A DNA stretch of 64,000 nt from Flavobacteriales bacterium. Its GTDB lineage: Bacteria; Bacteroidota; Bacteroidia; Flavobacteriales_F; PHOS-HE28. The notes under the pieces were generated by a model. It saw only the letters and a program-made list of their open reading frames with translations. It was not told the DNA's origin and ran no database searches. Each line of letters starts with the position of its first letter. Within the stretch, counting starts at the first letter, position 1. Below, one piece after another: positions 1 through 64,000 of this stretch. The stretch is from the NCBI GenBank assembly GCA_019638085.1, contig JAHBUL010000001.1, forward strand, positions 62,001 to 126,000, in the 5' to 3' direction. The position numbers were made by a program, and so were the translations under genes.

Positions 1-1046
1 AGCCGCTCGGGGTGGTGGCGAGCATTTCTCCGTTCAACTTCCCGAACATGGTGCCGCATTGGACGATCCCCAACGCATTGATGTTGGGCAACACGATGAT
101 CCTGAAGCCGAGCGAACTGGTACCGATCAGCGCGGTGCGCATTGCGGAGCTGCTGAAGGAAGCAGGTCTGCCCGATGGCGTCTTCAATGTGGTCAATGGC
201 GACCGCGAGATCGTGGAGGCCATTTGCGATCACCCCGCCATCAAGGCCGTGAGCTTTGTGGGCAGCACCAAGGTGGCCAAGATCGTGTACGTGCGTGCTT
301 CCGCATCACTGAAACGTGCGGTCTGCCTGGGTGGCGCGAAGAACCACTTGATCGTGCTACCGGACGCGCACCTTGAAATGACCGCCAGCAACGTGGTGGC
401 CAGCATGAGCGGCTGTGCGGGCCAGCGGTGCATGGCGGCCGCACAGATGGTGGGTGTTGGCGGAATCGACCACATCATCGATCGAATGCTTGTGGAAGCG
501 AAGAAGCTCATCCCCGGCAAGAATCTCGGACCGGTGATCAGTAAGGCTGCGTACGAACGCATCACCGGTTATATCGAGGAAGCCGAGAAGGCCGGTGCGA
601 AGATCCTGCTCGATGGCCGCAACCCTACGGTTGAGGGCGGTGCGAAGGACGGATACTACCTCGGCCCTACGATCATCGACCACGTGACGCTCGACATGCG
701 CATCGCGAAGGAAGAGGTCTTCGGCCCGGTGATCACCATCATCCGTGCAAAGGACCTCGACGCCGCGATCGACATCGAGAACGCGAACCCCTACGGCAAT
801 GCGGCAGCGGTCTTCACCCAAAGTGGTGGACAAGCACGGCAAGTGATGGAGCGCGCCAGTGCCGGCATGATCGGCGTGAACATCGGCGTGCCCGTGCCCC
901 GCGAGCCCTTCAGCTTCGGCGGCTGGAACGACAGCAAGTTCGGCACCTGCGACATCACCGGAAAGAGTTCAATTGAGTTCTGGACACAGTTGAAGAAGAC
1001 CACGACGAAGTGGAACCCGGAAGGGAAAGTGAATTGGATGTCGTGA
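1..1046 (+). CDS. mmsA: CoA-acylating (methyl)malonate-semialdehyde dehydrogenase, 5' end outside window
   Basis: Aldehyde dehydrogenase superfamily enzyme that oxidises malonate or methylmalonate semialdehyde to acetyl- or propionyl-CoA with NAD and CoA in the cytosol. The frame is already open at the left edge, so roughly the first 130-150 residues are missing. The visible part starts in the cofactor-binding core (SPFNFPNMVPHW, KPSE) and contains the catalytic-cysteine motif GQRCMA, the hallmark of the MmsA branch, then EEVFGPV and the C-terminal GGWNDSKFG segment. It is the first gene of a same-strand cluster for reductive pyrimidine degradation. There it would take malonate semialdehyde from the downstream aminotransferase, so uracil carbon would leave as acetyl-CoA. 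That role is inferred from context; the family assignment is firm. Confidence 0.93.
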   Translation, partial: PLGVVASISPFNFPNMVPHWTIPNALMLGNTMILKPSELVPISAVRIAELLKEAGLPDGVFNVVNGDREIVEAICDHPAIKAVSFVGSTKVAKIVYVRASASLKRAVCLGGAKNHLIVLPDAHLEMTASNVVASMSGCAGQRCMAAAQMVGVGGIDHIIDRMLVEAKKLIPGKNLGPVISKAAYERITGYIEEAEKAGAKILLDGRNPTVEGGAKDGYYLGPTIIDHVTLDMRIAKEEVFGPVITIIRAKDLDAAIDIENANPYGNAAAVFTQSGGQARQVMERASAGMIGVNIGVPVPREPFSFGGWNDSKFGTCDITGKSSIEFWTQLKKTTTKWNPEGKVNWMS

Positions 1047-1050
1047 TTGG

Positions 1051-1120
1051 AACGCAGATGAAGCAGATGGTTATGATCTGCGCGGATCTGAAGTTTGGAT
1101 CTATCTGCGTTCATCTGCCT
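1051..1120. repeat. Imperfect palindrome of the AACGCAGATGA family
   Basis: The left arm AACGCAGATGAAGCAGAT is mirrored by a right arm reading ATCTGCGTTCATCTGC, with about 35 bases between. The same core recurs at 6517-6721 and 37067-37168. It lies between the dehydrogenase stop and the aminotransferase start and can fold into a hairpin. No ORF is associated. Confidence 0.7.
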
Positions 1121-1163
1121 GACCCGCATCATCAGCATTCTATCTTCGACTTACGAAAACAAA

Positions 1164-2516
1164 ATGAGCACTCAAACCCAAACCAACCCCGCCGAGATCC
1201 TCAAGGAGAACCTCGAGCACACCATCTTCAGCTGGAACAAGCAAGGTGGCCTCAACCCGCTCAACATCGAGAGCGCCAAGGGCATCTACCTGCATACCCG
1301 CGACGGCAAGAAGATCATCGACTTCAGCTCCCAGTTGATGAACGTGAACATCGGGCATGGTCATCCCAAGGTGGCAGAGGCCGTGGCCAAGCAGATGGCC
1401 GAAGTGAGCTACGTGTACCCCGGCATGATCACCGAGGCGCGCGGCAAATTGGGGAAGACGCTCAGCGAGATCACACCGGGCACGCTCAACCGCACCTTCT
1501 TCACCAACGGCGGTGCTGATGCGATCGAGAACGCGATCAAGCTGGCTCGACTTTATACCGGGAGGCATAAGATCATCACGCTCTACCGCAGCTACCACGG
1601 CGCTACATATGGCGCGCTTTCCGCAGGCGGGGATCCGCGCGGCTTGCCCTACGACAGCCAGGGAGCGCCCAACTTCATCCATGTGGAGAACCCTTATTTC
1701 TACCGTTGCCCGTGGAACAGCAAAACGCCGGAGGAATGCACCGAGCGTGCGTTGGCGAACATGGAGCGCGTGGTGAAATTCGAAGGACCGGAGCACATCG
1801 CGGCGATCCTGATGGAAGGCGAAAGTGGCTCCAGCGGTTGCATCAAATACCCTCCCGGATACTGGAAAGGCGTGAAGGCCATCGCGGACAAGTACGGCAT
1901 TCTCACCATCTGCGACGAGGTGATGAGCGGCTTCGGGCGCACCGGCAAATGGTTCGGCATCGACCATCATGGTGTTGTTCCGGACATCCTCTGTATGGCG
2001 AAGGGCCTTACGGCCGGCTACATCCCACTCGGCGGCATCATCGTACGCGAGGAGATCATCAAGCATTTCGAGGACAAGCCGCTGCCGATCGGCCTCACAT
2101 ACAGCGCCCACGCAGTGGCCTGCGCTGCAGCCAATGCCGTGATCGATGTTTACAAGGACGAGAACCTGATCGACAATGCCGCGCGCATGGGCAAGTATGT
2201 GGAAAAGCGCGTGGCCGAGCTAACGCAAAAGCACCCGAGCATCGGCGACTTCCGCAACACGGGACTGCTGGGCTGCATTGAGCTCGTGAAGAACCGCACG
2301 ACCAAGGAGCCGATGGCACCATGGAATGCCGGGCCCAACGACATGGCCGTGATGAGCAAAGTGGCCGCCAAGGTGGCGGAGCTGGGCATGTTCACCTTCG
2401 TGCGCTGGAACTGGATCTTCATCGCGCCGCCGCTGATCATCGACGAGGCCGGGATCGATGAGGGGATGGAGATCATCTCCAAGGCGATCGCGGTGGCGGA
2501 TGAGGCATGTGTTTGA
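1164..2516 (+). CDS. Class III PLP aminotransferase, probable beta-alanine (omega-amino acid) aminotransferase
   Basis: 450-residue fold-type I PLP enzyme that moves an amino group from an omega-amino acid to a keto acid. Residues 251-261 (DEVMSGFGRTG) hold the Asp that contacts the pyridine nitrogen, and Lys280 in CMAKGLTAGY is the expected Schiff-base lysine. The N-terminal HTIFSWNKQGG stretch resembles beta-alanine/taurine:pyruvate aminotransferases. The ATG at 1164 is preferred over an in-frame ATG 69 bases upstream because the upstream stretch overlaps the palindromic repeat and lacks family-like sequence. Between an MmsA-type dehydrogenase and the pyrimidine genes, the likely reaction is beta-alanine to malonate semialdehyde. 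The amino acceptor cannot be told from sequence; taurine or GABA use is not excluded. Confidence 0.9.
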   Translation: MSTQTQTNPAEILKENLEHTIFSWNKQGGLNPLNIESAKGIYLHTRDGKKIIDFSSQLMNVNIGHGHPKVAEAVAKQMAEVSYVYPGMITEARGKLGKTLSEITPGTLNRTFFTNGGADAIENAIKLARLYTGRHKIITLYRSYHGATYGALSAGGDPRGLPYDSQGAPNFIHVENPYFYRCPWNSKTPEECTERALANMERVVKFEGPEHIAAILMEGESGSSGCIKYPPGYWKGVKAIADKYGILTICDEVMSGFGRTGKWFGIDHHGVVPDILCMAKGLTAGYIPLGGIIVREEIIKHFEDKPLPIGLTYSAHAVACAAANAVIDVYKDENLIDNAARMGKYVEKRVAELTQKHPSIGDFRNTGLLGCIELVKNRTTKEPMAPWNAGPNDMAVMSKVAAKVAELGMFTFVRWNWIFIAPPLIIDEAGIDEGMEIISKAIAVADEACV

Positions 2517-2635
2517 TCATTTGATACGATGATCACTGGATCAATTGATGACATATTCACATCTAACGTAGTTGTGGCTTGTGGCAATTCCCTCTCAATC
2601 AGGGACCGTTCAGCTTAGTGAATAGAACTGCATAA

Positions 2636-3265
2636 ATGGACCAGCCTGCTGCCGAGGTGTTTATCCTTTCGAAGCTCCGCCACGGACTTCCAAAGGAGCG
2701 TACGTACCATAATTTCAATCACACGCTGGACGTATACCGTTCCACTGTGGCGATCGCCATGCAGGAGGACATTGAAGGGCTGGACCTCGACCTATTACGC
2801 ACTGCTGCACTTTACCACGACTCCGGGTTCCTGATCGGACATCAAGAACATGAAATGGCCAGCTGTTCCTTGGCTCGTGAGGGGTTGCCACAATTCGGAT
2901 ACACGGAAGAGATGATCGAGCGTGTCTGTTCAATAGTGATGGCCACCAAGTTGCCCCAAAAACCAAGCGACCTGCTGGGGGAGATCCTTTGCGACGCGGA
3001 CCTCGATTACCTCGGGCGCTCGGACTTCTTCAGGATCGGAACGACCCTGTTCTGGGAATTCCTGTACGATGGAGTGGTAAAGAATGAACGTGAATGGAAT
3101 GAGCTCCAGGTGCGTTTCCTGGAATCCCATACCTATTTCACCGCGAGCAGCAGAGCGGAACGGGAGCCGGTAAAACAGCAGCATCTCCAATGGATCAAGT
3201 CGTGGCTGGCGGAAAAAGAGGGTCCCGGCGTTTCCGAACGCTTTGTCCCGCTTTGGACGAAATGA
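2636..3265 (+). CDS. HD-domain metal-dependent hydrolase, substrate unknown
   Basis: 209-residue single-domain protein with an HD signature: His25/His29 in RTYHNFNHT, His61-Asp62 in ALYHDSG, and Asp120/Asp122 in ILCDADLDYLG. These are the expected ligands of a metal-dependent phosphohydrolase. The whole protein, including the C-terminal part from about residue 150 (LESHTYFT), resembles the N-terminal 200 residues of the HD-PPK1 fusion at 52454-55126. It sits between the aminotransferase and the permease of the uracil cluster on the same strand. A nucleotide or deoxynucleotide phosphatase feeding the pathway is conceivable, but nothing in the sequence proves it. The ATG at 2636 gives a start just ahead of the domain. 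Confidence 0.8.
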   Translation: MDQPAAEVFILSKLRHGLPKERTYHNFNHTLDVYRSTVAIAMQEDIEGLDLDLLRTAALYHDSGFLIGHQEHEMASCSLAREGLPQFGYTEEMIERVCSIVMATKLPQKPSDLLGEILCDADLDYLGRSDFFRIGTTLFWEFLYDGVVKNEREWNELQVRFLESHTYFTASSRAEREPVKQQHLQWIKSWLAEKEGPGVSERFVPLWTK

Positions 3266-3332
3266 ACGCGAGGGTGGCCATGATCACGAAGTTCCATTGA
3301 CTTATGGAGTAATCGCCACCTTCGCTTCCCGT

Positions 3333-5000
3333 ATGTCCGACCTCTCCAACTCCCCCCTCTACAGCCCGGACCTCGCGCCTATCCCTGCGGATAAGCGCAC
3401 GTGGAGCAAGTGGAACCTCGCGGCGTTGTGGGTGGGCATGGCGGTATGCATCCCTACGTACATTCTGGCCTCTTACATGATGCGTGCGGGCCTGAGCTGG
3501 CAGGCCGCGCTCACGATCATCGGCTTGGCGAACCTGGTGATCACCATTCCGATGGTGCTGAACGGCCATGCCGGGGTGAAGTACGGGATCCCATTTCCGG
3601 TGCAGGGGCGCGCGGCGTTCGGAACGCTCGGCGTGCATATTCCCAGCGTGGTGCGGGCCATTGTGGCCTGCGGCTGGTTCGGCGTGCAGACATGGATCGG
3701 CGGCTTGGCGATCTATTCCATCTGGAACGCCGCGACGGGCGCAGTGGGCGATCCAGGGTTGGGTGTGGGCAAGTTCATCGCCTTCGGGATCTTCTGGTTG
3801 ATCCAGATCTGGTTCATTTGGCGCGGCACGGAAAGCATCAAATGGCTGGAGACCTGGGCAGCTCCGATCCTGCTCATCATCGGCCTGCTACTGATCGGCT
3901 GGGGAATGGTGAAGGTCGGTGGTTTCAATGAAGCGTTGAAACAAGGGAAGCAGTTGCAGCACCCCACCGTTACCGTGCTGCCCGATGCCGATGGTCCCGG
4001 TCGCACCTTGGGACTTACTCCGTTGCTCAACCTCGACGGTACTACGAAGGCCACGCAGTATCGTATCCTTCACCCTGATCAACGAGTAGGCATGCCAAGC
4101 AACTGGACTCCGATCACCGGGCCACGTACGCAGGTCGCCATCGGCAAGGATCCACGGGTGCACGTGCAGTTCAAGGATACGGATGGGAATGAGTCGAGCG
4201 TGATCGAAGTGCAAGCTGACAAACCCAACAGTGAAGGGGTGGGCCTCTGGAGCTACGTGCTTTGGTTCACCGCGATGGTGGGCTTTTGGGCCACCATGTC
4301 GATCAGCATTTCGGACATTACCCGGTTCGCGAAGAGCCAGAAGGACCAGTTGGTGGGGCAGTTCGTCGGGCTTCCGGGCACGATGATCTTCTACTCCTTC
4401 GTCGCGGTCTTCGTCACCAGCGCGGCCGTGATCGCATTCAAGGACGTGCTCATCGCCGAAGATGCACCGTGGGATCCCGTAACGTTGATCAGCAAGTTCA
4501 AGAGTCCCGGCGTGGTGATCTTCGCTCAAGTGGCCATGCTGATCGCCACGCTCAGCACCAATATCGCGGCGAACGTGATCGCTCCGGCCAACGCCTTCAG
4601 CAACATCTTTCCAAAGAAGGTGAGCTTCCGCATGGGCGGCGTAATTGCGGGATTGATCGGAATCGCGATCTGTCCGTGGTGGCTGCTGGATGAGATCAGT
4701 GGCATCCTCATCTTCGTGAGCGGCTTGCTCGGGCCAGTCCTCGGCATCCTGCTGTGCGACTATTTCGTGATACGAAAACGCACGCTGTCGGTGCCCGACC
4801 TCTATGCGGTCAACGGCAAGTACACGTTCACCTCCGGCTTCAACTTGGTAGCCGTGTTCGCCCTCGTCTGCGGTGTGCTCGTGGCATTGGTCGGCTACTG
4901 GGTGAAACCGTTGGAAGTGCTGTATGAACTCTCGTGGTTCAGTGGCTTCGCGGTGGCCTTCCTGGTGTATGCGATCGGCATGCGCGGCCGGGACCGGTAG
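3333..5000 (+). CDS. NCS1-family nucleobase permease with large extracytoplasmic insert
   Basis: 555-residue polytopic membrane protein of the nucleobase:cation symporter-1 family (Mhp1, PucI, CodB, Fur4-like). N-terminal features are KRTWSKWN, then GWFGVQTWIGG and, after the insert, GFWATMSISISDITRFAKS, matching the conserved substrate/cation-binding helices. Residues 203-300 between two membrane spans form a hydrophilic stretch not found in ordinary NCS1 proteins. Its later part (VHVQFKDTDGNESS) looks like an Ig-type beta strand pattern. The ATG at 3333 is chosen because the upstream frame overlaps the HD gene and is not family-like. In context it should import uracil, thymine, dihydrouracil or a hydantoin; the exact substrate is open. 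Confidence 0.88.
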   Translation: MSDLSNSPLYSPDLAPIPADKRTWSKWNLAALWVGMAVCIPTYILASYMMRAGLSWQAALTIIGLANLVITIPMVLNGHAGVKYGIPFPVQGRAAFGTLGVHIPSVVRAIVACGWFGVQTWIGGLAIYSIWNAATGAVGDPGLGVGKFIAFGIFWLIQIWFIWRGTESIKWLETWAAPILLIIGLLLIGWGMVKVGGFNEALKQGKQLQHPTVTVLPDADGPGRTLGLTPLLNLDGTTKATQYRILHPDQRVGMPSNWTPITGPRTQVAIGKDPRVHVQFKDTDGNESSVIEVQADKPNSEGVGLWSYVLWFTAMVGFWATMSISISDITRFAKSQKDQLVGQFVGLPGTMIFYSFVAVFVTSAAVIAFKDVLIAEDAPWDPVTLISKFKSPGVVIFAQVAMLIATLSTNIAANVIAPANAFSNIFPKKVSFRMGGVIAGLIGIAICPWWLLDEISGILIFVSGLLGPVLGILLCDYFVIRKRTLSVPDLYAVNGKYTFTSGFNLVAVFALVCGVLVALVGYWVKPLEVLYELSWFSGFAVAFLVYAIGMRGRDR

Positions 5001-5128
5001 TGTGCCATTCCAAGGTGGCATCACGCATGTGCTCCTGTTGAAATATGCAATTGAACGCGTGGTCCTTTGCGGAGGACAACTACCTTTTCAGCGCATTCGA
5101 CATTGCCATCAAACAATACGATCACACC

Positions 5129-6508
5129 ATGGGCCTACTGATCAAGAACGGAACCGTTGTGACCGCTGCCGACTTCCACCGCGCGGATGTCCTCATCGAA
5201 GGCGAACAAGTAAAGGCCATCGGCCATGACCTGAAGGCCGAAGGCGCGGAAGTGATCGACGCGAAAGGCCTCTTCGTAATGCCCGGCGGGATCGATCCGC
5301 ACGTACACCTCGCCATGCCCTTCATGGGCACGTTCAGCAGCGATGATTATTCCACCGGTACACTCGCCGCATTGCACGGCGGCACCACCACGGTGATCGA
5401 CTTCATCCTGCAAACGCAGGGTAAGAGCTTGCGTCATGCGCTGGAGACCTGGCAGGGCCGCATGAACGGCAACCTCTTCGGCGACCTAAGCTGGCACATG
5501 GCCGTCACCGACTTCAACGACGACACGAAGAAGGAGGTGAAGGAGATGATCGAGCAGGAAGGCATCACGAGCTTCAAGACCTTCATGGCGTACAAGGGCG
5601 CGCTGATGATCGACGACCGCCAGATGGTGGGCCTGATGAACGAGGTGAAGGCGCACGGCGGCATCGTCACCGTGCATGCGACCAACGGCGATATGATCGA
5701 CTTCCTGGTGCAGAAACACCGCAGCGAAGGGAAGATGGCACCGCTCTACCACTACCTCAGCCAACCGGAGATCACCGAGGCTGAAGCCACCGGTCGTTTC
5801 GCCGACATGGCCTCCTACACCGGCGTGCCCGCGTACATCGTACACATGACCTGCGAAGGCGCGCTCAACCACGTGCGGGATGCTGCCCGACGCAACCAGC
5901 GCGTGCTCGCCGAGACCTGCATCCAGTACCTGCTGCTGGATGCCTCGCTCTATGAAAAGCCCGATGGTGCCAAGTGGGTGATGAGCCCGCCGCTGCGCGA
6001 AAAGAAGGACCAGGCCGCACTGTGGGGCGCGATCGACCAAGGCACCGTGCAAGTGGTGGCCACCGATCACTGTCCGTTCAGCATGGAGCAAAAAGCCATG
6101 GGCAAGGATGATTTTTCAAAGATCCCCAACGGCCACCCGGCCATCGAGCATCGCATGGAATTGCTCTTCAGCGAAGGCGTGAACAAGAAGCGCATCACCG
6201 TGAACAAGTTCGTGGAAGTCACGGCAACGAATCCCGCGAAGATCTTCGGCATGTTCCCCCGAAAAGGCACCATCGGCATCGGCAGCGACGCGGACATCAT
6301 CCTCTTCGACCCCAATGAAAAGCACACGCTGAGCGCCAAGACCCACCACATGAACACCGACTACAGCGGCTACGAGGGCATGCAGCTCACCGGCAAAGTG
6401 AAGACCACGATCCTGCGCGGACAGGTGGCGGTACACAACGGGGAGGTGAAGATCAAGAAGGGGTACGGGCAGTTCGTGAAGCGGAACAAGGTTAGTGGGA
6501 TGCTTTGA
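5129..6508 (+). CDS. hydA: Dihydropyrimidinase (D-hydantoinase family)
   Basis: 459-residue cyclic amidohydrolase that opens 5,6-dihydrouracil or dihydrothymine to N-carbamoyl-beta-alanine (or its methyl homologue). Metal ligands are visible at family positions: His58 and His60 (DPHVH), Lys150 expected to be carboxylated (SFKTFMAYK), His183 (VHATNGD), His238 (YIVHMT) and Asp312 (VATDHCPF). Length and numbering match bacterial hydantoinases closely. The ATG at 5129 starts directly at the family N-terminus (MGLLIKNGTVV); an upstream in-frame ATG would add 28 unrelated residues. It lies between the permease and the beta-ureidopropionase, the next enzyme in the pathway. An allantoinase is unlikely because the DHP-type SFKxFMAYK motif is present. 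Confidence 0.95.
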   Translation: MGLLIKNGTVVTAADFHRADVLIEGEQVKAIGHDLKAEGAEVIDAKGLFVMPGGIDPHVHLAMPFMGTFSSDDYSTGTLAALHGGTTTVIDFILQTQGKSLRHALETWQGRMNGNLFGDLSWHMAVTDFNDDTKKEVKEMIEQEGITSFKTFMAYKGALMIDDRQMVGLMNEVKAHGGIVTVHATNGDMIDFLVQKHRSEGKMAPLYHYLSQPEITEAEATGRFADMASYTGVPAYIVHMTCEGALNHVRDAARRNQRVLAETCIQYLLLDASLYEKPDGAKWVMSPPLREKKDQAALWGAIDQGTVQVVATDHCPFSMEQKAMGKDDFSKIPNGHPAIEHRMELLFSEGVNKKRITVNKFVEVTATNPAKIFGMFPRKGTIGIGSDADIILFDPNEKHTLSAKTHHMNTDYSGYEGMQLTGKVKTTILRGQVAVHNGEVKIKKGYGQFVKRNKVSGML

Positions 6509-6516
6509 TGGGGATG

Positions 6517-6721
6517 GAACGCAGATGACGCGGATTGTTGTGATGAACGCAGATAAGGCACTTGGAAATGCCGCGCTCCGAACTGTTCTTCAAGGAAGTC
6601 CTACTTTGAGGCCATGTAGGCTGATCTAGCTGGTCACCTAACTTCGAGGCTAAGCAGCAAGAGCAAAAAAACCACAAAAGTCAGATCAGCGCAGATCCCC
6701 TTTTAAACGTCATCTGCGTTC
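6517..6721. repeat. MITE-like element with 14-bp terminal inverted repeats
   Basis: Perfect 14-base inverted repeats, GAACGCAGATGACG at 6517-6530 and its reverse complement at 6708-6721, bound a 205-base non-coding stretch that fills the spacer between hydA and the beta-ureidopropionase gene. Internal partial copies of the core (GAACGCAGATAAGG, CAGCGCAGAT) are present. It carries no ORF. It belongs to the same family as 1051-1120 and 37067-37168. Confidence 0.7.
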
Positions 6722-6734
6722 AAAACATCACGAA

Positions 6735-7601
6735 ATGCCAAGAATGATCAAGAGTGGCCTCATCCAAATGAGCCTCCCGAAAACAGAAGGGGAAGGAACC
6801 GTCCCCGAGATCATCGATGCGATGGTGCAGAAGCACATCCCGTACATCGAAAAAGCGGGCAAGGCGGGCGTCCAGATCCTGTGTTTGCAGGAGATCTTCA
6901 ACACGCCGTACTTCTGTCCCGGCCAGGACAAGAAGTGGTACGAAAGCGCGGAAAGCGTGCCCGGCCCCACCACCGAGCTGATGCAGACCTACGCCAAGAA
7001 GTACAACATGGTCATCATCGTTCCGATCTATGAGAAGGAGCAACCCGGCGTGCTGTACAACACGGCCGCAGTGATCGACGCGGACGGCACCTACCTCGGC
7101 AAATACCGCAAGAACCACATCCCGCACACCACCGGTTTCTGGGAGAAGTTCTTCTTCAAGCCCGGCAACTTGGGCTATCCCGTCTTCCAAACGAAGTACG
7201 CGAAAGTGGGTGTGTACATCTGCTACGACAGGCACTTCCCGGATGGCGCACGCTGCCTCGGATTGAACGGCGCGGAGATCGTCTACAACCCATCCGCAAC
7301 AGTGGCCGGCCTCAGCGAATACCTCTGGAAGTTGGAGCAACCGGCACACGCGGCCGCGAACGGTTACTTCATGGGCTGCATCAATCGCGTAGGCGAAGAG
7401 AAGCCTTGGAACCTCGGCAAGTTCTACGGCCAGAGCTACTTCGTGGACCCCCGCGGACAGATCTTCGCACAAGCATCCCGCGACGACGATGAACTGCTGA
7501 TCGCCGACTTCGACCTGGACATGATCGAGGAGGTGCGGAGCACGTGGCAGTTTTACCGGGATAGAAGGCCGGAGACTTACGGGAGGTTGGTGGAATTGTG
7601 A
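6735..7601 (+). CDS. Beta-ureidopropionase (N-carbamoyl-beta-alanine amidohydrolase), nitrilase superfamily
   Basis: 288-residue nitrilase-superfamily amidase expected to convert N-carbamoyl-beta-alanine to beta-alanine, CO2 and ammonia. The catalytic triad is in place: Glu53 (LQEIFNTPYF), Lys126 (YRKNHIPH) and Cys163 (YICYDRHFPDG). The GFWEKFFFKPG segment is typical of the carbamoyl-amidohydrolase and N-carbamoylputrescine branch. It follows dihydropyrimidinase and precedes the pyrimidine reductase genes, which favours the beta-alanine product over the putrescine pathway. Only the MITE-like repeat separates it from hydA. Confidence 0.92.
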   Translation: MPRMIKSGLIQMSLPKTEGEGTVPEIIDAMVQKHIPYIEKAGKAGVQILCLQEIFNTPYFCPGQDKKWYESAESVPGPTTELMQTYAKKYNMVIIVPIYEKEQPGVLYNTAAVIDADGTYLGKYRKNHIPHTTGFWEKFFFKPGNLGYPVFQTKYAKVGVYICYDRHFPDGARCLGLNGAEIVYNPSATVAGLSEYLWKLEQPAHAAANGYFMGCINRVGEEKPWNLGKFYGQSYFVDPRGQIFAQASRDDDELLIADFDLDMIEEVRSTWQFYRDRRPETYGRLVEL

Positions 7602-7605
7602 AGAT

Positions 7606-7635
7606 GGTACTGGGTATAGGGTACCGAGTACCGCG
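7606..7635. repeat. GGTACC-rich repeat, left member of an inverted pair
   Basis: GGTAC-TGGGTATAGGGTACC-GAGTACC is the approximate reverse complement of the GGTACC-rich block at 8108-8148. The pair brackets the frameshifted four-helix-bundle gene. A looser further copy (GTACTCAGTACC) lies at about 7698-7710. Confidence 0.6.
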
Positions 7636-7730
7636 TAGCTGCCGACAGCAGGCGACGTTGACTGCGGACCAGAACGACCACGACCTTAAAAGCATTCGTA
7701 CTCAGTACCTTGCCCTAAAACCCAACAACC

Positions 7731-8089
7731 ATGCACGATCACACGAAACTTCGCATTTGGAACGATGGTCTTGATCTGGTCGAAGAGGTTTACAAGGCCA
7801 CCGGCATCTTCCCGAAGGATGAACGATTCGGGCTTACAAGTCAAGTCCGCCGATCCGCAGTGTCCATGCCGTCTAATATCGCCGAAGGCGCAGTTCGCAG
7901 AACAGATGGTGAGTTCAAGCAATTCTTGGGCTTGCGGTGGGGTCAAGTTGCGAACTGCACACCCAGCTCATTATCGCGAACAGGCTCGGCTTCATGGAAA
8001 CAGCTGTGCTGACAAAACTTTCGGAAAGGATCGTCGGTATTCAAAAAGGAGTCTTCAAATTGGACGGCACACTTGCCAGTAAGAAGTAG
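7731..8089 (+). pseudogene. Four-helix-bundle (23S rRNA IVS-type) protein gene, frameshifted
   Basis: The first 67 codons encode a typical IVS-type four-helix-bundle protein, including QVRRSAVSMPSNIAEGA and EFKQFLGL. Around 7931 the homologous reading moves into another frame: CELHTQLIIANRLGF and the rest of the protein run on to a TAG at 8087-8089. One missing base near 7931 (GGGC-TTGCG where GGGCCTTGCG would restore the frame) explains it. The product would be about 119 residues if repaired. It interrupts the pyrimidine cluster between the beta-ureidopropionase and preT and is flanked by inverted GGTACC-rich repeats. The family is known from 23S rRNA intervening sequences and is related to Avd of diversity-generating retroelements; its molecular role is unclear. 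A sequencing error cannot be excluded. Confidence 0.85.
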
Positions 8090-8107
8090 TCACAACCACT
8101 CACCTCT

Positions 8108-8148
8108 GGTACACGGTACCCAATACCCTGTACCCGGTACCCTGTACC
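8108..8148. repeat. GGTACC-rich repeat, right member of an inverted pair
   Basis: Tandem GGTACC/CTGTACC units lie immediately before the preT start codon. Reverse-complemented, the block matches 7606-7635 in order and spacing. It may also affect the preT leader. Confidence 0.6.
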
Positions 8149-8150
8149 AA

Positions 8151-9494
8151 ATGGCAGAATACAAAAAACCCACCAACGAGGCTGAATTCGCGGCCAATTT
8201 TTCGCCGAAGAAGCCGCTCATGTCAGACACGGAGGCCTACTACGAGAGTTCGCGTTGCCTCTATTGCTACGATGCACCATGCATCACCGCATGTCCCACG
8301 GGGATTGATATACCGCTCTTCATCCGACAGATCAACAGCGACAACAAGGACGGTGCCGCCAAGACGATCTATGAGACCAACTGGATGGGCCATGCCTGCG
8401 GGAATGTGTGCCCCACCGAGGAACTTTGCGAAGGAGCGTGCGTGTACAACCACAGCGATGTGAAGCCGATCGAGATCGGTCGCTTGCAGGCGCATGCCAC
8501 CGACAAGGTGATCCGATCGAAGAAGAAGCTCTTTCGCACGGGCAAGGACACCGGCAAGAAAGTCGCTGTTATCGGTGCTGGGCCTGCGGGCATTTCCGCC
8601 GCTTGCGAATTGCGCATGCTCGGCCACGCGGTGGACATTTTCGAAGCGAAAGCCAAGCCCAGCGGCCTCTGTGTGTATGGCGTAGCGCCGTACAAGCTCA
8701 CCAACGAAGAGGCTTTGGACGAGATCGCCTACTTGCAGGATCAGTTCGGTTTCACGGTCCAGTACAACAAGCCGATCAACGGTCGTGCGGACTTTGAGAA
8801 ATTGGAGAAAGGCTACGACGCGATCTTCATCGGTATCGGGCTGGGTGCTACCTCATCGCTCGGAATTCCCGGCGAGGATAAGCAGGGCGTTATCGGCGCG
8901 CTGGAGTTCGTGGAAGAACTGCGGATGAAGCACCACAAGACGACCGTCGGCAAAAAGGTGATCGTGCTCGGTGGCGGCAACACGGCCATGGACGCCGCGA
9001 GCGAGAGCTGCCGCATGGGCGCGGAAAGCGTCACCATCGCCTACCGTCGTGGACCAGAGGAAATGGGCGCCTACCCCTTCGAATTCGACCTGGCAAAGAA
9101 GAGCGGGGCGAAGGCGTTGTTCAATGTGACGCCCGTTGAAGTGATGGGCGACAAGGAAGTGACCGGCGTGAAATTCATCCGGAACAAAGCCGCTTACGGC
9201 AAGATCGAGGCGATCCCCGGCAGCGAGTTCGTGGAAGCCTGCGACATGGTGTTGCTCGGTACCGGCCAAGGCAAGCAGGTGGAATTGCTGGAGCAGATCA
9301 GTGGTGTGAAACTGGAGCACAAGAGCCGCATTCTCGATGACCGAGGTCGTCTTGTGGTGAACGAACAGTACCAAACCAACAACCCGAAGTACTTCGCTGC
9401 GGGCGATGCGGTGAACGGCGGCGTGGAAGTGGTGAACGCTGCTGCGGAAGCGAAAAAGGCAGCGCATGGGATCGATCAATACTTGAAGAACTAA
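8151..9494 (+). CDS. preT: NAD-dependent dihydropyrimidine dehydrogenase, FAD/Fe-S electron-input subunit
   Basis: 447-residue glutamate-synthase-small-subunit-like oxidoreductase that takes electrons from NAD(P)H and passes them to PreA for reduction of uracil or thymine. Two cysteine clusters in the N-terminal Fe-S domain are at Cys36/39/44/48 and Cys83/87/93/97. An FAD-binding GxGxxG motif lies at 138-150 (VAVIGAGPAG) and an NAD(P)H-binding one at 270-281 (VIVLGGGNTAMD). The ATG at 8151 is chosen because the in-frame upstream codons are GGTACC repeat, not protein-like. The TAA is 4 bases before preA, so the two are translationally adjacent. Confidence 0.93.
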   Translation: MAEYKKPTNEAEFAANFSPKKPLMSDTEAYYESSRCLYCYDAPCITACPTGIDIPLFIRQINSDNKDGAAKTIYETNWMGHACGNVCPTEELCEGACVYNHSDVKPIEIGRLQAHATDKVIRSKKKLFRTGKDTGKKVAVIGAGPAGISAACELRMLGHAVDIFEAKAKPSGLCVYGVAPYKLTNEEALDEIAYLQDQFGFTVQYNKPINGRADFEKLEKGYDAIFIGIGLGATSSLGIPGEDKQGVIGALEFVEELRMKHHKTTVGKKVIVLGGGNTAMDAASESCRMGAESVTIAYRRGPEEMGAYPFEFDLAKKSGAKALFNVTPVEVMGDKEVTGVKFIRNKAAYGKIEAIPGSEFVEACDMVLLGTGQGKQVELLEQISGVKLEHKSRILDDRGRLVVNEQYQTNNPKYFAAGDAVNGGVEVVNAAAEAKKAAHGIDQYLKN

Positions 9495-9498
9495 GGAC

Positions 9499-10848
9499 AT
9501 GGCAGACCTTCGTACGAACCTCGCGGGCATCAAAAGCCCGAACCCCTTTTGGCTCGCCTCCGCGCCGCCGACCAACTCCGGCTACCAGATCATGAAAGCC
9601 TTCGATGCGGGCTGGGGCGGTGCCGTGTGGAAGACCCTCGGCGTGCCCGTGGTGAACGTGAGCAGTCGCTATGGCACCCTGAACTACCGCGACAACCGGA
9701 TGATGGGCTTCAACAACATCGAGCTGATCACCGACCGGCCGCTGAAGGACAACCTGCGCGAGATCAGTGAGGTGAAAAAGCGCTTTCCGGACCATGCCGT
9801 GATCGCCTCGTTGATGGTGGAGACGCGCGAGGAATGGCATAATATCGTTCGTGATGTGGAGAATGCCGGGGCGGACGGTATTGAGTTGAACTTCGGTTGT
9901 CCACACGGCATGTGCGAGCGCGGCATGGGCAGCGCTGTTGGCCAGGAGCCGAAGGTCTTGCAAATGATCGTGGAGTGGGTGAAGGAAGTGGCGAAGATCC
10001 CCGTGATCGTGAAGCTCACTCCGAACATCTCGGACATCACACGGCCAGCCCGTGCGGCCCAGGTCGGTGGCGGCAATGCGATCTCCTTGATCAACACCAT
10101 CCAAAGCGTGATCGGCGTGGACCTCGACACGTTCGTGCCTTTCCCCAACGTGGACGGCAAAAGCACGAACGGCGGCTATTGCGGCCCTGCCGTGAAGCCC
10201 ATTGCGCTGAACATGTTGAAGAATTGCGCTCAGCATCCGGATATCACCATTCCCATCAGCGGGATCGGTGGCGTGGAGAATTGGCGCGATGCTGCGGAAT
10301 TCATCCTGCTGGGAGCCACCTCCGTACAGGTCTGCACCGCTGTGATGCACTACGGCTTCGGTATCATCCGCGAGCTGCTACCGGGCTTGGAGCGCTATAT
10401 GGACGACAAGGGCTTCAAGAACATCGAAGCAATGCGCGGCAAAGCACTACCGAACATCCTGCACTGGGAAGACCTCAACCTGAAGTACAAAGTGGTGGCC
10501 GACATCAACAAGGACAAGTGCATCGGTTGCCAGCTTTGCTACACGGCCTGTGAGGACGGGGCACACCAAGCCATCGCGCTGAGCAGCGACCCCACGGACC
10601 GCAAGCCGACGATCATCGAGGAGAACTGCGTGGGCTGCAACCTTTGCGCCATCGTATGCCCGGTAGAGGAATGCATCACCATGGAGCGCCGCGACGACGG
10701 CAAGGAGCACCTCACCTGGGGCGATCGCACGCGCGATAGGAACATCCCGAAGACCTTCGATGATCCGTTGGCCGGTGGCTTGCACCATTGGGTGCCTGAG
10801 CCTGCGGAGGCGTTGGCGAAGGTGAAGCCGCGGCACTATAGGGGCTGA
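9499..10848 (+). CDS. preA: NAD-dependent dihydropyrimidine dehydrogenase, catalytic FMN subunit with 2x[4Fe-4S]
   Basis: 449-residue catalytic subunit that reduces uracil/thymine to the 5,6-dihydro form. The N-terminal TIM barrel is dihydroorotate-dehydrogenase-like; Cys134 in NFGCPHGM corresponds to the general-acid cysteine of eukaryotic dihydropyrimidine dehydrogenase. Two ferredoxin-type clusters near the C-terminus use Cys341/344/347/351 and Cys377/380/383/387. Together PreT and PreA equal the single-chain mammalian enzyme. It is the last gene of the uracil cluster; the stop is followed within 10 bases by an oppositely oriented tRNA-type terminator. Confidence 0.95.
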   Translation: MADLRTNLAGIKSPNPFWLASAPPTNSGYQIMKAFDAGWGGAVWKTLGVPVVNVSSRYGTLNYRDNRMMGFNNIELITDRPLKDNLREISEVKKRFPDHAVIASLMVETREEWHNIVRDVENAGADGIELNFGCPHGMCERGMGSAVGQEPKVLQMIVEWVKEVAKIPVIVKLTPNISDITRPARAAQVGGGNAISLINTIQSVIGVDLDTFVPFPNVDGKSTNGGYCGPAVKPIALNMLKNCAQHPDITIPISGIGGVENWRDAAEFILLGATSVQVCTAVMHYGFGIIRELLPGLERYMDDKGFKNIEAMRGKALPNILHWEDLNLKYKVVADINKDKCIGCQLCYTACEDGAHQAIALSSDPTDRKPTIIEENCVGCNLCAIVCPVEECITMERRDDGKEHLTWGDRTRDRNIPKTFDDPLAGGLHHWVPEPAEALAKVKPRHYRG

Positions 10849-10856
10849 TCGGAACG

Positions 10857-10886
10857 AAAAAGGCCCCAGCTCCACGCTGAGGCCTT
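10857..10886 (-). terminator. Intrinsic terminator, duplicate copy after tRNA-Asn pseudo-copy
   Basis: On the minus strand an 11-bp stem (AAGGCC-T-CAGC paired with GCTG-G-GGCCTT) with loop GTGGA is followed by a short T run. It is identical to the terminator after the intact tRNA-Asn at 11307-11338. Confidence 0.8.
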
Positions 10887-10889
10887 TCG

Positions 10890-10987
10890 CTCCCCGGGCT
10901 GGACTTGCCCCGATATGTATCGGGGCAGCGACCCCTTGATCAACAGTCAGGTGCTCTAACCTCCCGACGGATTCGGGGATGTGCTAC
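10890..10987 (-). pseudogene. Degenerate tRNA-Asn copy with hairpin insertions in the T and D arms
   Basis: Bases 10857-10907 match 11309-11359 exactly over 51 bases, covering the terminator, acceptor 3' strand and part of the T arm. Anticodon-arm sequence with GTT is still recognisable at about 10932-10950 but has two changes that break an anticodon-stem pair. In the T arm the bases AACC are replaced by a 9-bp hairpin (GCCCCGATA / TATCGGGGC, 10907-10926). The D arm and 5' acceptor strand are replaced by sequence with another hairpin (CCCGA / TCGGG, 10963-10977). It cannot fold as a functional tRNA. Confidence 0.85.
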
Positions 10988-10998
10988 ACGAAGAAGGT

Positions 10999-11301
10999 TT
11001 AGGTCATTCTCTGATTTCGAAACCTCTGTAATTGATACTCTCTGTATTGATCTTCTTGGATCAGTCGCTTGATCACCGCAATGCTCTTCTGGGATTTGAT
11101 CCAGCGTTCCAATGCGCGGGCATGGGCCCGATCATGGCAAGCGACCACAAGCTGGATGCTCCAGTCGGTGGCAATGGCTGTGGCCGATCCGGGAAAAAGG
11201 TGGTCGTTGTGTTGTTGCGTACGAATGTTCGCATCAACGCTTTCCCCGATGTAGAAGCGGTTCGCTGTTTTGCTATGCAGGATGTAGAGGAAGTGCGGCA
11301 T
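10999..11301 (-). CDS. Small GIY-YIG nuclease-domain protein between duplicated tRNA-Asn segments
   Basis: 100-residue protein made of a single GIY-YIG fold, as in the UvrC/YhbQ-like superfamily. The two hallmark strands are LYILHSK (residues 5-11) and RFYIG (15-19), the expected catalytic Arg is near residue 27 (NIRTQQH), and ALERWIKSQ supplies the acidic residue. The start codon lies only 5 bases beyond the T run of the tRNA-Asn terminator, and the stop lies just before a broken copy of the same tRNA and terminator. It therefore sits inside a 452-base tandem-duplication unit. Its expression would need terminator read-through or a promoter within the terminator. Function is unknown; a mobility or homing role is inferred only from context. 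Confidence 0.85.
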   Translation of the reverse strand: MPHFLYILHSKTANRFYIGESVDANIRTQQHNDHLFPGSATAIATDWSIQLVVACHDRAHARALERWIKSQKSIAVIKRLIQEDQYREYQLQRFRNQRMT

Positions 11302-11306
11302 GTTGC

Positions 11307-11338
11307 AAAAAAAGGCCCCAGCTCCACGCTGAGGCCTT
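11307..11338 (-). terminator. Intrinsic terminator of tRNA-Asn
   Basis: Minus-strand hairpin with 11-bp arms AAGGCC-T-CAGC / GCTG-G-GGCCTT and loop GTGGA, followed by a run of seven T. It starts 3 bases after the tRNA 3' end. Confidence 0.85.
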
Positions 11339-11341
11339 TCG

Positions 11342-11415
11342 CTCCCCGGGCTGGACTTGAACCAGCGACCCCCTGATTAACAGTCAGGTGCTCTAACCAG
11401 CTGAGCTACCAGGGA
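11342..11415 (-). tRNA. tRNA-Asn (GTT)
   Basis: A 74-nt cloverleaf on the minus strand. The acceptor arms TCCCTGG/CCGGGGA pair over 7 bp with one G-T. D arm is GCTCAGCTGGTTAGAGC. The anticodon arm CCTGA-CTGTTAA-TCAGG reads anticodon GTT. The T arm contains GGTTCAAGTCC. CCA is not encoded. A broken duplicate lies about 450 bases downstream. Confidence 0.95.
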
Positions 11416-11486
11416 AAAATCCCTTCTTGCAAAGGGAGCGCAAAAGTAGGCAGCCAAAGCGATTCCGCAAGTTCCTCCACATTCTT

Positions 11487-11494
11487 CACCTTTG
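11487..11494 (+). promoter_or_regulatory. Candidate -7 box (CACCTTTG) for the PfkB gene
   Basis: CACCTTTG differs at the first position from the Bacteroidota -7 consensus TAnnTTTG and lies 22 bases before the ATG at 11517. No convincing -33 TTG was found. Confidence 0.35.
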
Positions 11495-11516
11495 CGCCCC
11501 CAAAGAACATCCGCAA

Positions 11517-12443
11517 ATGAAGCTAATTACCGTTGGAACCGTAGCATTTGACAACATCGAAACCCCTTTCGGCAAAGCCGATAAAGTAGTTGGGGGAGCT
11601 GCCACATACATCTCCCTTGCGGCATCGTTCTTCCTGGAGAAGCAGGGTATCGTGAGCGTGGTGGGGGATGATTTCCCCACCGAAATGATGGAAACCATGC
11701 GCAAGCGGGGGATCGATCAGGCCGGGTTGGAGATCCTTGAGGGCAAGGAAAGTTTCTTTTGGAGCGGCAAGTACCACTACGACATGAACACGCGCGACAC
11801 GCTGGAGACGCGACTGAACGTGTTGCTGGAACTGGACCCCAAACTGAATGCTGAATACAAGTCGGCGGAATACGTGATGCTGGGCAATTTGGACCCGGTG
11901 GTACAGGCCAAGGTGCTCGATCAAGTGGAATCGCCGGCCTTGGTGGTGATGGACACCATGAATTTTTGGATGGACATCGCCATGGATAAACTGAAGGAGG
12001 TGATCGCCCGAGTGGATATCCTCACGATCAACGATTCCGAAGCCCGCCAGCTCAGCGGTGAACACAGCTTGGTGAAAGCGGCACACGTTATCATGGGGAT
12101 GGGTCCGAAGTACTTGGTGGTAAAGAAAGGTGAGCACGGTGCACTGCTCTTCAACAAGAACCGGGTCTTCTTTGCCCCGGCATTGCCCCTTGATGAAGTG
12201 GTTGACCCAACCGGCGCGGGAGACACCTTTGCCGGTGGCTTCATCGGCTACTTGGCACGCAGCGGCGATCACAGCTTCAACAATATGAAGCGCGCCATTA
12301 TCGTGGGTTCGGCCATGGCATCCTTCTGCTGTGAAAAGTTCGGCGTCGAGCGGTTATTGGAACTCAAGCAGGAAGAGATCGATCTCCGCATCCAACAATT
12401 CGTGGACCTGGTGGATTTCGACATCAAGCTGGTGGCGAACTAG
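11517..12443 (+). CDS. PfkB-family carbohydrate/nucleoside kinase
   Basis: 308-residue ribokinase-superfamily kinase that phosphorylates a small hydroxylated substrate with ATP. Visible are the N-terminal strand MKLITVGTVAFDNIETP, the glycine pair VVGGAATY, and near the C-terminus the anion-hole/catalytic motif DPTGAGDTFAGG with the catalytic Asp. The in-frame ATG 90 bases upstream lies in the tRNA region, so 11517 is the start. Bacteroidota genomes carry a PfkB gene near rnhA and purN, as here. Whether it uses adenosine, a sugar or another substrate cannot be told. Confidence 0.9.
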   Translation: MKLITVGTVAFDNIETPFGKADKVVGGAATYISLAASFFLEKQGIVSVVGDDFPTEMMETMRKRGIDQAGLEILEGKESFFWSGKYHYDMNTRDTLETRLNVLLELDPKLNAEYKSAEYVMLGNLDPVVQAKVLDQVESPALVVMDTMNFWMDIAMDKLKEVIARVDILTINDSEARQLSGEHSLVKAAHVIMGMGPKYLVVKKGEHGALLFNKNRVFFAPALPLDEVVDPTGAGDTFAGGFIGYLARSGDHSFNNMKRAIIVGSAMASFCCEKFGVERLLELKQEEIDLRIQQFVDLVDFDIKLVAN

Positions 12444-12455
12444 GAGCTGAACAAC

Positions 12456-13574
12456 ATGGGACCCCTGTCGTGGAAAGGATCGGCATCCATCCTTCTGGCG
12501 ATCGTGTTGGCCTGCTTCATGGGCTGCGATCAGCGCACCACGGTGGTGGTTCCATCGGCCTTTCATTGGCGGAACAACGATCCGTTGAACTACAATGACC
12601 GACAGGCCATTGCGGCGAACGGCCTGCAGCGCATCTACTTCAAGATCCTCGACATCGGCTGGAACCCGGCCAATGGCGCCTATCCGGTTTCATCCGTAGC
12701 CGTGCCGATCGCATGGCGCAACTATTCCGGAAATGCCGGTATGTGGACGGACTCCGTGGAGTTCGTGCCCAGCATCTACATCACCAATAACACCTTCGCG
12801 AAGATCACTGATGCCGAGGTGGACCAGCTCGCTGCCAACCTGCTGCGCAAACTGCGGAAGGAATGCCCGCTGAAGATCCATGGGGTGTTGCTGGATTGCG
12901 ATTGGACCGCCACCACCAAGAGCCGCTTCTTTCGCCTGACACGGATCATGAACGACAGCCTCGACGTGCCGCTGATGGCCACCATCCGTCTGCATCAATT
13001 CGCGCATCCCGGCAAGACCGGTGTGCCCCCCGCCGACCGCGGCATGCTGATGGTGTACAACGTGGGCAAGGTGAACGCACCCGGTGCCGCGAATTCCATC
13101 TTCAATAAGGAGGAAACAGAGCCCTATTTCCGAAGGAGCAAGCCCTATCCGCTGCCGCTGGACATCGCACTGCCCGCATTTTCATGGGGCGCCCATTTCC
13201 GCAAGGGCCATTTCATGGGCATCCTGCAAGAGGCACAGATCGACGAGGCGGCAGCTCGTGGCTTGGTTACCGGCTCATACACAGGCACCATGCAGGTGAC
13301 GAAGGAGAACAATGAACGACTGCCGGAATTGCACTTGGGTGATGAGATCCGGATGGAGCGGATGACAGCGGATGCGATCAACCAAGTGGCACAGTTGGCC
13401 CGTGGAGCCGTCAACAGCGACACCACGGCGGTGGTCTTCTTCGAGCTGGGTACGCGGGCCTTCCGCAGCTTGGCCCCCAGCTTCGTCGATAGCGTATACC
13501 TTGAATTCGGTCCTCGTACGGTTAGGAAGGATGCACTGCCATTCCCTGCTTTCACCCCATCTTCGGTACCATGA
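12456..13574 (+). CDS. Uncharacterised lipoprotein with TIM-barrel-like strand pattern
   Basis: 372-residue protein with a lipoprotein signal peptide ending in the lipobox LACFMGC (Cys24). It is not assigned to a named family. Regularly spaced hydrophobic strands (RIYFKILDIGW, VEFVPSIYI, IHGVLLDCDW, LMATIRLHQF, MLMVYNVGKV, PLDIALPAFSW) with acidic and aromatic ends resemble the barrel strands of glycoside-hydrolase-like TIM barrels. That reading is inference. The stop codon overlaps the next start (ATGA), so it is translationally coupled to the 774-residue secreted protein and the two probably act together at the cell envelope. Confidence 0.75.
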   Translation: MGPLSWKGSASILLAIVLACFMGCDQRTTVVVPSAFHWRNNDPLNYNDRQAIAANGLQRIYFKILDIGWNPANGAYPVSSVAVPIAWRNYSGNAGMWTDSVEFVPSIYITNNTFAKITDAEVDQLAANLLRKLRKECPLKIHGVLLDCDWTATTKSRFFRLTRIMNDSLDVPLMATIRLHQFAHPGKTGVPPADRGMLMVYNVGKVNAPGAANSIFNKEETEPYFRRSKPYPLPLDIALPAFSWGAHFRKGHFMGILQEAQIDEAAARGLVTGSYTGTMQVTKENNERLPELHLGDEIRMERMTADAINQVAQLARGAVNSDTTAVVFFELGTRAFRSLAPSFVDSVYLEFGPRTVRKDALPFPAFTPSSVP

Positions 13575-15895
13575 AGCGCTCGTTGATCCTCTTGGTGCTG
13601 GGCCTCTTTTCCTTCGTTCAGGACCAGGCCAACGGCTGCGGCTGGTACATCGGTGCTGAGGAGTTCCGCTTCTGGCTGCTTCAGCCGGACCTGGCCGACA
13701 CCCGTGACCTGCACCCCTTCTACTTCACCACGGAGATCTTCAACGGACCGGATGAACAAGAGCTGAAAGAGGTGGCCTACAACATGAATCTCGCGGAATG
13801 GCGCGGGATAGTGGGCCCCGCTGTTCCGGAGGACGCGATCGCAGCTATCCTCTACGGCACTGCCCCGGAGGATTTTTGGAAGAATGAGCAGCAGCTCTTT
13901 TCGGAGAACGCTTTTCTGCAGCGGCTCACTGCCATGAGCGGCGGTTGGCCGGAGTTCATCCGCTATGCGAAGACCGGCGAGCAGTTGGTGAATTACAGCG
14001 ATCCTTGGGGTTTTCAGGAGAAGGACGAGCGGGCCATGCGGAATGCATGGAACAGCGGAAGGAAGCTGTTGAAGAAGTCGAAAGATCCGGTCCTGAGCGC
14101 GAGGATCGCTTTCCAAATGGTGCGGTTGGCATTCTATGCCCCAGAGCTGAAGCTGGATGCGCAGGCGGTGTACGAAAAGGAACTCGCTCCGTTGCGCGGC
14201 AAGACCTGGCTGGAGCCTTCCGCCGCCTTCTATCTGGCCAGTATGCAGCAGAACCCGGCCCGCGACATGGCCTTCTCGGAGCTCTTCGATCGTGCGCCGG
14301 ACAAGCGGTTCCGTATGGTGCAGCTCTTCGACAACAGCGCCACGGAGGAATACATCACGCAGGCCAAGTCCGAAAAGCAACGCGCCACCCTGCTGGTGAT
14401 GCGCGATCTCCAACATCCGGGGCGTGCGCTGAAGGACCTGGAGCGGATCGCCGCATGGGATCCCGGCAACGAGCACCTTCCGCTGTTGCTCAGCCGGGAA
14501 GTGAACAAGCTGGAAGATTGGCTGCTGACCCAGCCGCTCACGGGCTACGGTTCCGCGATCCGGCAATGGTCCGGCAATGAGGAAGGTCTGAGCGATGCGG
14601 ATATAGCGCGTGCAGACTTAGTGTACCTGCAAGAGGTGAAGGATTTTATCGTCCGCATCCTGCCACAGGCCACGCCTGCCCAGCGCCCGTTGCTGCTGTT
14701 GCTCGACGGCCACCTCAGCTTTATCGCAGGGGACATGAACGCCGTGCGCACAGCCATGGAGCGCGTGGAGAAGGAACCCTTGGCCAGTGCGGAAATGCGC
14801 GTGCAGGCCCGAGTGGACCTGGTGCTCAGCGGCATCATGGCCTCTCACAAGCTCACCGATGCCACGCGTGCGGATTTCATGGACCTCATTGCGCTGGTGA
14901 ACACCTCACCCACACTGGCCGCTAACAGCAGCAATTTGCTGGACCAACTGCATCTCTACCTAGGCAAGAAGCTCATCGTCCGCGGCGAAATGGCCGAAGG
15001 TGCTTTTCTCTTGGCCCGGTCGGGACGCGCCTATACCTCACCCGCATCCCTCTGGGGTGCCAATGCCCGTCACGTGGTATTTGAACAGGCCGTTCCTGCG
15101 GATTATGACCGCATGATCACGCTGCTGGATAAGCCTGATAAGACGCGCTTCGAACAGTACCTCACCGGCACAGGAGCACAGCCCGACGACCCCGGTCATA
15201 CCGCGGATCGCATCAACGATAACGAACTCACACGCAACAAGCTGCTGGACTACAAGGCCACTTGGTTCCTGCGTGAGGGGCAGTTGGAGCAGGCCGCTGC
15301 GGTGTTCCAGCAGATCCCCGACGAGTTCTGGGCGGGTTTTCCCTATGCGTTGTTCGCGGACGATGACCCCTTCGTGGTGAACATCGAAGACCCGCACAAC
15401 TACAACAAGACCGATAGCGCACGATACAACAAACGCACGATCGTGGAGCGCATGATCAGCCTGCAACGGGAGGCCGACCGTGATCCGAGCAAGCGGGCGC
15501 TGAACCATTATCTGCTCGGGAACGCCTACTACAACATGAGTTGGCACGGCAAGTACTGGATCATGTCGCGCATCAGCTGGAGCATCTGGGAAATGAGCCA
15601 ATGGCGCGACCGGGAAACGACCGCTCCGGGCGATGCTGATTACTTCGGTGACCAACGAGCACAGCGGCACTACCTCATCGCCATGAAGGAAGCCAAGGAC
15701 CCTGTGCTGCAAGCCATGGCCTGTCGCATGGCCGAGGAGTGCGAGCGCAACTGGTGGAATTTCACCGGTGAAGGCGGCATGGATGAGGCCGGGAACCCGT
15801 ATCAGGCAAAACTCACCAGCCAAGAAAGCCAAGAGGCCTACCGGGCCATTGAGGATTGCTCCGGCTATGCGGATTTCGTTGCTCGGTTCCGATGA
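13571..15895 (+). CDS. Large secreted helical protein, function unknown, coupled to upstream lipoprotein
   Basis: 774 residues with an N-terminal signal sequence (KRSLILLVLGLFSFV ... NGCGWYIG). The start of the mature part, CGWYIGAEEFRFWLLQPDL followed by DLHPFYFTTEIF, looks like a conserved domain edge. The rest is rich in amphipathic helices resembling TPR/SEL1-type solenoids (for example AAAVFQQIPDEFWAGFPYALF), but no canonical repeat could be fixed by eye. The ATG overlaps the stop of the lipoprotein gene. No T9SS tail is present. A periplasmic or outer-membrane scaffold partner of the lipoprotein is a guess from coupling only. Confidence 0.72.
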   Translation: MKRSLILLVLGLFSFVQDQANGCGWYIGAEEFRFWLLQPDLADTRDLHPFYFTTEIFNGPDEQELKEVAYNMNLAEWRGIVGPAVPEDAIAAILYGTAPEDFWKNEQQLFSENAFLQRLTAMSGGWPEFIRYAKTGEQLVNYSDPWGFQEKDERAMRNAWNSGRKLLKKSKDPVLSARIAFQMVRLAFYAPELKLDAQAVYEKELAPLRGKTWLEPSAAFYLASMQQNPARDMAFSELFDRAPDKRFRMVQLFDNSATEEYITQAKSEKQRATLLVMRDLQHPGRALKDLERIAAWDPGNEHLPLLLSREVNKLEDWLLTQPLTGYGSAIRQWSGNEEGLSDADIARADLVYLQEVKDFIVRILPQATPAQRPLLLLLDGHLSFIAGDMNAVRTAMERVEKEPLASAEMRVQARVDLVLSGIMASHKLTDATRADFMDLIALVNTSPTLAANSSNLLDQLHLYLGKKLIVRGEMAEGAFLLARSGRAYTSPASLWGANARHVVFEQAVPADYDRMITLLDKPDKTRFEQYLTGTGAQPDDPGHTADRINDNELTRNKLLDYKATWFLREGQLEQAAAVFQQIPDEFWAGFPYALFADDDPFVVNIEDPHNYNKTDSARYNKRTIVERMISLQREADRDPSKRALNHYLLGNAYYNMSWHGKYWIMSRISWSIWEMSQWRDRETTAPGDADYFGDQRAQRHYLIAMKEAKDPVLQAMACRMAEECERNWWNFTGEGGMDEAGNPYQAKLTSQESQEAYRAIEDCSGYADFVARFR

Positions 15896-16027
15896 GGCCG
15901 CCGCACCGCTTTTTTGTGCCAACCCAGTGACGGATGCCCACATCCCCCATTTTGGGGATTGTACATGATTTTCGGGCAGGTTAATCTTGTAGTGGCCGAA
16001 TGCATGGCCGTTCAAATAGTCCCCGTC

Positions 16028-18682
16028 ATGAGAACTTCTACCCTGCCCTTCCATCTTCCCATCGAGCGCTTCCGCACTGCGGCTACGATCTTTCTCCTGC
16101 TCCTCACATTCCTTTGGGCCGGGGTTGTTCAAGCTGCGCAAGTGGACGAAAGCACCGCCCGCGATGTTGCGATCCGGGTACTTCACGAACGGAGCGCATC
16201 GTTCACAGCCACACGAAGTACAGATCTGCAGCTTGTCTACACAAAGGGAGGCAGCACTACCGGCATGCCCGATGCACCGGTACTTTTCCGCGTATTCAAT
16301 GCGAGTGGTCAAGGGTTCGTGATCGTTGCGGGTGATGATCTGGTGTTCCCGGTTCTCGGTTATTCCACTGAAACAGCATTCCCTTCGGGAGAACTCTTAC
16401 CCTCCTTGGCCAAATGGTTGGAGGGATATGCAAGCGAGATCAGTGCTGTATTGGCAGCGAACGGACCAGTGACCAATGAAGTGGTGCTGGCGTGGCAGGA
16501 GGCATTGAGCGCGGAGCCGGGCGCACCACGGGATACGGAGGCGGTGAGCCCGCTGATGCAAACCAAATGGGACCAAGCACCCAATGTGAACGCGCTCTGC
16601 CCCGGGGGCTCCGTTACGGGTTGTGTGGCAACGGCCATGGCCCAAGTGATGAAGTACCACAACCACCCCGCACAAGGGGCCGGATTCCACTCCTACAGTG
16701 CGCCTAACTACGGTACGCTCTCCGCCAATTTCGCGGCCACCACGTATAACTGGAGCGGTATGCCGAACATAGTGACCGGTGCCAACAATGCTGTGGCCAC
16801 CTTGATGTACCACTGCGGCGTAAGTGTGGATATGCAGTACAGCCCACAGGTGAGCAACGCGTATATGATCACCAGCGGAAGCCCGATCCAACACTGTACG
16901 GAATACGCGTTGAAGACCTATTTCGGATACGACCCCAGCATGCAGGGCAAGCACCGGGATCAAGTCAGTGAATCCCAGTGGATCACGATGCTAAAGGCAG
17001 AACTCGACGCGAGCCGGCCCGTGATCTATGCGGGCTTCGGTTCAGGTGGCGGCCATTGTTTCGTTACGGATGGATACGACAATAACAACTTCTTCCACTT
17101 CAATTGGGGCTGGGGCGGACAGGCCGATGGGTATTTCACGGTGGGTGCGCTGAACCCGGGATCAACAGGAACGGGCGGCGGAACCGGTGGTTATAACAGT
17201 GGCCAGCAGGCGCTTATCGGCATCAAGCCGTCCACCGGCGGTGGTGGAGGCGGTGGGGGAACAGGCCAGTTGAGCACATTGGCCTTGTACAATTATGTCA
17301 CCCCGACTTCCTCGACCCTCTACTACGGCCAAGCCTTCTCGGTCAGCACCAACATCGTGAACAACAGTACCTCGGAATTCCAAGGTGATTATGCAGCTGG
17401 TGTGTTTGATGCCTCCAGTAATTTCTATGGCTTCGTGGGCCAGTACGATGGCAATACACTCCCTGCCGGCTATTCCTATAACAACGACATCCAATTCACC
17501 ACTACAGGGCTGTTCAGCATGGTGCCCGGGAGCTATTTGATCGGTATCCTCTATCGTCCTACAGGTGGGGAGTGGGTGCTCGTTGCAAACAATGCGGGGT
17601 ATACCAATCTGGCTCCCGTGAACGTGATCAATCCCAACGACATTGAGGTCGCCAACGCCATTACGGTATCACCGGGCACTACGGTGGTGCAAGGGGGGCA
17701 GATCTCGGTGAACCTGAACGTGCAGAATGATGGTTTTAACACCTTCGTAGGCCAATACGGGGTGGCATTGTACAACCTCGACGGCTCTTGGGCGCAGGAT
17801 GTGGGCCTCTACAACGAGACGGGTGGTCTTCCGAGCGGGTACTCCTACTTGGCCCCCTATCTCACATTGGGCCCAGTGAACGTGACCATTCCGCCCGGTA
17901 CATACCTCTTGGCAGCGCAGCACAATCCGAACAACACGGGTTGGCAGCTCACCGGCTCCAGCTATTTCGCGAATCCGATATTCGTGACCGTGACAGGTGC
18001 TGCCGTTCCGGGCGATCAATACGAGGTGAACAACACTGCCGGACAAGCCTTCACCCTCCCCGTGACCTTCTCCGGTAGCTCGGCCTCCGTGGCAACTTCC
18101 GGCTCCACCCTGCATAACGGTACGGATCAGGACTTCTACAAGGTGGTCCTTCCCTCAGGCACCAACTATGCCATCAATGCGCGCGTGCATGATGCATGGA
18201 GCAGCGGGAATGGGAATACTTACTCCGTGGATGCGCTGTGGTCGTGGTCCATGGATGGCAACTCATGGTCGCCCGCCTACGACGATGTCATGCAAGGGAA
18301 TATCGTGGTGAACGGTGGTGGCACGGTCTGGTTCCATGTGGCCCCTTATTTCCCGGGAGAAGTGGGCTCCTATCTCCTGCAACTTGACATCCAATCAGGT
18401 GCCACCGTGGGTATTGAAGATGGCCTGAGCTTGGCGAACATCACCCTCCACCCCAATCCAGCGAAGGACCGGTTCACCATCGATCTGGGCGATTTCCATG
18501 GTGAGCTTGAAGCTGTCCAGTTGATCGATGCCCAAGGCAGAATGATCATTGATCAAGCGGTTTTCCAACGAGCTGGCGGACGTGCGGAAGTGGATGTTGC
18601 TGCCGTTCCGGATGGTGTATACATCGTGCGCTTGCTCACGGATAAGGGAGTGTGGAACGAACGCCTGATCATTACCCGATGA
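16028..18682 (+). CDS. Secreted C10-type (streptopain-like) cysteine protease with T9SS sorting tail
   Basis: 884-residue exported protease. A signal peptide (FLLLLTFLWAGVVQAAQ) is followed by an inhibitory propeptide of the streptopain/SpeB type, then the papain-like catalytic domain. The nucleophile Cys lies in SVTGCVATAMAQVMKYH, the His in GSGGGHCFVTDGYD, and the following NWGWGGQADGYF is typical of family C10. A Gly-rich linker leads to two beta-sandwich modules and a type A T9SS C-terminal domain (LHPNPAKDRF ... PDGVYIVRL). It is likely secreted through the outer membrane and attached or released. ATG 16028 is preferred because it directly precedes the signal peptide; ATG 16004 is possible. 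The stop overlaps the next ATG. Confidence 0.88.
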   Translation: MRTSTLPFHLPIERFRTAATIFLLLLTFLWAGVVQAAQVDESTARDVAIRVLHERSASFTATRSTDLQLVYTKGGSTTGMPDAPVLFRVFNASGQGFVIVAGDDLVFPVLGYSTETAFPSGELLPSLAKWLEGYASEISAVLAANGPVTNEVVLAWQEALSAEPGAPRDTEAVSPLMQTKWDQAPNVNALCPGGSVTGCVATAMAQVMKYHNHPAQGAGFHSYSAPNYGTLSANFAATTYNWSGMPNIVTGANNAVATLMYHCGVSVDMQYSPQVSNAYMITSGSPIQHCTEYALKTYFGYDPSMQGKHRDQVSESQWITMLKAELDASRPVIYAGFGSGGGHCFVTDGYDNNNFFHFNWGWGGQADGYFTVGALNPGSTGTGGGTGGYNSGQQALIGIKPSTGGGGGGGGTGQLSTLALYNYVTPTSSTLYYGQAFSVSTNIVNNSTSEFQGDYAAGVFDASSNFYGFVGQYDGNTLPAGYSYNNDIQFTTTGLFSMVPGSYLIGILYRPTGGEWVLVANNAGYTNLAPVNVINPNDIEVANAITVSPGTTVVQGGQISVNLNVQNDGFNTFVGQYGVALYNLDGSWAQDVGLYNETGGLPSGYSYLAPYLTLGPVNVTIPPGTYLLAAQHNPNNTGWQLTGSSYFANPIFVTVTGAAVPGDQYEVNNTAGQAFTLPVTFSGSSASVATSGSTLHNGTDQDFYKVVLPSGTNYAINARVHDAWSSGNGNTYSVDALWSWSMDGNSWSPAYDDVMQGNIVVNGGGTVWFHVAPYFPGEVGSYLLQLDIQSGATVGIEDGLSLANITLHPNPAKDRFTIDLGDFHGELEAVQLIDAQGRMIIDQAVFQRAGGRAEVDVAAVPDGVYIVRLLTDKGVWNERLIITR

Positions 18683-19221
18683 AAGGACTTTTGTTCTTGG
18701 TTCCAGCGCTGATAATCACCGCATGCGGTGGCCGGAAGGATGCATCCCAGGCTCCGGAGCAGACGGGACCCACGGCAGGTGGCGAAACGCTGGCACCTGT
18801 GCCCGCACCGGACCTGGGGGCCACCGCTCGTGTGGTGGTGTATCGTACCCGCACGGACCAGCAGAACCACGTCCCTGTGGCATTATCCGAAGATGGTAGT
18901 GCGATCATTTCCTATCCGGATCCCACGGACCTGCGTACTCCCGGCGGGCCACCCATCCCCACGAAGCTGGAACAAGGGTGGTTGTTGGACCGGCGCGGTA
19001 TCGGTATGAATTCGGCTTTCCTGGAAATGACCTATGCGGATTATGCCGCATTGGTGGATCCCCCTTCCATGGTGGAGCTCGAAGCAGCACTTCTTGATCG
19101 TGAACCCATAACGGACATGTGCGACTGTGGTCCGCGTACTGCGTTCATGGATCCCGTGGCAGAACTGGACAGGATCATCCGGAATGATTCCCTCTACATC
19201 CGCTGTAAGCGGCTGAAGTGA
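18679..19221 (+). CDS. Small lipoprotein, function unknown
   Basis: 180 residues with a lipoprotein signal (LVPALIITACGG, lipobox Cys about residue 16), a Pro/Thr-rich linker, then a compact domain of about 130 residues not assigned to a family. DMCDCGP near residue 150 gives two close cysteines. Its ATG overlaps the TGA of the C10 protease gene, so it is probably co-translated and could be a partner or inhibitor of that protease. That link is inference from coupling. Confidence 0.72.
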   Translation: MKGLLFLVPALIITACGGRKDASQAPEQTGPTAGGETLAPVPAPDLGATARVVVYRTRTDQQNHVPVALSEDGSAIISYPDPTDLRTPGGPPIPTKLEQGWLLDRRGIGMNSAFLEMTYADYAALVDPPSMVELEAALLDREPITDMCDCGPRTAFMDPVAELDRIIRNDSLYIRCKRLK

Positions 19222-19237
19222 GTGATCACAGAAATTG

Positions 19238-19282
19238 AAAAGCCCCCGGAAGTGATCAGATCGATCAGCTCCGGGGGCTTTT
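19238..19282. terminator. Bidirectional intrinsic terminator
   Basis: Arms AAAAGCCCCCGGA and TCCGGGGGCTTTT flank a roughly 19-base loop between convergent genes. The A run on one side and T run on the other make it usable in both directions. Confidence 0.85.
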
Positions 19283-19295
19283 ACATGAAACGGGA

Positions 19296-20138
19296 TCAGC
19301 TGCCCAAGTAGTTGAATTCACGCACACCACTGTCGTTGAACGGGCCGGGTACGACCTGGCCGTTCCCATCGATCAGTTCCAAGCGTACGGTATGCTGGCC
19401 CAACTCCATGCCTTCGATGAAGTAGGCCTCCCACTTGTTGATGGTCCAAACCTCGCCATCGATGGTGGCGCGCACGCTATAGCCATCCTTCTCCAGATCC
19501 GTGTTCAACAGGTAGAAATCAAGGAGGATCTTGTCGCCGTCCAGCTTCTTGTAATCGCCTTTGGGGCGGCTGTAAAAGAGCGTGGGGTCCTTGCTCATGT
19601 CGCCCGCCGTCATTCCACCCTCGCCGGGCATGTTGAATTCCTTCAATACCACGGCGTCGCTGTTCTTCACGCTTTCATGGTAGCTACGGCTCAGGAAGCT
19701 GAGCGCGATATTTCGGCCGGGATCGGCCTTGGCCTTGAAATCCGAGTTGTACTCGGCCAAGTAGGGCTTGTTGTTCAGGATGAAGTGGATGTGCTGGCCG
19801 TCGGCGCTGTTGGCGCATCCGCGTGTGCCGGCATCCGGGGTCTGGGCCTTCAGCTCAAAGCCGTTCACCTTGAATCTGTATTCCACCTCCATGGTCTTCT
19901 CGTTCGGCAGGATGGTGTCCAACGTAAGCTTGGCATCCGGGAACTGTGTGGCGGGTGGTGCTACCACCAACTTCAATTTGGCATCGGCAGGGGCCACCAC
20001 CGCAGGGCGCTCAGCAGGAACGGTAGCCGTGGTATCCGCAGGCGGCGGGGGAGGTGTGGTATCGGTGGAAGGAGTGCTACAGGCAGCCAGCAGCAGCAAG
20101 GAAAGGAAAGGTAGGGTCTGTTTTTTCATTTTATTCAT
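19296..20138 (-). CDS. Lipoprotein, function unknown
   Basis: About 280 residues with a lipoprotein signal (FLSLLLLAACSTP) and a Thr/Pro-rich spacer. An in-frame ATG at 20129 would give a slightly shorter, equally good signal; 20138 is the outermost sensible start. The mature domain contains a His-containing strand (GQHIHFILNNKPY) and a closing beta-sandwich pattern (LGQHTVRLELIDGNG), reminiscent of small envelope beta proteins, but no named family is claimed. It lies 7 bases downstream of the biotin-carrier gene on the same strand, perhaps only by read-through. It ends at the shared bidirectional terminator. Confidence 0.72.
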   Translation of the reverse strand: MNKMKKQTLPFLSLLLLAACSTPSTDTTPPPPPADTTATVPAERPAVVAPADAKLKLVVAPPATQFPDAKLTLDTILPNEKTMEVEYRFKVNGFELKAQTPDAGTRGCANSADGQHIHFILNNKPYLAEYNSDFKAKADPGRNIALSFLSRSYHESVKNSDAVVLKEFNMPGEGGMTAGDMSKDPTLFYSRPKGDYKKLDGDKILLDFYLLNTDLEKDGYSVRATIDGEVWTINKWEAYFIEGMELGQHTVRLELIDGNGQVVPGPFNDSGVREFNYLGS

Positions 20139-20145
20139 CGGGTTA

Positions 20146-20661
20146 TCATGCGAAGCTGAGGAGGAGCTGTGCCTTTTCCACGGCCTCACCTTCCACAGCA
20201 TGTATTTTCTGGACCACGCCATCTCCGGCGCTCTTGATCACATTCTCCATTTTCATGGCCTCCAGCACCAGTAGGGGATCATTCTTCTTCACCTCGGTGC
20301 CTTCCTTCACCAACACCTTCAACACCAAGCCAGGCATTGGGGCCTTCAGCTCGCGCACCATGGCCCTGGCGCCCCGGTCGATGCCCAGGATCTCCATGAG
20401 CCGGGAGCGCTCATCCGCGAAACGCACGGTATGGCAATGCGCCCCGATCCGCAGCCGGACCGTACCGGCTTCGCGATCGTGCTTCAGAACCAGGACCTTG
20501 AATGAACGTCCATTGCGAACCAGGCTGTACATGCCGGGTCCGGTGCGGACAAGGTCCGGGGCATCCTCTTCGGTGAATGACCATGGTGCAGAGGGAGCTG
20601 AGCGCTCCAGCACCAAAGGTTCAGCGACGGAATTGACGGTGGCGTATAGTTTGGCGGCCAT
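20146..20661 (-). CDS. Biotin/lipoyl-attachment protein (biotin carboxyl carrier subunit type)
   Basis: 171 residues. The C-terminal 75 form a biotinyl domain with the attachment motif EAMKMEN (Lys137) and the preceding KAPMPGLV hinge; the N-terminal 90 residues are a variable small domain. Such proteins carry CO2 between biotin carboxylase and carboxyltransferase subunits of acyl-CoA (for example propionyl-CoA) carboxylases. No carboxylase gene is nearby, so the partner enzyme must be encoded elsewhere. Propionyl-CoA could arise from thymine via MmsA, but any link to this protein is speculative. Confidence 0.88.
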   Translation of the reverse strand: MAAKLYATVNSVAEPLVLERSAPSAPWSFTEEDAPDLVRTGPGMYSLVRNGRSFKVLVLKHDREAGTVRLRIGAHCHTVRFADERSRLMEILGIDRGARAMVRELKAPMPGLVLKVLVKEGTEVKKNDPLLVLEAMKMENVIKSAGDGVVQKIHAVEGEAVEKAQLLLSFA

Positions 20662-20786
20662 TGCGATGGAAAAACAGATGCGACAAATGAAAGGTTCACT
20701 TATCGTTATTCGGGGCTAAGGTATTCCCTCGCTCCTTTTCAGGGAGGAATACGGCCACGAGAATACCGACCAGGAAGAAATTGTAC

Positions 20787-21260
20787 TCACTTGATCAAGT
20801 CGGCGTTCTCCATCCGTTCGAACTCCTCGTCCCTTGGCAACCCCGGTTGCTCACGGGCCGCCACCGCCAAGCGATCGCACAATTCATTCAGCGGATGCCC
20901 GGCATGGCCCTTGATCCATTGGAACCGCACCTTGTGCTTGGGATAAACCCTCAGGAAGCGCTTCCAGAGATCCGGGTTCTTTTTCTTGGCGAACCCTTTC
21001 TTCTCCCAACCGAACACCCAGCCCTTTTCCACGGAATCCACCACGTACTTGCTATCGCTGACGATGGTGACGTCATGGCCTTCGCCTTTCAAGGCCTCCA
21101 GCGCCACGATCACAGCCAGCAACTCCATGCGGTTATTGGTAGTGCGCTTAAAGCCGCCCCAGAGCTCCTTGCGGTGCTTGCCGGACTCCAACACGGCACC
21201 ATAACCTCCGGGACCGGGATTCCCGCTGGCGGCGCCGTCGGTGTGTATGGTGATCTTCAT
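20787..21260 (-). CDS. rnhA: Ribonuclease HI
   Basis: 157-residue endonuclease that cuts RNA in RNA/DNA hybrids. The four acidic catalytic residues are in place: Asp8 ([14 protein letters not shown]), Glu46 (NRMELLAV), Asp69 (VSDSKYV) and Asp129 (NELCDRLA). The basic handle region [16 protein letters not shown] is present, as in type HI enzymes. Length is normal. Bacteroidota often keep rnhA close to purN and acpP, as seen here apart from later insertions. Confidence 0.96.
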
Positions 21261-21267
21261 TCTGAAT

Positions 21268-21460
21268 AGGACCGCAAGGAACGCAACGTAAATGGCTTTA
21301 CCACAACTGGTTCTTACCGATCTTCTCGGGAGGGCGCAACGACCGAAACGTGGATGTTGGTTTTGGGCGGGATGGTTCTACCGCAACGGGTGCAACGTGG
21401 ATGTGGGCTTAAGCGGGATGGTTTGACCGCAACGGACGCAACGACCGCAACGTGGATGTA
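21268..21460. repeat. Degenerate tandem GCAACG/CGTGGATGT repeats
   Basis: About four imperfect units of the pattern GCAACG..CGCAACGTGGATGT followed by GGGCGGGATGGTT..ACC fill the stretch between rnhA and the decayed GxxExxY gene (clear units at about 21335-21358, 21383-21407 and 21429-21460). No ORF or RNA gene is seen in it. Confidence 0.7.
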
Positions 21461-21477
21461 TCTTGAGATGAGTAGCA

Positions 21478-21808
21478 CTATTCTGGAAGGCCGTTCACCC
21501 ATCGTTCGATCCCATCCTTCATCAATCGGACGTTGAAGTTCAACAGAAGTCCCAGCCGGTTGCCGCTGAGTTTCAGATAGGCCATAAGCTGAGCCCGATG
21601 GATCGGCAAAATGGTTTCTACGGTCTTCACTTCAACGATCAACTTTTCCTCGAGCCAAAGGTCCGATCGGTATCCATCACCCACCACCACTCCTTTATAC
21701 ATGCTGCATGCAGCGCTGGTAGACTTTCTCAAGCAATCCTGGACCAAGCTCCCGATGCACACGAAAGGCTGCTTCCGTAGCGACAGCTGCAAGTTCGTTT
21801 TCCGTCAT
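21478..21808 (-). pseudogene. GxxExxY-family (PDDEXK_3) gene with internal deletion and frameshift
   Basis: Read on the minus strand, an ATG at 21808 opens TENELAAVATEAAFRVHRELGPGLLEKVYQRCM, a canonical GxxExxY N-terminus, which meets TAA at about codon 38. The family resumes in another frame as YKGVVVGDGYRSDLW, VEVKTVETILPIHRAQL and ends GIERWVNGL. About 25-30 residues normally between VYQRCL and YKGV are missing. The gene is therefore broken by a small out-of-frame deletion. GxxExxY proteins have a PD-(D/E)XK nuclease-like fold of unknown role. CAACG-type repeats adjoin its 3' end. Confidence 0.85.
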
Positions 21809-21829
21809 TCAAGTAGCCATGGGCCGTGC

Positions 21830-21958
21830 TCAGGTTGAAGCAACCGCGATGATCCCATATCTATCGGACACAAGATAGCCCGCTTTCTTGCCCCCGATGT
21901 ATTCGATGAGTCCCTTGCGGTCGTTGCGGTTCAACTCTCCCCACCCGCTGCTGTTCAG
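21830..21958 (-). other. Open fragment with protein-like composition, origin unknown
   Basis: Between the GxxExxY pseudogene and marC, a 42-codon minus-strand stretch without a start codon reads like protein (NSSGWGELNRNDRKGLIEY, then GGKKAGYLVSDRYGIIAV) and ends in TGA at 21830. It may be the tail of a deleted gene. No family is recognised. It overlaps the last 4 bases of the MarC gene in another frame. Confidence 0.35.
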
Positions 21959-22554
21959 CTATGCGGAAAGAGATACGTAATGTTCCCCGTGAACAGTTTC
22001 ACGCTGATCGCCAGGAGGATCACGCCGAAGGCCTTGCGAAGCACGATCAGGCCTACACGTCCGAGCATCCGTTCGATGCGGTTGGTGAGCAATAGCACGG
22101 TAACCACCACGACCATGTTCAGGATGATGGCAACGAGGATCTCCGGTCTGGTGAATTCCGCACGTAGTGAAAGCACGGTGGTGATGGTGCCCGATCCGGC
22201 GATCACCGGAAAGGCCAAGGGCACAATGCTGTATACCTTGGGATCCTCGCTGAGGCCCGGTGCGCTGGTGTCCTCTTTGAACAAGCGGATGCCCAAGGTC
22301 ATTTCCAAGGCGATGAAGAAGAGAACGAAGGAGCCCGCTACGGCGAAGGAGTTCACATCGATGCCCAAGAAGGACAGGATGGTCTCGCCGAGGTACAGGA
22401 AAACGATCATGATGGCCGCACTAACGAACGTGGCCCGGGCCGGGTAGATCTTCCCCGCTTTTTCACGCACCTGCAGGATCACCGGGATGCCGCCAATGAT
22501 GTCGATCACGGCGAAGAGCACCAAGAACGCTTTGAGTACGTGCGACAGATCCAT
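21955..22554 (-). CDS. MarC-family integral membrane protein
   Basis: 199 residues with six predicted hydrophobic spans and the MarC hallmarks: AVIDIIGGIPVIL near the N-terminus and SIVPLAFPVIAGSGTIT in the middle, which resembles the paired half-repeat of the family. MarC proteins were once linked to multiple antibiotic resistance, but that role was withdrawn and transport of small solutes remains unproven. It lies 48 bases downstream of purN on the same strand, with a -7-like box just ahead of its start, so it may have its own promoter. Confidence 0.9.
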   Translation of the reverse strand: MDLSHVLKAFLVLFAVIDIIGGIPVILQVREKAGKIYPARATFVSAAIMIVFLYLGETILSFLGIDVNSFAVAGSFVLFFIALEMTLGIRLFKEDTSAPGLSEDPKVYSIVPLAFPVIAGSGTITTVLSLRAEFTRPEILVAIILNMVVVVTVLLLTNRIERMLGRVGLIVLRKAFGVILLAISVKLFTGNITYLFPHS

Positions 22555-22558
22555 GGGG

Positions 22559-22566
22559 CAAAGTTC
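22559..22566 (-). promoter_or_regulatory. -7-like box (GAACTTTG) next to the MarC start
   Basis: Minus-strand GAACTTTG resembles TAnnTTTG with the first T changed. It ends 4 bases before the ATG, predicting a leaderless transcript. Confidence 0.4.
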
Positions 22567-22602
22567 GGGCTTGAGGTGGTTCTGAAGGGATCAGGCTCCC
22601 CG

Positions 22603-23187
22603 TTATTCCCGTGTGCGAACAGCCATATCGTTCAGAAAGCCCTCCACCACTTCGGGGTAGTGCGCATGCTCCAGCGCATGGATCCGCGCGGCCAAGGCTT
22701 CCACATCATCCCCGGGCATCACCGGACATTCGACCTGGAAGAGCACACGTCCCTCATCGTAACGTTCGTTCACCACATGGATCGTGATCCCGCTCTGCTT
22801 TTCGCCAGCAGCTAGCACCGCCCTGTGAACGTGATCACCGTACATGCCTTTGCCGCCGTACTTCGGAAGCAAGGAAGGATGTATGTTCAGGATGCGATCG
22901 GGCCATGTCTGCACCAACGTTGCAGGGAGCAGGCGCATGAAACCAGCCAAGATCAACAGGTCAATACCCGCGCCCTCCAACTCACGCAGTAGCGTACCAT
23001 CAGCAAGTTCGGTGGCACCGAACATGTAGCACGGCACGCCGTGGTCCCAAGCTCGTTGCAGGACGCCTGCTTTGGGTTGGTCGCACGCCACCAAGGCGAT
23101 CTCCGCCTTTGTTGACGCGCCGAAATGCTCCATCAAGCGCTGGGCGTTGGTGCCCGAGCCGGAGGCCAATATGGCGATGCGGATCAT
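22603..23187 (-). CDS. purN: Phosphoribosylglycinamide formyltransferase
   Basis: 194-residue enzyme of de novo purine synthesis that transfers a formyl group from 10-formyltetrahydrofolate to GAR. The N-terminal ASGSGTN phosphate loop and the catalytic residues Asn101 and His103 (NIHPSLLPKY) and Asp144 (YDEG) are all present. The start at 23187 fits the family N-terminus MIRIAILASG. It is divergent from the glycosyltransferase genes. In many Bacteroidota purN is directly divergent from acpP; here two glycosyltransferase genes lie between. Confidence 0.96.
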   Translation of the reverse strand: MIRIAILASGSGTNAQRLMEHFGASTKAEIALVACDQPKAGVLQRAWDHGVPCYMFGATELADGTLLRELEGAGIDLLILAGFMRLLPATLVQTWPDRILNIHPSLLPKYGGKGMYGDHVHRAVLAAGEKQSGITIHVVNERYDEGRVLFQVECPVMPGDDVEALAARIHALEHAHYPEVVEGFLNDMAVRTRE

Positions 23188-23306
23188 GGCGCGAAGTTCC
23201 GGCAAATGCGTGCAGCTTTCCTATCCGCACAAGTGAGGTCCGTTACCTTTTTCCCGCGTTCATCGTATGCAAACTCTTTTCTTCGCCGTCCGAAGGCTCC
23301 GTGAAC

Positions 23307-24185
23307 ATGCGCATTTCCATCGTTACGCCCAGCTATAACATGCTTCAATACCTGAAGCGGTGCCGGGCATCCGTGGCCGACCAGACAGGTGTGGAGGTGG
23401 AACACATCATCGCCGATGGAGGAAGTACGGATGGTACCGTGGAATGGCTCGCTGCGCATGGGCAACCCATGGTGGCCGGGGAGCGATCCGGAGCGGAGCA
23501 TATCCCGCTGCGCTATTTTTCAGGAAAGGATGCGGGCATGTATGATGCCCTCAACAAGGGTTTTGATTCAGCATCGGGCGAAGTGGTCGCGTGGCTCAAT
23601 TGCGATGAGCAGTATTTGGAAGGCACCTTGGCGTTGGTGGCCGATAGGTTCCGGAAGGAACCCGGACTGGACATGCTGTTCGGAGGGGCCTTGCTGGTGC
23701 GTCCCGATGGCTCCTTACTGGCGGCGCGAAAATCCTATCCGGCCCGCTACGCCCAGATCGCGACCTCCCATCTTTACAACCTTTCTTGCGCGATGTTCTT
23801 TCGTAGAAGGCTGTGGGATGCAGGCCTCCGGTTCAGCACGGAATTGCGCATGCTCGGTGATCACCACCTGGTGATGCAAGCCTTGAAGGGTGGTGCCCGT
23901 ACCGGTATTGTGAAAAAGCCCCTATCGGTGTTCGCGTTCACCGGGGCCAACCTGAGCTGGACGGATAAGGCCAAGCAGGAAGCGGTAATGCTGGAAGCTT
24001 CAGCACCTCGCTGGATCCGCATGCTTAAAGTGCCGTTCAACTTGTTACGCCTGGCCGAGAAGGCCTTCCACGGTGGCTACCACCACGCACCCGTGGACTA
24101 TGCGATCTATGAAAAGGCGGACGACCCATCGAGGAAGCGCTTCCATGTGGATAAGGTATCGGTGAAATGGCCGGAGGAGAAATGA
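23307..24185 (+). CDS. Glycosyltransferase family 2
   Basis: 292-residue GT-A-fold enzyme that adds a sugar from a nucleotide-sugar donor. The N-terminus ISIVTPSYNM, then IIADGGSTDGT and KDAGMYDALNKG with WLNCDE as the metal-binding D-x-D-like motif, match the WcaA-type GT2 group. No membrane span is seen, so it is cytosolic. ATG 23307 is preferred over the in-frame GTG at 23301. The stop overlaps the start of the next glycosyltransferase (ATGA), so the two probably act on the same polysaccharide or lipid-linked glycan. Confidence 0.9.
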   Translation: MRISIVTPSYNMLQYLKRCRASVADQTGVEVEHIIADGGSTDGTVEWLAAHGQPMVAGERSGAEHIPLRYFSGKDAGMYDALNKGFDSASGEVVAWLNCDEQYLEGTLALVADRFRKEPGLDMLFGGALLVRPDGSLLAARKSYPARYAQIATSHLYNLSCAMFFRRRLWDAGLRFSTELRMLGDHHLVMQALKGGARTGIVKKPLSVFAFTGANLSWTDKAKQEAVMLEASAPRWIRMLKVPFNLLRLAEKAFHGGYHHAPVDYAIYEKADDPSRKRFHVDKVSVKWPEEK

Positions 24186-25330
24186 AGAAAAGGAGGATCT
24201 TGATCGATCTGGTACCGATCCGCCCCGGCGTTGGAGGCTCGGGAAGTGGCATCTGGACCCATGCGCGCCACTTGGTGCAAGAGCTGGACCGGGTGGATCT
24301 GCAGGATATGGAGATCCACTGTCTGATCACACCGGCGCACCGTCCCTTTTTCAAGGAGCTGCGCAACATCCACCTGCATGAATACAAGGAGCTGGGAGGA
24401 GGTGTGCTGCCACGTCTGCTGTGGATCCACGTCCGTTTGCCGGTGATCTGTGGAAGGCTCAATGCGAAGGTGCTTCACAAACTGGCCACCGAAACACCGC
24501 TCTTCCTTGGAGCGGAAAGAGTGACCACGGTCCACGATTTCTTCAACGAGTTCATGCAGGAGGAACAACGGGTCTCCACCGGTGCGGCCGGGCGCTACTT
24601 CGCTTGGATGACACGGGTAGGCTTTCGGAAAAGCAACACCGTGATCACCGTTTCCGAGGCCATGCGCGATGAGGCGCTGTTGCGTTATCCGGGAGCTACG
24701 GAAGTGGTGGCCATTCATAACGGGGTGAACCTGCCGGAAGCACAGCGATCGCAAGCTGAACGGGAAAACCCGTCGCTATTCACCATCCTTTATGTGGCCA
24801 AGTTCATGCCCTACAAGGGCCAGCAGCAAGCCGTGGATGCGTTCGAGCACCTACTGGAACAGTGGCCACACCTGAAGGGGAAGGTCCGCTTGGTGATGCA
24901 TGGCTTCAGCAACGATGAAGCCTTTTACGAAGCGCTCAAGAAGCGGATCGGCCAAGGGGTCCTGGCGGGGTCGGTGGAGATGCGGCCCTACGAGAGGGCG
25001 AAGACCATTGAGGAGATCTACGCAGAGGCGGACCTGTTCCTTTTCCTCACGCGATACGAGGGCTTTGGATTGCCCGTGGTGGAGGCGCAGGCGTTGGACA
25101 TCCCCGTTGTTTGCTCGGATATCCCCGTGCTACGCGAAGTGGGTGGTGTGGGTGCATGGTACGTGAAGCCCGATGAGGCGGATGCTGTGGCCACATCATT
25201 GGAACGCATCATCGGCGATCAGCAGGAACGCGATGCCTTGGTGGAAGCGGGAAGGACCAATATCAAGCGGTTCAGCTGGGCGAAGATGGCCAAGGCCACG
25301 GCGGAGGTGTATTACCGTGCATCCCGGTGA
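24182..25330 (+). CDS. Glycosyltransferase family 4
   Basis: 382-residue GT-B-fold retaining glycosyltransferase. The Rossmann C-terminal half contains LYVAKFMPYKGQ, then RPYERAKTIEEIYAEADLFLFLTRYEGFGLPVVEA with the two donor-binding glutamates (E-x7-E), typical of GT4. The N-terminal half begins RILIDLVPIRPGVGGSG. Its ATG overlaps the stop of the GT2 gene. An in-frame ATG 15 bases upstream is possible but unlikely. Acceptor and donor are unknown. Confidence 0.9.
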   Translation: MKKRRILIDLVPIRPGVGGSGSGIWTHARHLVQELDRVDLQDMEIHCLITPAHRPFFKELRNIHLHEYKELGGGVLPRLLWIHVRLPVICGRLNAKVLHKLATETPLFLGAERVTTVHDFFNEFMQEEQRVSTGAAGRYFAWMTRVGFRKSNTVITVSEAMRDEALLRYPGATEVVAIHNGVNLPEAQRSQAERENPSLFTILYVAKFMPYKGQQQAVDAFEHLLEQWPHLKGKVRLVMHGFSNDEAFYEALKKRIGQGVLAGSVEMRPYERAKTIEEIYAEADLFLFLTRYEGFGLPVVEAQALDIPVVCSDIPVLREVGGVGAWYVKPDEADAVATSLERIIGDQQERDALVEAGRTNIKRFSWAKMAKATAEVYYRASR

Positions 25331-25578
25331 TCCGGTAAGCCTTCGGCCATTGAAACAGCTCGAAAACCGACTTGGAACAGCGAATGCTGGCCGGATCATG
25401 CTTCCGACATGACCGATCGACCGGTCCCGAACTTTTTATCGACACTCCTTCTTGCAGGGCTACTCGATCATCGTTTCTCCTTGGTCCTCACGGATTTTCC
25501 TCGAAATTCGCGAGCCGGGTACTGCCGCATCCGAACGGCTTTCGAGGGGCTCCGGTCGAACTTCCGGGGGAGAAGGGG

Positions 25579-25607
25579 TTGTGGATGTCGAAAATATCTT
25601 TCCTTTG
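25579..25607 (+). promoter_or_regulatory. Candidate Bacteroidota-type promoter for acpP
   Basis: A -33-like TTG at 25579-25581 is followed after 18 bases by TTCCTTTG (25600-25607), close to TAnnTTTG. Transcription would start about 20 bases before the acpP ATG. Confidence 0.5.
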
Positions 25608-25635
25608 CACCCTGTTCAACCAACAACAAACGGAT

Positions 25636-25872
25636 ATGTCCGATATCAAGTCAAGGGTCATCGCTATCATCGTGGATAAGCTCGGGGTAGACCAGGGCGA
25701 GGTCACGCCAGAGGCGAGTTTTACCAACGACCTTGGCGCCGACAGCCTGGATACCGTCGAGCTCATCATGGAGTTCGAAAAGGAGTTCAACATCGCCATC
25801 CCTGACGATCAGGCCGAGAAGATCCAAACCGTAGGCCAGGCCGTGGACTACGTGGAGAAGAACGCGAAGTAA
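25636..25872 (+). CDS. acpP: Acyl carrier protein
   Basis: 78-residue acidic carrier of growing fatty acyl chains. Ser37 in GADSLDTVE is the phosphopantetheine attachment site. Length and the three-helix pattern are canonical. It is followed after 9 bases by fabF, forming the usual acpP-fabF-rnc block. Confidence 0.97.
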
Positions 25873-25881
25873 ACCTCAAGG

Positions 25882-27135
25882 ATGCAGCTCAGGCGAGTGG
25901 TGGTCACCGGTCTGGGCGCTCTCACGCCCCTTGGCAATACGCTTGAAGCATATTGGGAAGGATTGGTGAAGGGCACTAGCGGAGCTGCGCCCATCACAAA
26001 CTTCGACGCGTCCAAGTTCAAGACGCGCTTTGCTTGTGAGGTAAAGGGTTTCGACCCCACCGAGTTCATGGATCGGAAGGAGGCCCGTAAGATGGATCCC
26101 TTCTCCCAGTTCGCCGTGGCCACCAGTGATGAGGCCATGCGGGATTCCGGTCTGGTGCTCAGCACGGATGCTGAAAAAGAGCGCATGGGCGTGATCCTCG
26201 GCTCCGGCATCGGTGGCCTGCTCACCTTCCAGGAAGAGTGCATCAACTTTGGTAGGGGCGATGGCACGCCGCGGTTCAATCCGTTCTTCATCCCCAAGAT
26301 GATCGCGGACAGTTCCTCGGGGCTCATCAGCATGCGGCATGGCCTACGCGGACCTAGCTACGTGACCATGAGCGCCTGTGCCAGTGCCAACAACGCGATG
26401 ATCGACTCCTTCAACTACATCCGCTTAGGGACCGTGGACGCCATGGTCACCGGAGGTAGCGAGGCATCCATCCATGAGGCCGGCGTGGGCGGGTTCAATG
26501 CCATGCACGCCATGAGCATCCGTAATGACGACCCGGCCACGGCGAGCCGTCCTTACGATAAGGACCGGGATGGCTTTGTGCTTGGTGAGGGAAGCGGCAT
26601 CCTTATACTGGAGGAACTGGAGCATGCCAAGGCACGCGGTGCCAAGATCTATTGCGAGGTCATGGGTGGTGGCATGAGCAGTGATGCATACCACATCACC
26701 GCTCCACATCCGGAAGGGTTGGGCGCATTCCTCTGCATGAAGCATGCGTTGCAGGACGCAGGGATGAAACCCTCGGAGATCGACTACATCAATACCCACG
26801 GCACCAGCACGCCCATCGGCGACCCACAGGAGGTGAAGGCCATCCAGCGCCTTTTCGGTGAGGACGCCTACAGGCTGAACATCAGTTCATCCAAGAGCAT
26901 GACCGGCCATTTGCTCGGCGCCGCCGGCGCAGTAGAGGCCATAGCCAGCATCATGGCGGTGTACCACGATATCGTACCCCCCACGATCAATCATTTCACG
27001 GACGACCCCGAGATCGACCCCAAGTTGAACTTTACGTTCAACACCGCGCAAAAGCGTACGGTCAATGCCGCCATGAGCAATACGTTCGGCTTTGGTGGCC
27101 ACAACACTTCGGTGATCTTCCGCAAGTACCGATAA
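25882..27135 (+). CDS. fabF: Beta-ketoacyl-ACP synthase II
   Basis: 417-residue condensing enzyme that elongates acyl-ACP with malonyl-ACP. The Cys-His-His triad is at Cys166 (MSACASANN), His306 (NTHGTSTP) and His343 (TGHLLGAAGA). The length is normal for FabF. It lies directly downstream of acpP and 6 bases upstream of rnc, on the same strand. Confidence 0.97.
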   Translation: MQLRRVVVTGLGALTPLGNTLEAYWEGLVKGTSGAAPITNFDASKFKTRFACEVKGFDPTEFMDRKEARKMDPFSQFAVATSDEAMRDSGLVLSTDAEKERMGVILGSGIGGLLTFQEECINFGRGDGTPRFNPFFIPKMIADSSSGLISMRHGLRGPSYVTMSACASANNAMIDSFNYIRLGTVDAMVTGGSEASIHEAGVGGFNAMHAMSIRNDDPATASRPYDKDRDGFVLGEGSGILILEELEHAKARGAKIYCEVMGGGMSSDAYHITAPHPEGLGAFLCMKHALQDAGMKPSEIDYINTHGTSTPIGDPQEVKAIQRLFGEDAYRLNISSSKSMTGHLLGAAGAVEAIASIMAVYHDIVPPTINHFTDDPEIDPKLNFTFNTAQKRTVNAAMSNTFGFGGHNTSVIFRKYR

Positions 27136-27141
27136 GCACTT

Positions 27142-28008
27142 TTGTTCTCCGCACTTTTCAATCGAGCCAATACACCTGAGGACCGGCGGATCCGAGCGTG
27201 GTGCCGCAAGACCCTCGGCGTAACTCCCAAGAACCTCCCGCTCTATCGGCAAGCACTTCGCCACCGAAGTGCGGTAAGTGAGGAGAGGCCGGATCTTCAG
27301 GACAATGAGCGTTTGGAATTCCTCGGAGATTCCGTGCTGGATATCATCGTAGGCCAGTACCTCTACCATCAATATCCCGATAAAGGGGAGGGCTTCCTCA
27401 CACGCATGCGCAGCAAGCTGGTGAGCCGGCACCAGTTGAGCATCCTGGCCAAGTATGTGGAGATCGAGCGTGTAATGGAACTCAACATCGGACGGGGCAT
27501 GGACACATCCGTTCCCGGCAATGCCATGGAGGCCTTGTTCGGTGCGCTGTACCTGGATAAGGGTTTCGATCGGACCAAGGCCACGGTGATCAAGTTGATC
27601 ACCACCCACTTCGACCTCAAGGCCGTGGAAGCAGAAGATCGGGACAGCAAAAGCCGCTTGCTGGAGTGGGGGCAGAAGCAGCACAAAAAGGTGGAATTCG
27701 TGCTTTCCGAAGAACGGGACCGCAGCGGAAGAGGCAAGCAGTACACGGCTGAAGTCCTGGTGGAAGGCAAGGCATGTGGCTCAGGCAAGGGACACAGCAA
27801 GAAGAAAGCGGAGCAGGAGGCAGCCCGTGATGCCGCGCGCACGTTGCGTCTGCCCAGGAACGGGACAACCGAAGGAAGTGGGGAAAGAAGCCAACGAGGA
27901 ACCGGCCAGCGCGCTCGCCAGCGCTCGCCACAGCGCCGTGGAAGAGGCGGGAGGCAGGGCAGCAGCTCCGGAAAGCCACCTCGGAAGGAAAGCGGGGATC
28001 AAGGCTGA
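27142..28008 (+). CDS. rnc: Ribonuclease III with long basic C-terminal tail
   Basis: 288-residue double-stranded-RNA endonuclease. The RNase III signature NERLEFLGDSVLD spans residues 55-67 and the second acidic cluster GNAMEALFGALYLD follows; a dsRNA-binding domain runs from about 171 to 240 (ending KKKAEQEAARDAA). Residues 240-288 are an extra Gly/Arg/Ser-rich, presumably disordered tail not typical of the family. The start appears to be TTG at 27142, 6 bases after the fabF stop; no ATG lies before the conserved domain. Position between fabF and the IPExxxVDY gene is conserved in Bacteroidota. Confidence 0.93.
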   Translation: MFSALFNRANTPEDRRIRAWCRKTLGVTPKNLPLYRQALRHRSAVSEERPDLQDNERLEFLGDSVLDIIVGQYLYHQYPDKGEGFLTRMRSKLVSRHQLSILAKYVEIERVMELNIGRGMDTSVPGNAMEALFGALYLDKGFDRTKATVIKLITTHFDLKAVEAEDRDSKSRLLEWGQKQHKKVEFVLSEERDRSGRGKQYTAEVLVEGKACGSGKGHSKKKAEQEAARDAARTLRLPRNGTTEGSGERSQRGTGQRARQRSPQRRGRGGRQGSSSGKPPRKESGDQG

Positions 28009-28043
28009 AGGCAGCCACGGAACTGACGGACACCGCGCCGCTC

Positions 28044-28051
28044 TACCTTTG
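28044..28051 (+). promoter_or_regulatory. Perfect -7 box (TACCTTTG) before the IPExxxVDY gene
   Basis: TACCTTTG matches the Bacteroidota TAnnTTTG consensus at every fixed position and ends 16 bases before the ATG at 28068. No clear -33 TTG is visible at the usual spacing. Confidence 0.5.
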
Positions 28052-28067
28052 TGCGTCGTTCCGCACC

Positions 28068-28481
28068 ATGGCCAAGCTGAAACTCGATAGTATTCCCCAG
28101 CCCGATGTCTTCCTCATCGCGATCAGCAGCCATGTGAACGACTATCGGCTTTGCTGGTCACTGAACAAAAGCCTGGGACTGGAACTCAGCCGCCGTGATG
28201 AGGACATCGCAGGGCAAGGACCCGAGCGGATGGCCCACTTCTCAGCCTTCGATCATACGGAGGAGGAAACACAGGCCAACATCACCTTGATCAGCAACCA
28301 TGCGCCCGAAGGGGTGTTGGTGGCCGACCAAAGACAGGCCGACTTCTTCCTCGTCGTGGATGATCAAAGCTCTCTTCTACCCGACGATACATTGGAACGC
28401 GTGAGGAACTCCGAGTTCGTCCTCACCGCATTCACATTGGACATCAACAACATTAAAGGTGCCTATAAGCTCTTGGAATGA
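28068..28481 (+). CDS. IPExxxVDY-family protein
   Basis: 137-residue protein of a Bacteroidota family of unknown function named for a short motif, here seen only loosely near the C-terminus (NSEFVLTAFTLDINNIKGAY). The N-terminal half (VFLIAISSHVNDYRLCWSLNKSLGL) is the most family-like part. The main support is the conserved position between rnc and pyk. The stop overlaps the pyk start (ATGA), so translation is coupled to pyruvate kinase. No catalytic motif is visible. Confidence 0.78.
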   Translation: MAKLKLDSIPQPDVFLIAISSHVNDYRLCWSLNKSLGLELSRRDEDIAGQGPERMAHFSAFDHTEEETQANITLISNHAPEGVLVADQRQADFFLVVDDQSSLLPDDTLERVRNSEFVLTAFTLDINNIKGAYKLLE

Positions 28482-29908
28482 CCGTAGCTCCCGACCCGAA
28501 GACGAAGATCGTGGCCACCCTCGGCCCCGCCAGTTCAAGCCGCGAAGTACTTCGCGAAATGCTCATCCATGGCCTGGATGTATGCCGGCTGAACTTCAGC
28601 CACGGTACTTACGAATTCTATGCGGAGGTCATTGCCACCATACGCTCGCTCAACGAGGAGTTGGGCCTCACCACGGCCATCCTGGCAGACCTGCAAGGAC
28701 CCAAGTTGCGTGTGGGTGAAATGGCCGATGGCCCCATCGAACTGAAGGAAGGCGCAGAGCTGGTGATCACCACGGAACCGATGAAGGGAGTTCCGGGCAT
28801 GGTGAGCACCAGCTATGAGCAGTTCCCCGAGGATATCAAAGTAGGCGACATGGTGTTGCTGGACGACGGGAAACTGCGTGTACAAGTGACCCATACCGAC
28901 GGAAAGAAGAAGGTGACCACGAAGGTGATCCACGGCGGCATGCTCAGCAGCAACAAAGGGATCAACCTGCCTAATACCAAGGTGAGCTTGCCCTGCCTCA
29001 CTGAAAAGGACCGCGAGGACCTCACGTTCGCACTCGCACAAGGTGTGGATTGGGTCGGGCTCAGCTTCGTGCGCAGCGCACGCGACATCATTGAGCTGAA
29101 GCACCAGATCCATGCGGAAGGCAGCATGGCCCGCGTAGTGGCCAAGATCGAGAAGCCGGAGGCCATGCTGGAGATCGATGAGATCATCCGCGAGTCCGAT
29201 GCCCTGATGGTGGCCCGTGGCGACCTCGGTGTTGAGGTGCCCATGGAGCAAGTGCCGTTGTTGCAGAAGGACATTATCCGCCGCTGCCTCCTGCAGCATC
29301 GCCCGGTGATCGTGGCCACGCAGATGATGGAGAGCATGATCACCAGCAGTACGCCCACCCGTGCCGAGGTGAATGATGTGGCCAATGCCGTACTGGACCA
29401 CGCCGATGCCGTAATGCTCAGCGCTGAGACCAGCGTGGGTAAATACCCCGTGGAGGTGGTGAAGGTGATGAACAAGATCCTGCTCGAGATGGAAAAGAGC
29501 GACATCATGTACAACGTGAAGGAACCGGATCTGAACGATCACGAGCGCATGGTGACCGATGCGATCTGCATGGCCAGCGTGCGCATGGCGGCGGCCATCG
29601 ACATCAAGGCCATCGTCACCATGACCCACAGTGGCTACACGGCCTTCAAGATCAGCAGCATGCGCCCCAAGGCGCACATCTTCGCCTTTACCAGCAACAA
29701 GCGTATCCTCAACATGCTCAACCTGGTGTGGGGGGTGCGTGCCGAGTACTACGACAAGACGGTGAGCACTGACCACACCATCGCTGACATCAAGCACATC
29801 CTGCGGCGGAAGGACCTGGTGAAAAAGGGCGACCTGGTGGTGAACATCGCCAGCATGCCCATCGCCGAACAAGGCATGGCCAACATGATCCGGTTGAGCC
29901 CGGTGTGA
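28478..29908 (+). CDS. pyk: Pyruvate kinase
   Basis: 476-residue glycolytic enzyme converting phosphoenolpyruvate and ADP to pyruvate and ATP. Key motifs are TKIVATLGPAS and NFSHGTYE near the N-terminus, the active-site VAKIEKPEAM (catalytic Lys), MVARGDLGVEVP (metal site) and ADAVMLSAETSVGKYPVE. The C-terminal regulatory domain is present. The start overlaps the preceding stop. Confidence 0.97.
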   Translation: MTVAPDPKTKIVATLGPASSSREVLREMLIHGLDVCRLNFSHGTYEFYAEVIATIRSLNEELGLTTAILADLQGPKLRVGEMADGPIELKEGAELVITTEPMKGVPGMVSTSYEQFPEDIKVGDMVLLDDGKLRVQVTHTDGKKKVTTKVIHGGMLSSNKGINLPNTKVSLPCLTEKDREDLTFALAQGVDWVGLSFVRSARDIIELKHQIHAEGSMARVVAKIEKPEAMLEIDEIIRESDALMVARGDLGVEVPMEQVPLLQKDIIRRCLLQHRPVIVATQMMESMITSSTPTRAEVNDVANAVLDHADAVMLSAETSVGKYPVEVVKVMNKILLEMEKSDIMYNVKEPDLNDHERMVTDAICMASVRMAAAIDIKAIVTMTHSGYTAFKISSMRPKAHIFAFTSNKRILNMLNLVWGVRAEYYDKTVSTDHTIADIKHILRRKDLVKKGDLVVNIASMPIAEQGMANMIRLSPV

Positions 29909-29933
29909 GGAGTCGATCGGGTGAGTGCCATCC

Positions 29934-30482
29934 ATGAAAAAATTCGCGCTGCTCATTCTTGCGCTTTTGGCAATGCCCCTCATTGCAGGACTGTACGGGG
30001 CGTTGCACGATCAGGTGAGCTTCACCATTTCCCCGGAGTATTTCACGCGTTTCAAATACGATCAATTCGGATTCGATCCGCGATGGTTCGGTGGCGATAG
30101 GCCCACGGTCGCGTTGATCGGCTTTCTGGCCACCTGGTGGGTGGGGGCCTTGATCGGCCTGTTCTTGGGTTTCACAGCGCTTCTTCAGCCAAATGCGGAA
30201 GCCATGAAAAGAGCGTTGATCCGCGCCGCAGTCATCACATTCGGTATTGCCATCCTATGCGCTATTATTGGTTTGGTGAACGGGTGGTGGTTCATGCAGG
30301 ACATACCGTACGGCTGGGTCATTCCTGATGATGTAGAGGACCGGGCCGCATTTCGCTCCGTTGGGAGCATGCACAATTTCAGCTATGGTGGCGGAGTTGC
30401 AGGCTTGATCATTGCGCTCATCGACATGGAGTGGCGACGCAACAAGAGCAAACTCTCCCTACGGCGAAAAGGATCCGCTTGA
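29934..30482 (+). CDS. Small integral membrane protein, function unknown
   Basis: 182 residues with an N-terminal hydrophobic segment (FALLILALLAMPLIAGLYG) and further spans around residues 45-70 (TWWVGALIGLFLGF), 85-105 (ITFGIAILCAIIGLV) and 140-160 (GVAGLIIALI). The intervening loops hold several Trp and Asp residues. The start at ATG 29934 is preferred over a GTG 9 bases upstream. It lies 25 bases after pyk and may be co-transcribed. No family is recognised. Confidence 0.7.
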   Translation: MKKFALLILALLAMPLIAGLYGALHDQVSFTISPEYFTRFKYDQFGFDPRWFGGDRPTVALIGFLATWWVGALIGLFLGFTALLQPNAEAMKRALIRAAVITFGIAILCAIIGLVNGWWFMQDIPYGWVIPDDVEDRAAFRSVGSMHNFSYGGGVAGLIIALIDMEWRRNKSKLSLRRKGSA

Positions 30483-30500
30483 CCGCTGGGTAGGAAGCGG

Positions 30501-32060
30501 CTACTCCATCACAAGCTGTCCTTGGCGCACTGAGCTTTCGGTGTATAGACTGAGGAAGTATACACCGGGAGCCTGCCGCCCAAGGTCCGCTTCATCTATT
30601 CCCGGTAGCAAGGTTCTTTCATTGATAAAGCGTCCTGTGGCATCCGAGAGCACCAGCCTTCTTTTTCCTTGCGCGATCCTGGCGGAGGGGAAATGGATCC
30701 TGCCTTGGCTTGGGTTAGGCCATATAGTGAGGACCTCTGCCCCATGCTCATGAATGCCTACTTGGGAAGCGAGTCGGACCACCCATACATCATCCGATCC
30801 GGCATTGGCTGTTACGTCACCATCCGCAGATGCTGATCGCCCGGTGAGTATGTGCCCACCGTCCGATGTGGTGATGATGTCCATGAACGCATCGGACAGA
30901 ATGCCCCCCATGGTCTTTTGCCAAAGGATTGCTCCGTTCAGATCAAGCTTCACTACCCAAGCATCCTGTGCACCATGAAGCTGACCAACGTTCCCGTTGT
31001 TCGAGGTGGTCTGGCCGGCCAGGATCAGCCCACCGTCCACATCCAGGTCCATCGCATTGAAGGCATCGGAGCCGGAGCCGCCCAAAGCCCGTTGCCAGAG
31101 GATCGCACCTGTGCCATCAAGCCGGACCACCCAAGCATCCAAGGCCCCATGGCTATTGCTAACATCTCCATTCGTGGAGCTGGTTGATCCTGCTACGACG
31201 TATCCTCCATCAGGCAATTGTAACACGACATTCGCGATATCCTCCGAGCTTCCGCCGTAGGCGCGCTGCCATTCCAAGTTTCCTGCACTGTCCATTTTCA
31301 CCAACCAAGCATCGTTCTGGCCATGCTGGCCGGTAACCTCACCATCCGAAGAAAAAGTCTGACCCGCCATTATAAATCCGCCATCAGCGGTTGGCATTAT
31401 GCAGTATCCGCGGTCATTGGAGGTCCCACCATAGGAGTGTTCCCATATCAATTCGCCCGAGTTGTCCAGCTTAACTACCCAGAAGTCAGCCATCGTGCCA
31501 AGGCCATGGTGCCCGGTCACGTCCCCATCGAATGAATTTGCCGCGCCCAAGATGACGAAGCCGCCATCCGACACCTGTATGGCTGAATAAGCATCATCGT
31601 TGGCGATACCGCCAAGGGTGCGTTGCCATTGCAGCACACCCAAGGTATTCACTTTTGCCACCCAAATGTCCCTCGCTATGCCATGAAGGCCACTTACATC
31701 GCCATCCGTGGAGTTGGTGGCACCTACGAGCAAGCTTCCACCGTCAGACGTAGCTACAAGTGTGTTGAAACGATCATCTCCGGAACCCCCGTAGGTATGT
31801 TGGTCTAGTAAGGTTCCATCCGAACCCAGTCGGATCCACCAACCATCCACACTTCCAAGGTTATTTGTCACATCGCCATCCATGGAGTTGGTTTCTCCGA
31901 CGATGAGATATTCTCCTTGCGCGGTCTGGCGCACTGCATGGCCAATATCCAGAAGCGAACCACCGAGCGAGACTTGCCATTCGATCGGTGGGCCTTGTGC
32001 ATGCAATGCTGTAGACAGAAGGCCGAGGAGAAGAATGGGGATGTGAACAGGCTTCATCAT
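30501..32060 (-). CDS. Secreted seven-repeat protein with T9SS sorting tail
   Basis: About 519 residues: a signal peptide (ILLLGLLSTALHAQ), then seven tandem repeats of 55-60 residues and a type A T9SS tail (WPNPSQGRIHFP ... GVYFLSLY). Each repeat has the pattern W-GGS..D......DGG...G.T.S.DGDV...HG..D.WVVKLD..G, which suggests a beta-propeller-like fold as in other T9SS cargo. Two in-frame ATGs (32060, 32057) lie just before the signal peptide. Seven blades would close a propeller. Function is unknown; surface display or release is inferred from the sorting tail. Confidence 0.82.
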   Translation of the reverse strand: MMKPVHIPILLLGLLSTALHAQGPPIEWQVSLGGSLLDIGHAVRQTAQGEYLIVGETNSMDGDVTNNLGSVDGWWIRLGSDGTLLDQHTYGGSGDDRFNTLVATSDGGSLLVGATNSTDGDVSGLHGIARDIWVAKVNTLGVLQWQRTLGGIANDDAYSAIQVSDGGFVILGAANSFDGDVTGHHGLGTMADFWVVKLDNSGELIWEHSYGGTSNDRGYCIMPTADGGFIMAGQTFSSDGEVTGQHGQNDAWLVKMDSAGNLEWQRAYGGSSEDIANVVLQLPDGGYVVAGSTSSTNGDVSNSHGALDAWVVRLDGTGAILWQRALGGSGSDAFNAMDLDVDGGLILAGQTTSNNGNVGQLHGAQDAWVVKLDLNGAILWQKTMGGILSDAFMDIITTSDGGHILTGRSASADGDVTANAGSDDVWVVRLASQVGIHEHGAEVLTIWPNPSQGRIHFPSARIAQGKRRLVLSDATGRFINERTLLPGIDEADLGRQAPGVYFLSLYTESSVRQGQLVME

Positions 32061-32106
32061 CGGTGACATTTGAAAGGCAATGTAACACACCTGAGGCCCT
32101 GTTGGC

Positions 32107-32163
32107 GTGAGTGGTCACGCTTTGGAACTTGGGGGAGCCGGGAGCGTGGCGGTAGCCACTCAC
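32107..32163. repeat. Interrupted inverted repeat (potential hairpin)
   Basis: GTGAGTGG (32107-32114) pairs with CCACTCAC (32156-32163), and inside these ACGCT pairs with AGCGT, giving a two-part stem. It lies between the divergent T9SS-repeat gene and the methyltransferase gene. No poly-T follows, so it is not an obvious terminator. Confidence 0.5.
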
Positions 32164-32266
32164 AACCGTGAAAAAGCTGAGATCAGAAGGCTGAGACAAG
32201 TCATGGTGTTACGGTCGAGAGCAGCACAGGCACCCTTCATCAGAAGAACCCCGACCTTCGTCACCG

Positions 32267-33016
32267 ATGGACGAGCAAGCGTGGGATGATGTAGCGGCAA
32301 CTTTTGAGGATGACATCTTCAGCGTGCCGGAGCACGACCGGAAGCAGAAGATCCTGCAACGCGTGCAGCGTTATGCGAAAAAGGACGGCAGTGCTGCTGA
32401 CATCGGTTGCGGCATCGGACGTACTGTGCCCATGTTGGCCGAGCACTTTGCAACAGTGCATGCGACGGATATTTCCAGCGAATGCCTTTCCGTTGCTGAG
32501 AAAAGGAACGCGCGCTATCACAACGTGGTATACCACCACGCCGACCTTAGCCAACCGTTGCCTTTTCCGCGCGTGGATTTTGCTCTTTGCATCAATGTCC
32601 TGCTGATCGCTTCACGGGCCAAGCGCCAAGCGATGATGGCCAATATGTGTGCTGCCGTCAAGCCCGGTGGCCATCTGTTACTGGTGACCCCCGCGCTGGA
32701 ATCCGCGCTTTACGCTTCGCACCGCTTGGTGCAGTTGAATGAACGGAGAGGGATGAAGCCCGCCGTGGCACAGCGCAAGGCTGCACGGGAAACCACCAAG
32801 CTTGATATGGGCATCGTGGTGGTGAATGGCGCACCGACCAAACACCACCTGAAGGAAGAACTGGCCGACCTCCTGATGCAGGAAGGCATGGAAGTGTTGG
32901 AGATCAAGAAGATCGACTACCCGTGGGCCTACATCCTGGAAGACGCACCCCCGGACATGCCAGCACCCATGCCCTGGAACTGGATGGCGGTAGCGATAAG
33001 GACCGCTCAACCGTAA
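32267..33016 (+). CDS. Class I SAM-dependent methyltransferase
   Basis: 249-residue Rossmann-fold methyltransferase. Motif I is ADIGCGIGRTVPML at about residues 44-57, followed by the acidic strand HATDIS (motif II) and the HADLSQPLPFPRVDFAL motif III/IV segment, in the Methyltransf_11 style. No signal peptide or membrane span is present. The acceptor is unknown and the neighbours give no clue. Confidence 0.88.
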   Translation: MDEQAWDDVAATFEDDIFSVPEHDRKQKILQRVQRYAKKDGSAADIGCGIGRTVPMLAEHFATVHATDISSECLSVAEKRNARYHNVVYHHADLSQPLPFPRVDFALCINVLLIASRAKRQAMMANMCAAVKPGGHLLLVTPALESALYASHRLVQLNERRGMKPAVAQRKAARETTKLDMGIVVVNGAPTKHHLKEELADLLMQEGMEVLEIKKIDYPWAYILEDAPPDMPAPMPWNWMAVAIRTAQP

Positions 33017-33033
33017 GAAGAGGCCCGGACAGG

Positions 33034-33066
33034 ATCTTCTCTGTGTCTCTGCGCCTCTGCGTCCCA
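33034..33066. repeat. CTCTGTGTCTCTGCGCCTCTGCGT-type intergenic repeat
   Basis: A short pyrimidine-rich repeat after the methyltransferase gene. Its reverse complement core (GACGCGGAGGCGCAGAGAAA) recurs at 46660-46679. Neither copy is coding. Confidence 0.55.
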
Positions 33067-33094
33067 GCCTCCAGTTCAGGCCCGCCTCCTTTTT

Positions 33095-34378
33095 TCACCC
33101 GAAGAGCAGCTTCAAATAGAAGCTCGGCTTCTTTAGTTTTTCACGCATGGCCAGGTCATTGAACATGCAGCTGATGGTATCAGCGAGCACCGGGTTGCCC
33201 GCTGCCTTGTTCACTACGAAGTTGAACAACCAGGGGCGGTCGGCGAGCTGTTGCAGGCGGGTGCTGATACCGAGTTCCTTTCCGAGGCGGTTCCATACAC
33301 GGACATCGTAGTCCTTGAGTGCTGTTTGCGGGATCGGACGCTCCCCCGGAAGGGCCTGTAATGCTTCCGCAGCAACGTTGGCGGCATGCACCCCGCTGAT
33401 CATGGCATGGCTGATGCCTTCACCCGTGAACGGATCGATCAAATGCGCGGCATCACCGATCAACATATAGCCGTCGCCGCTGAGGGGCCATCGTTTGCTT
33501 GCCAAGGGTAGGCCCATGCCTTGGATCGACCCTTCCGCTTGCGCATTCGTGAAGCGATCCCGCAGTTGCGGATGTTCCATGATCGTTGCTGTCAGCAGCT
33601 TTTTCAGATCGGTGCGTCGCTTGCGCACCATATCGCTGCGCAGGCCGAGGCCCACATTGGCACGTTCACCCGGAAGCGGAAAGATCCAGAGGTACGCTGG
33701 CAACAGATCCTTCAGGAAGATGAGTTCGATGAAGCCTTGTGGGTCCAGGCCGGTAACGCCGCTGTAATACGCACGCACACCCGCGCAATGGTGACGCGGC
33801 TCCATGGGGAGGCCAGCGATCCTTTTGGAGAAAATTGAATTAGCCCCGGAAGCATCGATGAGCAAACGGCAGGATATAGTTGTCAGTTGTCCGTTGTCAT
33901 TTGTCCGGCCTGACAACTGAGAACTGACAACTGACAACTTCCATCCTTCTCCACTTCGCATGAACTCTTTCGCCGCAGTGCCTTCAAGCACCTTCACACG
34001 CCCATCCCGCTTCACCGCTTCCAGCATGAAATTGTCGAAATCCATGCGAGGCAGGATCGCGCCCGGTGCTTCACCAATGCCCGTTTCCCGGCTGAAGGGA
34101 ACGCGCAACGCCTTACCGCTCGGGGCCACGAAAGTGACGCCCCAGCTCGGTTCCAATTTCGCTTGTTTGCGAAGCTCCTCGGCCAGCTTGGGGTCCAAGC
34201 GTTCCAGCGAGCGGATCACCTTGCCGCTGAGTGCATCGCCACACACTTTATCACGCGGGAACACGGCCTTGTCCAGCAGGATCGTATCCACGCCGTGCTT
34301 GGCCAACTGCAGGGCTGTGGCACATCCGCCGGGACCCGCACCAAGGATGCAGACATCCGCCTTCAGCCCGGTCTCCAT
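33095..34378 (-). CDS. Geranylgeranyl-reductase-type FAD-dependent oxidoreductase with in-frame repeat insertion
   Basis: 427-residue flavoprotein of the geranylgeranyl reductase/UbiH-like group. The N-terminal dinucleotide-binding motif is VCILGAGPGGCATAL and KVCGDALSGK follows; the second FAD motif is MLIGDAAHLIDPFTGEGISHA. Such enzymes saturate isoprenoid chains, for example of menaquinone or lipids. Residues about 147-167 are encoded by a palindromic repeat and interrupt the otherwise family-like strand before CRLLIDASGANS. The start is ATG 34378, 7 bases after the pheS stop; an upstream in-frame ATG would overlap pheS. Confidence 0.85.
   Translation of the reverse strand: METGLKADVCILGAGPGGCATALQLAKHGVDTILLDKAVFPRDKVCGDALSGKVIRSLERLDPKLAEELRKQAKLEPSWGVTFVAPSGKALRVPFSRETGIGEAPGAILPRMDFDNFMLEAVKRDGRVKVLEGTAAKEFMRSGEGWKLSVVSSQLSGRTNDNGQLTTISCRLLIDASGANSIFSKRIAGLPMEPRHHCAGVRAYYSGVTGLDPQGFIELIFLKDLLPAYLWIFPLPGERANVGLGLRSDMVRKRRTDLKKLLTATIMEHPQLRDRFTNAQAEGSIQGMGLPLASKRWPLSGDGYMLIGDAAHLIDPFTGEGISHAMISGVHAANVAAEALQALPGERPIPQTALKDYDVRVWNRLGKELGISTRLQQLADRPWLFNFVVNKAAGNPVLADTISCMFNDLAMREKLKKPSFYLKLLFG
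33878..33939. repeat. Palindromic repeat inside a coding sequence
   Basis: Perfect 14-base inverted repeats AGTTGTCAGTTGTC (33878-33891) and GACAACTGACAACT (33926-33939) enclose 34 bases built from further TTGTC and TGACAACT units. The stretch keeps the reading frame of the flavoprotein gene on the minus strand and adds about 21 residues. Confidence 0.85.
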
Positions 34379-34385
34379 GGCGTGA

Positions 34386-35450
34386 TCAGCCACGGAAGGC
34401 GCCGTCGGTGAACTGGTCCAGGAAGCGCACGTCGTTCTCCCAATACAGCCGTAGATCGGGTACGCGATAGATCAGCTGGGCCACACGCTCCACGCCCATT
34501 CCAAAGGCGAAGCCACTGTATACCTCCGGGTCGATCCCGCAGTTGGTGAGCACGGCGGGATCCACCATGCCGCAGCCCATGATCTCCACCCAACCGCTGT
34601 GCTTGCACACCGCGCAGCCGCTGCCGCCGCAGATGGTGCAGCTCATGTCCACTTCGGCGCTCGGCTCGGTGAAGGGGAAGTAGCTCGGCCGCAACCGGAT
34701 CTTCACCTCCGGCCCGAAAATGCTCTTGGCGAAATAGTCCAGCGTTCCTTTCAATTCCGCAAAGCTGACGCCCTTGTCCACATACAAGCCTTCCACTTGG
34801 TGGAACATGCAATGTGCGCGAGCGCTTATGGCTTCATTACGATATACACGACCCGGGGAAATGGTGCGAATGGGCGGAGTGCCGCCCTCCATCACGCGTA
34901 CTTGTACACTGCTCGTATGTGTGCGCAAGGCAAGGTCTTGTCGCTTTTGCTCTTCATTCGCAGAGACAAGCTCTTGCACGAAAAAGGTATCCTGCATGTC
35001 CCGAGCAGGATGGTCGGGAGGGAAATTCAACGCTCCGAAGTTGTGGTGTTCATCCTCCACTTCGGGCCCTTGGCTCACGGTATAGCCGATGCGCGCGAAC
35101 ACATCCACGATCCGTTGCCGCACGATGCTGATAGGGTGCAGGCTGCCGGTGTGCTCCGTAAGCGCTGGCCGGGTGAGGTCCACCTCGGGCCCTTTGTCCA
35201 CCGGCGTGGTTTCGGCTTGGGCCTTCAGCTCTTCCCAGCGCACGCGTGCGGCGTTCTTCAACTGGTTCAGGCGTTGGCCCCATGCGCGCTTCTCTTCAGC
35301 TGGTACCTCCTTGAAGGCATCCAAAAGCGCAGTGACCTTGCCGTTACGGCCCAACATGCCCACGCGGAAAGCTTCCACCGCCTCTGGCGATGTGGCGTCC
35401 GAAGCGGCGATCTCGGCCTCTACGGCCTCTATGCGTTCCTTCAAGTTCAT
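34386..35450 (-). CDS. pheS: Phenylalanyl-tRNA synthetase alpha subunit
   Basis: 354-residue class II synthetase subunit. Residues 1-100 are the N-terminal coiled coil (MNLKERIEAVEAEIAA), followed by motif 2-like sequence around VYRNEAISARAHCMFHQVEGLYVD and motif 3 (FAFGMGVERVAQLIY). The Phe-binding region FTEPSAEVDMSCTICGGSGC is present. The ATG at 35450 overlaps the stop of the peptidyl-prolyl isomerase gene. The beta subunit gene pheT is not in the window. Confidence 0.96.
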   Translation of the reverse strand: MNLKERIEAVEAEIAASDATSPEAVEAFRVGMLGRNGKVTALLDAFKEVPAEEKRAWGQRLNQLKNAARVRWEELKAQAETTPVDKGPEVDLTRPALTEHTGSLHPISIVRQRIVDVFARIGYTVSQGPEVEDEHHNFGALNFPPDHPARDMQDTFFVQELVSANEEQKRQDLALRTHTSSVQVRVMEGGTPPIRTISPGRVYRNEAISARAHCMFHQVEGLYVDKGVSFAELKGTLDYFAKSIFGPEVKIRLRPSYFPFTEPSAEVDMSCTICGGSGCAVCKHSGWVEIMGCGMVDPAVLTNCGIDPEVYSGFAFGMGVERVAQLIYRVPDLRLYWENDVRFLDQFTDGAFRG

Positions 35451-36157
35451 TGGAGCACGCGCATCCACATGCGCACATCTGCAAGGGGTCGGTCCATTCC
35501 GTCACATGGCTGGTTTGCGATGAGGTCCAGCACCTCAATTCCATCCAACACTTGGCCGAATACGGTGTAGCCACCGTCCAAGTGCGGAGCCCCGCCCGCG
35601 GTCCAATAGGTCTGTATTTGGTCGGGCGTATAGTGCATGGCGAGGCTATCGGGCAGGCCCTCGTTCACGCGGGCTTCAAGCTTCTCCAGATCGGCCGGAC
35701 GCCATGTACGGCCTTGCACAATGTAGAATTGGCTGCCACTGCTGCGTTTCCCGGGGTTCACATCATCCCCTTGCCGGGCGGCCGCCAGCGCGCCGTTGCG
35801 GTGGATCAGGGATGGAATGATCTCCGCAGGGATGGTATAGCCCGGTCCCCCTTGGCCCAATGGCACCGAGCGGTCCTCCGCTTTGCGACTGTCCGGATCA
35901 CCGCCTTGGATCATGAAACCCGGGATCACCCGGTGGAAGAGCGTGCTGTCGTAATAGTGCTCCCGGACCAGTTTCAGGAAATTGTCCCGGTGGAGCGGTG
36001 TCTCGTTATAGAGTTCCACCACCATGCGGCCTGCCGTGGTATTGATCTCCACTAGATGTCGTTTGGTACCGGTTGTTTTCTGTGCCGAAGCCGTGACGGT
36101 GGCGGCAAAAAGCAAGCCCGCGAACAGCAGCTTATGAAGGGATAGTTGCGGGAGCAT
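35447..36157 (-). CDS. Secreted cyclophilin-type peptidyl-prolyl isomerase
   Basis: 236-residue cyclophilin with an N-terminal signal peptide (LLFAGLLFAATVTASAQ). Catalytic-core motifs are FHRVIPGFMIQGGDP (with the active Arg), NPGKRSSGSQFYIVQG and YTVFGQVLDG. It assists folding of exported proteins. ATG 36157 gives a clean signal peptide; an in-frame ATG at 36184 would add nine residues and lies closer to a perfect -7 box at 36214-36221. Its stop overlaps the pheS start, an unusual coupling of an envelope chaperone with a tRNA synthetase. Confidence 0.93.
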   Translation of the reverse strand: MLPQLSLHKLLFAGLLFAATVTASAQKTTGTKRHLVEINTTAGRMVVELYNETPLHRDNFLKLVREHYYDSTLFHRVIPGFMIQGGDPDSRKAEDRSVPLGQGGPGYTIPAEIIPSLIHRNGALAAARQGDDVNPGKRSSGSQFYIVQGRTWRPADLEKLEARVNEGLPDSLAMHYTPDQIQTYWTAGGAPHLDGGYTVFGQVLDGIEVLDLIANQPCDGMDRPLADVRMWMRVLQ

Positions 36158-36213
36158 CGTTCGGTTCCGTATTTTTGGCTTCATTCGCGGTGCGAAGGCG
36201 GCAACGAAGCGGC

Positions 36214-36221
36214 CAAAAGTA
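36214..36221 (-). promoter_or_regulatory. Perfect -7 box (TACTTTTG) upstream of the isomerase gene
   Basis: Minus-strand TACTTTTG matches TAnnTTTG exactly. It lies about 30 bases before the in-frame ATG 36184 and 57 before ATG 36157, allowing a short leader. A -33 TTG was not clear. Confidence 0.45.
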
Positions 36222-36237
36222 ACCAACACCATCTCCC

Positions 36238-36621
36238 ATGCCCTTGAAGGCCCTGCTCACTACCGTTCTCTTGCTCATCCTGGGTGCTGGCCTCGGTTCC
36301 TGCAATAAGGAGAAGGACACCAAGGCCACCATCACCGTGGTGGATTCCGCAGGTGCCGTGGTTGCTGGTGCCTACGTGAAGCTGTTCGCCAATCCGACCA
36401 CGCCACTGCAAGCTGATTTCTCCCGCCTGACCAAGGATGGGAACACCGGTTCCGACGGAAAGATCACGTTCGATTATTCGGAATTCTATAAGCGCGGCCA
36501 AGCCGGTTTTGCCGTGCTGGACATTCAGGCTATAAAGGATTCACTGACGGGTGAAGGCATCATCCGCATCGAGGAGGAGCAGACCAACGAGGAGACCGTG
36601 GTGGTTTCCAGCGGGAACTGA
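36238..36621 (+). CDS. Small lipoprotein with carboxypeptidase-regulatory-like (beta) domain
   Basis: 127 residues with a lipoprotein signal ending LILGAGLGSC (lipobox Cys22). The rest looks like one small beta-sandwich (TITVVDSAGAVVAGAYVKLFAN ... DGKITFDYSE), resembling transthyretin-like domains of Bacteroidota lipoproteins. It diverges from the isomerase gene. Function is unknown. Confidence 0.72.
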   Translation: MPLKALLTTVLLLILGAGLGSCNKEKDTKATITVVDSAGAVVAGAYVKLFANPTTPLQADFSRLTKDGNTGSDGKITFDYSEFYKRGQAGFAVLDIQAIKDSLTGEGIIRIEEEQTNEETVVVSSGN

Positions 36622-36641
36622 TCATACTCCGTCAGCTTCGC

Positions 36642-36977
36642 TCAGTGGTCCTCGAAATATGAGAGGATCGCCTCCTTCATCAAGCGCTCCTGCTCCTTCG
36701 GGTTCAATGAGGGCAACTCCTTCACCCGTTCAAAATGCGGCCAGCCATCGGCGTCCCGCCCCAGTTCCTTGTAGTAGCCGTATGGCGTTAACAGCACGGA
36801 GATGGCCACGTGCATCAGGTTCACTTTTTCGTCCTTCTTGAAGACGCGTGCGTGCTGGCCGAGCTCCTGCACGCCGATCAGGAAGATCACGCCGTTGAGG
36901 TCCAAGGGCATGCCGAAGCGCGTCTCCATCTGCTTCAGGAGGTCGCGCCAACGCTTGTCAAATGCCAGATCGATCAT
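36642..36977 (-). CDS. Conserved hypothetical protein, 111 residues
   Basis: Soluble, mixed-charge protein without signal peptide or membrane span. Features are a hydrophobic core strand (LDLNGVIFLIGVQELGQ), a helix ending AISVLLTPYGYY and a charged C-terminus (LNPKEQERLMKEAILSYFEDH). It looks like a complete small globular protein of a Bacteroidota-restricted family but no name can be given. It is convergent with the small lipoprotein gene, 20 bases apart. Confidence 0.65.
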   Translation of the reverse strand: MIDLAFDKRWRDLLKQMETRFGMPLDLNGVIFLIGVQELGQHARVFKKDEKVNLMHVAISVLLTPYGYYKELGRDADGWPHFERVKELPSLNPKEQERLMKEAILSYFEDH

Positions 36978-37066
36978 GATATGTTCCTTCCTCGGAGCAA
37001 TTTTGAGGAAGGGCGCGAAGGTAGAGTTGATGCACGAGCACGATCGTAAGGTCCTCCGCGGAGCCT

Positions 37067-37168
37067 AACCGCCGATGTCGCCGATGACACAGATGACACA
37101 GATATAAGCATGGAGCATCATTTCAGCATAAGTCACATCTGCGTTCATCTGCGCCATCGGCGGTTTTT
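37067..37168. repeat. Long imperfect palindrome combining CCGCCGATG and CAGATGA repeats
   Basis: Left arm AACCGCCGATGTCGCCGAT plus GACACAGATGACACAGAT; right arm CACATCTGCGTTCATCTGC plus GCCATCGGCGGTT. The arms are about 35-40 bases, with roughly 30 between. It shares cores with 1051-1120, 6517-6721 and 45262-45478. Confidence 0.7.
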
Positions 37169-37236
37169 CCCCTCTCAGTCGGTTTATCACTGGATCAGCG
37201 GACTTGCTTTGGACCGACCGTGTTAGACTTGTTGCC

Positions 37237-37800
37237 ATGAACTGGCTCGATTGGACCCTGATCTCCATCCTCGGTTTCGCTGCGGTCCGTGGGTTTTTCC
37301 GTGGCTTCGTGGTGGAGATCGCCTCCTTGGTGGCGGTGATCCTCGGCATCTGGGTGGCTACGCGCTACAACGCCCGGGTGGCGGCCTGGGTGGGCATGGA
37401 TGCCCAGCATGAGGTGATCTCCTTCATCGTCACCTTCATCGGCGTGCTGGTCCTGGTACACCTGTTGGCCAAAGTGGTCACCAAAGCGATGGACATGGCG
37501 ATGCTGGGCCTACCGAACAAGGTGGCAGGCACGCTCTTCGGGGCCATTCGCTCCGCCTTTGTACTCAGCGTGGTACTGAACATCCTGATGGCCCGCGCCG
37601 AGGTCACCGGCATCGTTCCGCAGGAAACACTGGAAGGTTCAGCGCTCTACAGGCCGTTGCGCGCCTTCGCTCCCTTCATCGTCCCCGCCTTGGGAGATAC
37701 ACGATGGGTGCAGGATGCGATCGATACCCTGAAGGACCGGCCGGGGGAGAGCAAAGAGGAAAGCACTGAACAGGTCCGGAGGTCCAGCTATGGAGCGTGA
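37237..37800 (+). CDS. CvpA-family membrane protein
   Basis: 187 residues with four predicted membrane spans (for example WTLISILGFAAVRGFFRGF, LVAVILGIWVATR, ISFIVTFIGVLVLVHLL) and the CvpA signature around WLDWTLI...RGFFRGFVVEI. CvpA proteins were linked to colicin V production and act in envelope homeostasis; the biochemical function is unsettled. ATG 37237 matches the family N-terminus. It is followed by the cystathionine gamma-synthase-like gene. Confidence 0.88.
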   Translation: MNWLDWTLISILGFAAVRGFFRGFVVEIASLVAVILGIWVATRYNARVAAWVGMDAQHEVISFIVTFIGVLVLVHLLAKVVTKAMDMAMLGLPNKVAGTLFGAIRSAFVLSVVLNILMARAEVTGIVPQETLEGSALYRPLRAFAPFIVPALGDTRWVQDAIDTLKDRPGESKEESTEQVRRSSYGA

Positions 37801-37832
37801 TTTCCATCACCCTTCAGCTCCGTCAAGTGCAA

Positions 37833-37840
37833 TAGCTTCG
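37833..37840 (+). promoter_or_regulatory. -7-like box (TAGCTTCG) adjacent to a start codon
   Basis: TAGCTTCG fits TAnnTTTG with one change and ends 4 bases before the ATG at 37845, predicting a leaderless mRNA. Confidence 0.45.
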
Positions 37841-37844
37841 CACC

Positions 37845-39089
37845 ATGTCCGAACGCAAACTCCGCCCCGAAAGCCTGATGATGAGCTACGGCTACAAGCC
37901 CGAACTCTCCCAAGGCGCCATCAAGTGCCCCATCTTCCAGACCAGCACCTTCGTATTCCAAAAAGCGGAGGATGGCAAGGCCTTTTTTGAAGTGGCCTAC
38001 GGGCTGCGCGAGCAAGGCGAGAAGGAGGAGCTGGGCCTGATCTACAGTCGGTTGAACAACCCGGACCTGGAGATCCTGGAGGACCGTTTGTCCCTATGGG
38101 AGAACGCGGAGGACTGCGCCGTGTTCGAGAGCGGCATGAGCGCCATCACCACCATGCTGCTGGAATTTCTTTCGCCCGGCGATGTGCTCTTCTACAGCAA
38201 CCCCATCTACGGCGGAACGGACCACTTCATCAAGCAGACCCTCACCCGCTTCGGCATCGAAGTGATCGGCTTCTATCCATGGGACCAGCACCGGCTGGAA
38301 GAGATCGTGCGCAAGAGCGGCAAGGCGGACCGCCTTAAGATGATCTATGTGGAAACGCCCGCCAATCCCACCAACATCCTGATCGATATCGCAGCGTGCA
38401 GCCGCGTGGCAATGGCCTTCAGCACCGCAGACAAGCCCGTGCTGCTGGCGGTGGACAACACCTACATGGGCCCCTTGTGGCAACACCCCATGAAGCAGGG
38501 CGCCGACCTGGTGCTCTATTCGGCGACGAAGTACATCGGTGGCCACAGCGACGTGATCGCGGGTGCCTGCTTGGGCAGCAACGAGCTGATCGGGCGCGTG
38601 AAAGGCATGCGGAGTTTCCTGGGCTGCATGGCCGGCCCATGGACCGGCTGGTTGCTCTTGCGCAGCCTCGAAACACTGAAGCCCCGCATGGAAACACAGG
38701 CCCGCAATGCAGAGCAAGTCGCTGCCTACCTGCAGTCCCATCCTAAGGTGAAGAAGGTACACTACCTCGGCTTCCTCGATACGCCCGAGCAGCAGGCCAT
38801 CTTCGATAACCAGTGCTTCAGTGCGGGGGCCATGCTCTCGTTTGATGTGCAGGGCGGCGAGCCGGAAGCTTTCCGATTCCTGAACGCCTTGAAGCTGGTG
38901 AAGCTCGCCGTGAGCCTCGGCAGCACGGAATCCCTCGCCGAGCACCCAGCGACGATGACGCACGTGGGCGTGGACCCGGTGGAGCGCGAAAAGCTCGGCA
39001 TCACCGGCGGGTTGGTCCGCCTCAGCGTGGGCGTGGAGCACCCGGAGGACCTCAGCTGGGACTTGGGGCAGGCGCTCGAAGCGATGTAA
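37845..39089 (+). CDS. Cystathionine gamma-synthase/methionine gamma-lyase-family PLP enzyme
   Basis: 414-residue trans-sulfuration-type PLP enzyme. The cofactor lysine is Lys229 in SATKYIGGHSDV, the ring-stacking region is GMSAITTMLL and the pyridine Asp is in LAVDNTYMGP. The C-terminal SLGSTESLAEHPATMTH is typical of this family. It could act in methionine synthesis (gamma-replacement) or methionine breakdown (gamma-elimination); sequence alone does not decide. It probably starts its own leaderless transcript. Confidence 0.9.
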   Translation: MSERKLRPESLMMSYGYKPELSQGAIKCPIFQTSTFVFQKAEDGKAFFEVAYGLREQGEKEELGLIYSRLNNPDLEILEDRLSLWENAEDCAVFESGMSAITTMLLEFLSPGDVLFYSNPIYGGTDHFIKQTLTRFGIEVIGFYPWDQHRLEEIVRKSGKADRLKMIYVETPANPTNILIDIAACSRVAMAFSTADKPVLLAVDNTYMGPLWQHPMKQGADLVLYSATKYIGGHSDVIAGACLGSNELIGRVKGMRSFLGCMAGPWTGWLLLRSLETLKPRMETQARNAEQVAAYLQSHPKVKKVHYLGFLDTPEQQAIFDNQCFSAGAMLSFDVQGGEPEAFRFLNALKLVKLAVSLGSTESLAEHPATMTHVGVDPVEREKLGITGGLVRLSVGVEHPEDLSWDLGQALEAM

Positions 39090-39177
39090 GCATCCCCTTG
39101 ATCGAAACACGAAGCGGATTCAGCTGGGTTGCGAGAGTTGCGAGCGATACGGTGATTAGGTAGATCTCGGTGAGCGG

Positions 39178-39598
39178 ATGTGCCGAACCGCGTTCCAGAG
39201 GCAACGCGCATACATTTTCACGCATCTTAATGGTGTGGATCATCCGATCATACCCACACATCACTGGTCCGAGCATACGCGTATTCCCACACGTGTGGAA
39301 CGCATCGTACCCGGCGCAAAAGCCGTGAGCAACGATGTTCACCGGCATGATTTCCACGAACTGTTCTTCTTCGCGAAGGGCACGGGGGAGCACATGATCG
39401 ACCTGGAGCAGGTCACGATCAACGTGCCATGCGTGCACTTGGTGGCTCCCGGACAAGTCCATAAGTTGGATCGTTCCGCTGATATGCAAGGGCTGGTGGT
39501 GATGTTCGCCCAGGATGCACAACTGGGCCAAGGAAATGGAGCACGTGCCGAGCTTTTTGCTCATGCCGGTCGGCCTTCAGCTGAGGTGGTCGACCCAA
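39178..39598 (+). pseudogene. AraC-family regulator sensor domain, truncated by IS element
   Basis: About 140 codons encode a cupin-type ligand-binding domain as found at the N-terminus of Bacteroidota AraC regulators: HRHDFHELFFFAKGTGEHMIDLEQ and HLVAPGQVHKLDRS. The conserved frame breaks at the IS left end (about 39599) and runs out 16 codons later at TGA 39648. The C-terminal helix-turn-helix domain is absent from the window, so the remnant cannot bind DNA in the usual way. Confidence 0.85.
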
Positions 39599-39690
39599 TC
39601 AGGACAGGTTCTTGTCAAATGTATGTGATTGTTGATGGTGTTTTTTGAGGGGTCTGGGGAGACTCAAAACTTTTCTGTTTTGTTGATAGC

Positions 39691-40539
39691 TCATGCGGCC
39701 ATCCGATAACGCACGGCTGGCGGGACTTTCCCGATGCTTGAGTGCTTGCGCTTCTCGTTGTAAAAGTGAACGAAGTGTTTGCAGGTGGTGTACAACTCAC
39801 CGCCTTCCGCAGGTGGGTTCATGTACAGGTGTTCGTGCTTGAGGGTGCGCCAGAAGCGCTCGATGAACACATTGTCGATGGCGCGGCCCTTGCCGTCCAT
39901 GCTGATCTTCACCCCTTCGGCCACACCGCCTTTGCGGAACAAGGCTGTGTATTCCTCGCTGGTGAACTGGCTGCCTTGGTCGCTATTGATGATCTCGGGC
40001 TTGCCATGCAGGGCGATGGCCTCCTTGAGCATGCCCACCACCCATTCGGCTTCCATGCTGTTGGAGATGCTCCAATTCAAGATGTAACGGCTGTAAAGGT
40101 CGATCACGGCCACCATGTACATAAAGCCGCCGCGTATGGGCAAGTAGGTGATATCCAACGCCCACACTTGGTTGGGCCGGGTGATCTTCAACCCACGCAA
40201 CAGGTAGGGGAATTTGTACTTGGTCTTGTCCGCCACGGTGGTGCGTGGCACGCAATACACGGCCTTGATGCGCATGGCTTGCATCAAGCGTCGCACCTTG
40301 TCGCGACCTATCTGCACCCCTTTCTCCAGGAGTTCGTCCACCAGCCGCCGTGTTCCCCTGCACGGATCCTCCATGTGCAGTTCGTCCATCAGGCGCATGA
40401 TGCGCAGGTCTTCCTCATACATCGGCTTGGGCTTGTAGTAGAACCCGCTGCGATGAATATCCAGCACCTCGCATTGCCGCACAATGCTGAGCTCGCGAAA
40501 ATCGGGTTCGATCAAGGCCCGCCGCTGTTCCAAGGTCAT
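39691..40539 (-). CDS. IS3-family transposase OrfB (DDE integrase domain)
   Basis: 282-residue DDE transposase subunit. The HTH_21 segment (YRGTRRL-like, here CRGTRRLVDELLEKG) is followed by the integrase core with Asp129 (ALDITYLP), Asp187 (NSDQGSQF) and Glu227 (VFIERFWRTLK) as catalytic triad. It overlaps the OrfA stop region and is normally made as an OrfAB fusion by -1 frameshifting on the A9 run at about 40548-40556. It appears intact. Confidence 0.95.
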   Translation of the reverse strand: MTLEQRRALIEPDFRELSIVRQCEVLDIHRSGFYYKPKPMYEEDLRIMRLMDELHMEDPCRGTRRLVDELLEKGVQIGRDKVRRLMQAMRIKAVYCVPRTTVADKTKYKFPYLLRGLKITRPNQVWALDITYLPIRGGFMYMVAVIDLYSRYILNWSISNSMEAEWVVGMLKEAIALHGKPEIINSDQGSQFTSEEYTALFRKGGVAEGVKISMDGKGRAIDNVFIERFWRTLKHEHLYMNPPAEGGELYTTCKHFVHFYNEKRKHSSIGKVPPAVRYRMAA

Positions 40540-40826
40540 TACAGAAGTTTTTTTTTGAGCCAGTTCACCGTCACGGTCAACTCACCGATCTGTTGGTGCA
40601 GCTCGCCCCTCTCTTTCTCGTGGGCCTTGGCATCCACTACGGGGCCATCCCCGAATACATGCTCGGCAACGGCAAGGAACTCCTTCTTCCAGGTGGCGAT
40701 CTGGGTGGGGTGGAGCTGGTAGCGATGGCCCAGCTCACTCAGTGTCTCTCGTTCTTTCAGCGCTTCAAGTACCACACGGGTCTTGAATGCGGCGCTATGC
40801 TTGCGGTAGTTCTTCTTTGTGCTCAT
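40539..40826 (-). CDS. IS3-family transposase OrfA (helix-turn-helix)
   Basis: 95-residue DNA-binding subunit with an N-terminal helix-turn-helix (VVLEALKERETLSELGHRYQLHPTQIATWKKEFL) and a C-terminal coiled coil (ELHQQIGELTVTVNWLKKKLL). Its last Lys codons run through nine consecutive A on the coding strand, a classic slippery site that places ribosomes in the OrfB frame after a -1 shift. Confidence 0.93.
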   Translation of the reverse strand: MSTKKNYRKHSAAFKTRVVLEALKERETLSELGHRYQLHPTQIATWKKEFLAVAEHVFGDGPVVDAKAHEKERGELHQQIGELTVTVNWLKKKLL

Positions 40827-40860
40827 GGTTTGGCAAAGTTCCGACCTTTGCCTGTCCTGA

Positions 40861-41569
40861 TTTCCCCGACCACCTCACGGTGCTCAGCAACGATTGCCTC
40901 ACCCCGATCCCCGGTGCGTTGGTGGAGATCTGGCAAGCGAACGATGCCGCGGTCTACAGTACGGCCAACACCTTTGAGCTGAGAGGTGTGATGAACGCGG
41001 ATGCCAACGGGCATTATGCGTTCGAGACGATCATGCCCGGTCCGTATTTGAACGGTGCGCAATACCGCCCCCGGCACATCCACTACAAGGTGAGCAAGCC
41101 CGGTTATCCCACACTGGTGACGCAGCTCTATTTCGAGGGGGATGAATACATCGCCGCCGATCCGTGGGCCTCACAACCCGATGCTGCGGAACGCATCATA
41201 CCGCTGAACCCCATCGGTGGTGGACAGCGCGAAGGGGTGTTCGATATCGTGTTGGACGGCTTCGTCGGCATCAAGCCGAACCGCTACGGCGACGATGGCT
41301 ATTTGATGCCCACCTATCCGAACCCCAGCGCGGAGCAGACCAGCATCCACTTCAATGTGTTCCGCAAAGCTGCGGTGAAAGTGGTGATCACCGATACCGA
41401 TGGCCGCGAAGTGGTTTCGCTGGTCGATCGCAACATGGACCAAGGGCGCTTCACCACGCAATGGAACGGCAAGGACGCGAACGGAAGTCCAATTGCAGCC
41501 GGCACCTACTTGGCCACCTTGTTCATGGATGGGAAGGTGATCCTAAGCCAGCGGGTGGTGCGGCACTGA
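40861..41569 (+). pseudogene. Intradiol ring-cleavage dioxygenase-like secreted protein, N-terminus removed by IS
   Basis: The reading frame enters from the IS right end and continues as an intradiol dioxygenase domain: LTVLSNDCLTPIPGALVEIWQ, GHYAFETIMPGPYL and RPRHIHYKV with the iron-ligand His pair and Tyr residues. It ends in a T9SS-type tail (PTYPNPSAEQTS ... GTYLATLF). The signal peptide and first part of the domain are missing. Such secreted dioxygenase-like proteins with T9SS tails occur in Bacteroidota; an intact original may have cleaved catechol-type rings, which is inference. Confidence 0.82.
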
Positions 41570-41889
41570 TCGGGGTGCGTGGCTGGGGCTTCGCGAATGG
41601 AACGCTGATCTTAGCTTCGTTGTATGAAGTCCGGGACCTACGCTCGAGCTTCAGCCTACCGAGGGAGACTTCAGCCAGTGCGTACGAATGATTCAACCTC
41701 AAGCTCTACCCACAAGTGGCCCAGCCATCAACCCTCGTAGACCATGCGGGGGCTGGAACACATACGGGAGCGCAGTTTTTTGTTCATGACCTTCGGATCG
41801 CCTCTAACCTGTTCCAGACAAGGCTTTCAGCAGGCTTCGCCATTCGTTTTGTCCATTAACCCTTTTTTCCTTGACCTTTGCTTTCACGT
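41570..41889. other. 320-base gap without gene
   Basis: No convincing protein or RNA gene. Its right end holds the promoter candidate at 41849-41880. The rest shows no repeat seen elsewhere in the window. Confidence 0.6.
41849..41880 (+). promoter_or_regulatory. Bacteroidota-type promoter for the FISUMP gene
   Basis: A -33 TTG at 41849-41851 and a -7 box GACCTTTG at 41873-41880 are 21 bases apart, within the expected 17-23. The ATG at 41890 lies 9 bases further on. Confidence 0.55.
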
Positions 41890-42864
41890 ATGTCCGTCCT
41901 TCAGCTCCTATTCCGCGTTTCCATCGTTCCGTTGTTCCTGCCCATCAGCTTGGCTGCCCAAGTGTTCGTGCCCGGCACAGGTGTGGTGGACATCGATGGC
42001 AATAGCTACCCTACGGTGGTCTATACGAACGGAAAGGAATGGATGGCGGAGAATCTGCGTACCACACGCTATTCGAACGGCGACAGCTTGACCCATGCGA
42101 TCACCACCTTCGATTGGCAGAATAACTTGGGCGGTGCTTGGTGTCACTATGACAACGACTCGCTGAACGAACTCCTCTACGGCAAACTGTACAATGTCGG
42201 CTCAGTGCGCGATGAGCGTGGGGTCTGTCCTTCGGGCTGGCATGTTCCTGCCAAAGAGGAGTGGACTTCCCTCCTCGAATTGCTCGACCCCGATGCGGAA
42301 CCGGACCTGTTCGGCCTGCAAAGCACTGTTGCAGGTGGTGCGCTCAAGGATACCGGGCTGCTCTGGTGGGACATGCCGAACACTGGAGCTTCCAATTCCT
42401 CGGGTTTCACAGGCCTCCCCGGCGGAACGCGAACCCAGAATGGGGCCTTCCTTGATCTGGGCCGACGTGGTCGATGGTGGAGTACCGATGCACCGGCGCA
42501 GTACTCCCAGCGTTTTTACGAGATCAGCTACGACCATACCGAGCTCCGCTCCGCTGCCAACTACCTCATTGTTGGTTATTCCATCCGCTGTGTCAAGAAC
42601 GAGTTATCCACCGGTATTGAAGAATCTGCTGACCCGGGAGGGGTGCATGCATATCCGAATCCGATCGCGAACGGCGCGCAGCTTTCCATAACTGGACACA
42701 ACGCTGGCAGTGCTTACCGCATGTTGACGATGGATGGTCGCATCCTGCGCAGTGGATCACTGTCCGATACTGCAGCCGTCATTGGGATCCATGGCACGAG
42801 CGCTGGTACCTACATCCTTCAAGTGGAGGGTTCGGCACCCTTGCGGATCACCGTGTTGGAGTGA
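41890..42864 (+). CDS. FISUMP-domain secreted protein with T9SS-type tail
   Basis: 324-residue exported protein with a signal peptide (VPLFLPISLAAQ). The Fibrobacter succinogenes major paralogous domain is recognised by GKEWMAENLRTTRYSNGD, the GVCPSGWHVPAKEEWTSLL core, GFTGLPGGTR and the closing YSIRCVKN. A short sorting-type tail (AYPNPIANGAQL ... GTYILQV) follows. The domain is common on surfaces of Bacteroidota and Fibrobacteres; its ligand is unknown. A good promoter precedes it. Confidence 0.85.
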   Translation: MSVLQLLFRVSIVPLFLPISLAAQVFVPGTGVVDIDGNSYPTVVYTNGKEWMAENLRTTRYSNGDSLTHAITTFDWQNNLGGAWCHYDNDSLNELLYGKLYNVGSVRDERGVCPSGWHVPAKEEWTSLLELLDPDAEPDLFGLQSTVAGGALKDTGLLWWDMPNTGASNSSGFTGLPGGTRTQNGAFLDLGRRGRWWSTDAPAQYSQRFYEISYDHTELRSAANYLIVGYSIRCVKNELSTGIEESADPGGVHAYPNPIANGAQLSITGHNAGSAYRMLTMDGRILRSGSLSDTAAVIGIHGTSAGTYILQVEGSAPLRITVLE

Positions 42865-43269
42865 TCTTGGTTCGCGTGCTTGTCCACCGCCGAAGCACTG
42901 CGGCCTACGCAGTGGCCGGAATGCAGGAACTGAAATGAGGAATGAGCTTATGCCCAGTGCTCTGCTGGATGCGATAGAGCATCCCGACGCTCGACAATAA
43001 GCGCGAGGCCCTAACGGCTCCCGGCGCCCGGCTTCCCCGGTAAGTCCACTGATATGCCGAGGGACCGGCACCCCCATCCGCCAGACCCTGAGGCCCTCGA
43101 AGGGCGGCGGTTTCCAAAGCTTCATTTACAAGTCCATCACGAGGAAGGTTGTTGATGGACGGAGGCCGTGGTTGATCGGGCACGGGGCAAACAGCTGAGC
43201 GCCGGGACGGAGCGTGGGTGATGATCGGTATCATTGTTGCCTGAGCAGTTCCACAACACTTTTACCACC
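42865..43269. other. 405-base gap without recognised gene
   Basis: A small hairpin CACTGCG-gccta-CGCAGTG (42896-42914) lies 32 bases after the FISUMP stop and could slow transcription but lacks a T run. The motif AGGAAGGTTGTTGATGGACGGAGGC near 43140-43165 has a looser partner at 43967-43991 on the far side of the next gene. Nothing else is seen. Confidence 0.5.
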
Positions 43270-43953
43270 ATGCGTCTCCCCCTCATACTGATACTCGCCT
43301 TGAGCGTGCTACTTACGGCTTGTCGCAAGGAAGAGAGCGACAACCTACCCACGGATACCTCCATCTATCAGGACTACAAGGTCATCTTCGATAAGCCCGA
43401 GAACCGCACCCGTGCCTTTGCCACTTTCCGCAAGAGCAACTCGTGGGGTACTCGATTGCAGCTTACCGGTGGTGCGTCCATCACCTTCAACGGCAATGTA
43501 CACAGCACCTACACCGAACTGGACAATTACTTCTACCGCTGGAGTACCACGGGCCTGGTGGATGTGGAATTCCGCTTCACCCGCTCCGATGGTGCTTGGT
43601 TCGTGAACAGCATCTCGCGCAACGATACCAACGATGTGGCCGTTCCCGCGAACATCGTGTTGTCCAGGACCAACGGAGGCCTCGCTACATGGATAGGCCA
43701 GCCGCTGGTGCAAGGCGAATGCATGGAGGTTTGGCTGCGGCAGAACGGATCCAATTCCAGCAAGACCACGCTCGATGTGGCAGGCACAAGCGCGATCTTC
43801 ATTCCCGCTACTGTGCTCTCCGGTCTCGACATAGGCACGGCCGATATTTACTTCAACCGCAGCCTCACCGTGGCCCTCAACGAAGGCGATCACAACGCTG
43901 GCGGTCGGCGCATCATCGAGGTGGAAGCACGCGGCACGGTGACGATCGAGTAG
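43270..43953 (+). CDS. Lipoprotein, function unknown
   Basis: 227 residues with a lipoprotein signal (LILILALSVLLTACRK, Cys18). The mature part is rich in beta-type sequence with repeated aromatic/charged strands (VDVEFRFTRSDGAWFVNSI, LATWIGQPLVQGECMEVWLRQNG). No family is named. Outer-membrane or periplasmic location is expected. A weak direct repeat flanks the gene. Confidence 0.7.
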   Translation: MRLPLILILALSVLLTACRKEESDNLPTDTSIYQDYKVIFDKPENRTRAFATFRKSNSWGTRLQLTGGASITFNGNVHSTYTELDNYFYRWSTTGLVDVEFRFTRSDGAWFVNSISRNDTNDVAVPANIVLSRTNGGLATWIGQPLVQGECMEVWLRQNGSNSSKTTLDVAGTSAIFIPATVLSGLDIGTADIYFNRSLTVALNEGDHNAGGRRIIEVEARGTVTIE

Positions 43954-44014
43954 GGGGCCATCACAGGAAAGGTCATTGATGACCGGAGGCTGCGCCTTCC
44001 CCATCACCCCCACC

Positions 44015-45208
44015 TCATTCCTCCTTCACCGCTGCGATCCCTGGCAGCACCTTGCCCTCCAAGTATTCCAGCATGGCCCCACCGCCGGTGCTCACATAGC
44101 TGATCTTGTCTGACAGGCCGAACTGGTTCACTGCCGCCACGCTGTCTCCGCCGCCCACGAGTGAGTACGCATTGTATGCGGTGGCGTCGGCCACGGCTTC
44201 CGCAATGGCGCGGGTGCCCTTCTGGAAACTCGGCATCTCGAACACGCCCATGGGGCCGTTCCAAAGGATCGTCTTGGCGCGCTTCACCGCAGCGCTGAAG
44301 TTCTTGATCGTCTCCGGGCCGATGTCCAGGCCCATCCATCCGTCGGGGATGGCGTTGGCGGGGCAGATGTCCGTGTTGGCCGTATCCGCGAAGGCGTCCG
44401 CTACCACGGTATCGGTTGGCAGGTGCAGCATCACGCCCTTGTCCTGCGCGGCTGCGAGGATGGCCTTGGCGGTTTCGAGGTGATCGTCCTCCACAAGCGA
44501 GGCACCCACTTTTCCGCCCTGCGCCTTGAGGAAGGTGAAGGCCATGCCGCCCCCGATGATCACCTCGTCGCACTTGTCCAGCAGGTTCTTTAGCACTTCG
44601 ATCTTGCTGCTCACCTTCGCGCCGCCCACGATGGCGCAAAGTGGTTTCTTCGGCTGGTGGAGCACCTTGCCCAGGCTGTCCAGCTCACCCGAGATGAGGT
44701 AGCCGAAGAGCTTGGCGTCCGGGAAATACTTGGCCACCACGGTGGTGCTGGCATGTGCGCGGTGTGCGGTTCCGAATGCATCGTTCACATACACATCGGC
44801 GAGCGTGGAGAGTGCCTTGCTGAAGGCCTCGTCGCCCTTTTCCTCCTCGGGATGGAAGCGGAGGTTTTCCAAGAGGAGCACTTGGCCGGGCTTCAGCGCT
44901 GCGGCCTTGGCCTGGGCGTCCTCGCCGATGCAATCCGTAGCGAATTGTACGGGCACACCGAGCAGCCCTTCGAGGTGCTTGGCCACGGGCTTCAGGCTCA
45001 GCTCGGGATCCTTCTTGCCCTTGGGCCGGCCGAGGTGGCTCATCAGGATCACGCTTCCGCCGTCCTTCAGGATCTTCTTCACCGTGGGGACGATGGCCTT
45101 GGTGCGGTTGTCGTCGGTCACGTTGAACTGCGCGTCGAGGGGTACGTTGAGGTCCACGCGAACGAGGGCTTTGCGGCCTTTGAAATCGAAGCTGTCCATG
45201 GTTTGCAT
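44015..45208 (-). CDS. pgk: Phosphoglycerate kinase
   Basis: 397-residue glycolytic enzyme interconverting 1,3-bisphosphoglycerate and 3-phosphoglycerate with ADP/ATP. Motifs: [67 protein letters not shown] and GGGDSVAAV. The length is canonical. A TAATTTCG box ends 6 bases before the ATG at 45208, so the transcript may be leaderless. Confidence 0.97.
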
Positions 45209-45214
45209 GCCGCG

Positions 45215-45222
45215 AAATTACC
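45215..45222 (-). promoter_or_regulatory. -7-like box (TAATTTCG) adjacent to pgk start
   Basis: Minus-strand TAATTTCG fits TAnnTTTG with one change and ends 6 bases before the pgk ATG. Confidence 0.45.
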
Positions 45223-45261
45223 GGGAAGGAATTAACCGCAGAAGGCTTGGAGATGCGAAAT

Positions 45262-45478
45262 GCAAAAACCGCCGATCACGCCGATGGCGCCGATAAAATT
45301 CCGGGATGGCGACAACAGGGACCCAAAGCCTGACCTGTGCCATCTGTGCCCTGGCTCCGAAGGGATGCATTGGCGGGTCTTCTTCCCGTGACCGCGGCTC
45401 TATTTGTGTCATCTGAGCATCGGCGGTTCTTCTTCTCCTGTGACAGTCGCTCTATCTGTGCCATCGGCGGTTGTGATC
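45262..45478. repeat. Cluster of CCGCCGATG/CATCGGCGGT repeats
   Basis: The 308-base gap 45209-45516 between divergent pgk and holB is mostly repeat. One copy reads AAAACCGCCGATCACGCCGAT (45267 onward); at least three opposite-strand partial copies end CATTGGCGG, CATCGGCGGT and CATCGGCGGTT, the last two preceded by a GTGAC...GCTCTAT(T/C)TGTG unit. No gene is seen. Confidence 0.7.
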
Positions 45479-45504
45479 TGTCCCGCTCTGCGATCATCCG
45501 GGCT

Positions 45505-45512
45505 TAAACTTG
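45505..45512 (+). promoter_or_regulatory. -7-like box (TAAACTTG) adjacent to holB start
   Basis: TAAACTTG fits TAnnTTTG with one change and ends 4 bases before the GTG start at 45517. Its position supports GTG as the true start. Confidence 0.4.
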
Positions 45513-45516
45513 CAGC

Positions 45517-46647
45517 GTGCAATTCAACAAGATCATCGGGCATGCCGAGCTGAAGGCGCGGCTGATCGGCAACATCCGCGAGGGCCGTGTGGCGCACGCG
45601 CAGTTCTTCCTTGGCCCACGGGGCAGTGGCGTACTTCCCTTGGCGCTGGCCTATGCCACCTACCTCTTCTGCGAGAATCCCGGCGAAGGCGATAGTTGCG
45701 ACGTGTGCCCCTCCTGCGTGATGATGGCCAAACTGGCCCATCCTGACCTGAACCTGGTGTTCCCGATCTTCCTCTCCGAAAAGGTCAAGACCTGTGAAGC
45801 CTTTGTCGCGGATTGGCGGGCCATCGTGAGCAGTGTACCGTATTTGGACGCAGAAATGTGGCGGGGTAGCCTGAACGGCGAGAACAAGCAGCTTCGGATG
45901 GGGGTGGACATCGCGGCGGAAGTGGTGCGCAAGCTCAGCCTGAAGTCGTACTCGGGTGGGTGGAAGGTGATGCTGATCTGGCTACCGGAGATGATGGATG
46001 CCGCCATGGCGAACAAGATCCTCAAAGTGCTGGAAGAGCCGGAGCCGAAAACCGCCTTCCTGCTGGCGGGTCATGCCAACGACCGGATCCTGCCCACCAT
46101 CCTCAGCCGAACGCAACTGGTGAAAGTGGCCGCTCCGGGTCCGAGCGAGGTCGCGGCAGCGATCCAGGAGCGCCATCCGGATATGTCCCCAGCGGATGCA
46201 CGCGGGATCGCGGCACGCAGCGAGGGTGATCTGCTGGAAGCTTTTTCCATGGCGAATGGTGAAGAAGAGGAGATGTTCATCTTCTTCCGGGACTGGCTGC
46301 GCGCCTGCTATGCCAACAAGGTGGCCGATAATGTGGGCTTTGCTGACTACTTCGCCAAGATGGGTCGCGAGGAGCAGAAGGGCCTGATGACCTATGCGCT
46401 CTACTTGATCCGCCAGTGTATGCTGCAGTGGCAGGATGTACCGCAGCTGATCGCCGCCTTCGGGGAAGAGATGGAGTTCGTGAAGAAATTCAGTGCATTG
46501 CTCAACGTGCAGAACGCGGATGGTATCCGTCGCGAACTGGAAACGGCCCACATGCACCTGGAGCGCAACGCGAACCCGAAAGTGCTCTTTATGGACCTGA
46601 GCTATCGGCTGGGTACGTTGCTACGGATGAAGGAGGCCGTGGCGTGA
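45517..46647 (+). CDS. holB: DNA polymerase III delta' subunit
   Basis: 376-residue clamp-loader subunit of the AAA+ fold. The N-terminus IIGHAELKARLIGNI is family-like. Walker A is degenerate (GPRGSGVLP, no Lys), as expected for a non-hydrolysing delta'. The zinc-binding module is CDVCPSCVMMAKLAHPDL, and sensor-type LSRTQLVK follows. The start is GTG at 45517. In Bacteroidota holB commonly precedes ricT and gldH, as here. Confidence 0.9.
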   Translation: MQFNKIIGHAELKARLIGNIREGRVAHAQFFLGPRGSGVLPLALAYATYLFCENPGEGDSCDVCPSCVMMAKLAHPDLNLVFPIFLSEKVKTCEAFVADWRAIVSSVPYLDAEMWRGSLNGENKQLRMGVDIAAEVVRKLSLKSYSGGWKVMLIWLPEMMDAAMANKILKVLEEPEPKTAFLLAGHANDRILPTILSRTQLVKVAAPGPSEVAAAIQERHPDMSPADARGIAARSEGDLLEAFSMANGEEEEMFIFFRDWLRACYANKVADNVGFADYFAKMGREEQKGLMTYALYLIRQCMLQWQDVPQLIAAFGEEMEFVKKFSALLNVQNADGIRRELETAHMHLERNANPKVLFMDLSYRLGTLLRMKEAVA

Positions 46648-46883
46648 AGGTGAACATTGGACGCGGAGGCGCAGAGAAATACGGGAGGGCTTAGTGCTGG
46701 TGATCGGAGTTTCTGGTACAGGGTGCCGAGTGCGCACCGCCGCTAAGGCTTTGGCGCGGAACCGGCCGGCGGGGGGGCTCACTGCAACACGGTTGCACCG
46801 TTTCCGCTTTCATGTTTCCACTTTTCAGCTTTCCACTTTCAAGTTTCCTATTTCCTCTTCCACTTTCCTCTTTGAGCTACCGT
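46648..46883. repeat. Repeat-rich spacer between holB and ricT
   Basis: Three short repeat types follow one another: a GACGCGGAGGCGCAGAGAAA element (46660-46679), a GGTACAGGGTGCCGAGTGCGCACC segment akin to the GGTACC repeats near 7606 and 8108, and a low-complexity TTTCCACTTT/CTTTCCACTTTC tract (about 46803-46868). No gene is seen. Confidence 0.55.
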
Positions 46884-46891
46884 TATCTTCG
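46884..46891 (+). promoter_or_regulatory. -7-like box (TATCTTCG) adjacent to ricT start
   Basis: TATCTTCG fits TAnnTTTG with one change and ends 5 bases before the ATG at 46897, predicting a leaderless mRNA. Confidence 0.45.
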
Positions 46892-46896
46892 CGCCT

Positions 46897-48330
46897 ATGT
46901 CCTGTACAGGTTGCGCAAAGGGTTCCGACGGCAAGCCCGCTGGTTGTAAGAGCAATGGCTATTGCAGTAGCGATGGTTGCAACAAGCTGGATGTCTTCGA
47001 TTGGCTCGCCGGGGTACCCTTGCCCAATGGCCAATCGCCATTCGATGCCGTGGAGGTGCGCTTCAAGAGCACCCGGAAGGGTTTCTACCGGAACGCTAAT
47101 GCACTCTCGTTAATGCCTGGTGATCTAGTGACGGTGGAAGCCTCCTCCGGTCACGATGTGGGCATGGTGAGCCTTGCCGGGGAATTGGTCCGTGCCCAGA
47201 TGCAGCGCAAAGGCGGCAGCACGGATACCTACGAGCTGCGGAAGGTGATACGCAAGTCCACCCAGGAGGACATCGATACGTGGCACGCTGCGCGCAAGCG
47301 CGAGGACGATACCTTGGTGGAGGCCCGCAGGATGTGCCAAGAGGCGCGGCTGGACATGAAGGTGAGTGATGTGGAGTACCAAGGCGACGGCCACCGCGCC
47401 ACCTTTTATTACACCTCGGAACAGCGCATTGATTTCAGGGACCTCTTGCGCAAGCTGGCGGATAAGTTCCACGTGCGCGTGGACATGAAGCAGATCGGTG
47501 CGCGGCAGGAGGCCGGTCGTGTGGGCGGTATCGGGTCCTGCGGGCGCGAGCTCTGCTGCAGCACCTGGCTTACCGACCTGCGCAGCGTTACCACCAGCGC
47601 AGCGCGCTATCAGCAATTGGCGCTCAATCCGCAGAAGCTCGCGGGCCAGTGCGGCAAACTGAAGTGCTGCCTGAACTACGAGCTGGACATGTACATCGAG
47701 GCGATCAAGAGCTATCCCTCCACGAATGCCAAGTTGAAGACCACGCGCGGCACGGGCATGCACGTGAAGACGGACATCTTCGCGGAGCGTATGTGGTACG
47801 TCTTCAAGAAACCAGGAGAGCCAACGGCCATGGCCGGCTTCCCGATCGAGACCGTGCGGGAGATCCTGGCGAAGAACAAGGAAGGCGTGGAGCCCGAAGT
47901 GGACCTGCATATGGCCGAGGAGAAACCCACCACCAAAGTGGAGGACAAGAGCACGGATTACGAGAATGTGCTTGATGGAGGGGAGGACCTCTCCCGCTTC
48001 GATAAGAAGATCAAGACAGGAGGTAAGCGGCGAGGCCGGGACGGCAAGAAGCGCAAAGCTTCGGGAAGGGCCACGGCAAGTGCTCCCGGTAGTGCTCCGG
48101 AAAAAAGTGGCCAGTCACCGCGCCAACGGCGTGAAGGCCGAAAGCGCAATGGCCCTCCGGGTGACCGCCCGGCCAAACAGGAGCCTCGCACCGATGCGGG
48201 TAAGGCCGCACCCGGTACAGCACGTCCCGCCGGTGAAAAGAGAAGTCGGGATGGCCGTGGAAGAAGGCGGAAAGGCCCCAAACCGGACGGTCCTCCTCCA
48301 AGTGGTGGTCCCAAGCCCAGCGACGCGTGA
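46897..48330 (+). CDS. ricT: RicT/PSP1-domain iron-sulfur regulatory protein with long basic tail
   Basis: 477 residues. The N-terminus carries clustered cysteines (CTGCAKG, GCKSNGYC, DGCNKL), then a PSP1 domain with GIGSCGRELCCSTWL and QCGKLKCCLNYE, the Cys sets seen in RicT-type proteins that bind [4Fe-4S] clusters and help control RNA maturation in Firmicutes. From about residue 340 to 477 the protein is a Lys/Arg/Gly/Pro-rich, presumably disordered tail. The stop overlaps the gldH start (ATGA). RNA association is inferred from the family and tail. Confidence 0.9.
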   Translation: MSCTGCAKGSDGKPAGCKSNGYCSSDGCNKLDVFDWLAGVPLPNGQSPFDAVEVRFKSTRKGFYRNANALSLMPGDLVTVEASSGHDVGMVSLAGELVRAQMQRKGGSTDTYELRKVIRKSTQEDIDTWHAARKREDDTLVEARRMCQEARLDMKVSDVEYQGDGHRATFYYTSEQRIDFRDLLRKLADKFHVRVDMKQIGARQEAGRVGGIGSCGRELCCSTWLTDLRSVTTSAARYQQLALNPQKLAGQCGKLKCCLNYELDMYIEAIKSYPSTNAKLKTTRGTGMHVKTDIFAERMWYVFKKPGEPTAMAGFPIETVREILAKNKEGVEPEVDLHMAEEKPTTKVEDKSTDYENVLDGGEDLSRFDKKIKTGGKRRGRDGKKRKASGRATASAPGSAPEKSGQSPRQRREGRKRNGPPGDRPAKQEPRTDAGKAAPGTARPAGEKRSRDGRGRRRKGPKPDGPPPSGGPKPSDA

Positions 48331-48812
48331 AACCCATTGCGCTGATCCTCGCCGTGCTCGGGCTGTTGATGGCCGGATGTTCGGGAAATGTGGTATTCCA
48401 AGAAGATGCCCAAGTGCCCAACGGCTCATGGTCGCGTAGTTGGAAGCCGCAGTTCGTGTTCGAGATCACCGACACCATTTCCGAAAGGGACATCTACTTG
48501 GACATCCGCCATACAGGTGATTACCGCTTCAGTAATATCTACCTCTTCACCACGTTGGAAGGTCCATCCGGGCACTCCATTACGGATACGGTGGAATGTA
48601 CTTTGGCCGATCCCGCTGGCCGCTGGTACGGCAAGGGCACCGGCTTCATCTTCAGCGATCGTGTCCAAGCTCATGTGCTTTACCGGATGAACAACAGATT
48701 CCCACGTGCCGGCCGTTATGTGTTCACGCTGGAGCAGGCCATGCGAACGGATGAACTGGACGGGATCATCGATGTGGGCATCAGTGTGGAAGAAGCCCGG
48801 ATGCGGCGTTAG
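48327..48812 (+). CDS. gldH: Gliding motility lipoprotein GldH
   Basis: 161-residue lipoprotein (signal MKPIALILAVLGLLMAGC) of the GldH family, needed for gliding and T9SS in Flavobacterium. Family-like segments are NGSWSRSWKPQFVFEITDT and YRFSNIYLFTTLEGPSG, FTLEQAMRTDELDGI. It is translationally coupled to ricT and followed by the PBP1A gene, the usual Bacteroidota order. The presence of T9SS cargo in the window fits. Confidence 0.9.
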   Translation: MKPIALILAVLGLLMAGCSGNVVFQEDAQVPNGSWSRSWKPQFVFEITDTISERDIYLDIRHTGDYRFSNIYLFTTLEGPSGHSITDTVECTLADPAGRWYGKGTGFIFSDRVQAHVLYRMNNRFPRAGRYVFTLEQAMRTDELDGIIDVGISVEEARMRR

Positions 48813-48826
48813 GTGAGCGTACCGAT

Positions 48827-51268
48827 ATGGCGACCAAGAAGAAGACCAAGAAGAAGAAGAACGGGGCCGGCCGTTGGTACGCCCTGTGGTGGCTGGTGGT
48901 GCTCGGCCCTGTGATCGGCCTGCTGGTGATGCTGCTGTTGGCAGCAGGCAGCAAGGACCTGCCCAGTACCACGGAATTGCAGAACCCCCGAAGTGATCTG
49001 GCCACGGCCGTGCTGTTCAGCGATGGCTCCATCATGGGCCAGTACTACAGGGAAAATCGGATTCCGGTCGATTTTTCGCGCATCAGCCCACACGTGGTGA
49101 AAGCGCTGATAGCCACGGAGGATGAACGCTTCATGGTACACAGCGGCATTGATGTGCGGGGCACCGCTCGCGCTGCGGTCTACATGGGGAAGCGGGGCGG
49201 GGCAAGCACCATCACGCAGCAGTTGGCCAAGATGCTCTTTCACGATGCCCGCAGGGACTTTTTCGGGCGTGTGTTCCAGAAATTCCAGGAGTGGATCATC
49301 TCCGCACGGCTGGAACGTGAATACACCAAGGAGGAGATCATCGCCATGTACCTCAACCGCTTCGATTGGATCAATCAGGCAGTGGGGATCAATTCCGCGG
49401 CGCGCGTCTATTTCAACACCAGTCCGGATTCGCTTCGTATTGAGCAAGCGGCCATGCTGGTGGGGATGTGCAAGAACCCTGCGCTGTTCAATCCGATGCG
49501 GCGGCCGGATACCACGCTGACCCGCCGCATGGTGGTGCTGAACCAGATGGTGAAAAGGGGCTACCTAGATCGCCAGCAATATGATTCCTTGAAGGTGCTT
49601 CCGCTCGGTCTGGATTTCCAACGGATCGACCATACGGAAGGACCTGCGCCCTATTTGCGCGAAACCCTGCGAGGGGAGCTGCAGCGCTTGTTCAGCGAGA
49701 AGGACCCCGAGACCGGAAAACTCAGGATCGCCAAACCCGACGGCTCGGCCTATGATATATATACCGATGGCCTGAAAGTATACACTACCATCGACCGCCG
49801 GATGCAGCGCTATGCCGAGTGGGGCATGCGCGAGCACTTGTCAACCGAGCTGCAAGCGCAATTCTTCAAGGACCTGGCCAAGAAGAAGAACAACCCGTTC
49901 GATTTCCGGGTGAGCGACAAGGAAGTGGAGGGCATTATGAACACGGCCCGCAAGCGCAGTGATCGATACAAGACCCTTACCGGCAAGCTCTGCCCCAACT
50001 GTCAGCGGCCAGGGGCTTATATCGTGAAGGAGAAGCACGAGGGAAAGACCATGTTCCATTGTGACCCGGAGAAAGGTGGCTGTGATACCTGGTGGCCGGT
50101 CTTGAACGAGAAGGGCATCGAAAAACAGTTTGATACGCCTACGCACATGACGGTTTTCACCTGGCATGGTGAGGTGGATACCTTGATGTCACCCAATGAC
50201 AGCATTCGCTACTACAAGAGCTTCCTGCAGAGCGGCCTTTTGAGCATGGACCCCCATACCGGTTTCGTGAAGGCCTGGGTAGGTGGCATCGACTACAAGC
50301 ACTTCCAGTTCGATCACGTAGCACAAGCGCGCAGGCAGGTGGGCTCCACCTTCAAGCCCTTTGTGTACGCCACGGCCATCCGCGAAGGGATGAAACCTTG
50401 CATGGAACTGCCCAACCAGAAGACCTGCTTCACCATGCCTCCGGGCCAACCGGAATGGTGCCCACAGAACAGCGATAACCACTATGGCGGCATGGTGACC
50501 GTGAAGTATGCCTTGGCCAATTCCATGAACACGATCACGGCTTGGCTGATGAAACAGTACGGCCCACAATCCGTGATCACCTTGGCGCGGCACATGGGCG
50601 TGAAGAGCCCGATGGACCCCGTGCCGTCGCTGTGCCTGGGCGTGGCCGACCTGACCTTGGAGGAAATGGTGGGCGCCTTCTCCACCTTCGCCAATGATGG
50701 GGTGTACATCAAGCCGGTGGTCTTCACGCGGATCGAGGACAAGAACGGCAATGCCCTATTCGATATGACACCCGTGACGGAGGAAGCGCTGGACCCACGG
50801 ACTTCCTACATCATGCTGGAAATGCTGAAGGGTGTGGTGGATGGTGCTTACAACCCCAGCACCGGTAAAACGGTGGGGACCGGTATGCGACTACGGATGA
50901 GCTGGGGCAACAGGGCGAAGTATGGCAATATCAAATATCCTACGGCGGGTAAGACAGGGACCACCCAGAACAATAGCGATGGCTGGTTCATCGGCATCAC
51001 GCCGGACCTGGTAACGGGTGTTTGGACCGGAGCGGAGGACCGTAGCGTGCGCTTCAGCCGCACCGACCAAGGCCAAGGAGCGAACATGGCCCTACCGATC
51101 TATGGCTATTTCATGAACAAGGTGTATGCGGACAGCACCATCACCATCAGCACCGGCGACTTCGTGAAACCGGACGGTATCGGCGACCTGGATATGGATT
51201 GCTTCAAGCGTAAAGGTTCCAGCACGAACATATACGAGGAGAGCCAAGAGGCACCCAGTTGGGAGTAG
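48827..51268 (+). CDS. Class A penicillin-binding protein (PBP1A type) with Cys-rich insert
   Basis: 813-residue bifunctional peptidoglycan synthase. A Lys-rich cytoplasmic start (MATKKKTKKKK) precedes one membrane anchor (LVVLGPVIGLLVMLLLAAG). The transglycosylase domain has ATEDERFMVHSGIDVRG and GASTITQQLAKMLF. The transpeptidase domain has SxxK (GSTFKPF), SxN (NSMN) and KTGTTQNN. Between them, around residues 388-420, is an unusual stretch with four cysteines (CPNC ... CDPEKGGC) resembling a zinc ribbon. Confidence 0.94.
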   Translation: MATKKKTKKKKNGAGRWYALWWLVVLGPVIGLLVMLLLAAGSKDLPSTTELQNPRSDLATAVLFSDGSIMGQYYRENRIPVDFSRISPHVVKALIATEDERFMVHSGIDVRGTARAAVYMGKRGGASTITQQLAKMLFHDARRDFFGRVFQKFQEWIISARLEREYTKEEIIAMYLNRFDWINQAVGINSAARVYFNTSPDSLRIEQAAMLVGMCKNPALFNPMRRPDTTLTRRMVVLNQMVKRGYLDRQQYDSLKVLPLGLDFQRIDHTEGPAPYLRETLRGELQRLFSEKDPETGKLRIAKPDGSAYDIYTDGLKVYTTIDRRMQRYAEWGMREHLSTELQAQFFKDLAKKKNNPFDFRVSDKEVEGIMNTARKRSDRYKTLTGKLCPNCQRPGAYIVKEKHEGKTMFHCDPEKGGCDTWWPVLNEKGIEKQFDTPTHMTVFTWHGEVDTLMSPNDSIRYYKSFLQSGLLSMDPHTGFVKAWVGGIDYKHFQFDHVAQARRQVGSTFKPFVYATAIREGMKPCMELPNQKTCFTMPPGQPEWCPQNSDNHYGGMVTVKYALANSMNTITAWLMKQYGPQSVITLARHMGVKSPMDPVPSLCLGVADLTLEEMVGAFSTFANDGVYIKPVVFTRIEDKNGNALFDMTPVTEEALDPRTSYIMLEMLKGVVDGAYNPSTGKTVGTGMRLRMSWGNRAKYGNIKYPTAGKTGTTQNNSDGWFIGITPDLVTGVWTGAEDRSVRFSRTDQGQGANMALPIYGYFMNKVYADSTITISTGDFVKPDGIGDLDMDCFKRKGSSTNIYEESQEAPSWE

Positions 51269-51279
51269 TCCGGGAAGGT

Positions 51280-52164
51280 TCACACATACTGCCGGAGCAC
51301 GGAACTCACCCGATCCGCATAGCTGCCCCCGAAAAGATTGAGGTGTACCAGCAGTGGGTACAGGTTGCAGAGATCGATGCGCTCTTCCCAGCCTTGTTCC
51401 AAGGGTTCCTCCGCTTGGTAAGCTTCGTAGAAGTCACGGTCGAAACCGCCGAACAGCTTGGTCATGGCCAGGTCCATCTCGCGATTGCCGTAGTACACGG
51501 CGGGGTCGATCAGCACGACCTCGCCATCGGCTGCGGCGAGGTAGTTGTTCTTCCACAGGTCGCCATGCAGCAAGGCGGGGAGTTCTGCCGGTATCAGTGA
51601 AGGCAGCTTGCCGTAGAGCCGCTCGAACCGCAGCACATCACCCATGTGAATGCGCTTGTTATCGCGGGCCATCTTCACCAGTGGTCCAAAGCGGCAGTGG
51701 ATCAGGAATTCGCACCAGTCCAAATGCGGTGTGTTCACTTGCGGCAATAGGCCGATGTGGTTATCGTGCTCCAGACCGAAAGTAGCATGGCTGTGGCGAT
51801 GGAGCTTGGCTAAGCGTTGCCCAAAACGGGATTGAAAGTCACGGTCCTCTTCGGCCGGGGCGATGTATTCCAAAAGTAGATACGTGGTGTCCTCATGCTC
51901 GCCTTGCGCGATCAGTTCGGGCACGCGGAGTTCGGCCACTTGGCGCAGCATGTCCAAGCCTTTGGCCTCGGAACTGAACAGGCTGGGGAACTGGTCCGCC
52001 AGGTTGATCTTCAGAAAGAACGATCCCGTTTCGGTATCCAGACGAAAGGCATCATTCACGCCGCCTCCATGCACGCGAGCTACTTCGAGAAGGGTGATGG
52101 ATCGCTCCAGCTTTCCGCTGAGAACGGCTTCCAGATGGTGGGCAAGGGTTCCGGGCAAGGGCAT
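51280..52164 (-). CDS. Fructosamine kinase-family protein (putative ketoamine kinase)
   Basis: 294-residue aminoglycoside-phosphotransferase-fold kinase. The catalytic loop is LLHGDLWKNNYLA and the metal Asp is in LIDPAVYYGNREMDLAM, both typical of the fructosamine-3-kinase family, which phosphorylates sugars on glycated amines and so reverses glycation. The start at 52164 is supported by a TTCCTTTG box at 52168-52175 that would overlap a start 6 bases further upstream. It is convergent with the PBP1A gene. Confidence 0.9.
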   Translation of the reverse strand: MPLPGTLAHHLEAVLSGKLERSITLLEVARVHGGGVNDAFRLDTETGSFFLKINLADQFPSLFSSEAKGLDMLRQVAELRVPELIAQGEHEDTTYLLLEYIAPAEEDRDFQSRFGQRLAKLHRHSHATFGLEHDNHIGLLPQVNTPHLDWCEFLIHCRFGPLVKMARDNKRIHMGDVLRFERLYGKLPSLIPAELPALLHGDLWKNNYLAAADGEVVLIDPAVYYGNREMDLAMTKLFGGFDRDFYEAYQAEEPLEQGWEERIDLCNLYPLLVHLNLFGGSYADRVSSVLRQYV

Positions 52165-52167
52165 ATG

Positions 52168-52175
52168 CAAAGGAA
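52168..52175 (-). promoter_or_regulatory. -7-like box (TTCCTTTG) adjacent to the kinase start
   Basis: Minus-strand TTCCTTTG is one change from TAnnTTTG and ends 3 bases before the ATG at 52164; it decides against the upstream in-frame ATG. Confidence 0.4.
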
Positions 52176-52280
52176 CGCTCTACTTCGGAAGTGGGTTTGA
52201 AGCTTGTTCCATTTGTGATCATCAGGGCCATTTGCTCCGCCTTTTCGGACGGGACATTCCAACCAGCAACAAATGAAAAT

Positions 52281-52312
52281 AGGAAGGGCGACCCTTTCGG
52301 ACCGCCCTTCCT
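52281..52312 (-). terminator. Intrinsic terminator of tRNA-Ala
   Basis: Minus-strand stem AGGAAGGGCG/CGCCCTTCCT followed by ATTTTCATTT, immediately 3' of the tRNA. Confidence 0.8.
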
Positions 52313-52313
52313 G

Positions 52314-52390
<77 letters not shown>

Positions 52391-52453
52391 ATTCGGAGTG
52401 CAAATATAACTGAAAAAGAGGATCGCCGCGCACGCTTATGCCCGATGAGGTGA

Positions 52454-55126
52454 TCACGGTTTTTCGCTCGCCTGACGAAGCAGCTTGTACCATTCGACCT
52501 GAGAGCGTACGCGGGGCATTCCTTTGGAACGCTTTCGATAGGCGTTCCCCTGGTCACGATCCAGGATCCGTGCTTTCACATTATCCGCCCATTCCAGTTC
52601 GAGGAAGCGCACCACCTCCTCCTTGAGTTTTTCATTCAGCAGCGGAAAGGCCACCTCCACCCGGCGGTCGAGGTTGCGTTCCATCCAATCGGCGGAGGCC
52701 AAATGCACTGTGGGTTTCCCTGCATTATGGAAGGCGTAAACCCGGGCGTGCTCCAGGAAGCGGTCCACAATGCTGATCCCTTCGATCGTGGCACTGTGCC
52801 CGGGTACTTGGGTCACCAGGCAACAAATGCCCCGGATGATCAGCCGGACCTGCACACCAGCGCGGTCGGCATCGTACAGTTTGCGGATCAGCGGCTTGTC
52901 CTCCAAGCTATTCAACTTCAGCAGGATGGAAGCCGTCTTTCCTTGGAAGGCCTGCTCGATCTCGCGATCGATGGCACGCTCCAAATGGCTTCGGAGATGA
53001 TCTGGTGAGGTGATCAGAAGTTTGGTGCGGGTAGGCGTTTCGCCCTGCATCAGCCCGTCAAGGATCGTGTTCACCTCGGCTGTGATGGCTTTTCTCGCGG
53101 TGAGAATGGCCATGTCCGAGTAGATGCGAGCGGTGTGCTCATTGAAATTGCCGGTACCCAAGTAGGCATATCGCCTGAGGCCTTTGCGCTCACGCCGTTG
53201 GATCAACAGGAGCTTGCAGTGTACCTTGAATCCCGGCAGACCATAGGAGACCCGAGCGCCGGCCTTCAGGAGTTTGGAGCCCCAGAACAAGTTGTTGTCC
53301 TCATCGAAACGTGCTTGTACCTCCATGAGCACGTCCACTCGCTTGCCTCTTCGAGCAGCTTCAGCGAGCGCCTCGCAAATGCGTGATCGGCGGGCCACGC
53401 GGTACAAGGTGATCGCGATGTGATCCACCTTGGGGTCGCACGCAGCTGCATCCACCAGGTCGACCACGGATGAAAAGTCATGATAGGGGAAGTGTAGCAG
53501 GACGTCCCGGCCCCGCATGACACTGAACGGATCCTTCCCTGCCAAGGCCGGATGCATGATCGGTGGCAAGGGTTCCTCCCGCAATTTGGCATGGCCTGCA
53601 ATGGGCACATCCATCAGATCGCTGAGGTTATGGTAGCGTCCACCCGGAAGCATATCCCCTTTTTTTACCTCCAACAGTTTGCACACCTGATCCAAGGGGA
53701 TTCTGGGCATCGCACTGTCGTAGAGGAACCGGGCGGGTACACCGGTGTTGCGTTTCCGCAGGCTACGGCGCACCTTGTCCGCCACGTTCTCGGTGAACTC
53801 CTCGTCCAAGTATAGCTCCGCATCGCGTGAGAGCTTTATGGCATGGCCTGCTTTCACGGTCCACCCTTTGAAATACCGGGGTGCGCCCAAGCGGATGGCA
53901 TCATCCAGATAAAGCAGGTCTGTCCGGTCCTTTGTTGTGGGCAAGGTGATGAACCGCCCCAGTTCCACGGATGGCACGTTCACCAGCACGACCCGGTCCG
54001 TACCGTGGCCCTTGCGTGAGAGGGTGAAGACCAAGTAGAGCCGGCGATCCTCAATGAAGAGGGCGTTGGGTTCGCGCATGGACATGGTGCGCAGCAAGGG
54101 AACCACATGCTCGTTGAAATAGGCGAGCACGAATTCGCGATGTGCACGGGAAAGCTGCCCGGGTTCCAGAAATCGGATGCCGTGTTCCCGGAGTTCAGGG
54201 AGCAATGCTCCCCGATATGCTTTCCCTAACGCTGCTTGTTGCTCCAGCGCGATCCTGTTGATGTGGTCGATATGTTTTCCGGGAGGCACTCCAAGCGCCG
54301 AACGGTTCCATTTTCCCAGCTTCCTCAAACCCCGGAGCTGCGCCACCCGCACACGGTAGAATTCATCCAGATTGCTGCTGTGGATGGCCACGAATTTCAG
54401 TCGCTCCAGAAGCGGTACGGTCGGGTCCTGTGCCTCCTGCAAGACCCGCGCATTGAAGGAGAGCCAACTGAGCTCGCGGTCCATGAACGGGGCGGGGCCT
54501 TCAACGGCGTTGGACCGCTCCTCCGCCGATGGTTGCGCAATGGATCTGCGGAGCAACTCCCGATTGATCTCCTTTTGCTTGCCGAACCGTTGCCTCGCAT
54601 AGGGAGTGTGGAATTGGTGCCCCTCCAAGTAGGCGAGGTTTTCCCGTTTCCAATCGGCGGGGGAGATCGGCTGGCCAAGGAAATGCCGGCGTTCCGATCG
54701 CAATCGTGCGCTCTTCTCCAGAAAATCCGCTTGCCCGGCCTTCGCGGAATCGGCATCGCGAATGACCCGCTGGGCGAGGCCGTTCGGCACATGCCCTTGC
54801 CGGGTCGCCATGATCAATTTGGTCACCTTGCGTATGTGGCCTTTGTCCACGTGGCGAGCTTTCAACCAGGAACTTGCCAAGGCGGCACTCTCCACCTCAT
54901 GCCCATCGTAAGCCTTGGCATAGCCGGTATCGTGGAACAGGGCTGCCAGTTCAAGTAGCAGGAGGTCCTCTTCCTTCAGGCCCGAGGCGCGGCCAATGTC
55001 CAGAGCGCTTCGCGTTACAGCGAGGGTGTGTTCCAGATCGTGGAACCGGAACTTGGCTGAGATGTGCTTGGAAAAGTACCGGCGCACATACAGTCTGGCC
55101 TTCTCCAGCAGCGACGTGGTGAGCAT
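52454..55126 (-). CDS. ppk1: HD-domain/polyphosphate kinase 1 fusion
   Basis: 890-residue two-part protein. Residues 1-200 form an HD hydrolase domain: His29/His33 (FRFHDLEHT), His65-Asp66 (LFHDTGYA) and Asp124/Asp126 (VIRDADSA). From about 215 onward it is polyphosphate kinase 1, starting MDRELSWLSFNARVLQEA, with the phosphorylated-His motif FKVHCKLLLI and NFNEHTARIYSD later. PPK1 makes polyphosphate reversibly from ATP. The HD part resembles the stand-alone protein at 2636-3265. ATG 55126 is chosen because TACCTTCG and a -33 TTG lie just upstream and further upstream codons are not protein-like. No frameshift separates the two parts. Coupling of synthesis with a hydrolase is inference. Confidence 0.92.
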   Translation of the reverse strand: MLTTSLLEKARLYVRRYFSKHISAKFRFHDLEHTLAVTRSALDIGRASGLKEEDLLLLELAALFHDTGYAKAYDGHEVESAALASSWLKARHVDKGHIRKVTKLIMATRQGHVPNGLAQRVIRDADSAKAGQADFLEKSARLRSERRHFLGQPISPADWKRENLAYLEGHQFHTPYARQRFGKQKEINRELLRRSIAQPSAEERSNAVEGPAPFMDRELSWLSFNARVLQEAQDPTVPLLERLKFVAIHSSNLDEFYRVRVAQLRGLRKLGKWNRSALGVPPGKHIDHINRIALEQQAALGKAYRGALLPELREHGIRFLEPGQLSRAHREFVLAYFNEHVVPLLRTMSMREPNALFIEDRRLYLVFTLSRKGHGTDRVVLVNVPSVELGRFITLPTTKDRTDLLYLDDAIRLGAPRYFKGWTVKAGHAIKLSRDAELYLDEEFTENVADKVRRSLRKRNTGVPARFLYDSAMPRIPLDQVCKLLEVKKGDMLPGGRYHNLSDLMDVPIAGHAKLREEPLPPIMHPALAGKDPFSVMRGRDVLLHFPYHDFSSVVDLVDAAACDPKVDHIAITLYRVARRSRICEALAEAARRGKRVDVLMEVQARFDEDNNLFWGSKLLKAGARVSYGLPGFKVHCKLLLIQRRERKGLRRYAYLGTGNFNEHTARIYSDMAILTARKAITAEVNTILDGLMQGETPTRTKLLITSPDHLRSHLERAIDREIEQAFQGKTASILLKLNSLEDKPLIRKLYDADRAGVQVRLIIRGICCLVTQVPGHSATIEGISIVDRFLEHARVYAFHNAGKPTVHLASADWMERNLDRRVEVAFPLLNEKLKEEVVRFLELEWADNVKARILDRDQGNAYRKRSKGMPRVRSQVEWYKLLRQASEKP

Positions 55127-55132
55127 GGGTGG

Positions 55133-55162
55133 CGAAGGTAGAAGGGAGACATGGAGGCTCAA
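55133..55162 (-). promoter_or_regulatory. Promoter of the HD-PPK1 gene
   Basis: On the minus strand a -33 TTG (55160-55162) and -7 box TACCTTCG (55133-55140) are 19 bases apart; the box ends 6 bases before the ATG. It is the best-formed promoter in the window. Confidence 0.6.
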
Positions 55163-55276
55163 TGCCACATTTGAGGACTGCTTCGGCTTTTGCGAACTCG
55201 ATGGGGCCTGATCTCGTTCCACCTGCCGGACCCCGAGCTGAGAACAGGGGCGACGACTACCTTCGCTCTGCACCGA

Positions 55277-56230
55277 ATGGATCTTCATCTAGCACGTTCA
55301 CTCACCGCTGCCCTGCACGATGATGCGTGTATTTTTGGATATAGCGGGCACTTTCCCGATGAACATTCCGCTCGATTGATCGAATTGGGCGAAGCCGTTC
55401 ACCACAGCCATGAAACCACGCACTCCGCCAAAGGAAGATTGGGCTATGTGATGGTGGAGGCATACCAGAACGTTGTACGATATCGCACGATCCCGACCAA
55501 TGAGGAGGTCCGGGCCAAGGGTCGCAGCATGTTCCAACTGCGTTGCCATGCCCAAGGTCAAGTTCTGGCAACGCGCAATCCGGTCACTCGTCCGCAACAG
55601 CGGATATTGCAGGAACGATTGACCGAACTACAGGGTAAGGACACGAGGGAATTGAAGGAGCTTTTCATGGAAGGCATTCAGCGGGCCAATGTACCCGGTA
55701 TGCGAGGGGCGGGTCTCGGCCTGATCGAAATGGTGCGTAGAGCAGGTGCTAAACCGGGGTGGAGCTTCGAGCCGCTCGATCCCTCCCATATATTGTTCAA
55801 GCTTATTTTGGAACTTGGAGATGCGGGAGCTGTGAAGACGTACGACCCCGCTCTTGATGAGGGGCTGCAAAAGCTGGTGTTGGAACATGCTCTTTCCACC
55901 TATTATGCAGGCTTTTGGGATAGCGAGGTGCAGCATGCCATTTTGGGAACGATCCGGGACGAGCGCATGGGTTCCACAGGAGAAAAGGGTAAGCGATACG
56001 ACATGGCCGGTCGCGTGGCGGACCTTTTACATGCTCTTGTAGGTACGGAAGGTAACTTGATCGTGACCTATCAAAATGGGGTCCGACCCGTGCTTTCCAT
56101 TGGCGGTGAATTGGCCCCGGAACAACTCGACCGGATACATCAACAGATGCACGAGCCGGAAGTGGTGATCAGTGTTGGGGATGGGTTTTTGAAGGGAAAG
56201 ATGCTCACCGTGGTGCATATTCCCTGGTGA
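55277..56230 (+). CDS. SiaB-family protein kinase-like protein
   Basis: 317-residue protein resembling SiaB-type (DUF6272) HATPase-fold kinases of partner-switch systems: YVMVEAYQNVVRY as a degenerate N-box and PGMRGAGLGLIEMVRRAGAKPGW as a G-box-like motif. Residues about 200-317 form a second domain with SGT-type beta sequence. In Pseudomonas SiaB phosphorylates SiaC to control diguanylate cyclase activity; no SiaC gene lies next to this one. It is divergent from HD-PPK1 across 150 bases, so shared regulation is possible. ATG 55277 precedes the conserved domain. Confidence 0.78.
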   Translation: MDLHLARSLTAALHDDACIFGYSGHFPDEHSARLIELGEAVHHSHETTHSAKGRLGYVMVEAYQNVVRYRTIPTNEEVRAKGRSMFQLRCHAQGQVLATRNPVTRPQQRILQERLTELQGKDTRELKELFMEGIQRANVPGMRGAGLGLIEMVRRAGAKPGWSFEPLDPSHILFKLILELGDAGAVKTYDPALDEGLQKLVLEHALSTYYAGFWDSEVQHAILGTIRDERMGSTGEKGKRYDMAGRVADLLHALVGTEGNLIVTYQNGVRPVLSIGGELAPEQLDRIHQQMHEPEVVISVGDGFLKGKMLTVVHIPW

Positions 56231-56309
56231 CCCGGATCCGCGCTCACCATTACCGGGCACGGTGCAATGATCACAACCCTTTGCGCGTACTACTCGTACC
56301 ACACAGCAA

Positions 56310-56471
56310 ATGCGTGAACTGGTACATAGCCTCTCCCTTTTGATCGCGGACTTCGAAGCCTGGTTCGATCTGCGTTTCGGATGGTTCTTCACCAATGGGA
56401 TGAAGAGCCGGGCAGCAGAACGGCCCGAGCCGGAAGTCCCGGCCCATAAGAGCGTTTCCCCTAGATCTTGA
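56310..56471 (+). CDS. Small protein of 53 residues, likely membrane-associated
   Basis: A short ORF starting ATG at 56310: an amphipathic/hydrophobic N-terminus (LVHSLSLLIADFEAWFDLRF) and an aromatic segment GWFFTNGMKSRA, then a Pro/Glu-rich end. The WFDLRFGWFFTNG core looks like a conserved small protein of Flavobacteriia seen by memory only, not checked. Its 3' end overlaps the 3' end of the convergent aldehyde dehydrogenase gene by 11 bases. It is too short for common gene callers. Confidence 0.6.
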   Translation: MRELVHSLSLLIADFEAWFDLRFGWFFTNGMKSRAAERPEPEVPAHKSVSPRS

Positions 56472-57903
56472 TGCAGATGTTCTTCGCCTCGGTGAAGAAA
56501 CGCAACGCCTCTTCTCCACCCTCTCGGCCCACACCGCTTTGCTTCATCCCGCCGAAGGGAGTACGCAGGTCGCGGAGCATCCAGCAGTTCACCCAAACGA
56601 TCCCGCTCTTCAGCTGTCGCGCAACGCGATGCATGCGGCTTCCATCGGAGGTCCATACCACACTGGCCAGGCCGTAAACCGTTCCATTGGCCATTGCCAC
56701 GGCCTCCTCCTCCGAATCGAATGGCTGAATGGTGACCACCGGACCGAAGATCTCTTCCTGATTGGTGCGGCACGCCGGCCCTAAACCTTCGATCACTGTG
56801 GGGGCGAGGTACCAGCCCTCGGCCAGTGCACCATCCAGTTCCACCCGCTCGCCACCGCAAAGGATACGGCCACCTTCTTCCTTGGCCAGTTCGATATGGC
56901 CCAGCACCTTTTGCATGTGCGCTTCACTTACCACGGCTCCGATATCCGTACTCGCATCGGCGGGATCGCCCACGCGAAGCTTTTGTACGCGTGCAACGAA
57001 CGTTTCCCGGAACCGCTCATACATGGACCGTTCCACCAGGATCCGTGAGCCGCAAAGGCAGATCTGGCCTTGGTTGCTGAAGGAGGATCGCACGGTCTCC
57101 GCGACCATCCTCTCGAAATCGCAGTCGGAGAACACAAGTACCGCGTTCTTGCCGCCCAGCTCCAGGCTGAGCTTTTTGAACATGGGTGCGGCCGTGGTAG
57201 CGATGCGTGCTCCAGTGGCCGTGCCGCCGGTAAAGGAGATGGCCGGAATACCCGGATGCGCCGTGATGGCCGCACCCACTTTGCCACCCATGCCCTGTAC
57301 TATGTTGAGCACACCCGGGGGGAAGCCCGCCTCGATGCAACGTTCGGCCAGAAGATGGGTGGTGTAAGGAGTGATCTCCGAAGGCTTCGCCACCACCGTG
57401 CAACCGGCTGCCAACGCAGGGGCTATCTTCCATGTGAAGAGGTAGAGCGGGAGGTTCCAAGGGCTGATGCACCCAACCACACCCACCGGCTGCCGGTCGG
57501 TATAATTCACTGCCACATCATCGGTGATATGGGCTTCACTTGACCAGTGCAATATGGCCGTGGCGAAGAAACGCAGGTTGGAAATGGCTCTTGGAATATC
57601 CACCTCACGGGCCAAGCTGACGGGCTTGCCATTGTCCCGGCTTTCCGCTTGGGCAAAGAGTTCCAGGTCGCGCTCCACCAAAGCGGCCACGTGCATCAAG
57701 GCATCGTGCCGACCCTGTCGGCCCATGGCGATCCAGCCGGTCAATGCGGATGTTGCGGCCTTAACGGCAAGGTCAACGTCTTCCGCCCCGCTGTCGGCGA
57801 TGTGCGCAAAAACACTTCCATCGGCCGGGGCATGACCATCCAACCATCCTTGGCCCAAGGCAGGGCGTAAATCACCTTGAATGTAATTGAGCACCTGTTC
57901 CAT
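56461..57903 (-). CDS. NAD(P)-dependent aldehyde dehydrogenase (muconic-semialdehyde-dehydrogenase-like)
   Basis: 480-residue aldehyde dehydrogenase. Catalytic Cys282 is in NQGQICLCGSRI and Glu248 in KLSLELGGKNAV; the cofactor motif is SFTGGTATG, and EEIFGPVVT and FGGMKQSGVGREGG follow. The sequence is closest in feel to 2-hydroxymuconic semialdehyde or betaine-type dehydrogenases, distinct from MmsA. The truncated dioxygenase near 41 kb is too far to assume a shared aromatic pathway. A perfect -7 box lies 7 bases before the ATG. Confidence 0.92.
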   Translation of the reverse strand: MEQVLNYIQGDLRPALGQGWLDGHAPADGSVFAHIADSGAEDVDLAVKAATSALTGWIAMGRQGRHDALMHVAALVERDLELFAQAESRDNGKPVSLAREVDIPRAISNLRFFATAILHWSSEAHITDDVAVNYTDRQPVGVVGCISPWNLPLYLFTWKIAPALAAGCTVVAKPSEITPYTTHLLAERCIEAGFPPGVLNIVQGMGGKVGAAITAHPGIPAISFTGGTATGARIATTAAPMFKKLSLELGGKNAVLVFSDCDFERMVAETVRSSFSNQGQICLCGSRILVERSMYERFRETFVARVQKLRVGDPADASTDIGAVVSEAHMQKVLGHIELAKEEGGRILCGGERVELDGALAEGWYLAPTVIEGLGPACRTNQEEIFGPVVTIQPFDSEEEAVAMANGTVYGLASVVWTSDGSRMHRVARQLKSGIVWVNCWMLRDLRTPFGGMKQSGVGREGGEEALRFFTEAKNICIKI

Positions 57904-57910
57904 GATGGGA

Positions 57911-57918
57911 CAAAAGTA
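57911..57918 (-). promoter_or_regulatory. Perfect -7 box (TACTTTTG) adjacent to the aldehyde dehydrogenase start
   Basis: Minus-strand TACTTTTG matches TAnnTTTG exactly and ends 7 bases before the ATG at 57903. Confidence 0.5.
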
Positions 57919-58073
57919 GCGGGCGTGGCATGCTGGGAAGGATCGGATGCGGCCCGAGGGATCGTTGACCCGGTATTCAGTGCTCTCTTTGCAGGGCGTT
58001 CCGGCCCGGGCATGAACCCCGCCGTTACCGGTTAAACAACGTTACCGCCAACCTCCACTATCCCTGCACCACG

Positions 58074-58081
58074 TAGCTTTC
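58074..58081 (+). promoter_or_regulatory. -7-like box (TAGCTTTC) adjacent to the histidine kinase start
   Basis: TAGCTTTC fits TAnnTTTG except for the last base and ends 7 bases before the ATG at 58089. Confidence 0.4.
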
Positions 58082-58088
58082 AGCCTAT

Positions 58089-59537
58089 ATGGAGAAGCGT
58101 ACGATCACTTTCCTGATCGTGGCCATTAGCGTGGCCCTGCTCGGATTGGTCTTGATACAAGCGAAATGGGTGCGGGACACCTTGGTCCTCAAGGACGCCC
58201 AGTTCAGTGAAAGCATCGATAATGCGCTGGTGGCCGTGAGCGATCGGCTGGAACGTGCCGAGGCACGCCAGACCCTCAGCCACATCCCCAACGGGGAGCG
58301 GGGTACGGCCTTGTTCTTCGAGGAGCGTGTGCCCATGGGCGACACGGTGGCCGTGCAGGGACAACTGAGCGATGACACACTGGATGAGCTGCTCCGCGGC
58401 ATCCTCACTACGGGGATGTTCCGCGATATCCGCGAGCGGATCGATCCCCGTTTGTTGGATTCGCTGATCACGGAGGAGTTGAAACTCCGCCATATTCATT
58501 GCAACCATGAGTACGGCGTGTTCGGCGATAATGGGGAGACCATCCTATTGAACCTCTACGACGCAGGGGATTCACTATTGGTGCGGAATAGCACCCACCG
58601 CACGCAACTATTCAGGAACGACTGGCCCCGGGAACAAGGTGCCGGACCCGCTTGGTGGCTTCACTTGAACGTGCCGGCGCGTCCCTCCTTGCTCCTGCGC
58701 AGCATGTGGCCCATGGTGGCCACTTCATCCTTGTTCCTCCTGCTGATCGCGGCGATCTTCGGCTATACGCTCCGGACCATCCTCCGGCAGAAGCGTTTGG
58801 GCGATATCAAGAACGACCTGGTGAACAACCTCACACACGAACTGAAGACACCCATCAGTACCATCTCCTTGGCATGCGAGGCCCTCAACGACCCGGGCAT
58901 TCCCAAGGACCCCGAGCAGATCCGGATGTTCACTGGCATGATCCGCGATGAGAACAAGCGCTTGGGGATGTTGGTTGAAAGCGTGCTCCTGAGCGCCGTG
59001 ACGGACCAAGGCGGGATGCGGCTACGCCTCACGGATGTGGATATGCATGCACTGCTCGCCGAGGTGGTCCGCAACAGCGCCCTCCAAGCTGAAAAGCGGG
59101 GAGGGCGGATCAGCTTCAAACCCGAGGCGGAACTGGCCCACGTGCGCGGAGACCGCACCTACCTCACCAGCATCTTCTACAACCTGATCGACAATGCGGT
59201 GAAGTACTGCACGGTTTCGCCCGTGATACAGATCACTACCCGAAGTGACGCGCAGTTCCTTACCATTGAGGTACGCGACAATGGGATAGGCATTCCCAAG
59301 CAGGAACAAGGCAAGGTATTTGATCGGCTCTACAGGGTGCCTACCGGGAACGTACATAATGTGAAGGGGTTCGGGCTGGGATTGAGCTACGTGAAGTCGG
59401 TGGTGGAAAGGCACGGTGGAGCGATCCGTGTCGAGAGTAATTTGGAGGGCTACGATCAACATCCGGGAAGTCGCTTTATTATTACCATACCGTTTGAACA
59501 TGGAGAGGAAGACAAAACTGCTGCTTTGCGAGGATGA
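58089..59537 (+). CDS. Sensor histidine kinase
   Basis: 482-residue membrane kinase. Transmembrane helices at about 7-25 and 206-228 enclose a periplasmic sensor of about 180 residues without a recognised fold. HisKA follows with the phospho-accepting His250 in NNLTHELKTPIS. The ATPase domain has an N-box near FYNLIDNAVKYC, G1 (VRDNGIGIP) and G2 (GFGLGLSYVKSV). The 3' end overlaps the response regulator gene by 38 bases, so the pair is co-expressed. Signal and targets are unknown. Confidence 0.95.
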   Translation: MEKRTITFLIVAISVALLGLVLIQAKWVRDTLVLKDAQFSESIDNALVAVSDRLERAEARQTLSHIPNGERGTALFFEERVPMGDTVAVQGQLSDDTLDELLRGILTTGMFRDIRERIDPRLLDSLITEELKLRHIHCNHEYGVFGDNGETILLNLYDAGDSLLVRNSTHRTQLFRNDWPREQGAGPAWWLHLNVPARPSLLLRSMWPMVATSSLFLLLIAAIFGYTLRTILRQKRLGDIKNDLVNNLTHELKTPISTISLACEALNDPGIPKDPEQIRMFTGMIRDENKRLGMLVESVLLSAVTDQGGMRLRLTDVDMHALLAEVVRNSALQAEKRGGRISFKPEAELAHVRGDRTYLTSIFYNLIDNAVKYCTVSPVIQITTRSDAQFLTIEVRDNGIGIPKQEQGKVFDRLYRVPTGNVHNVKGFGLGLSYVKSVVERHGGAIRVESNLEGYDQHPGSRFIITIPFEHGEEDKTAALRG

Positions 59538-60201
59538 CCCTAACCTGGGCACCTTGCTTGCCCAATACCTGCGCGCCAAGAACTATGATGTGGAGCTGCG
59601 TAAGGATGGCGCAGAAGGTCTGGAAGCCTATAAAAAGGGCCACTTCGACCTGTTGCTATTGGATATAATGATGCCCTTGAAGGATGGCTTCACACTGGCA
59701 CGGGAGATCCGGAAGAAGGATACCGAAACGCCCATTATCTTCCTTACCGCAAAGAACATGCGGCAGGATGCGCTCACCGGCTTTGAAAGTGGAGCGGATG
59801 ATTACCTCACCAAGCCGTTCAGCATGGAAGAGCTGCTGCTCCGGATCACCGCCGTATTGCGCCGCGCATGGGGCGTACCGCCTCCGGAGGAGCGCCGCAC
59901 CTCCTTCACCTTGGGCCGTTTCGCCTTTGATGCACGCAAGCAGGTCCTTACCGGTCCGGAAGGTGAACGCAACCTCACGACCAAGGAGAACGACCTGTTG
60001 CACTTGCTGTGTGAACACGCCAACGCTGTCCTGGAAAGATCCACTGCCCTGCGCACGGTATGGGGCGACGATAACTATTTCAATGGCAGGAGCATGGACG
60101 TGTACATCGCGAAACTGCGCAAGTACTTGGCCGATGATCCCAACGTGGAGATCCAGAACGTTCATGGAAAGGGGTTCCGGTTGGAGGTTCCAAATGAGTG
60201 A
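59500..60201 (+). CDS. OmpR/PhoB-family response regulator
   Basis: 233 residues. The receiver domain has the acidic pocket CEDD (10-13), phosphorylatable Asp55 (LLLLDIMMP) and Lys in YLTKPFS; a winged-helix DNA-binding domain follows (NLTTKENDLLHLLCEH ... VWGDDNYFNGRSMDVYIAKLRKYL). It overlaps the kinase gene, the normal arrangement for a cognate pair. ATG 59500 is chosen at the family N-terminus. Confidence 0.95.
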   Translation: MERKTKLLLCEDDPNLGTLLAQYLRAKNYDVELRKDGAEGLEAYKKGHFDLLLLDIMMPLKDGFTLAREIRKKDTETPIIFLTAKNMRQDALTGFESGADDYLTKPFSMEELLLRITAVLRRAWGVPPPEERRTSFTLGRFAFDARKQVLTGPEGERNLTTKENDLLHLLCEHANAVLERSTALRTVWGDDNYFNGRSMDVYIAKLRKYLADDPNVEIQNVHGKGFRLEVPNE

Positions 60202-60342
60202 TGTGGATAACGATCGCTGAAAGAGGTTAGGCCCTTTCATTTTTACGGGCATCTTTGCGCGGCAGGTGCGGTGTGCTCCCTACGCTATGTGCCTATCCGT
60301 TCCCGTTTTCAACGAATCAACCAAAACCACAAACCTCAATAC

Positions 60343-62040
60343 ATGAAGAACATCTACTCGACACTTTTCACGGCAACCTCCTTGCTTCTGGCAGGCAGTG
60401 CAGTAGCCCAGAGCCAGCGCGCGCTGGAGCAGGCTCCTTCCTTCAACCAAACAATCCGCCCGGTCACCCTGCACATTTCAGGAGATGTTCAGAGGGGTGG
60501 AGGTGCTCCTGTGAATGATGAATGCTCCGGAGCCATGAACCAAGACCTGGCTGTAGGCTCTACCGTCACCTTCACTGGTGATAACACGGGAGCCACGACC
60601 GGTTCCGACAGCTTGGGCACCACGCCTGCTGTTTGGGAAATGTTCACCACCACCGAGTGCTCGAACCTAGCCATCTCCTATTGCGGTACCACACCTGCAT
60701 TCGGAAATGCATTTGCTAACCTGTTCATCGGTTGTCCTCTGACGGACTTCATTCCCAACAGCGGTTTTGATGTTACGACATGTGGGGATGGCAATTTCAC
60801 CATCCAATATTCGGAGGTACCTGCAGGCACATACCACTACGCTATAATGCTCGACGCTGCTAACGATGCTGTTGGACCCTACACCCTTAACGTGTCCGCC
60901 ACGGCCTGTGCTGCGGCTCCCGCCAATGACGAGTGCGCCGGAGCAGTGGACCTGACCCCGGGTGCGGATTGCGCTCCTGTTGCCGGAACTACCGATGGAG
61001 CGACCCAAAGCATGGATCCCATCCTGTGTAACGGCTTCACCAGCCCGGACGCCAAGGACGTGTGGTATTCCTTCACCGCCACAGCCACGGATCACACCGT
61101 GACCATTCAGGGTATTGAAAACTTTGATGCTGTGATGGAGCTGTTCTCCGGTGATTGCACCGGCCTTACTTCCATCGTTTGTGGAGACCCTACCTTCCCA
61201 TCCACAGGACCTGTTACCGAGGTGACTCCGCTGACCGGGTTGACCGTTGGCGAAACCTACTACCTCCGTGTGTACGACTATGCACATGGATCAACGGGTC
61301 ACAACTTCACCATTTGTATCACCACAGGCGTGCCACCGGCCCAGTACTGCGTTCCTACTCAGGCCGATCCCACTGATGGAGATTTCATTGCTAATGTGAC
61401 GTTGGGTACGATCAACAACACCACCGCAGGGGACAACAACTACGAGGACTACACTGCGCAGAGCACCATGCTGGAGCAAGGTGGTTCTTACACCCTCTCC
61501 ATCACCAGCGGGACTTATGGTGAGGACTACTTCGCAGCATGGATCGACTATAACATGGACACCACCTTCCAGGTCACCGAGAAGTTAGGAGAGTTTGCAG
61601 GTACTGTGGCTGGCGAACTGATCGCGCTTTCATTCACCGTACCAGCCGATGCCACGTTGGGCACCACGCGCTTGCGAGTTCGTTGCGCATGGGATGAAGC
61701 GAGCATGGATCCATGTGCGGAGTACTCCTATGGCGAGATCGAGGACTACCATGTTGAGGTCACCATCCCTACCGGTGTGCGTGAAGTGAACAACTCTGAC
61801 ATGACCGTGTACCCTAACCCCACCACCGGCGACGTTACCATCAGTTCTGCTGACCTGAGCGGTTCAGTGGAATTCGAACTCACTGACATGACCGGCCGTG
61901 TAGTGTACCGCCATCAGCAGAGCATGAGCGCGGGCCAGCCTGTGACCTTGCCGTTGAACGGCAAACTGGCCCAAGGCACCTACACACTGCGCCTCATCAG
62001 CGCCAACGGCATCAGCAGCCGTCCGGTGATGGTGAAGTAA
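60343..62040 (+). CDS. Secreted repeat/GEVED-domain protein with T9SS sorting tail
   Basis: 565 residues with a signal peptide (LFTATSLLLAGSAVAQ). Two PPC-like domains of about 120 residues (each starting NDECAGA and containing VW..FT.T.CSN..ISYCGT) are followed by a GEVED domain (WIDYNMDTTF ... YGEIEDYHVEV) and a type A T9SS tail (VYPNPTTGDVT ... GTYTLRL). The first domain type recurs in the protein at 63091. Role unknown; surface adhesion or enzyme-free matrix is plausible. Confidence 0.85.
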   Translation: MKNIYSTLFTATSLLLAGSAVAQSQRALEQAPSFNQTIRPVTLHISGDVQRGGGAPVNDECSGAMNQDLAVGSTVTFTGDNTGATTGSDSLGTTPAVWEMFTTTECSNLAISYCGTTPAFGNAFANLFIGCPLTDFIPNSGFDVTTCGDGNFTIQYSEVPAGTYHYAIMLDAANDAVGPYTLNVSATACAAAPANDECAGAVDLTPGADCAPVAGTTDGATQSMDPILCNGFTSPDAKDVWYSFTATATDHTVTIQGIENFDAVMELFSGDCTGLTSIVCGDPTFPSTGPVTEVTPLTGLTVGETYYLRVYDYAHGSTGHNFTICITTGVPPAQYCVPTQADPTDGDFIANVTLGTINNTTAGDNNYEDYTAQSTMLEQGGSYTLSITSGTYGEDYFAAWIDYNMDTTFQVTEKLGEFAGTVAGELIALSFTVPADATLGTTRLRVRCAWDEASMDPCAEYSYGEIEDYHVEVTIPTGVREVNNSDMTVYPNPTTGDVTISSADLSGSVEFELTDMTGRVVYRHQQSMSAGQPVTLPLNGKLAQGTYTLRLISANGISSRPVMVK

Positions 62041-62061
62041 GCGGACCCTACAGCAAAAACG

Positions 62062-62100
62062 CCAAGGGGCGGTCGCATCTGCGGCCGCCCCTTGTTGCTT
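62062..62100 (+). terminator. Intrinsic terminator between convergent genes
   Basis: Arms AAGGGGCGG-t-CGC and GCG-g-CCGCCCCTT with loop ATCT, followed by GTTGCTTTC. It lies 24 bases after the T9SS gene stop. Confidence 0.75.
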
Positions 62101-62141
62101 TCAGGAGAACCTTTATGGTCTCCTTCAATTAGTGATCGGCA

Positions 62142-62930
62142 TCACAAGCAACCGGTCCTACCCCCATCCACGGGCAGGTTCACCCCGGTGATGTAAGCGG
62201 CAGAAGGCCCGGCGAGAAAGCAGATGGCATCGGCGGTCTCCTCCGGACCGGCAAAGCGACGCATGGGGATCTCATCCATCATTTCCTGTGTGGCAGCTTC
62301 CTCGGTCACCCCCATTTTATTGCTCTTGTTGCCGATGATAGCCTTCAACCGGCCCGTGGCCGTGGCACCGGGAAGCACGTTGTTCACGGTGATGTTGAAC
62401 GGCCCCAGTTCATTGGCAAGCGTTTTGGCCCACTGCGCTACGGCGCCGCGCACCGTATTGCTCACACCGAGGTTGGGCAACGGCACCTTCACGCTGGTGC
62501 TGATCACATTGATGATGCGACCGGATCGGCGTTCCTTCATGCCCGGAGCAATGGCCAACACCAATGTCTGGAACGCCAGCAGGTGGAGCCGGAAGGCCTG
62601 TTCATAGGCTGCGATCCCTGCTTCATGCGCCAGCCCGGGCGGGGGACCGCCGGTGTTGTTCACCAATATATCCACCGGCCCATGCGCTTTTACATGAGCG
62701 GTGATGGCCTCATGGAGCGCTGCGGTATCCGCCATGTTGGCCTCCACGAAACGGTGTTGCTGACCTTTGGAGGAATCCAAGGAGGAAACGGCGTTCCTCA
62801 ACTTTTCGCCATCCCGCGCCAGCAGTGTGACATGGGCGCCCAGGAGCGCCATTTCCTGAGCTGTGGCATAGCCGATGCCCTGGGTGCCACCGCCTACTAG
62901 GGCGTGCAGGCCGTCCAATCGAATGTTCAT
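62142..62930 (-). CDS. SDR-family oxidoreductase with non-canonical active site
   Basis: 262-residue short-chain dehydrogenase. The N-terminal cofactor motif is VGGGTQGIGYA and DILVNNTGG marks the NNAG position. The catalytic Ser is in VISTSVKVPLP, but the usual Tyr-x-x-x-Lys is replaced by sequence reading NLGVSNTVRGAV. A subgroup of SDRs annotated as 3-oxoacyl-ACP-reductase-like shares this PxxNLxxSNxxR pattern. Activity may be lost or altered. The start at 62930 follows the family N-terminus. Confidence 0.88.
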   Translation of the reverse strand: MNIRLDGLHALVGGGTQGIGYATAQEMALLGAHVTLLARDGEKLRNAVSSLDSSKGQQHRFVEANMADTAALHEAITAHVKAHGPVDILVNNTGGPPPGLAHEAGIAAYEQAFRLHLLAFQTLVLAIAPGMKERRSGRIINVISTSVKVPLPNLGVSNTVRGAVAQWAKTLANELGPFNITVNNVLPGATATGRLKAIIGNKSNKMGVTEEAATQEMMDEIPMRRFAGPEETADAICFLAGPSAAYITGVNLPVDGGRTGCL

Positions 62931-63090
62931 GCGGTAAAGGTAGAAGGGGGGAAAGATGAAGTATGAACACCCCGGTATCGAATACTCTTGGCAGGGGGCA
63001 GCGAACCATTCGGGATTAAATACGTTCTTGTGCTCCGAAGTTGCCTCGGTGGCTCCGGCGCTCGCCAATGCCCAAATTGAACATCAGATC

Positions 63091-64000
63091 ATGAGAAGAA
63101 CAAGACATTTGATCGCCGCTTTCGCGGCTTTATGCTTTTCGGCCTTTAGCACGACGATCCACGCCCAAGGGCCACCACCCAATGACCATTGCGAGGATGT
63201 TACACCCTTGCCTTTGGCCATTGACAGTGCCCTTGTTTTTTCAGGGAACAACGAGGGTGCCACTTTCGATGGCGATAATGTGCCCGGCTCCGGGTTGGAT
63301 GCCTTCGGGCAACCCGTGGTATGGATTGCTTTCACTACTACGCAGTGCTCGGATGTGAGCATTTCGTTCTGTGGGTCCACGGCACCATTCCTATCGGATT
63401 ATTTCTGGGAAGTGCTCACGCCCCAGTGTCCCGCAGATGAACTGATCTTTACCACGGATTACAACAACAATGAATGTCCGGATGGTCAACCTGTGATCCA
63501 CCACAACGAGCTCCCTGCCGGCACATACTACTATCCGGTATGGTCGCAACCCGGAACTGCCATCGGGGATTACGTGATCACCGTCTCGGCCACGGCCTGT
63601 GCTTCTGCCGGTCCCCCCAATGACCTCTGCGCGGGTGCGCAGCAACACGCATTGGACATCGGCGCCACGGTGACGATCACCGGCGACAACATCGGGGCCA
63701 CGGATAACGATGGTCTCGGCGTACCGGTAGTATGGGAGTCCTTCACGCTGACCCAGTGTGCGAATGTGACCGTGGACTATTGTGGAACCGACCCCGCATT
63801 CACTGCGAACTTACACGGCATATATGCGGATTGCCCTGCCACCATGTTCATTGACACCACTGCAAGTGGCAACTGCGCGGACGGGAACATCAGTGATTCC
63901 TTTGATGGCCTCGCTCCCGGTACGTACTGGATCCCTGTTTTGATGGAGGCCGATAATGCAGAGGGTGCCTACACCATTCATGTTACGGCCACTGCCTGTG
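63091..64000 (+). CDS. Secreted protein with repeated PPC-like domains, 3' end outside window
   Basis: The reading frame from ATG 63091 is open to the right edge (303 codons). A signal peptide (HLIAAFAALCFSAFSTTIHAQ) is followed by two copies of a roughly 120-residue domain starting PPND.C and containing PVVW..FT.TQC..V....CGT, then an aromatic strand G.YTI.V.ATAC. The same domain occurs in the neighbouring T9SS protein, so the genes are probably paralogues. A T9SS tail may lie beyond the window. Confidence 0.85.
   Translation, partial: MRRTRHLIAAFAALCFSAFSTTIHAQGPPPNDHCEDVTPLPLAIDSALVFSGNNEGATFDGDNVPGSGLDAFGQPVVWIAFTTTQCSDVSISFCGSTAPFLSDYFWEVLTPQCPADELIFTTDYNNNECPDGQPVIHHNELPAGTYYYPVWSQPGTAIGDYVITVSATACASAGPPNDLCAGAQQHALDIGATVTITGDNIGATDNDGLGVPVVWESFTLTQCANVTVDYCGTDPAFTANLHGIYADCPATMFIDTTASGNCADGNISDSFDGLAPGTYWIPVLMEADNAEGAYTIHVTATAC

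Follow-up and report, generated by a model that had tools for sequence, protein, structure and literature searches.

Free-standing GIY-YIG homing endonucleases, exemplified by SegB of phages T4 and T6, are found in phage tRNA clusters (PMC13096335, PMC2988022). In phage T6, SegB drives the formation of 718-bp tandem repeats made up of tRNA-Tyr and a segB shortened at its C terminus; the 5′ end of the tRNA and the 3′ end of segB share microhomology (PMC13096335). Nuclease genes bracketed by short palindromes occur in the REP/RAYT (REPtron) systems, which have an HUH tyrosine transposase, a GTAG tag and no tRNA target. Integrative elements use a tRNA gene as their site and keep an intact tRNA, and engineered home-and-rescue drives are placed in an essential gene of which an intact copy is retained.

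Here, we analyzed a 64,000-nucleotide stretch of DNA from a Flavobacteriales bacterium (the window), in which a small GIY-YIG nuclease gene lies between an intact tRNA-Asn gene and an altered copy of it. The resemblance to SegB includes a GIY-YIG gene adjoining tRNA genes, tandem tRNA-plus-nuclease units and, as a counterpart to the microhomology between tRNA and nuclease ends, a nuclease stop codon that frequently overlaps the next tRNA copy in its D arm. In contrast to SegB, the elements described here reside on bacterial chromosomes, encode a single domain of 80 to 100 aa, carry palindromes in place of tRNA arms and fall into tRNA-specific clades, and their proteins lie outside the phage Seg families by sequence (no match in PHROG or by phage tblastn). 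By analogy of function, SegB is the closest precedent; the window element likely works like a SegB-type tRNA-linked nuclease, although it is not a member of that group by sequence or domain layout. It shares the bracketing palindromes with REPtrons, from which it differs in its GIY-YIG enzyme and tRNA target. Compared with tRNA-site integrative elements it has no integrase, palindromes take the place of its tRNA arms, and the break lies away from the 3′ end; unlike in a home-and-rescue drive, the retained tRNA copy is not recoded.

Architecture of the tRNA-Asn locus

All features of the locus lie on the minus strand of the window. An intact tRNA-Asn(gtt) at 11341–11415 (ARAGORN; Rfam RF00005, 69.7 bits) is followed by a terminator, T1, at 11309–11340, and by an ORF of 100 aa at 10999–11301 that encodes a single GIY-YIG domain (Pfam PF01541, E 4e-7) and starts 5 bases beyond the T run of T1. 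Next comes the second tRNA-Asn copy, in which the 18-nt palindrome H1, TCCCCGAATCCGTCGGGA (10962–10979), replaces the 5′ acceptor/D strand, tRNA positions 18–53 are preserved at 10926–10961 (94% identity to 11363–11398), the palindrome H2, CCCCGATACATATCGGGG (10908–10925), replaces tRNA positions 54–56 in the T loop, and positions 57–75 follow at 10889–10907. The unit closes with terminator T2 (10857–10888), whose 32 nt are identical to T1, and the two tRNA/terminator copies share 51 identical nt (10857–10907 and 11309–11359). ARAGORN called no second intact tRNA-Asn(gtt) at the locus beyond the one at 11341–11415. The initial annotation had described this order, the 51 identical bases, the nature and start of the ORF, and hairpins in the T and D arms of the second copy, and ARAGORN, Pfam and sequence comparison agreed with it on each of these points.

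H2 is a dispersed repeat, with 8 exact copies in the genome and 5 more with one base changed; the reversed control pattern of CCCCGATACATATCGGGG had no copies in the same genome. At four loci (L008, L009, L012 and L016, around position 1500), the 18-nt palindrome is nested in a second palindrome, TCCCG[...]TGTATCGGGA; the surrounding intergenic DNA has many short repeats, and it looks as though one palindrome had inserted into another. No HUH Y1 transposase was linked to the palindromes: the two Y1_Tnp genes of the genome (C1:301272 and C34:180580) are away from the locus, and a RAYT was rejected as the palindrome source. The 4.0-Mb window genome (G000) carries a second GIY-YIG element at the tRNA-Met gene before era (L003). 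A plain tRNA-Ala(ggc) without adjoining nuclease or altered copy lies at 52313–52387 of the window; in G006 and G031, related elements target this tRNA.

The GIY-YIG protein

Clade members are single-domain proteins of 80 to 100 aa. Membership in the GIY-YIG superfamily is indicated by a PF01541 score above the cut-off, the catalytic residues and a confidently predicted fold (pLDDT 93.4 for the window protein). Among 23 sequences, Tyr-6, Tyr-17, Gly-19, His-31 and Glu-65 are invariant and Arg-27 nearly so. The nearest solved proteins by both sequence and fold are UPF0213 and SLX1, with I-TevI more distant, and the nuclease is probably structure-selective in the manner of UPF0213/SLX1. SLX1 differs in being a housekeeping branched-DNA nuclease, and neither UPF0213 nor SLX1 is known to be tRNA-borne. 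The C-terminal DNA-binding region of the Seg type is absent from these short proteins, the window model ending in a helix. Values of dN/dS were 0.04–0.14 where estimable; the protein is under purifying selection.

No NCBIfam family matched the protein, and five members had no PHROG match at E 0.01. Phage (tblastn) and plasmid searches both returned no match, and carriage by phages or plasmids was rejected on this basis.

Recurrence at tRNA genes and clade specificity

The window genome and 44 congeners (45 genomes, referred to as the genus set) were searched with PF01541, and the small GIY-YIG genes were then inspected. Many of them directly adjoin tRNA genes. The initial annotation had suggested looking for GIY-YIG ORFs beside tRNA genes in related genomes, and such genes proved to be a single group in a tree of 70 ORFs, with 23 of its 24 members adjoining a tRNA. 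The linkage label requires 3 changes on this tree, compared with 20 when labels are shuffled. Within the group, subclades correspond to tRNA species across genomes (Met, Leu, Asn, Ala, Val and Pro).

Beyond the genus, the clade profile gave 24 loci at least 60 bits; 17 of these had a tRNA on the same strand no more than 300 nt away, Thr, Ser, Asp and Arg cases among them, and below 60 bits the figure was 1 of 6. Among the top Pfam-scoring small GIY-YIG genes outside the genus, taken as a control, 2 of 23 were near a tRNA, and the idea that GIY-YIG genes in general lie near tRNAs was rejected in favor of clade-specific linkage. Chance linkage, estimated from tRNA density, is about 0.6% per gene, a figure to be read with the related genes not being independent of one another. 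A scan of public genomes with the pattern D[RH]YYVGH[TA] yielded 32 loci. A tRNA was nearby in 22, and the rest mostly begin close to a contig end. Hosts include Bacteroidota, Balneolaceae, Ignavibacteria and Chlorobiota, among others, and isolates such as Marinirhabdus gelatinilytica and Kaistella palustris carry the arrangement. The Asn layout is found again at numerous tRNA loci, isolates included, and is beyond chance.

At L118 (G019:C15:72400–75500), the called tRNA-Ser(tga) contains the start of a GIY-YIG ORF from a different clade, which may have become associated with a tRNA independently.

Layout variants, junctions and palindromes

In the common layout, an intact tRNA and a terminator precede the GIY-YIG ORF, which is followed by a tRNA copy with a palindrome in place of its anticodon arm (for example, TCCCGCACGCAGTGCGGGA) and by a final terminator. 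This terminator is often the same as the first, and at several loci the two differ. The anticodon arm is the one most often replaced, and the D- and T-arm replacement in the window is the Asn form of this wider pattern. A 5′ tRNA remnant with its own palindrome lies upstream of the intact tRNA at several Pro (G016, G018, G025, G030), Ala (G006, G031) and Val (G043) loci. At Leu loci, the ORF comes before the intact tRNA, and palindromes (CCTGCCTGCCGGCAGGCAGG) occupy the D and T arms.

A table of split copies disclosed that the same tRNA is interrupted at the same position in different genomes: the junctions fall at tRNA positions 27|45 in Pro and Ala, ~27–30|44–47 in Val, 37|48 in Met and 53|57 in Asn. 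The 53|57 junction is common to both Asn elements of the genus (the other is L119 in G042), which carry different palindromes; palindrome sequences differ from element to element. In a hand-compiled list of 33 inserts, chosen for interrupting tRNA copies and not for palindromy, 32 had a stem of at least 6 bp, as compared with 4% of shuffles, and the mean stem was 8.1 bp versus 3.7 bp after shuffling.

Tandem repeats of the tRNA-plus-nuclease unit were found as arrays at L148, L155 and L095. In M. gelatinilytica, a single intact tRNA-Arg has five 5′ parts upstream and three GIY-plus-3′ units downstream, the first nuclease copy being truncated, and a Chitinophagaceae genome contains two whole cassettes in tandem. 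Strict nesting would leave as many 5′ as 3′ remnants; G041 (3 versus 1) and Marinirhabdus (5 versus 3) contradict it.

Two ARAGORN calls, tRNA-Phe(gaa) (L227:1730–1805) and tRNA-Leu(cag) (L062:1800–1873), are copies with a palindrome as anticodon arm and look like false tRNA annotations. Four tandem tRNA-Pro copies spaced by 122 nt, with at most 84% identity to the intact tRNA, occur near a contig end at G006:C281:22–450. Another small GIY-YIG gene, at L001 (G000:C23:2612–3439) and L065 (G013:C52), is bracketed by CGTC-type REPs (CGTCATGGCGGGCTTGACCCGCCATCC), and it is surrounded by every copy of this pattern in the two genomes (4 in G000, 5 in G013). Since CGTC REPs have been reported without a dedicated transposase (PMC3733652), GIY-YIG proteins are a candidate partner for them.

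Empty sites and comparison with a sister genome

The gap between tRNA-Met and era measures 54–126 nt in the listed genomes without the element and 603, 410 and 376 nt in G000, G016 and G003, respectively, where it holds a GIY-YIG gene with or without a tRNA copy. Presence at this site is patchy, with the gene in 3 genomes and absent from 15. At tRNA-Pro loci, some genomes display a plain promoter-tRNA order, and the intact tRNA is 100% identical with and without the element. A recoded rescue tRNA was rejected, given that tRNA-Pro is the same in filled and empty sites and the Asn arms are also unchanged. Other tRNA-Pro loci, which have no GIY-YIG gene now, carry a different leader (GAAATGCGGGACAAGG) beside the tRNA, read as the scar of a past insertion. 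At tRNA-Pro, -Asn and -Met loci of the genus (e.g., L174, L190, L196, L257), the tRNA gene, with or without an element, frequently shows an in-place inversion with respect to its conserved neighbors.

The sister genome G013 has the Asn element and lacks the Met element, the tRNA at its Met site being inverted. From T1 through T2, 7 of 457 positions distinguish the Asn elements of G000 and G013 (98.5% identity), with 27 ORF bases falling in a contig gap. The flanks are 79–91% identical, with 112 differences in 1266 positions of preA, 134 in 924 of pfkB and 22 in 104 of the upstream spacer. The difference rate of the element departs from that of preA at p 5e-9, an excess of identity that would fit recent transfer or conversion. 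The 452-base Asn unit lacks a clean empty-site comparison because G013, the only other genome with the preA neighbor, is filled as well, and in genomes other than these two a different gene lies downstream. In G013, the intact tRNA-Asn has the T-stem CCAAC, as in several relatives, and the second copy has CCAGC, so that the second copy is not simply derived from that gene. The duplicated segment thus usually, and not always, matches the host tRNA, a check that the initial annotation had proposed.

Proposed mechanism and alternative explanations

We lean, by a little, towards a selfish free-standing nuclease cassette that resides in tRNA genes and persists by breaking and duplicating its own tRNA gene. 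The GIY-YIG enzyme would nick or cut that gene at hairpin-forming arms, namely the T loop for Asn genes, the D or T arm for Leu genes, and the anticodon arm for Pro, Ala, Val and Arg genes. Repair by recombination with homologous tRNA copies would duplicate the locus and carry the nuclease gene along. Because the cell needs a working tRNA, selection would keep one intact copy, and the remaining copies would stay split, with a palindrome where the arm was broken. These split copies would flank the cassette and give homology for further rounds, producing tandem arrays, and the cassette could also have spread between lineages. The palindrome might have arisen as a scar of repair, act as an end that resists cutting or form the true terminus of the element. 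Several observations sit uneasily with this cassette reading: 5′ and 3′ remnant counts are not always equal, the protein has no DNA-binding domain of the kind homing enzymes use for site choice, similar palindromes also occur away from tRNAs and, as the intact tRNA is not recoded, nothing visible shields it from the enzyme.

Local tRNA gene duplications are common, and one alternative is an ordinary tandem duplication in which one copy decayed, with the GIY-YIG gene as a bystander. The clade- and tRNA-specific recurrence in many families and isolates, the fixed positions of the palindromes and the occurrence of other GIY-YIG clades away from tRNAs disfavor it, and we regard it as very improbable. 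Also disfavored, and hardly credible, is a degenerate integrative element with the tRNA 3′ end as attachment site. The 51-nt repeat does span the tRNA 3′ end and terminator, and the initial annotation had drawn this parallel; however, the sole ORF of the unit is the nuclease, with no integrase or 3′-end att repeats, the breaks are found in the anticodon, T or D arm, the junctions bear palindromes instead of identical att sites, and the terminators are unlike in several loci. That earlier proposal also spoke of a minimal mobile unit anchored at a tRNA and carrying one nuclease; as a class, this has good support from the recurrent tRNA linkage, the tRNA-specific clades, the presence or absence of the element at Met-era, where the empty site is clean, and the excess conservation relative to the flanks.

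A host-useful module, in which nuclease-driven changes in tRNA copies give a buffer against toxins that cleave tRNA or against phage systems, with the altered copies serving as decoys or regulators, would agree with the purifying selection on the nuclease and with the amplification of tRNA-Tyr by SegB, which defeats Septu (PMC13096335). We consider this improbable: there is usually one intact copy, presence is patchy (3 genomes with the gene at Met-era against 15 without), and the majority of copies are truncated, lack the anticodon arm and are thus unfit as extra tRNAs or anticodon decoys. Unlikely to a lesser degree is a system centered on the palindromes, in which the GIY-YIG protein recognizes TCCCG...CGGGA palindromes, as RAYT does REP, and transfers DNA with palindromic ends to targets that form hairpins, of which tRNA arms are one class. 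Palindromes at the 5′ and 3′ cassette ends in Pro, Ala, Val and Arg loci, the dispersal of the Asn palindrome, the second GIY-YIG clade bracketed by CGTC-type REPs and the SLX1-like fold all point this way, but across the genus TCCCGN{4,14}CGGGA shows no enrichment above its control, and the element palindromes differ in sequence. That TCCCG...CGGGA abundance tracks GIY-YIG number across the genus genomes was likewise unsupported, the counts by eye not following.

More tentatively than the cassette itself, we propose a separate selfish class, in which a lone structure-selective GIY-YIG enzyme with palindromic ends would insert into the hairpin arms of essential tRNA genes. Each insertion would bring or leave an intact copy of the broken tRNA, which would make the elements nestable, and each lineage would be tied to one tRNA species, across Bacteroidota and related phyla.

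Significance

We found no earlier description of the arrangement in the open-access literature; subscription papers and preprints lie outside this coverage, and its novelty is therefore provisional. Its recurrence at many different tRNA genes in Bacteroidota and neighboring groups suggests a class of selfish tRNA-bound elements that is apparently undescribed, and there is a fair chance that the tRNA-linked GIY-YIG element merits a class of its own. If the proposed reading is correct, nuclease elements of ~450 bp would reside in the tRNA genes of a major bacterial group, breaking an essential gene and yet coexisting with one intact copy of it. The SegB-type association of tRNA and nuclease would extend from phages to chromosomes, and the spurious tRNA predictions on altered copies would be explained. 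The elements would also allow a test of GIY-YIG action on palindromic DNA, including CGTC-type REPs, and would provide a mechanism for the duplication, and possibly the rearrangement, of tRNA genes.
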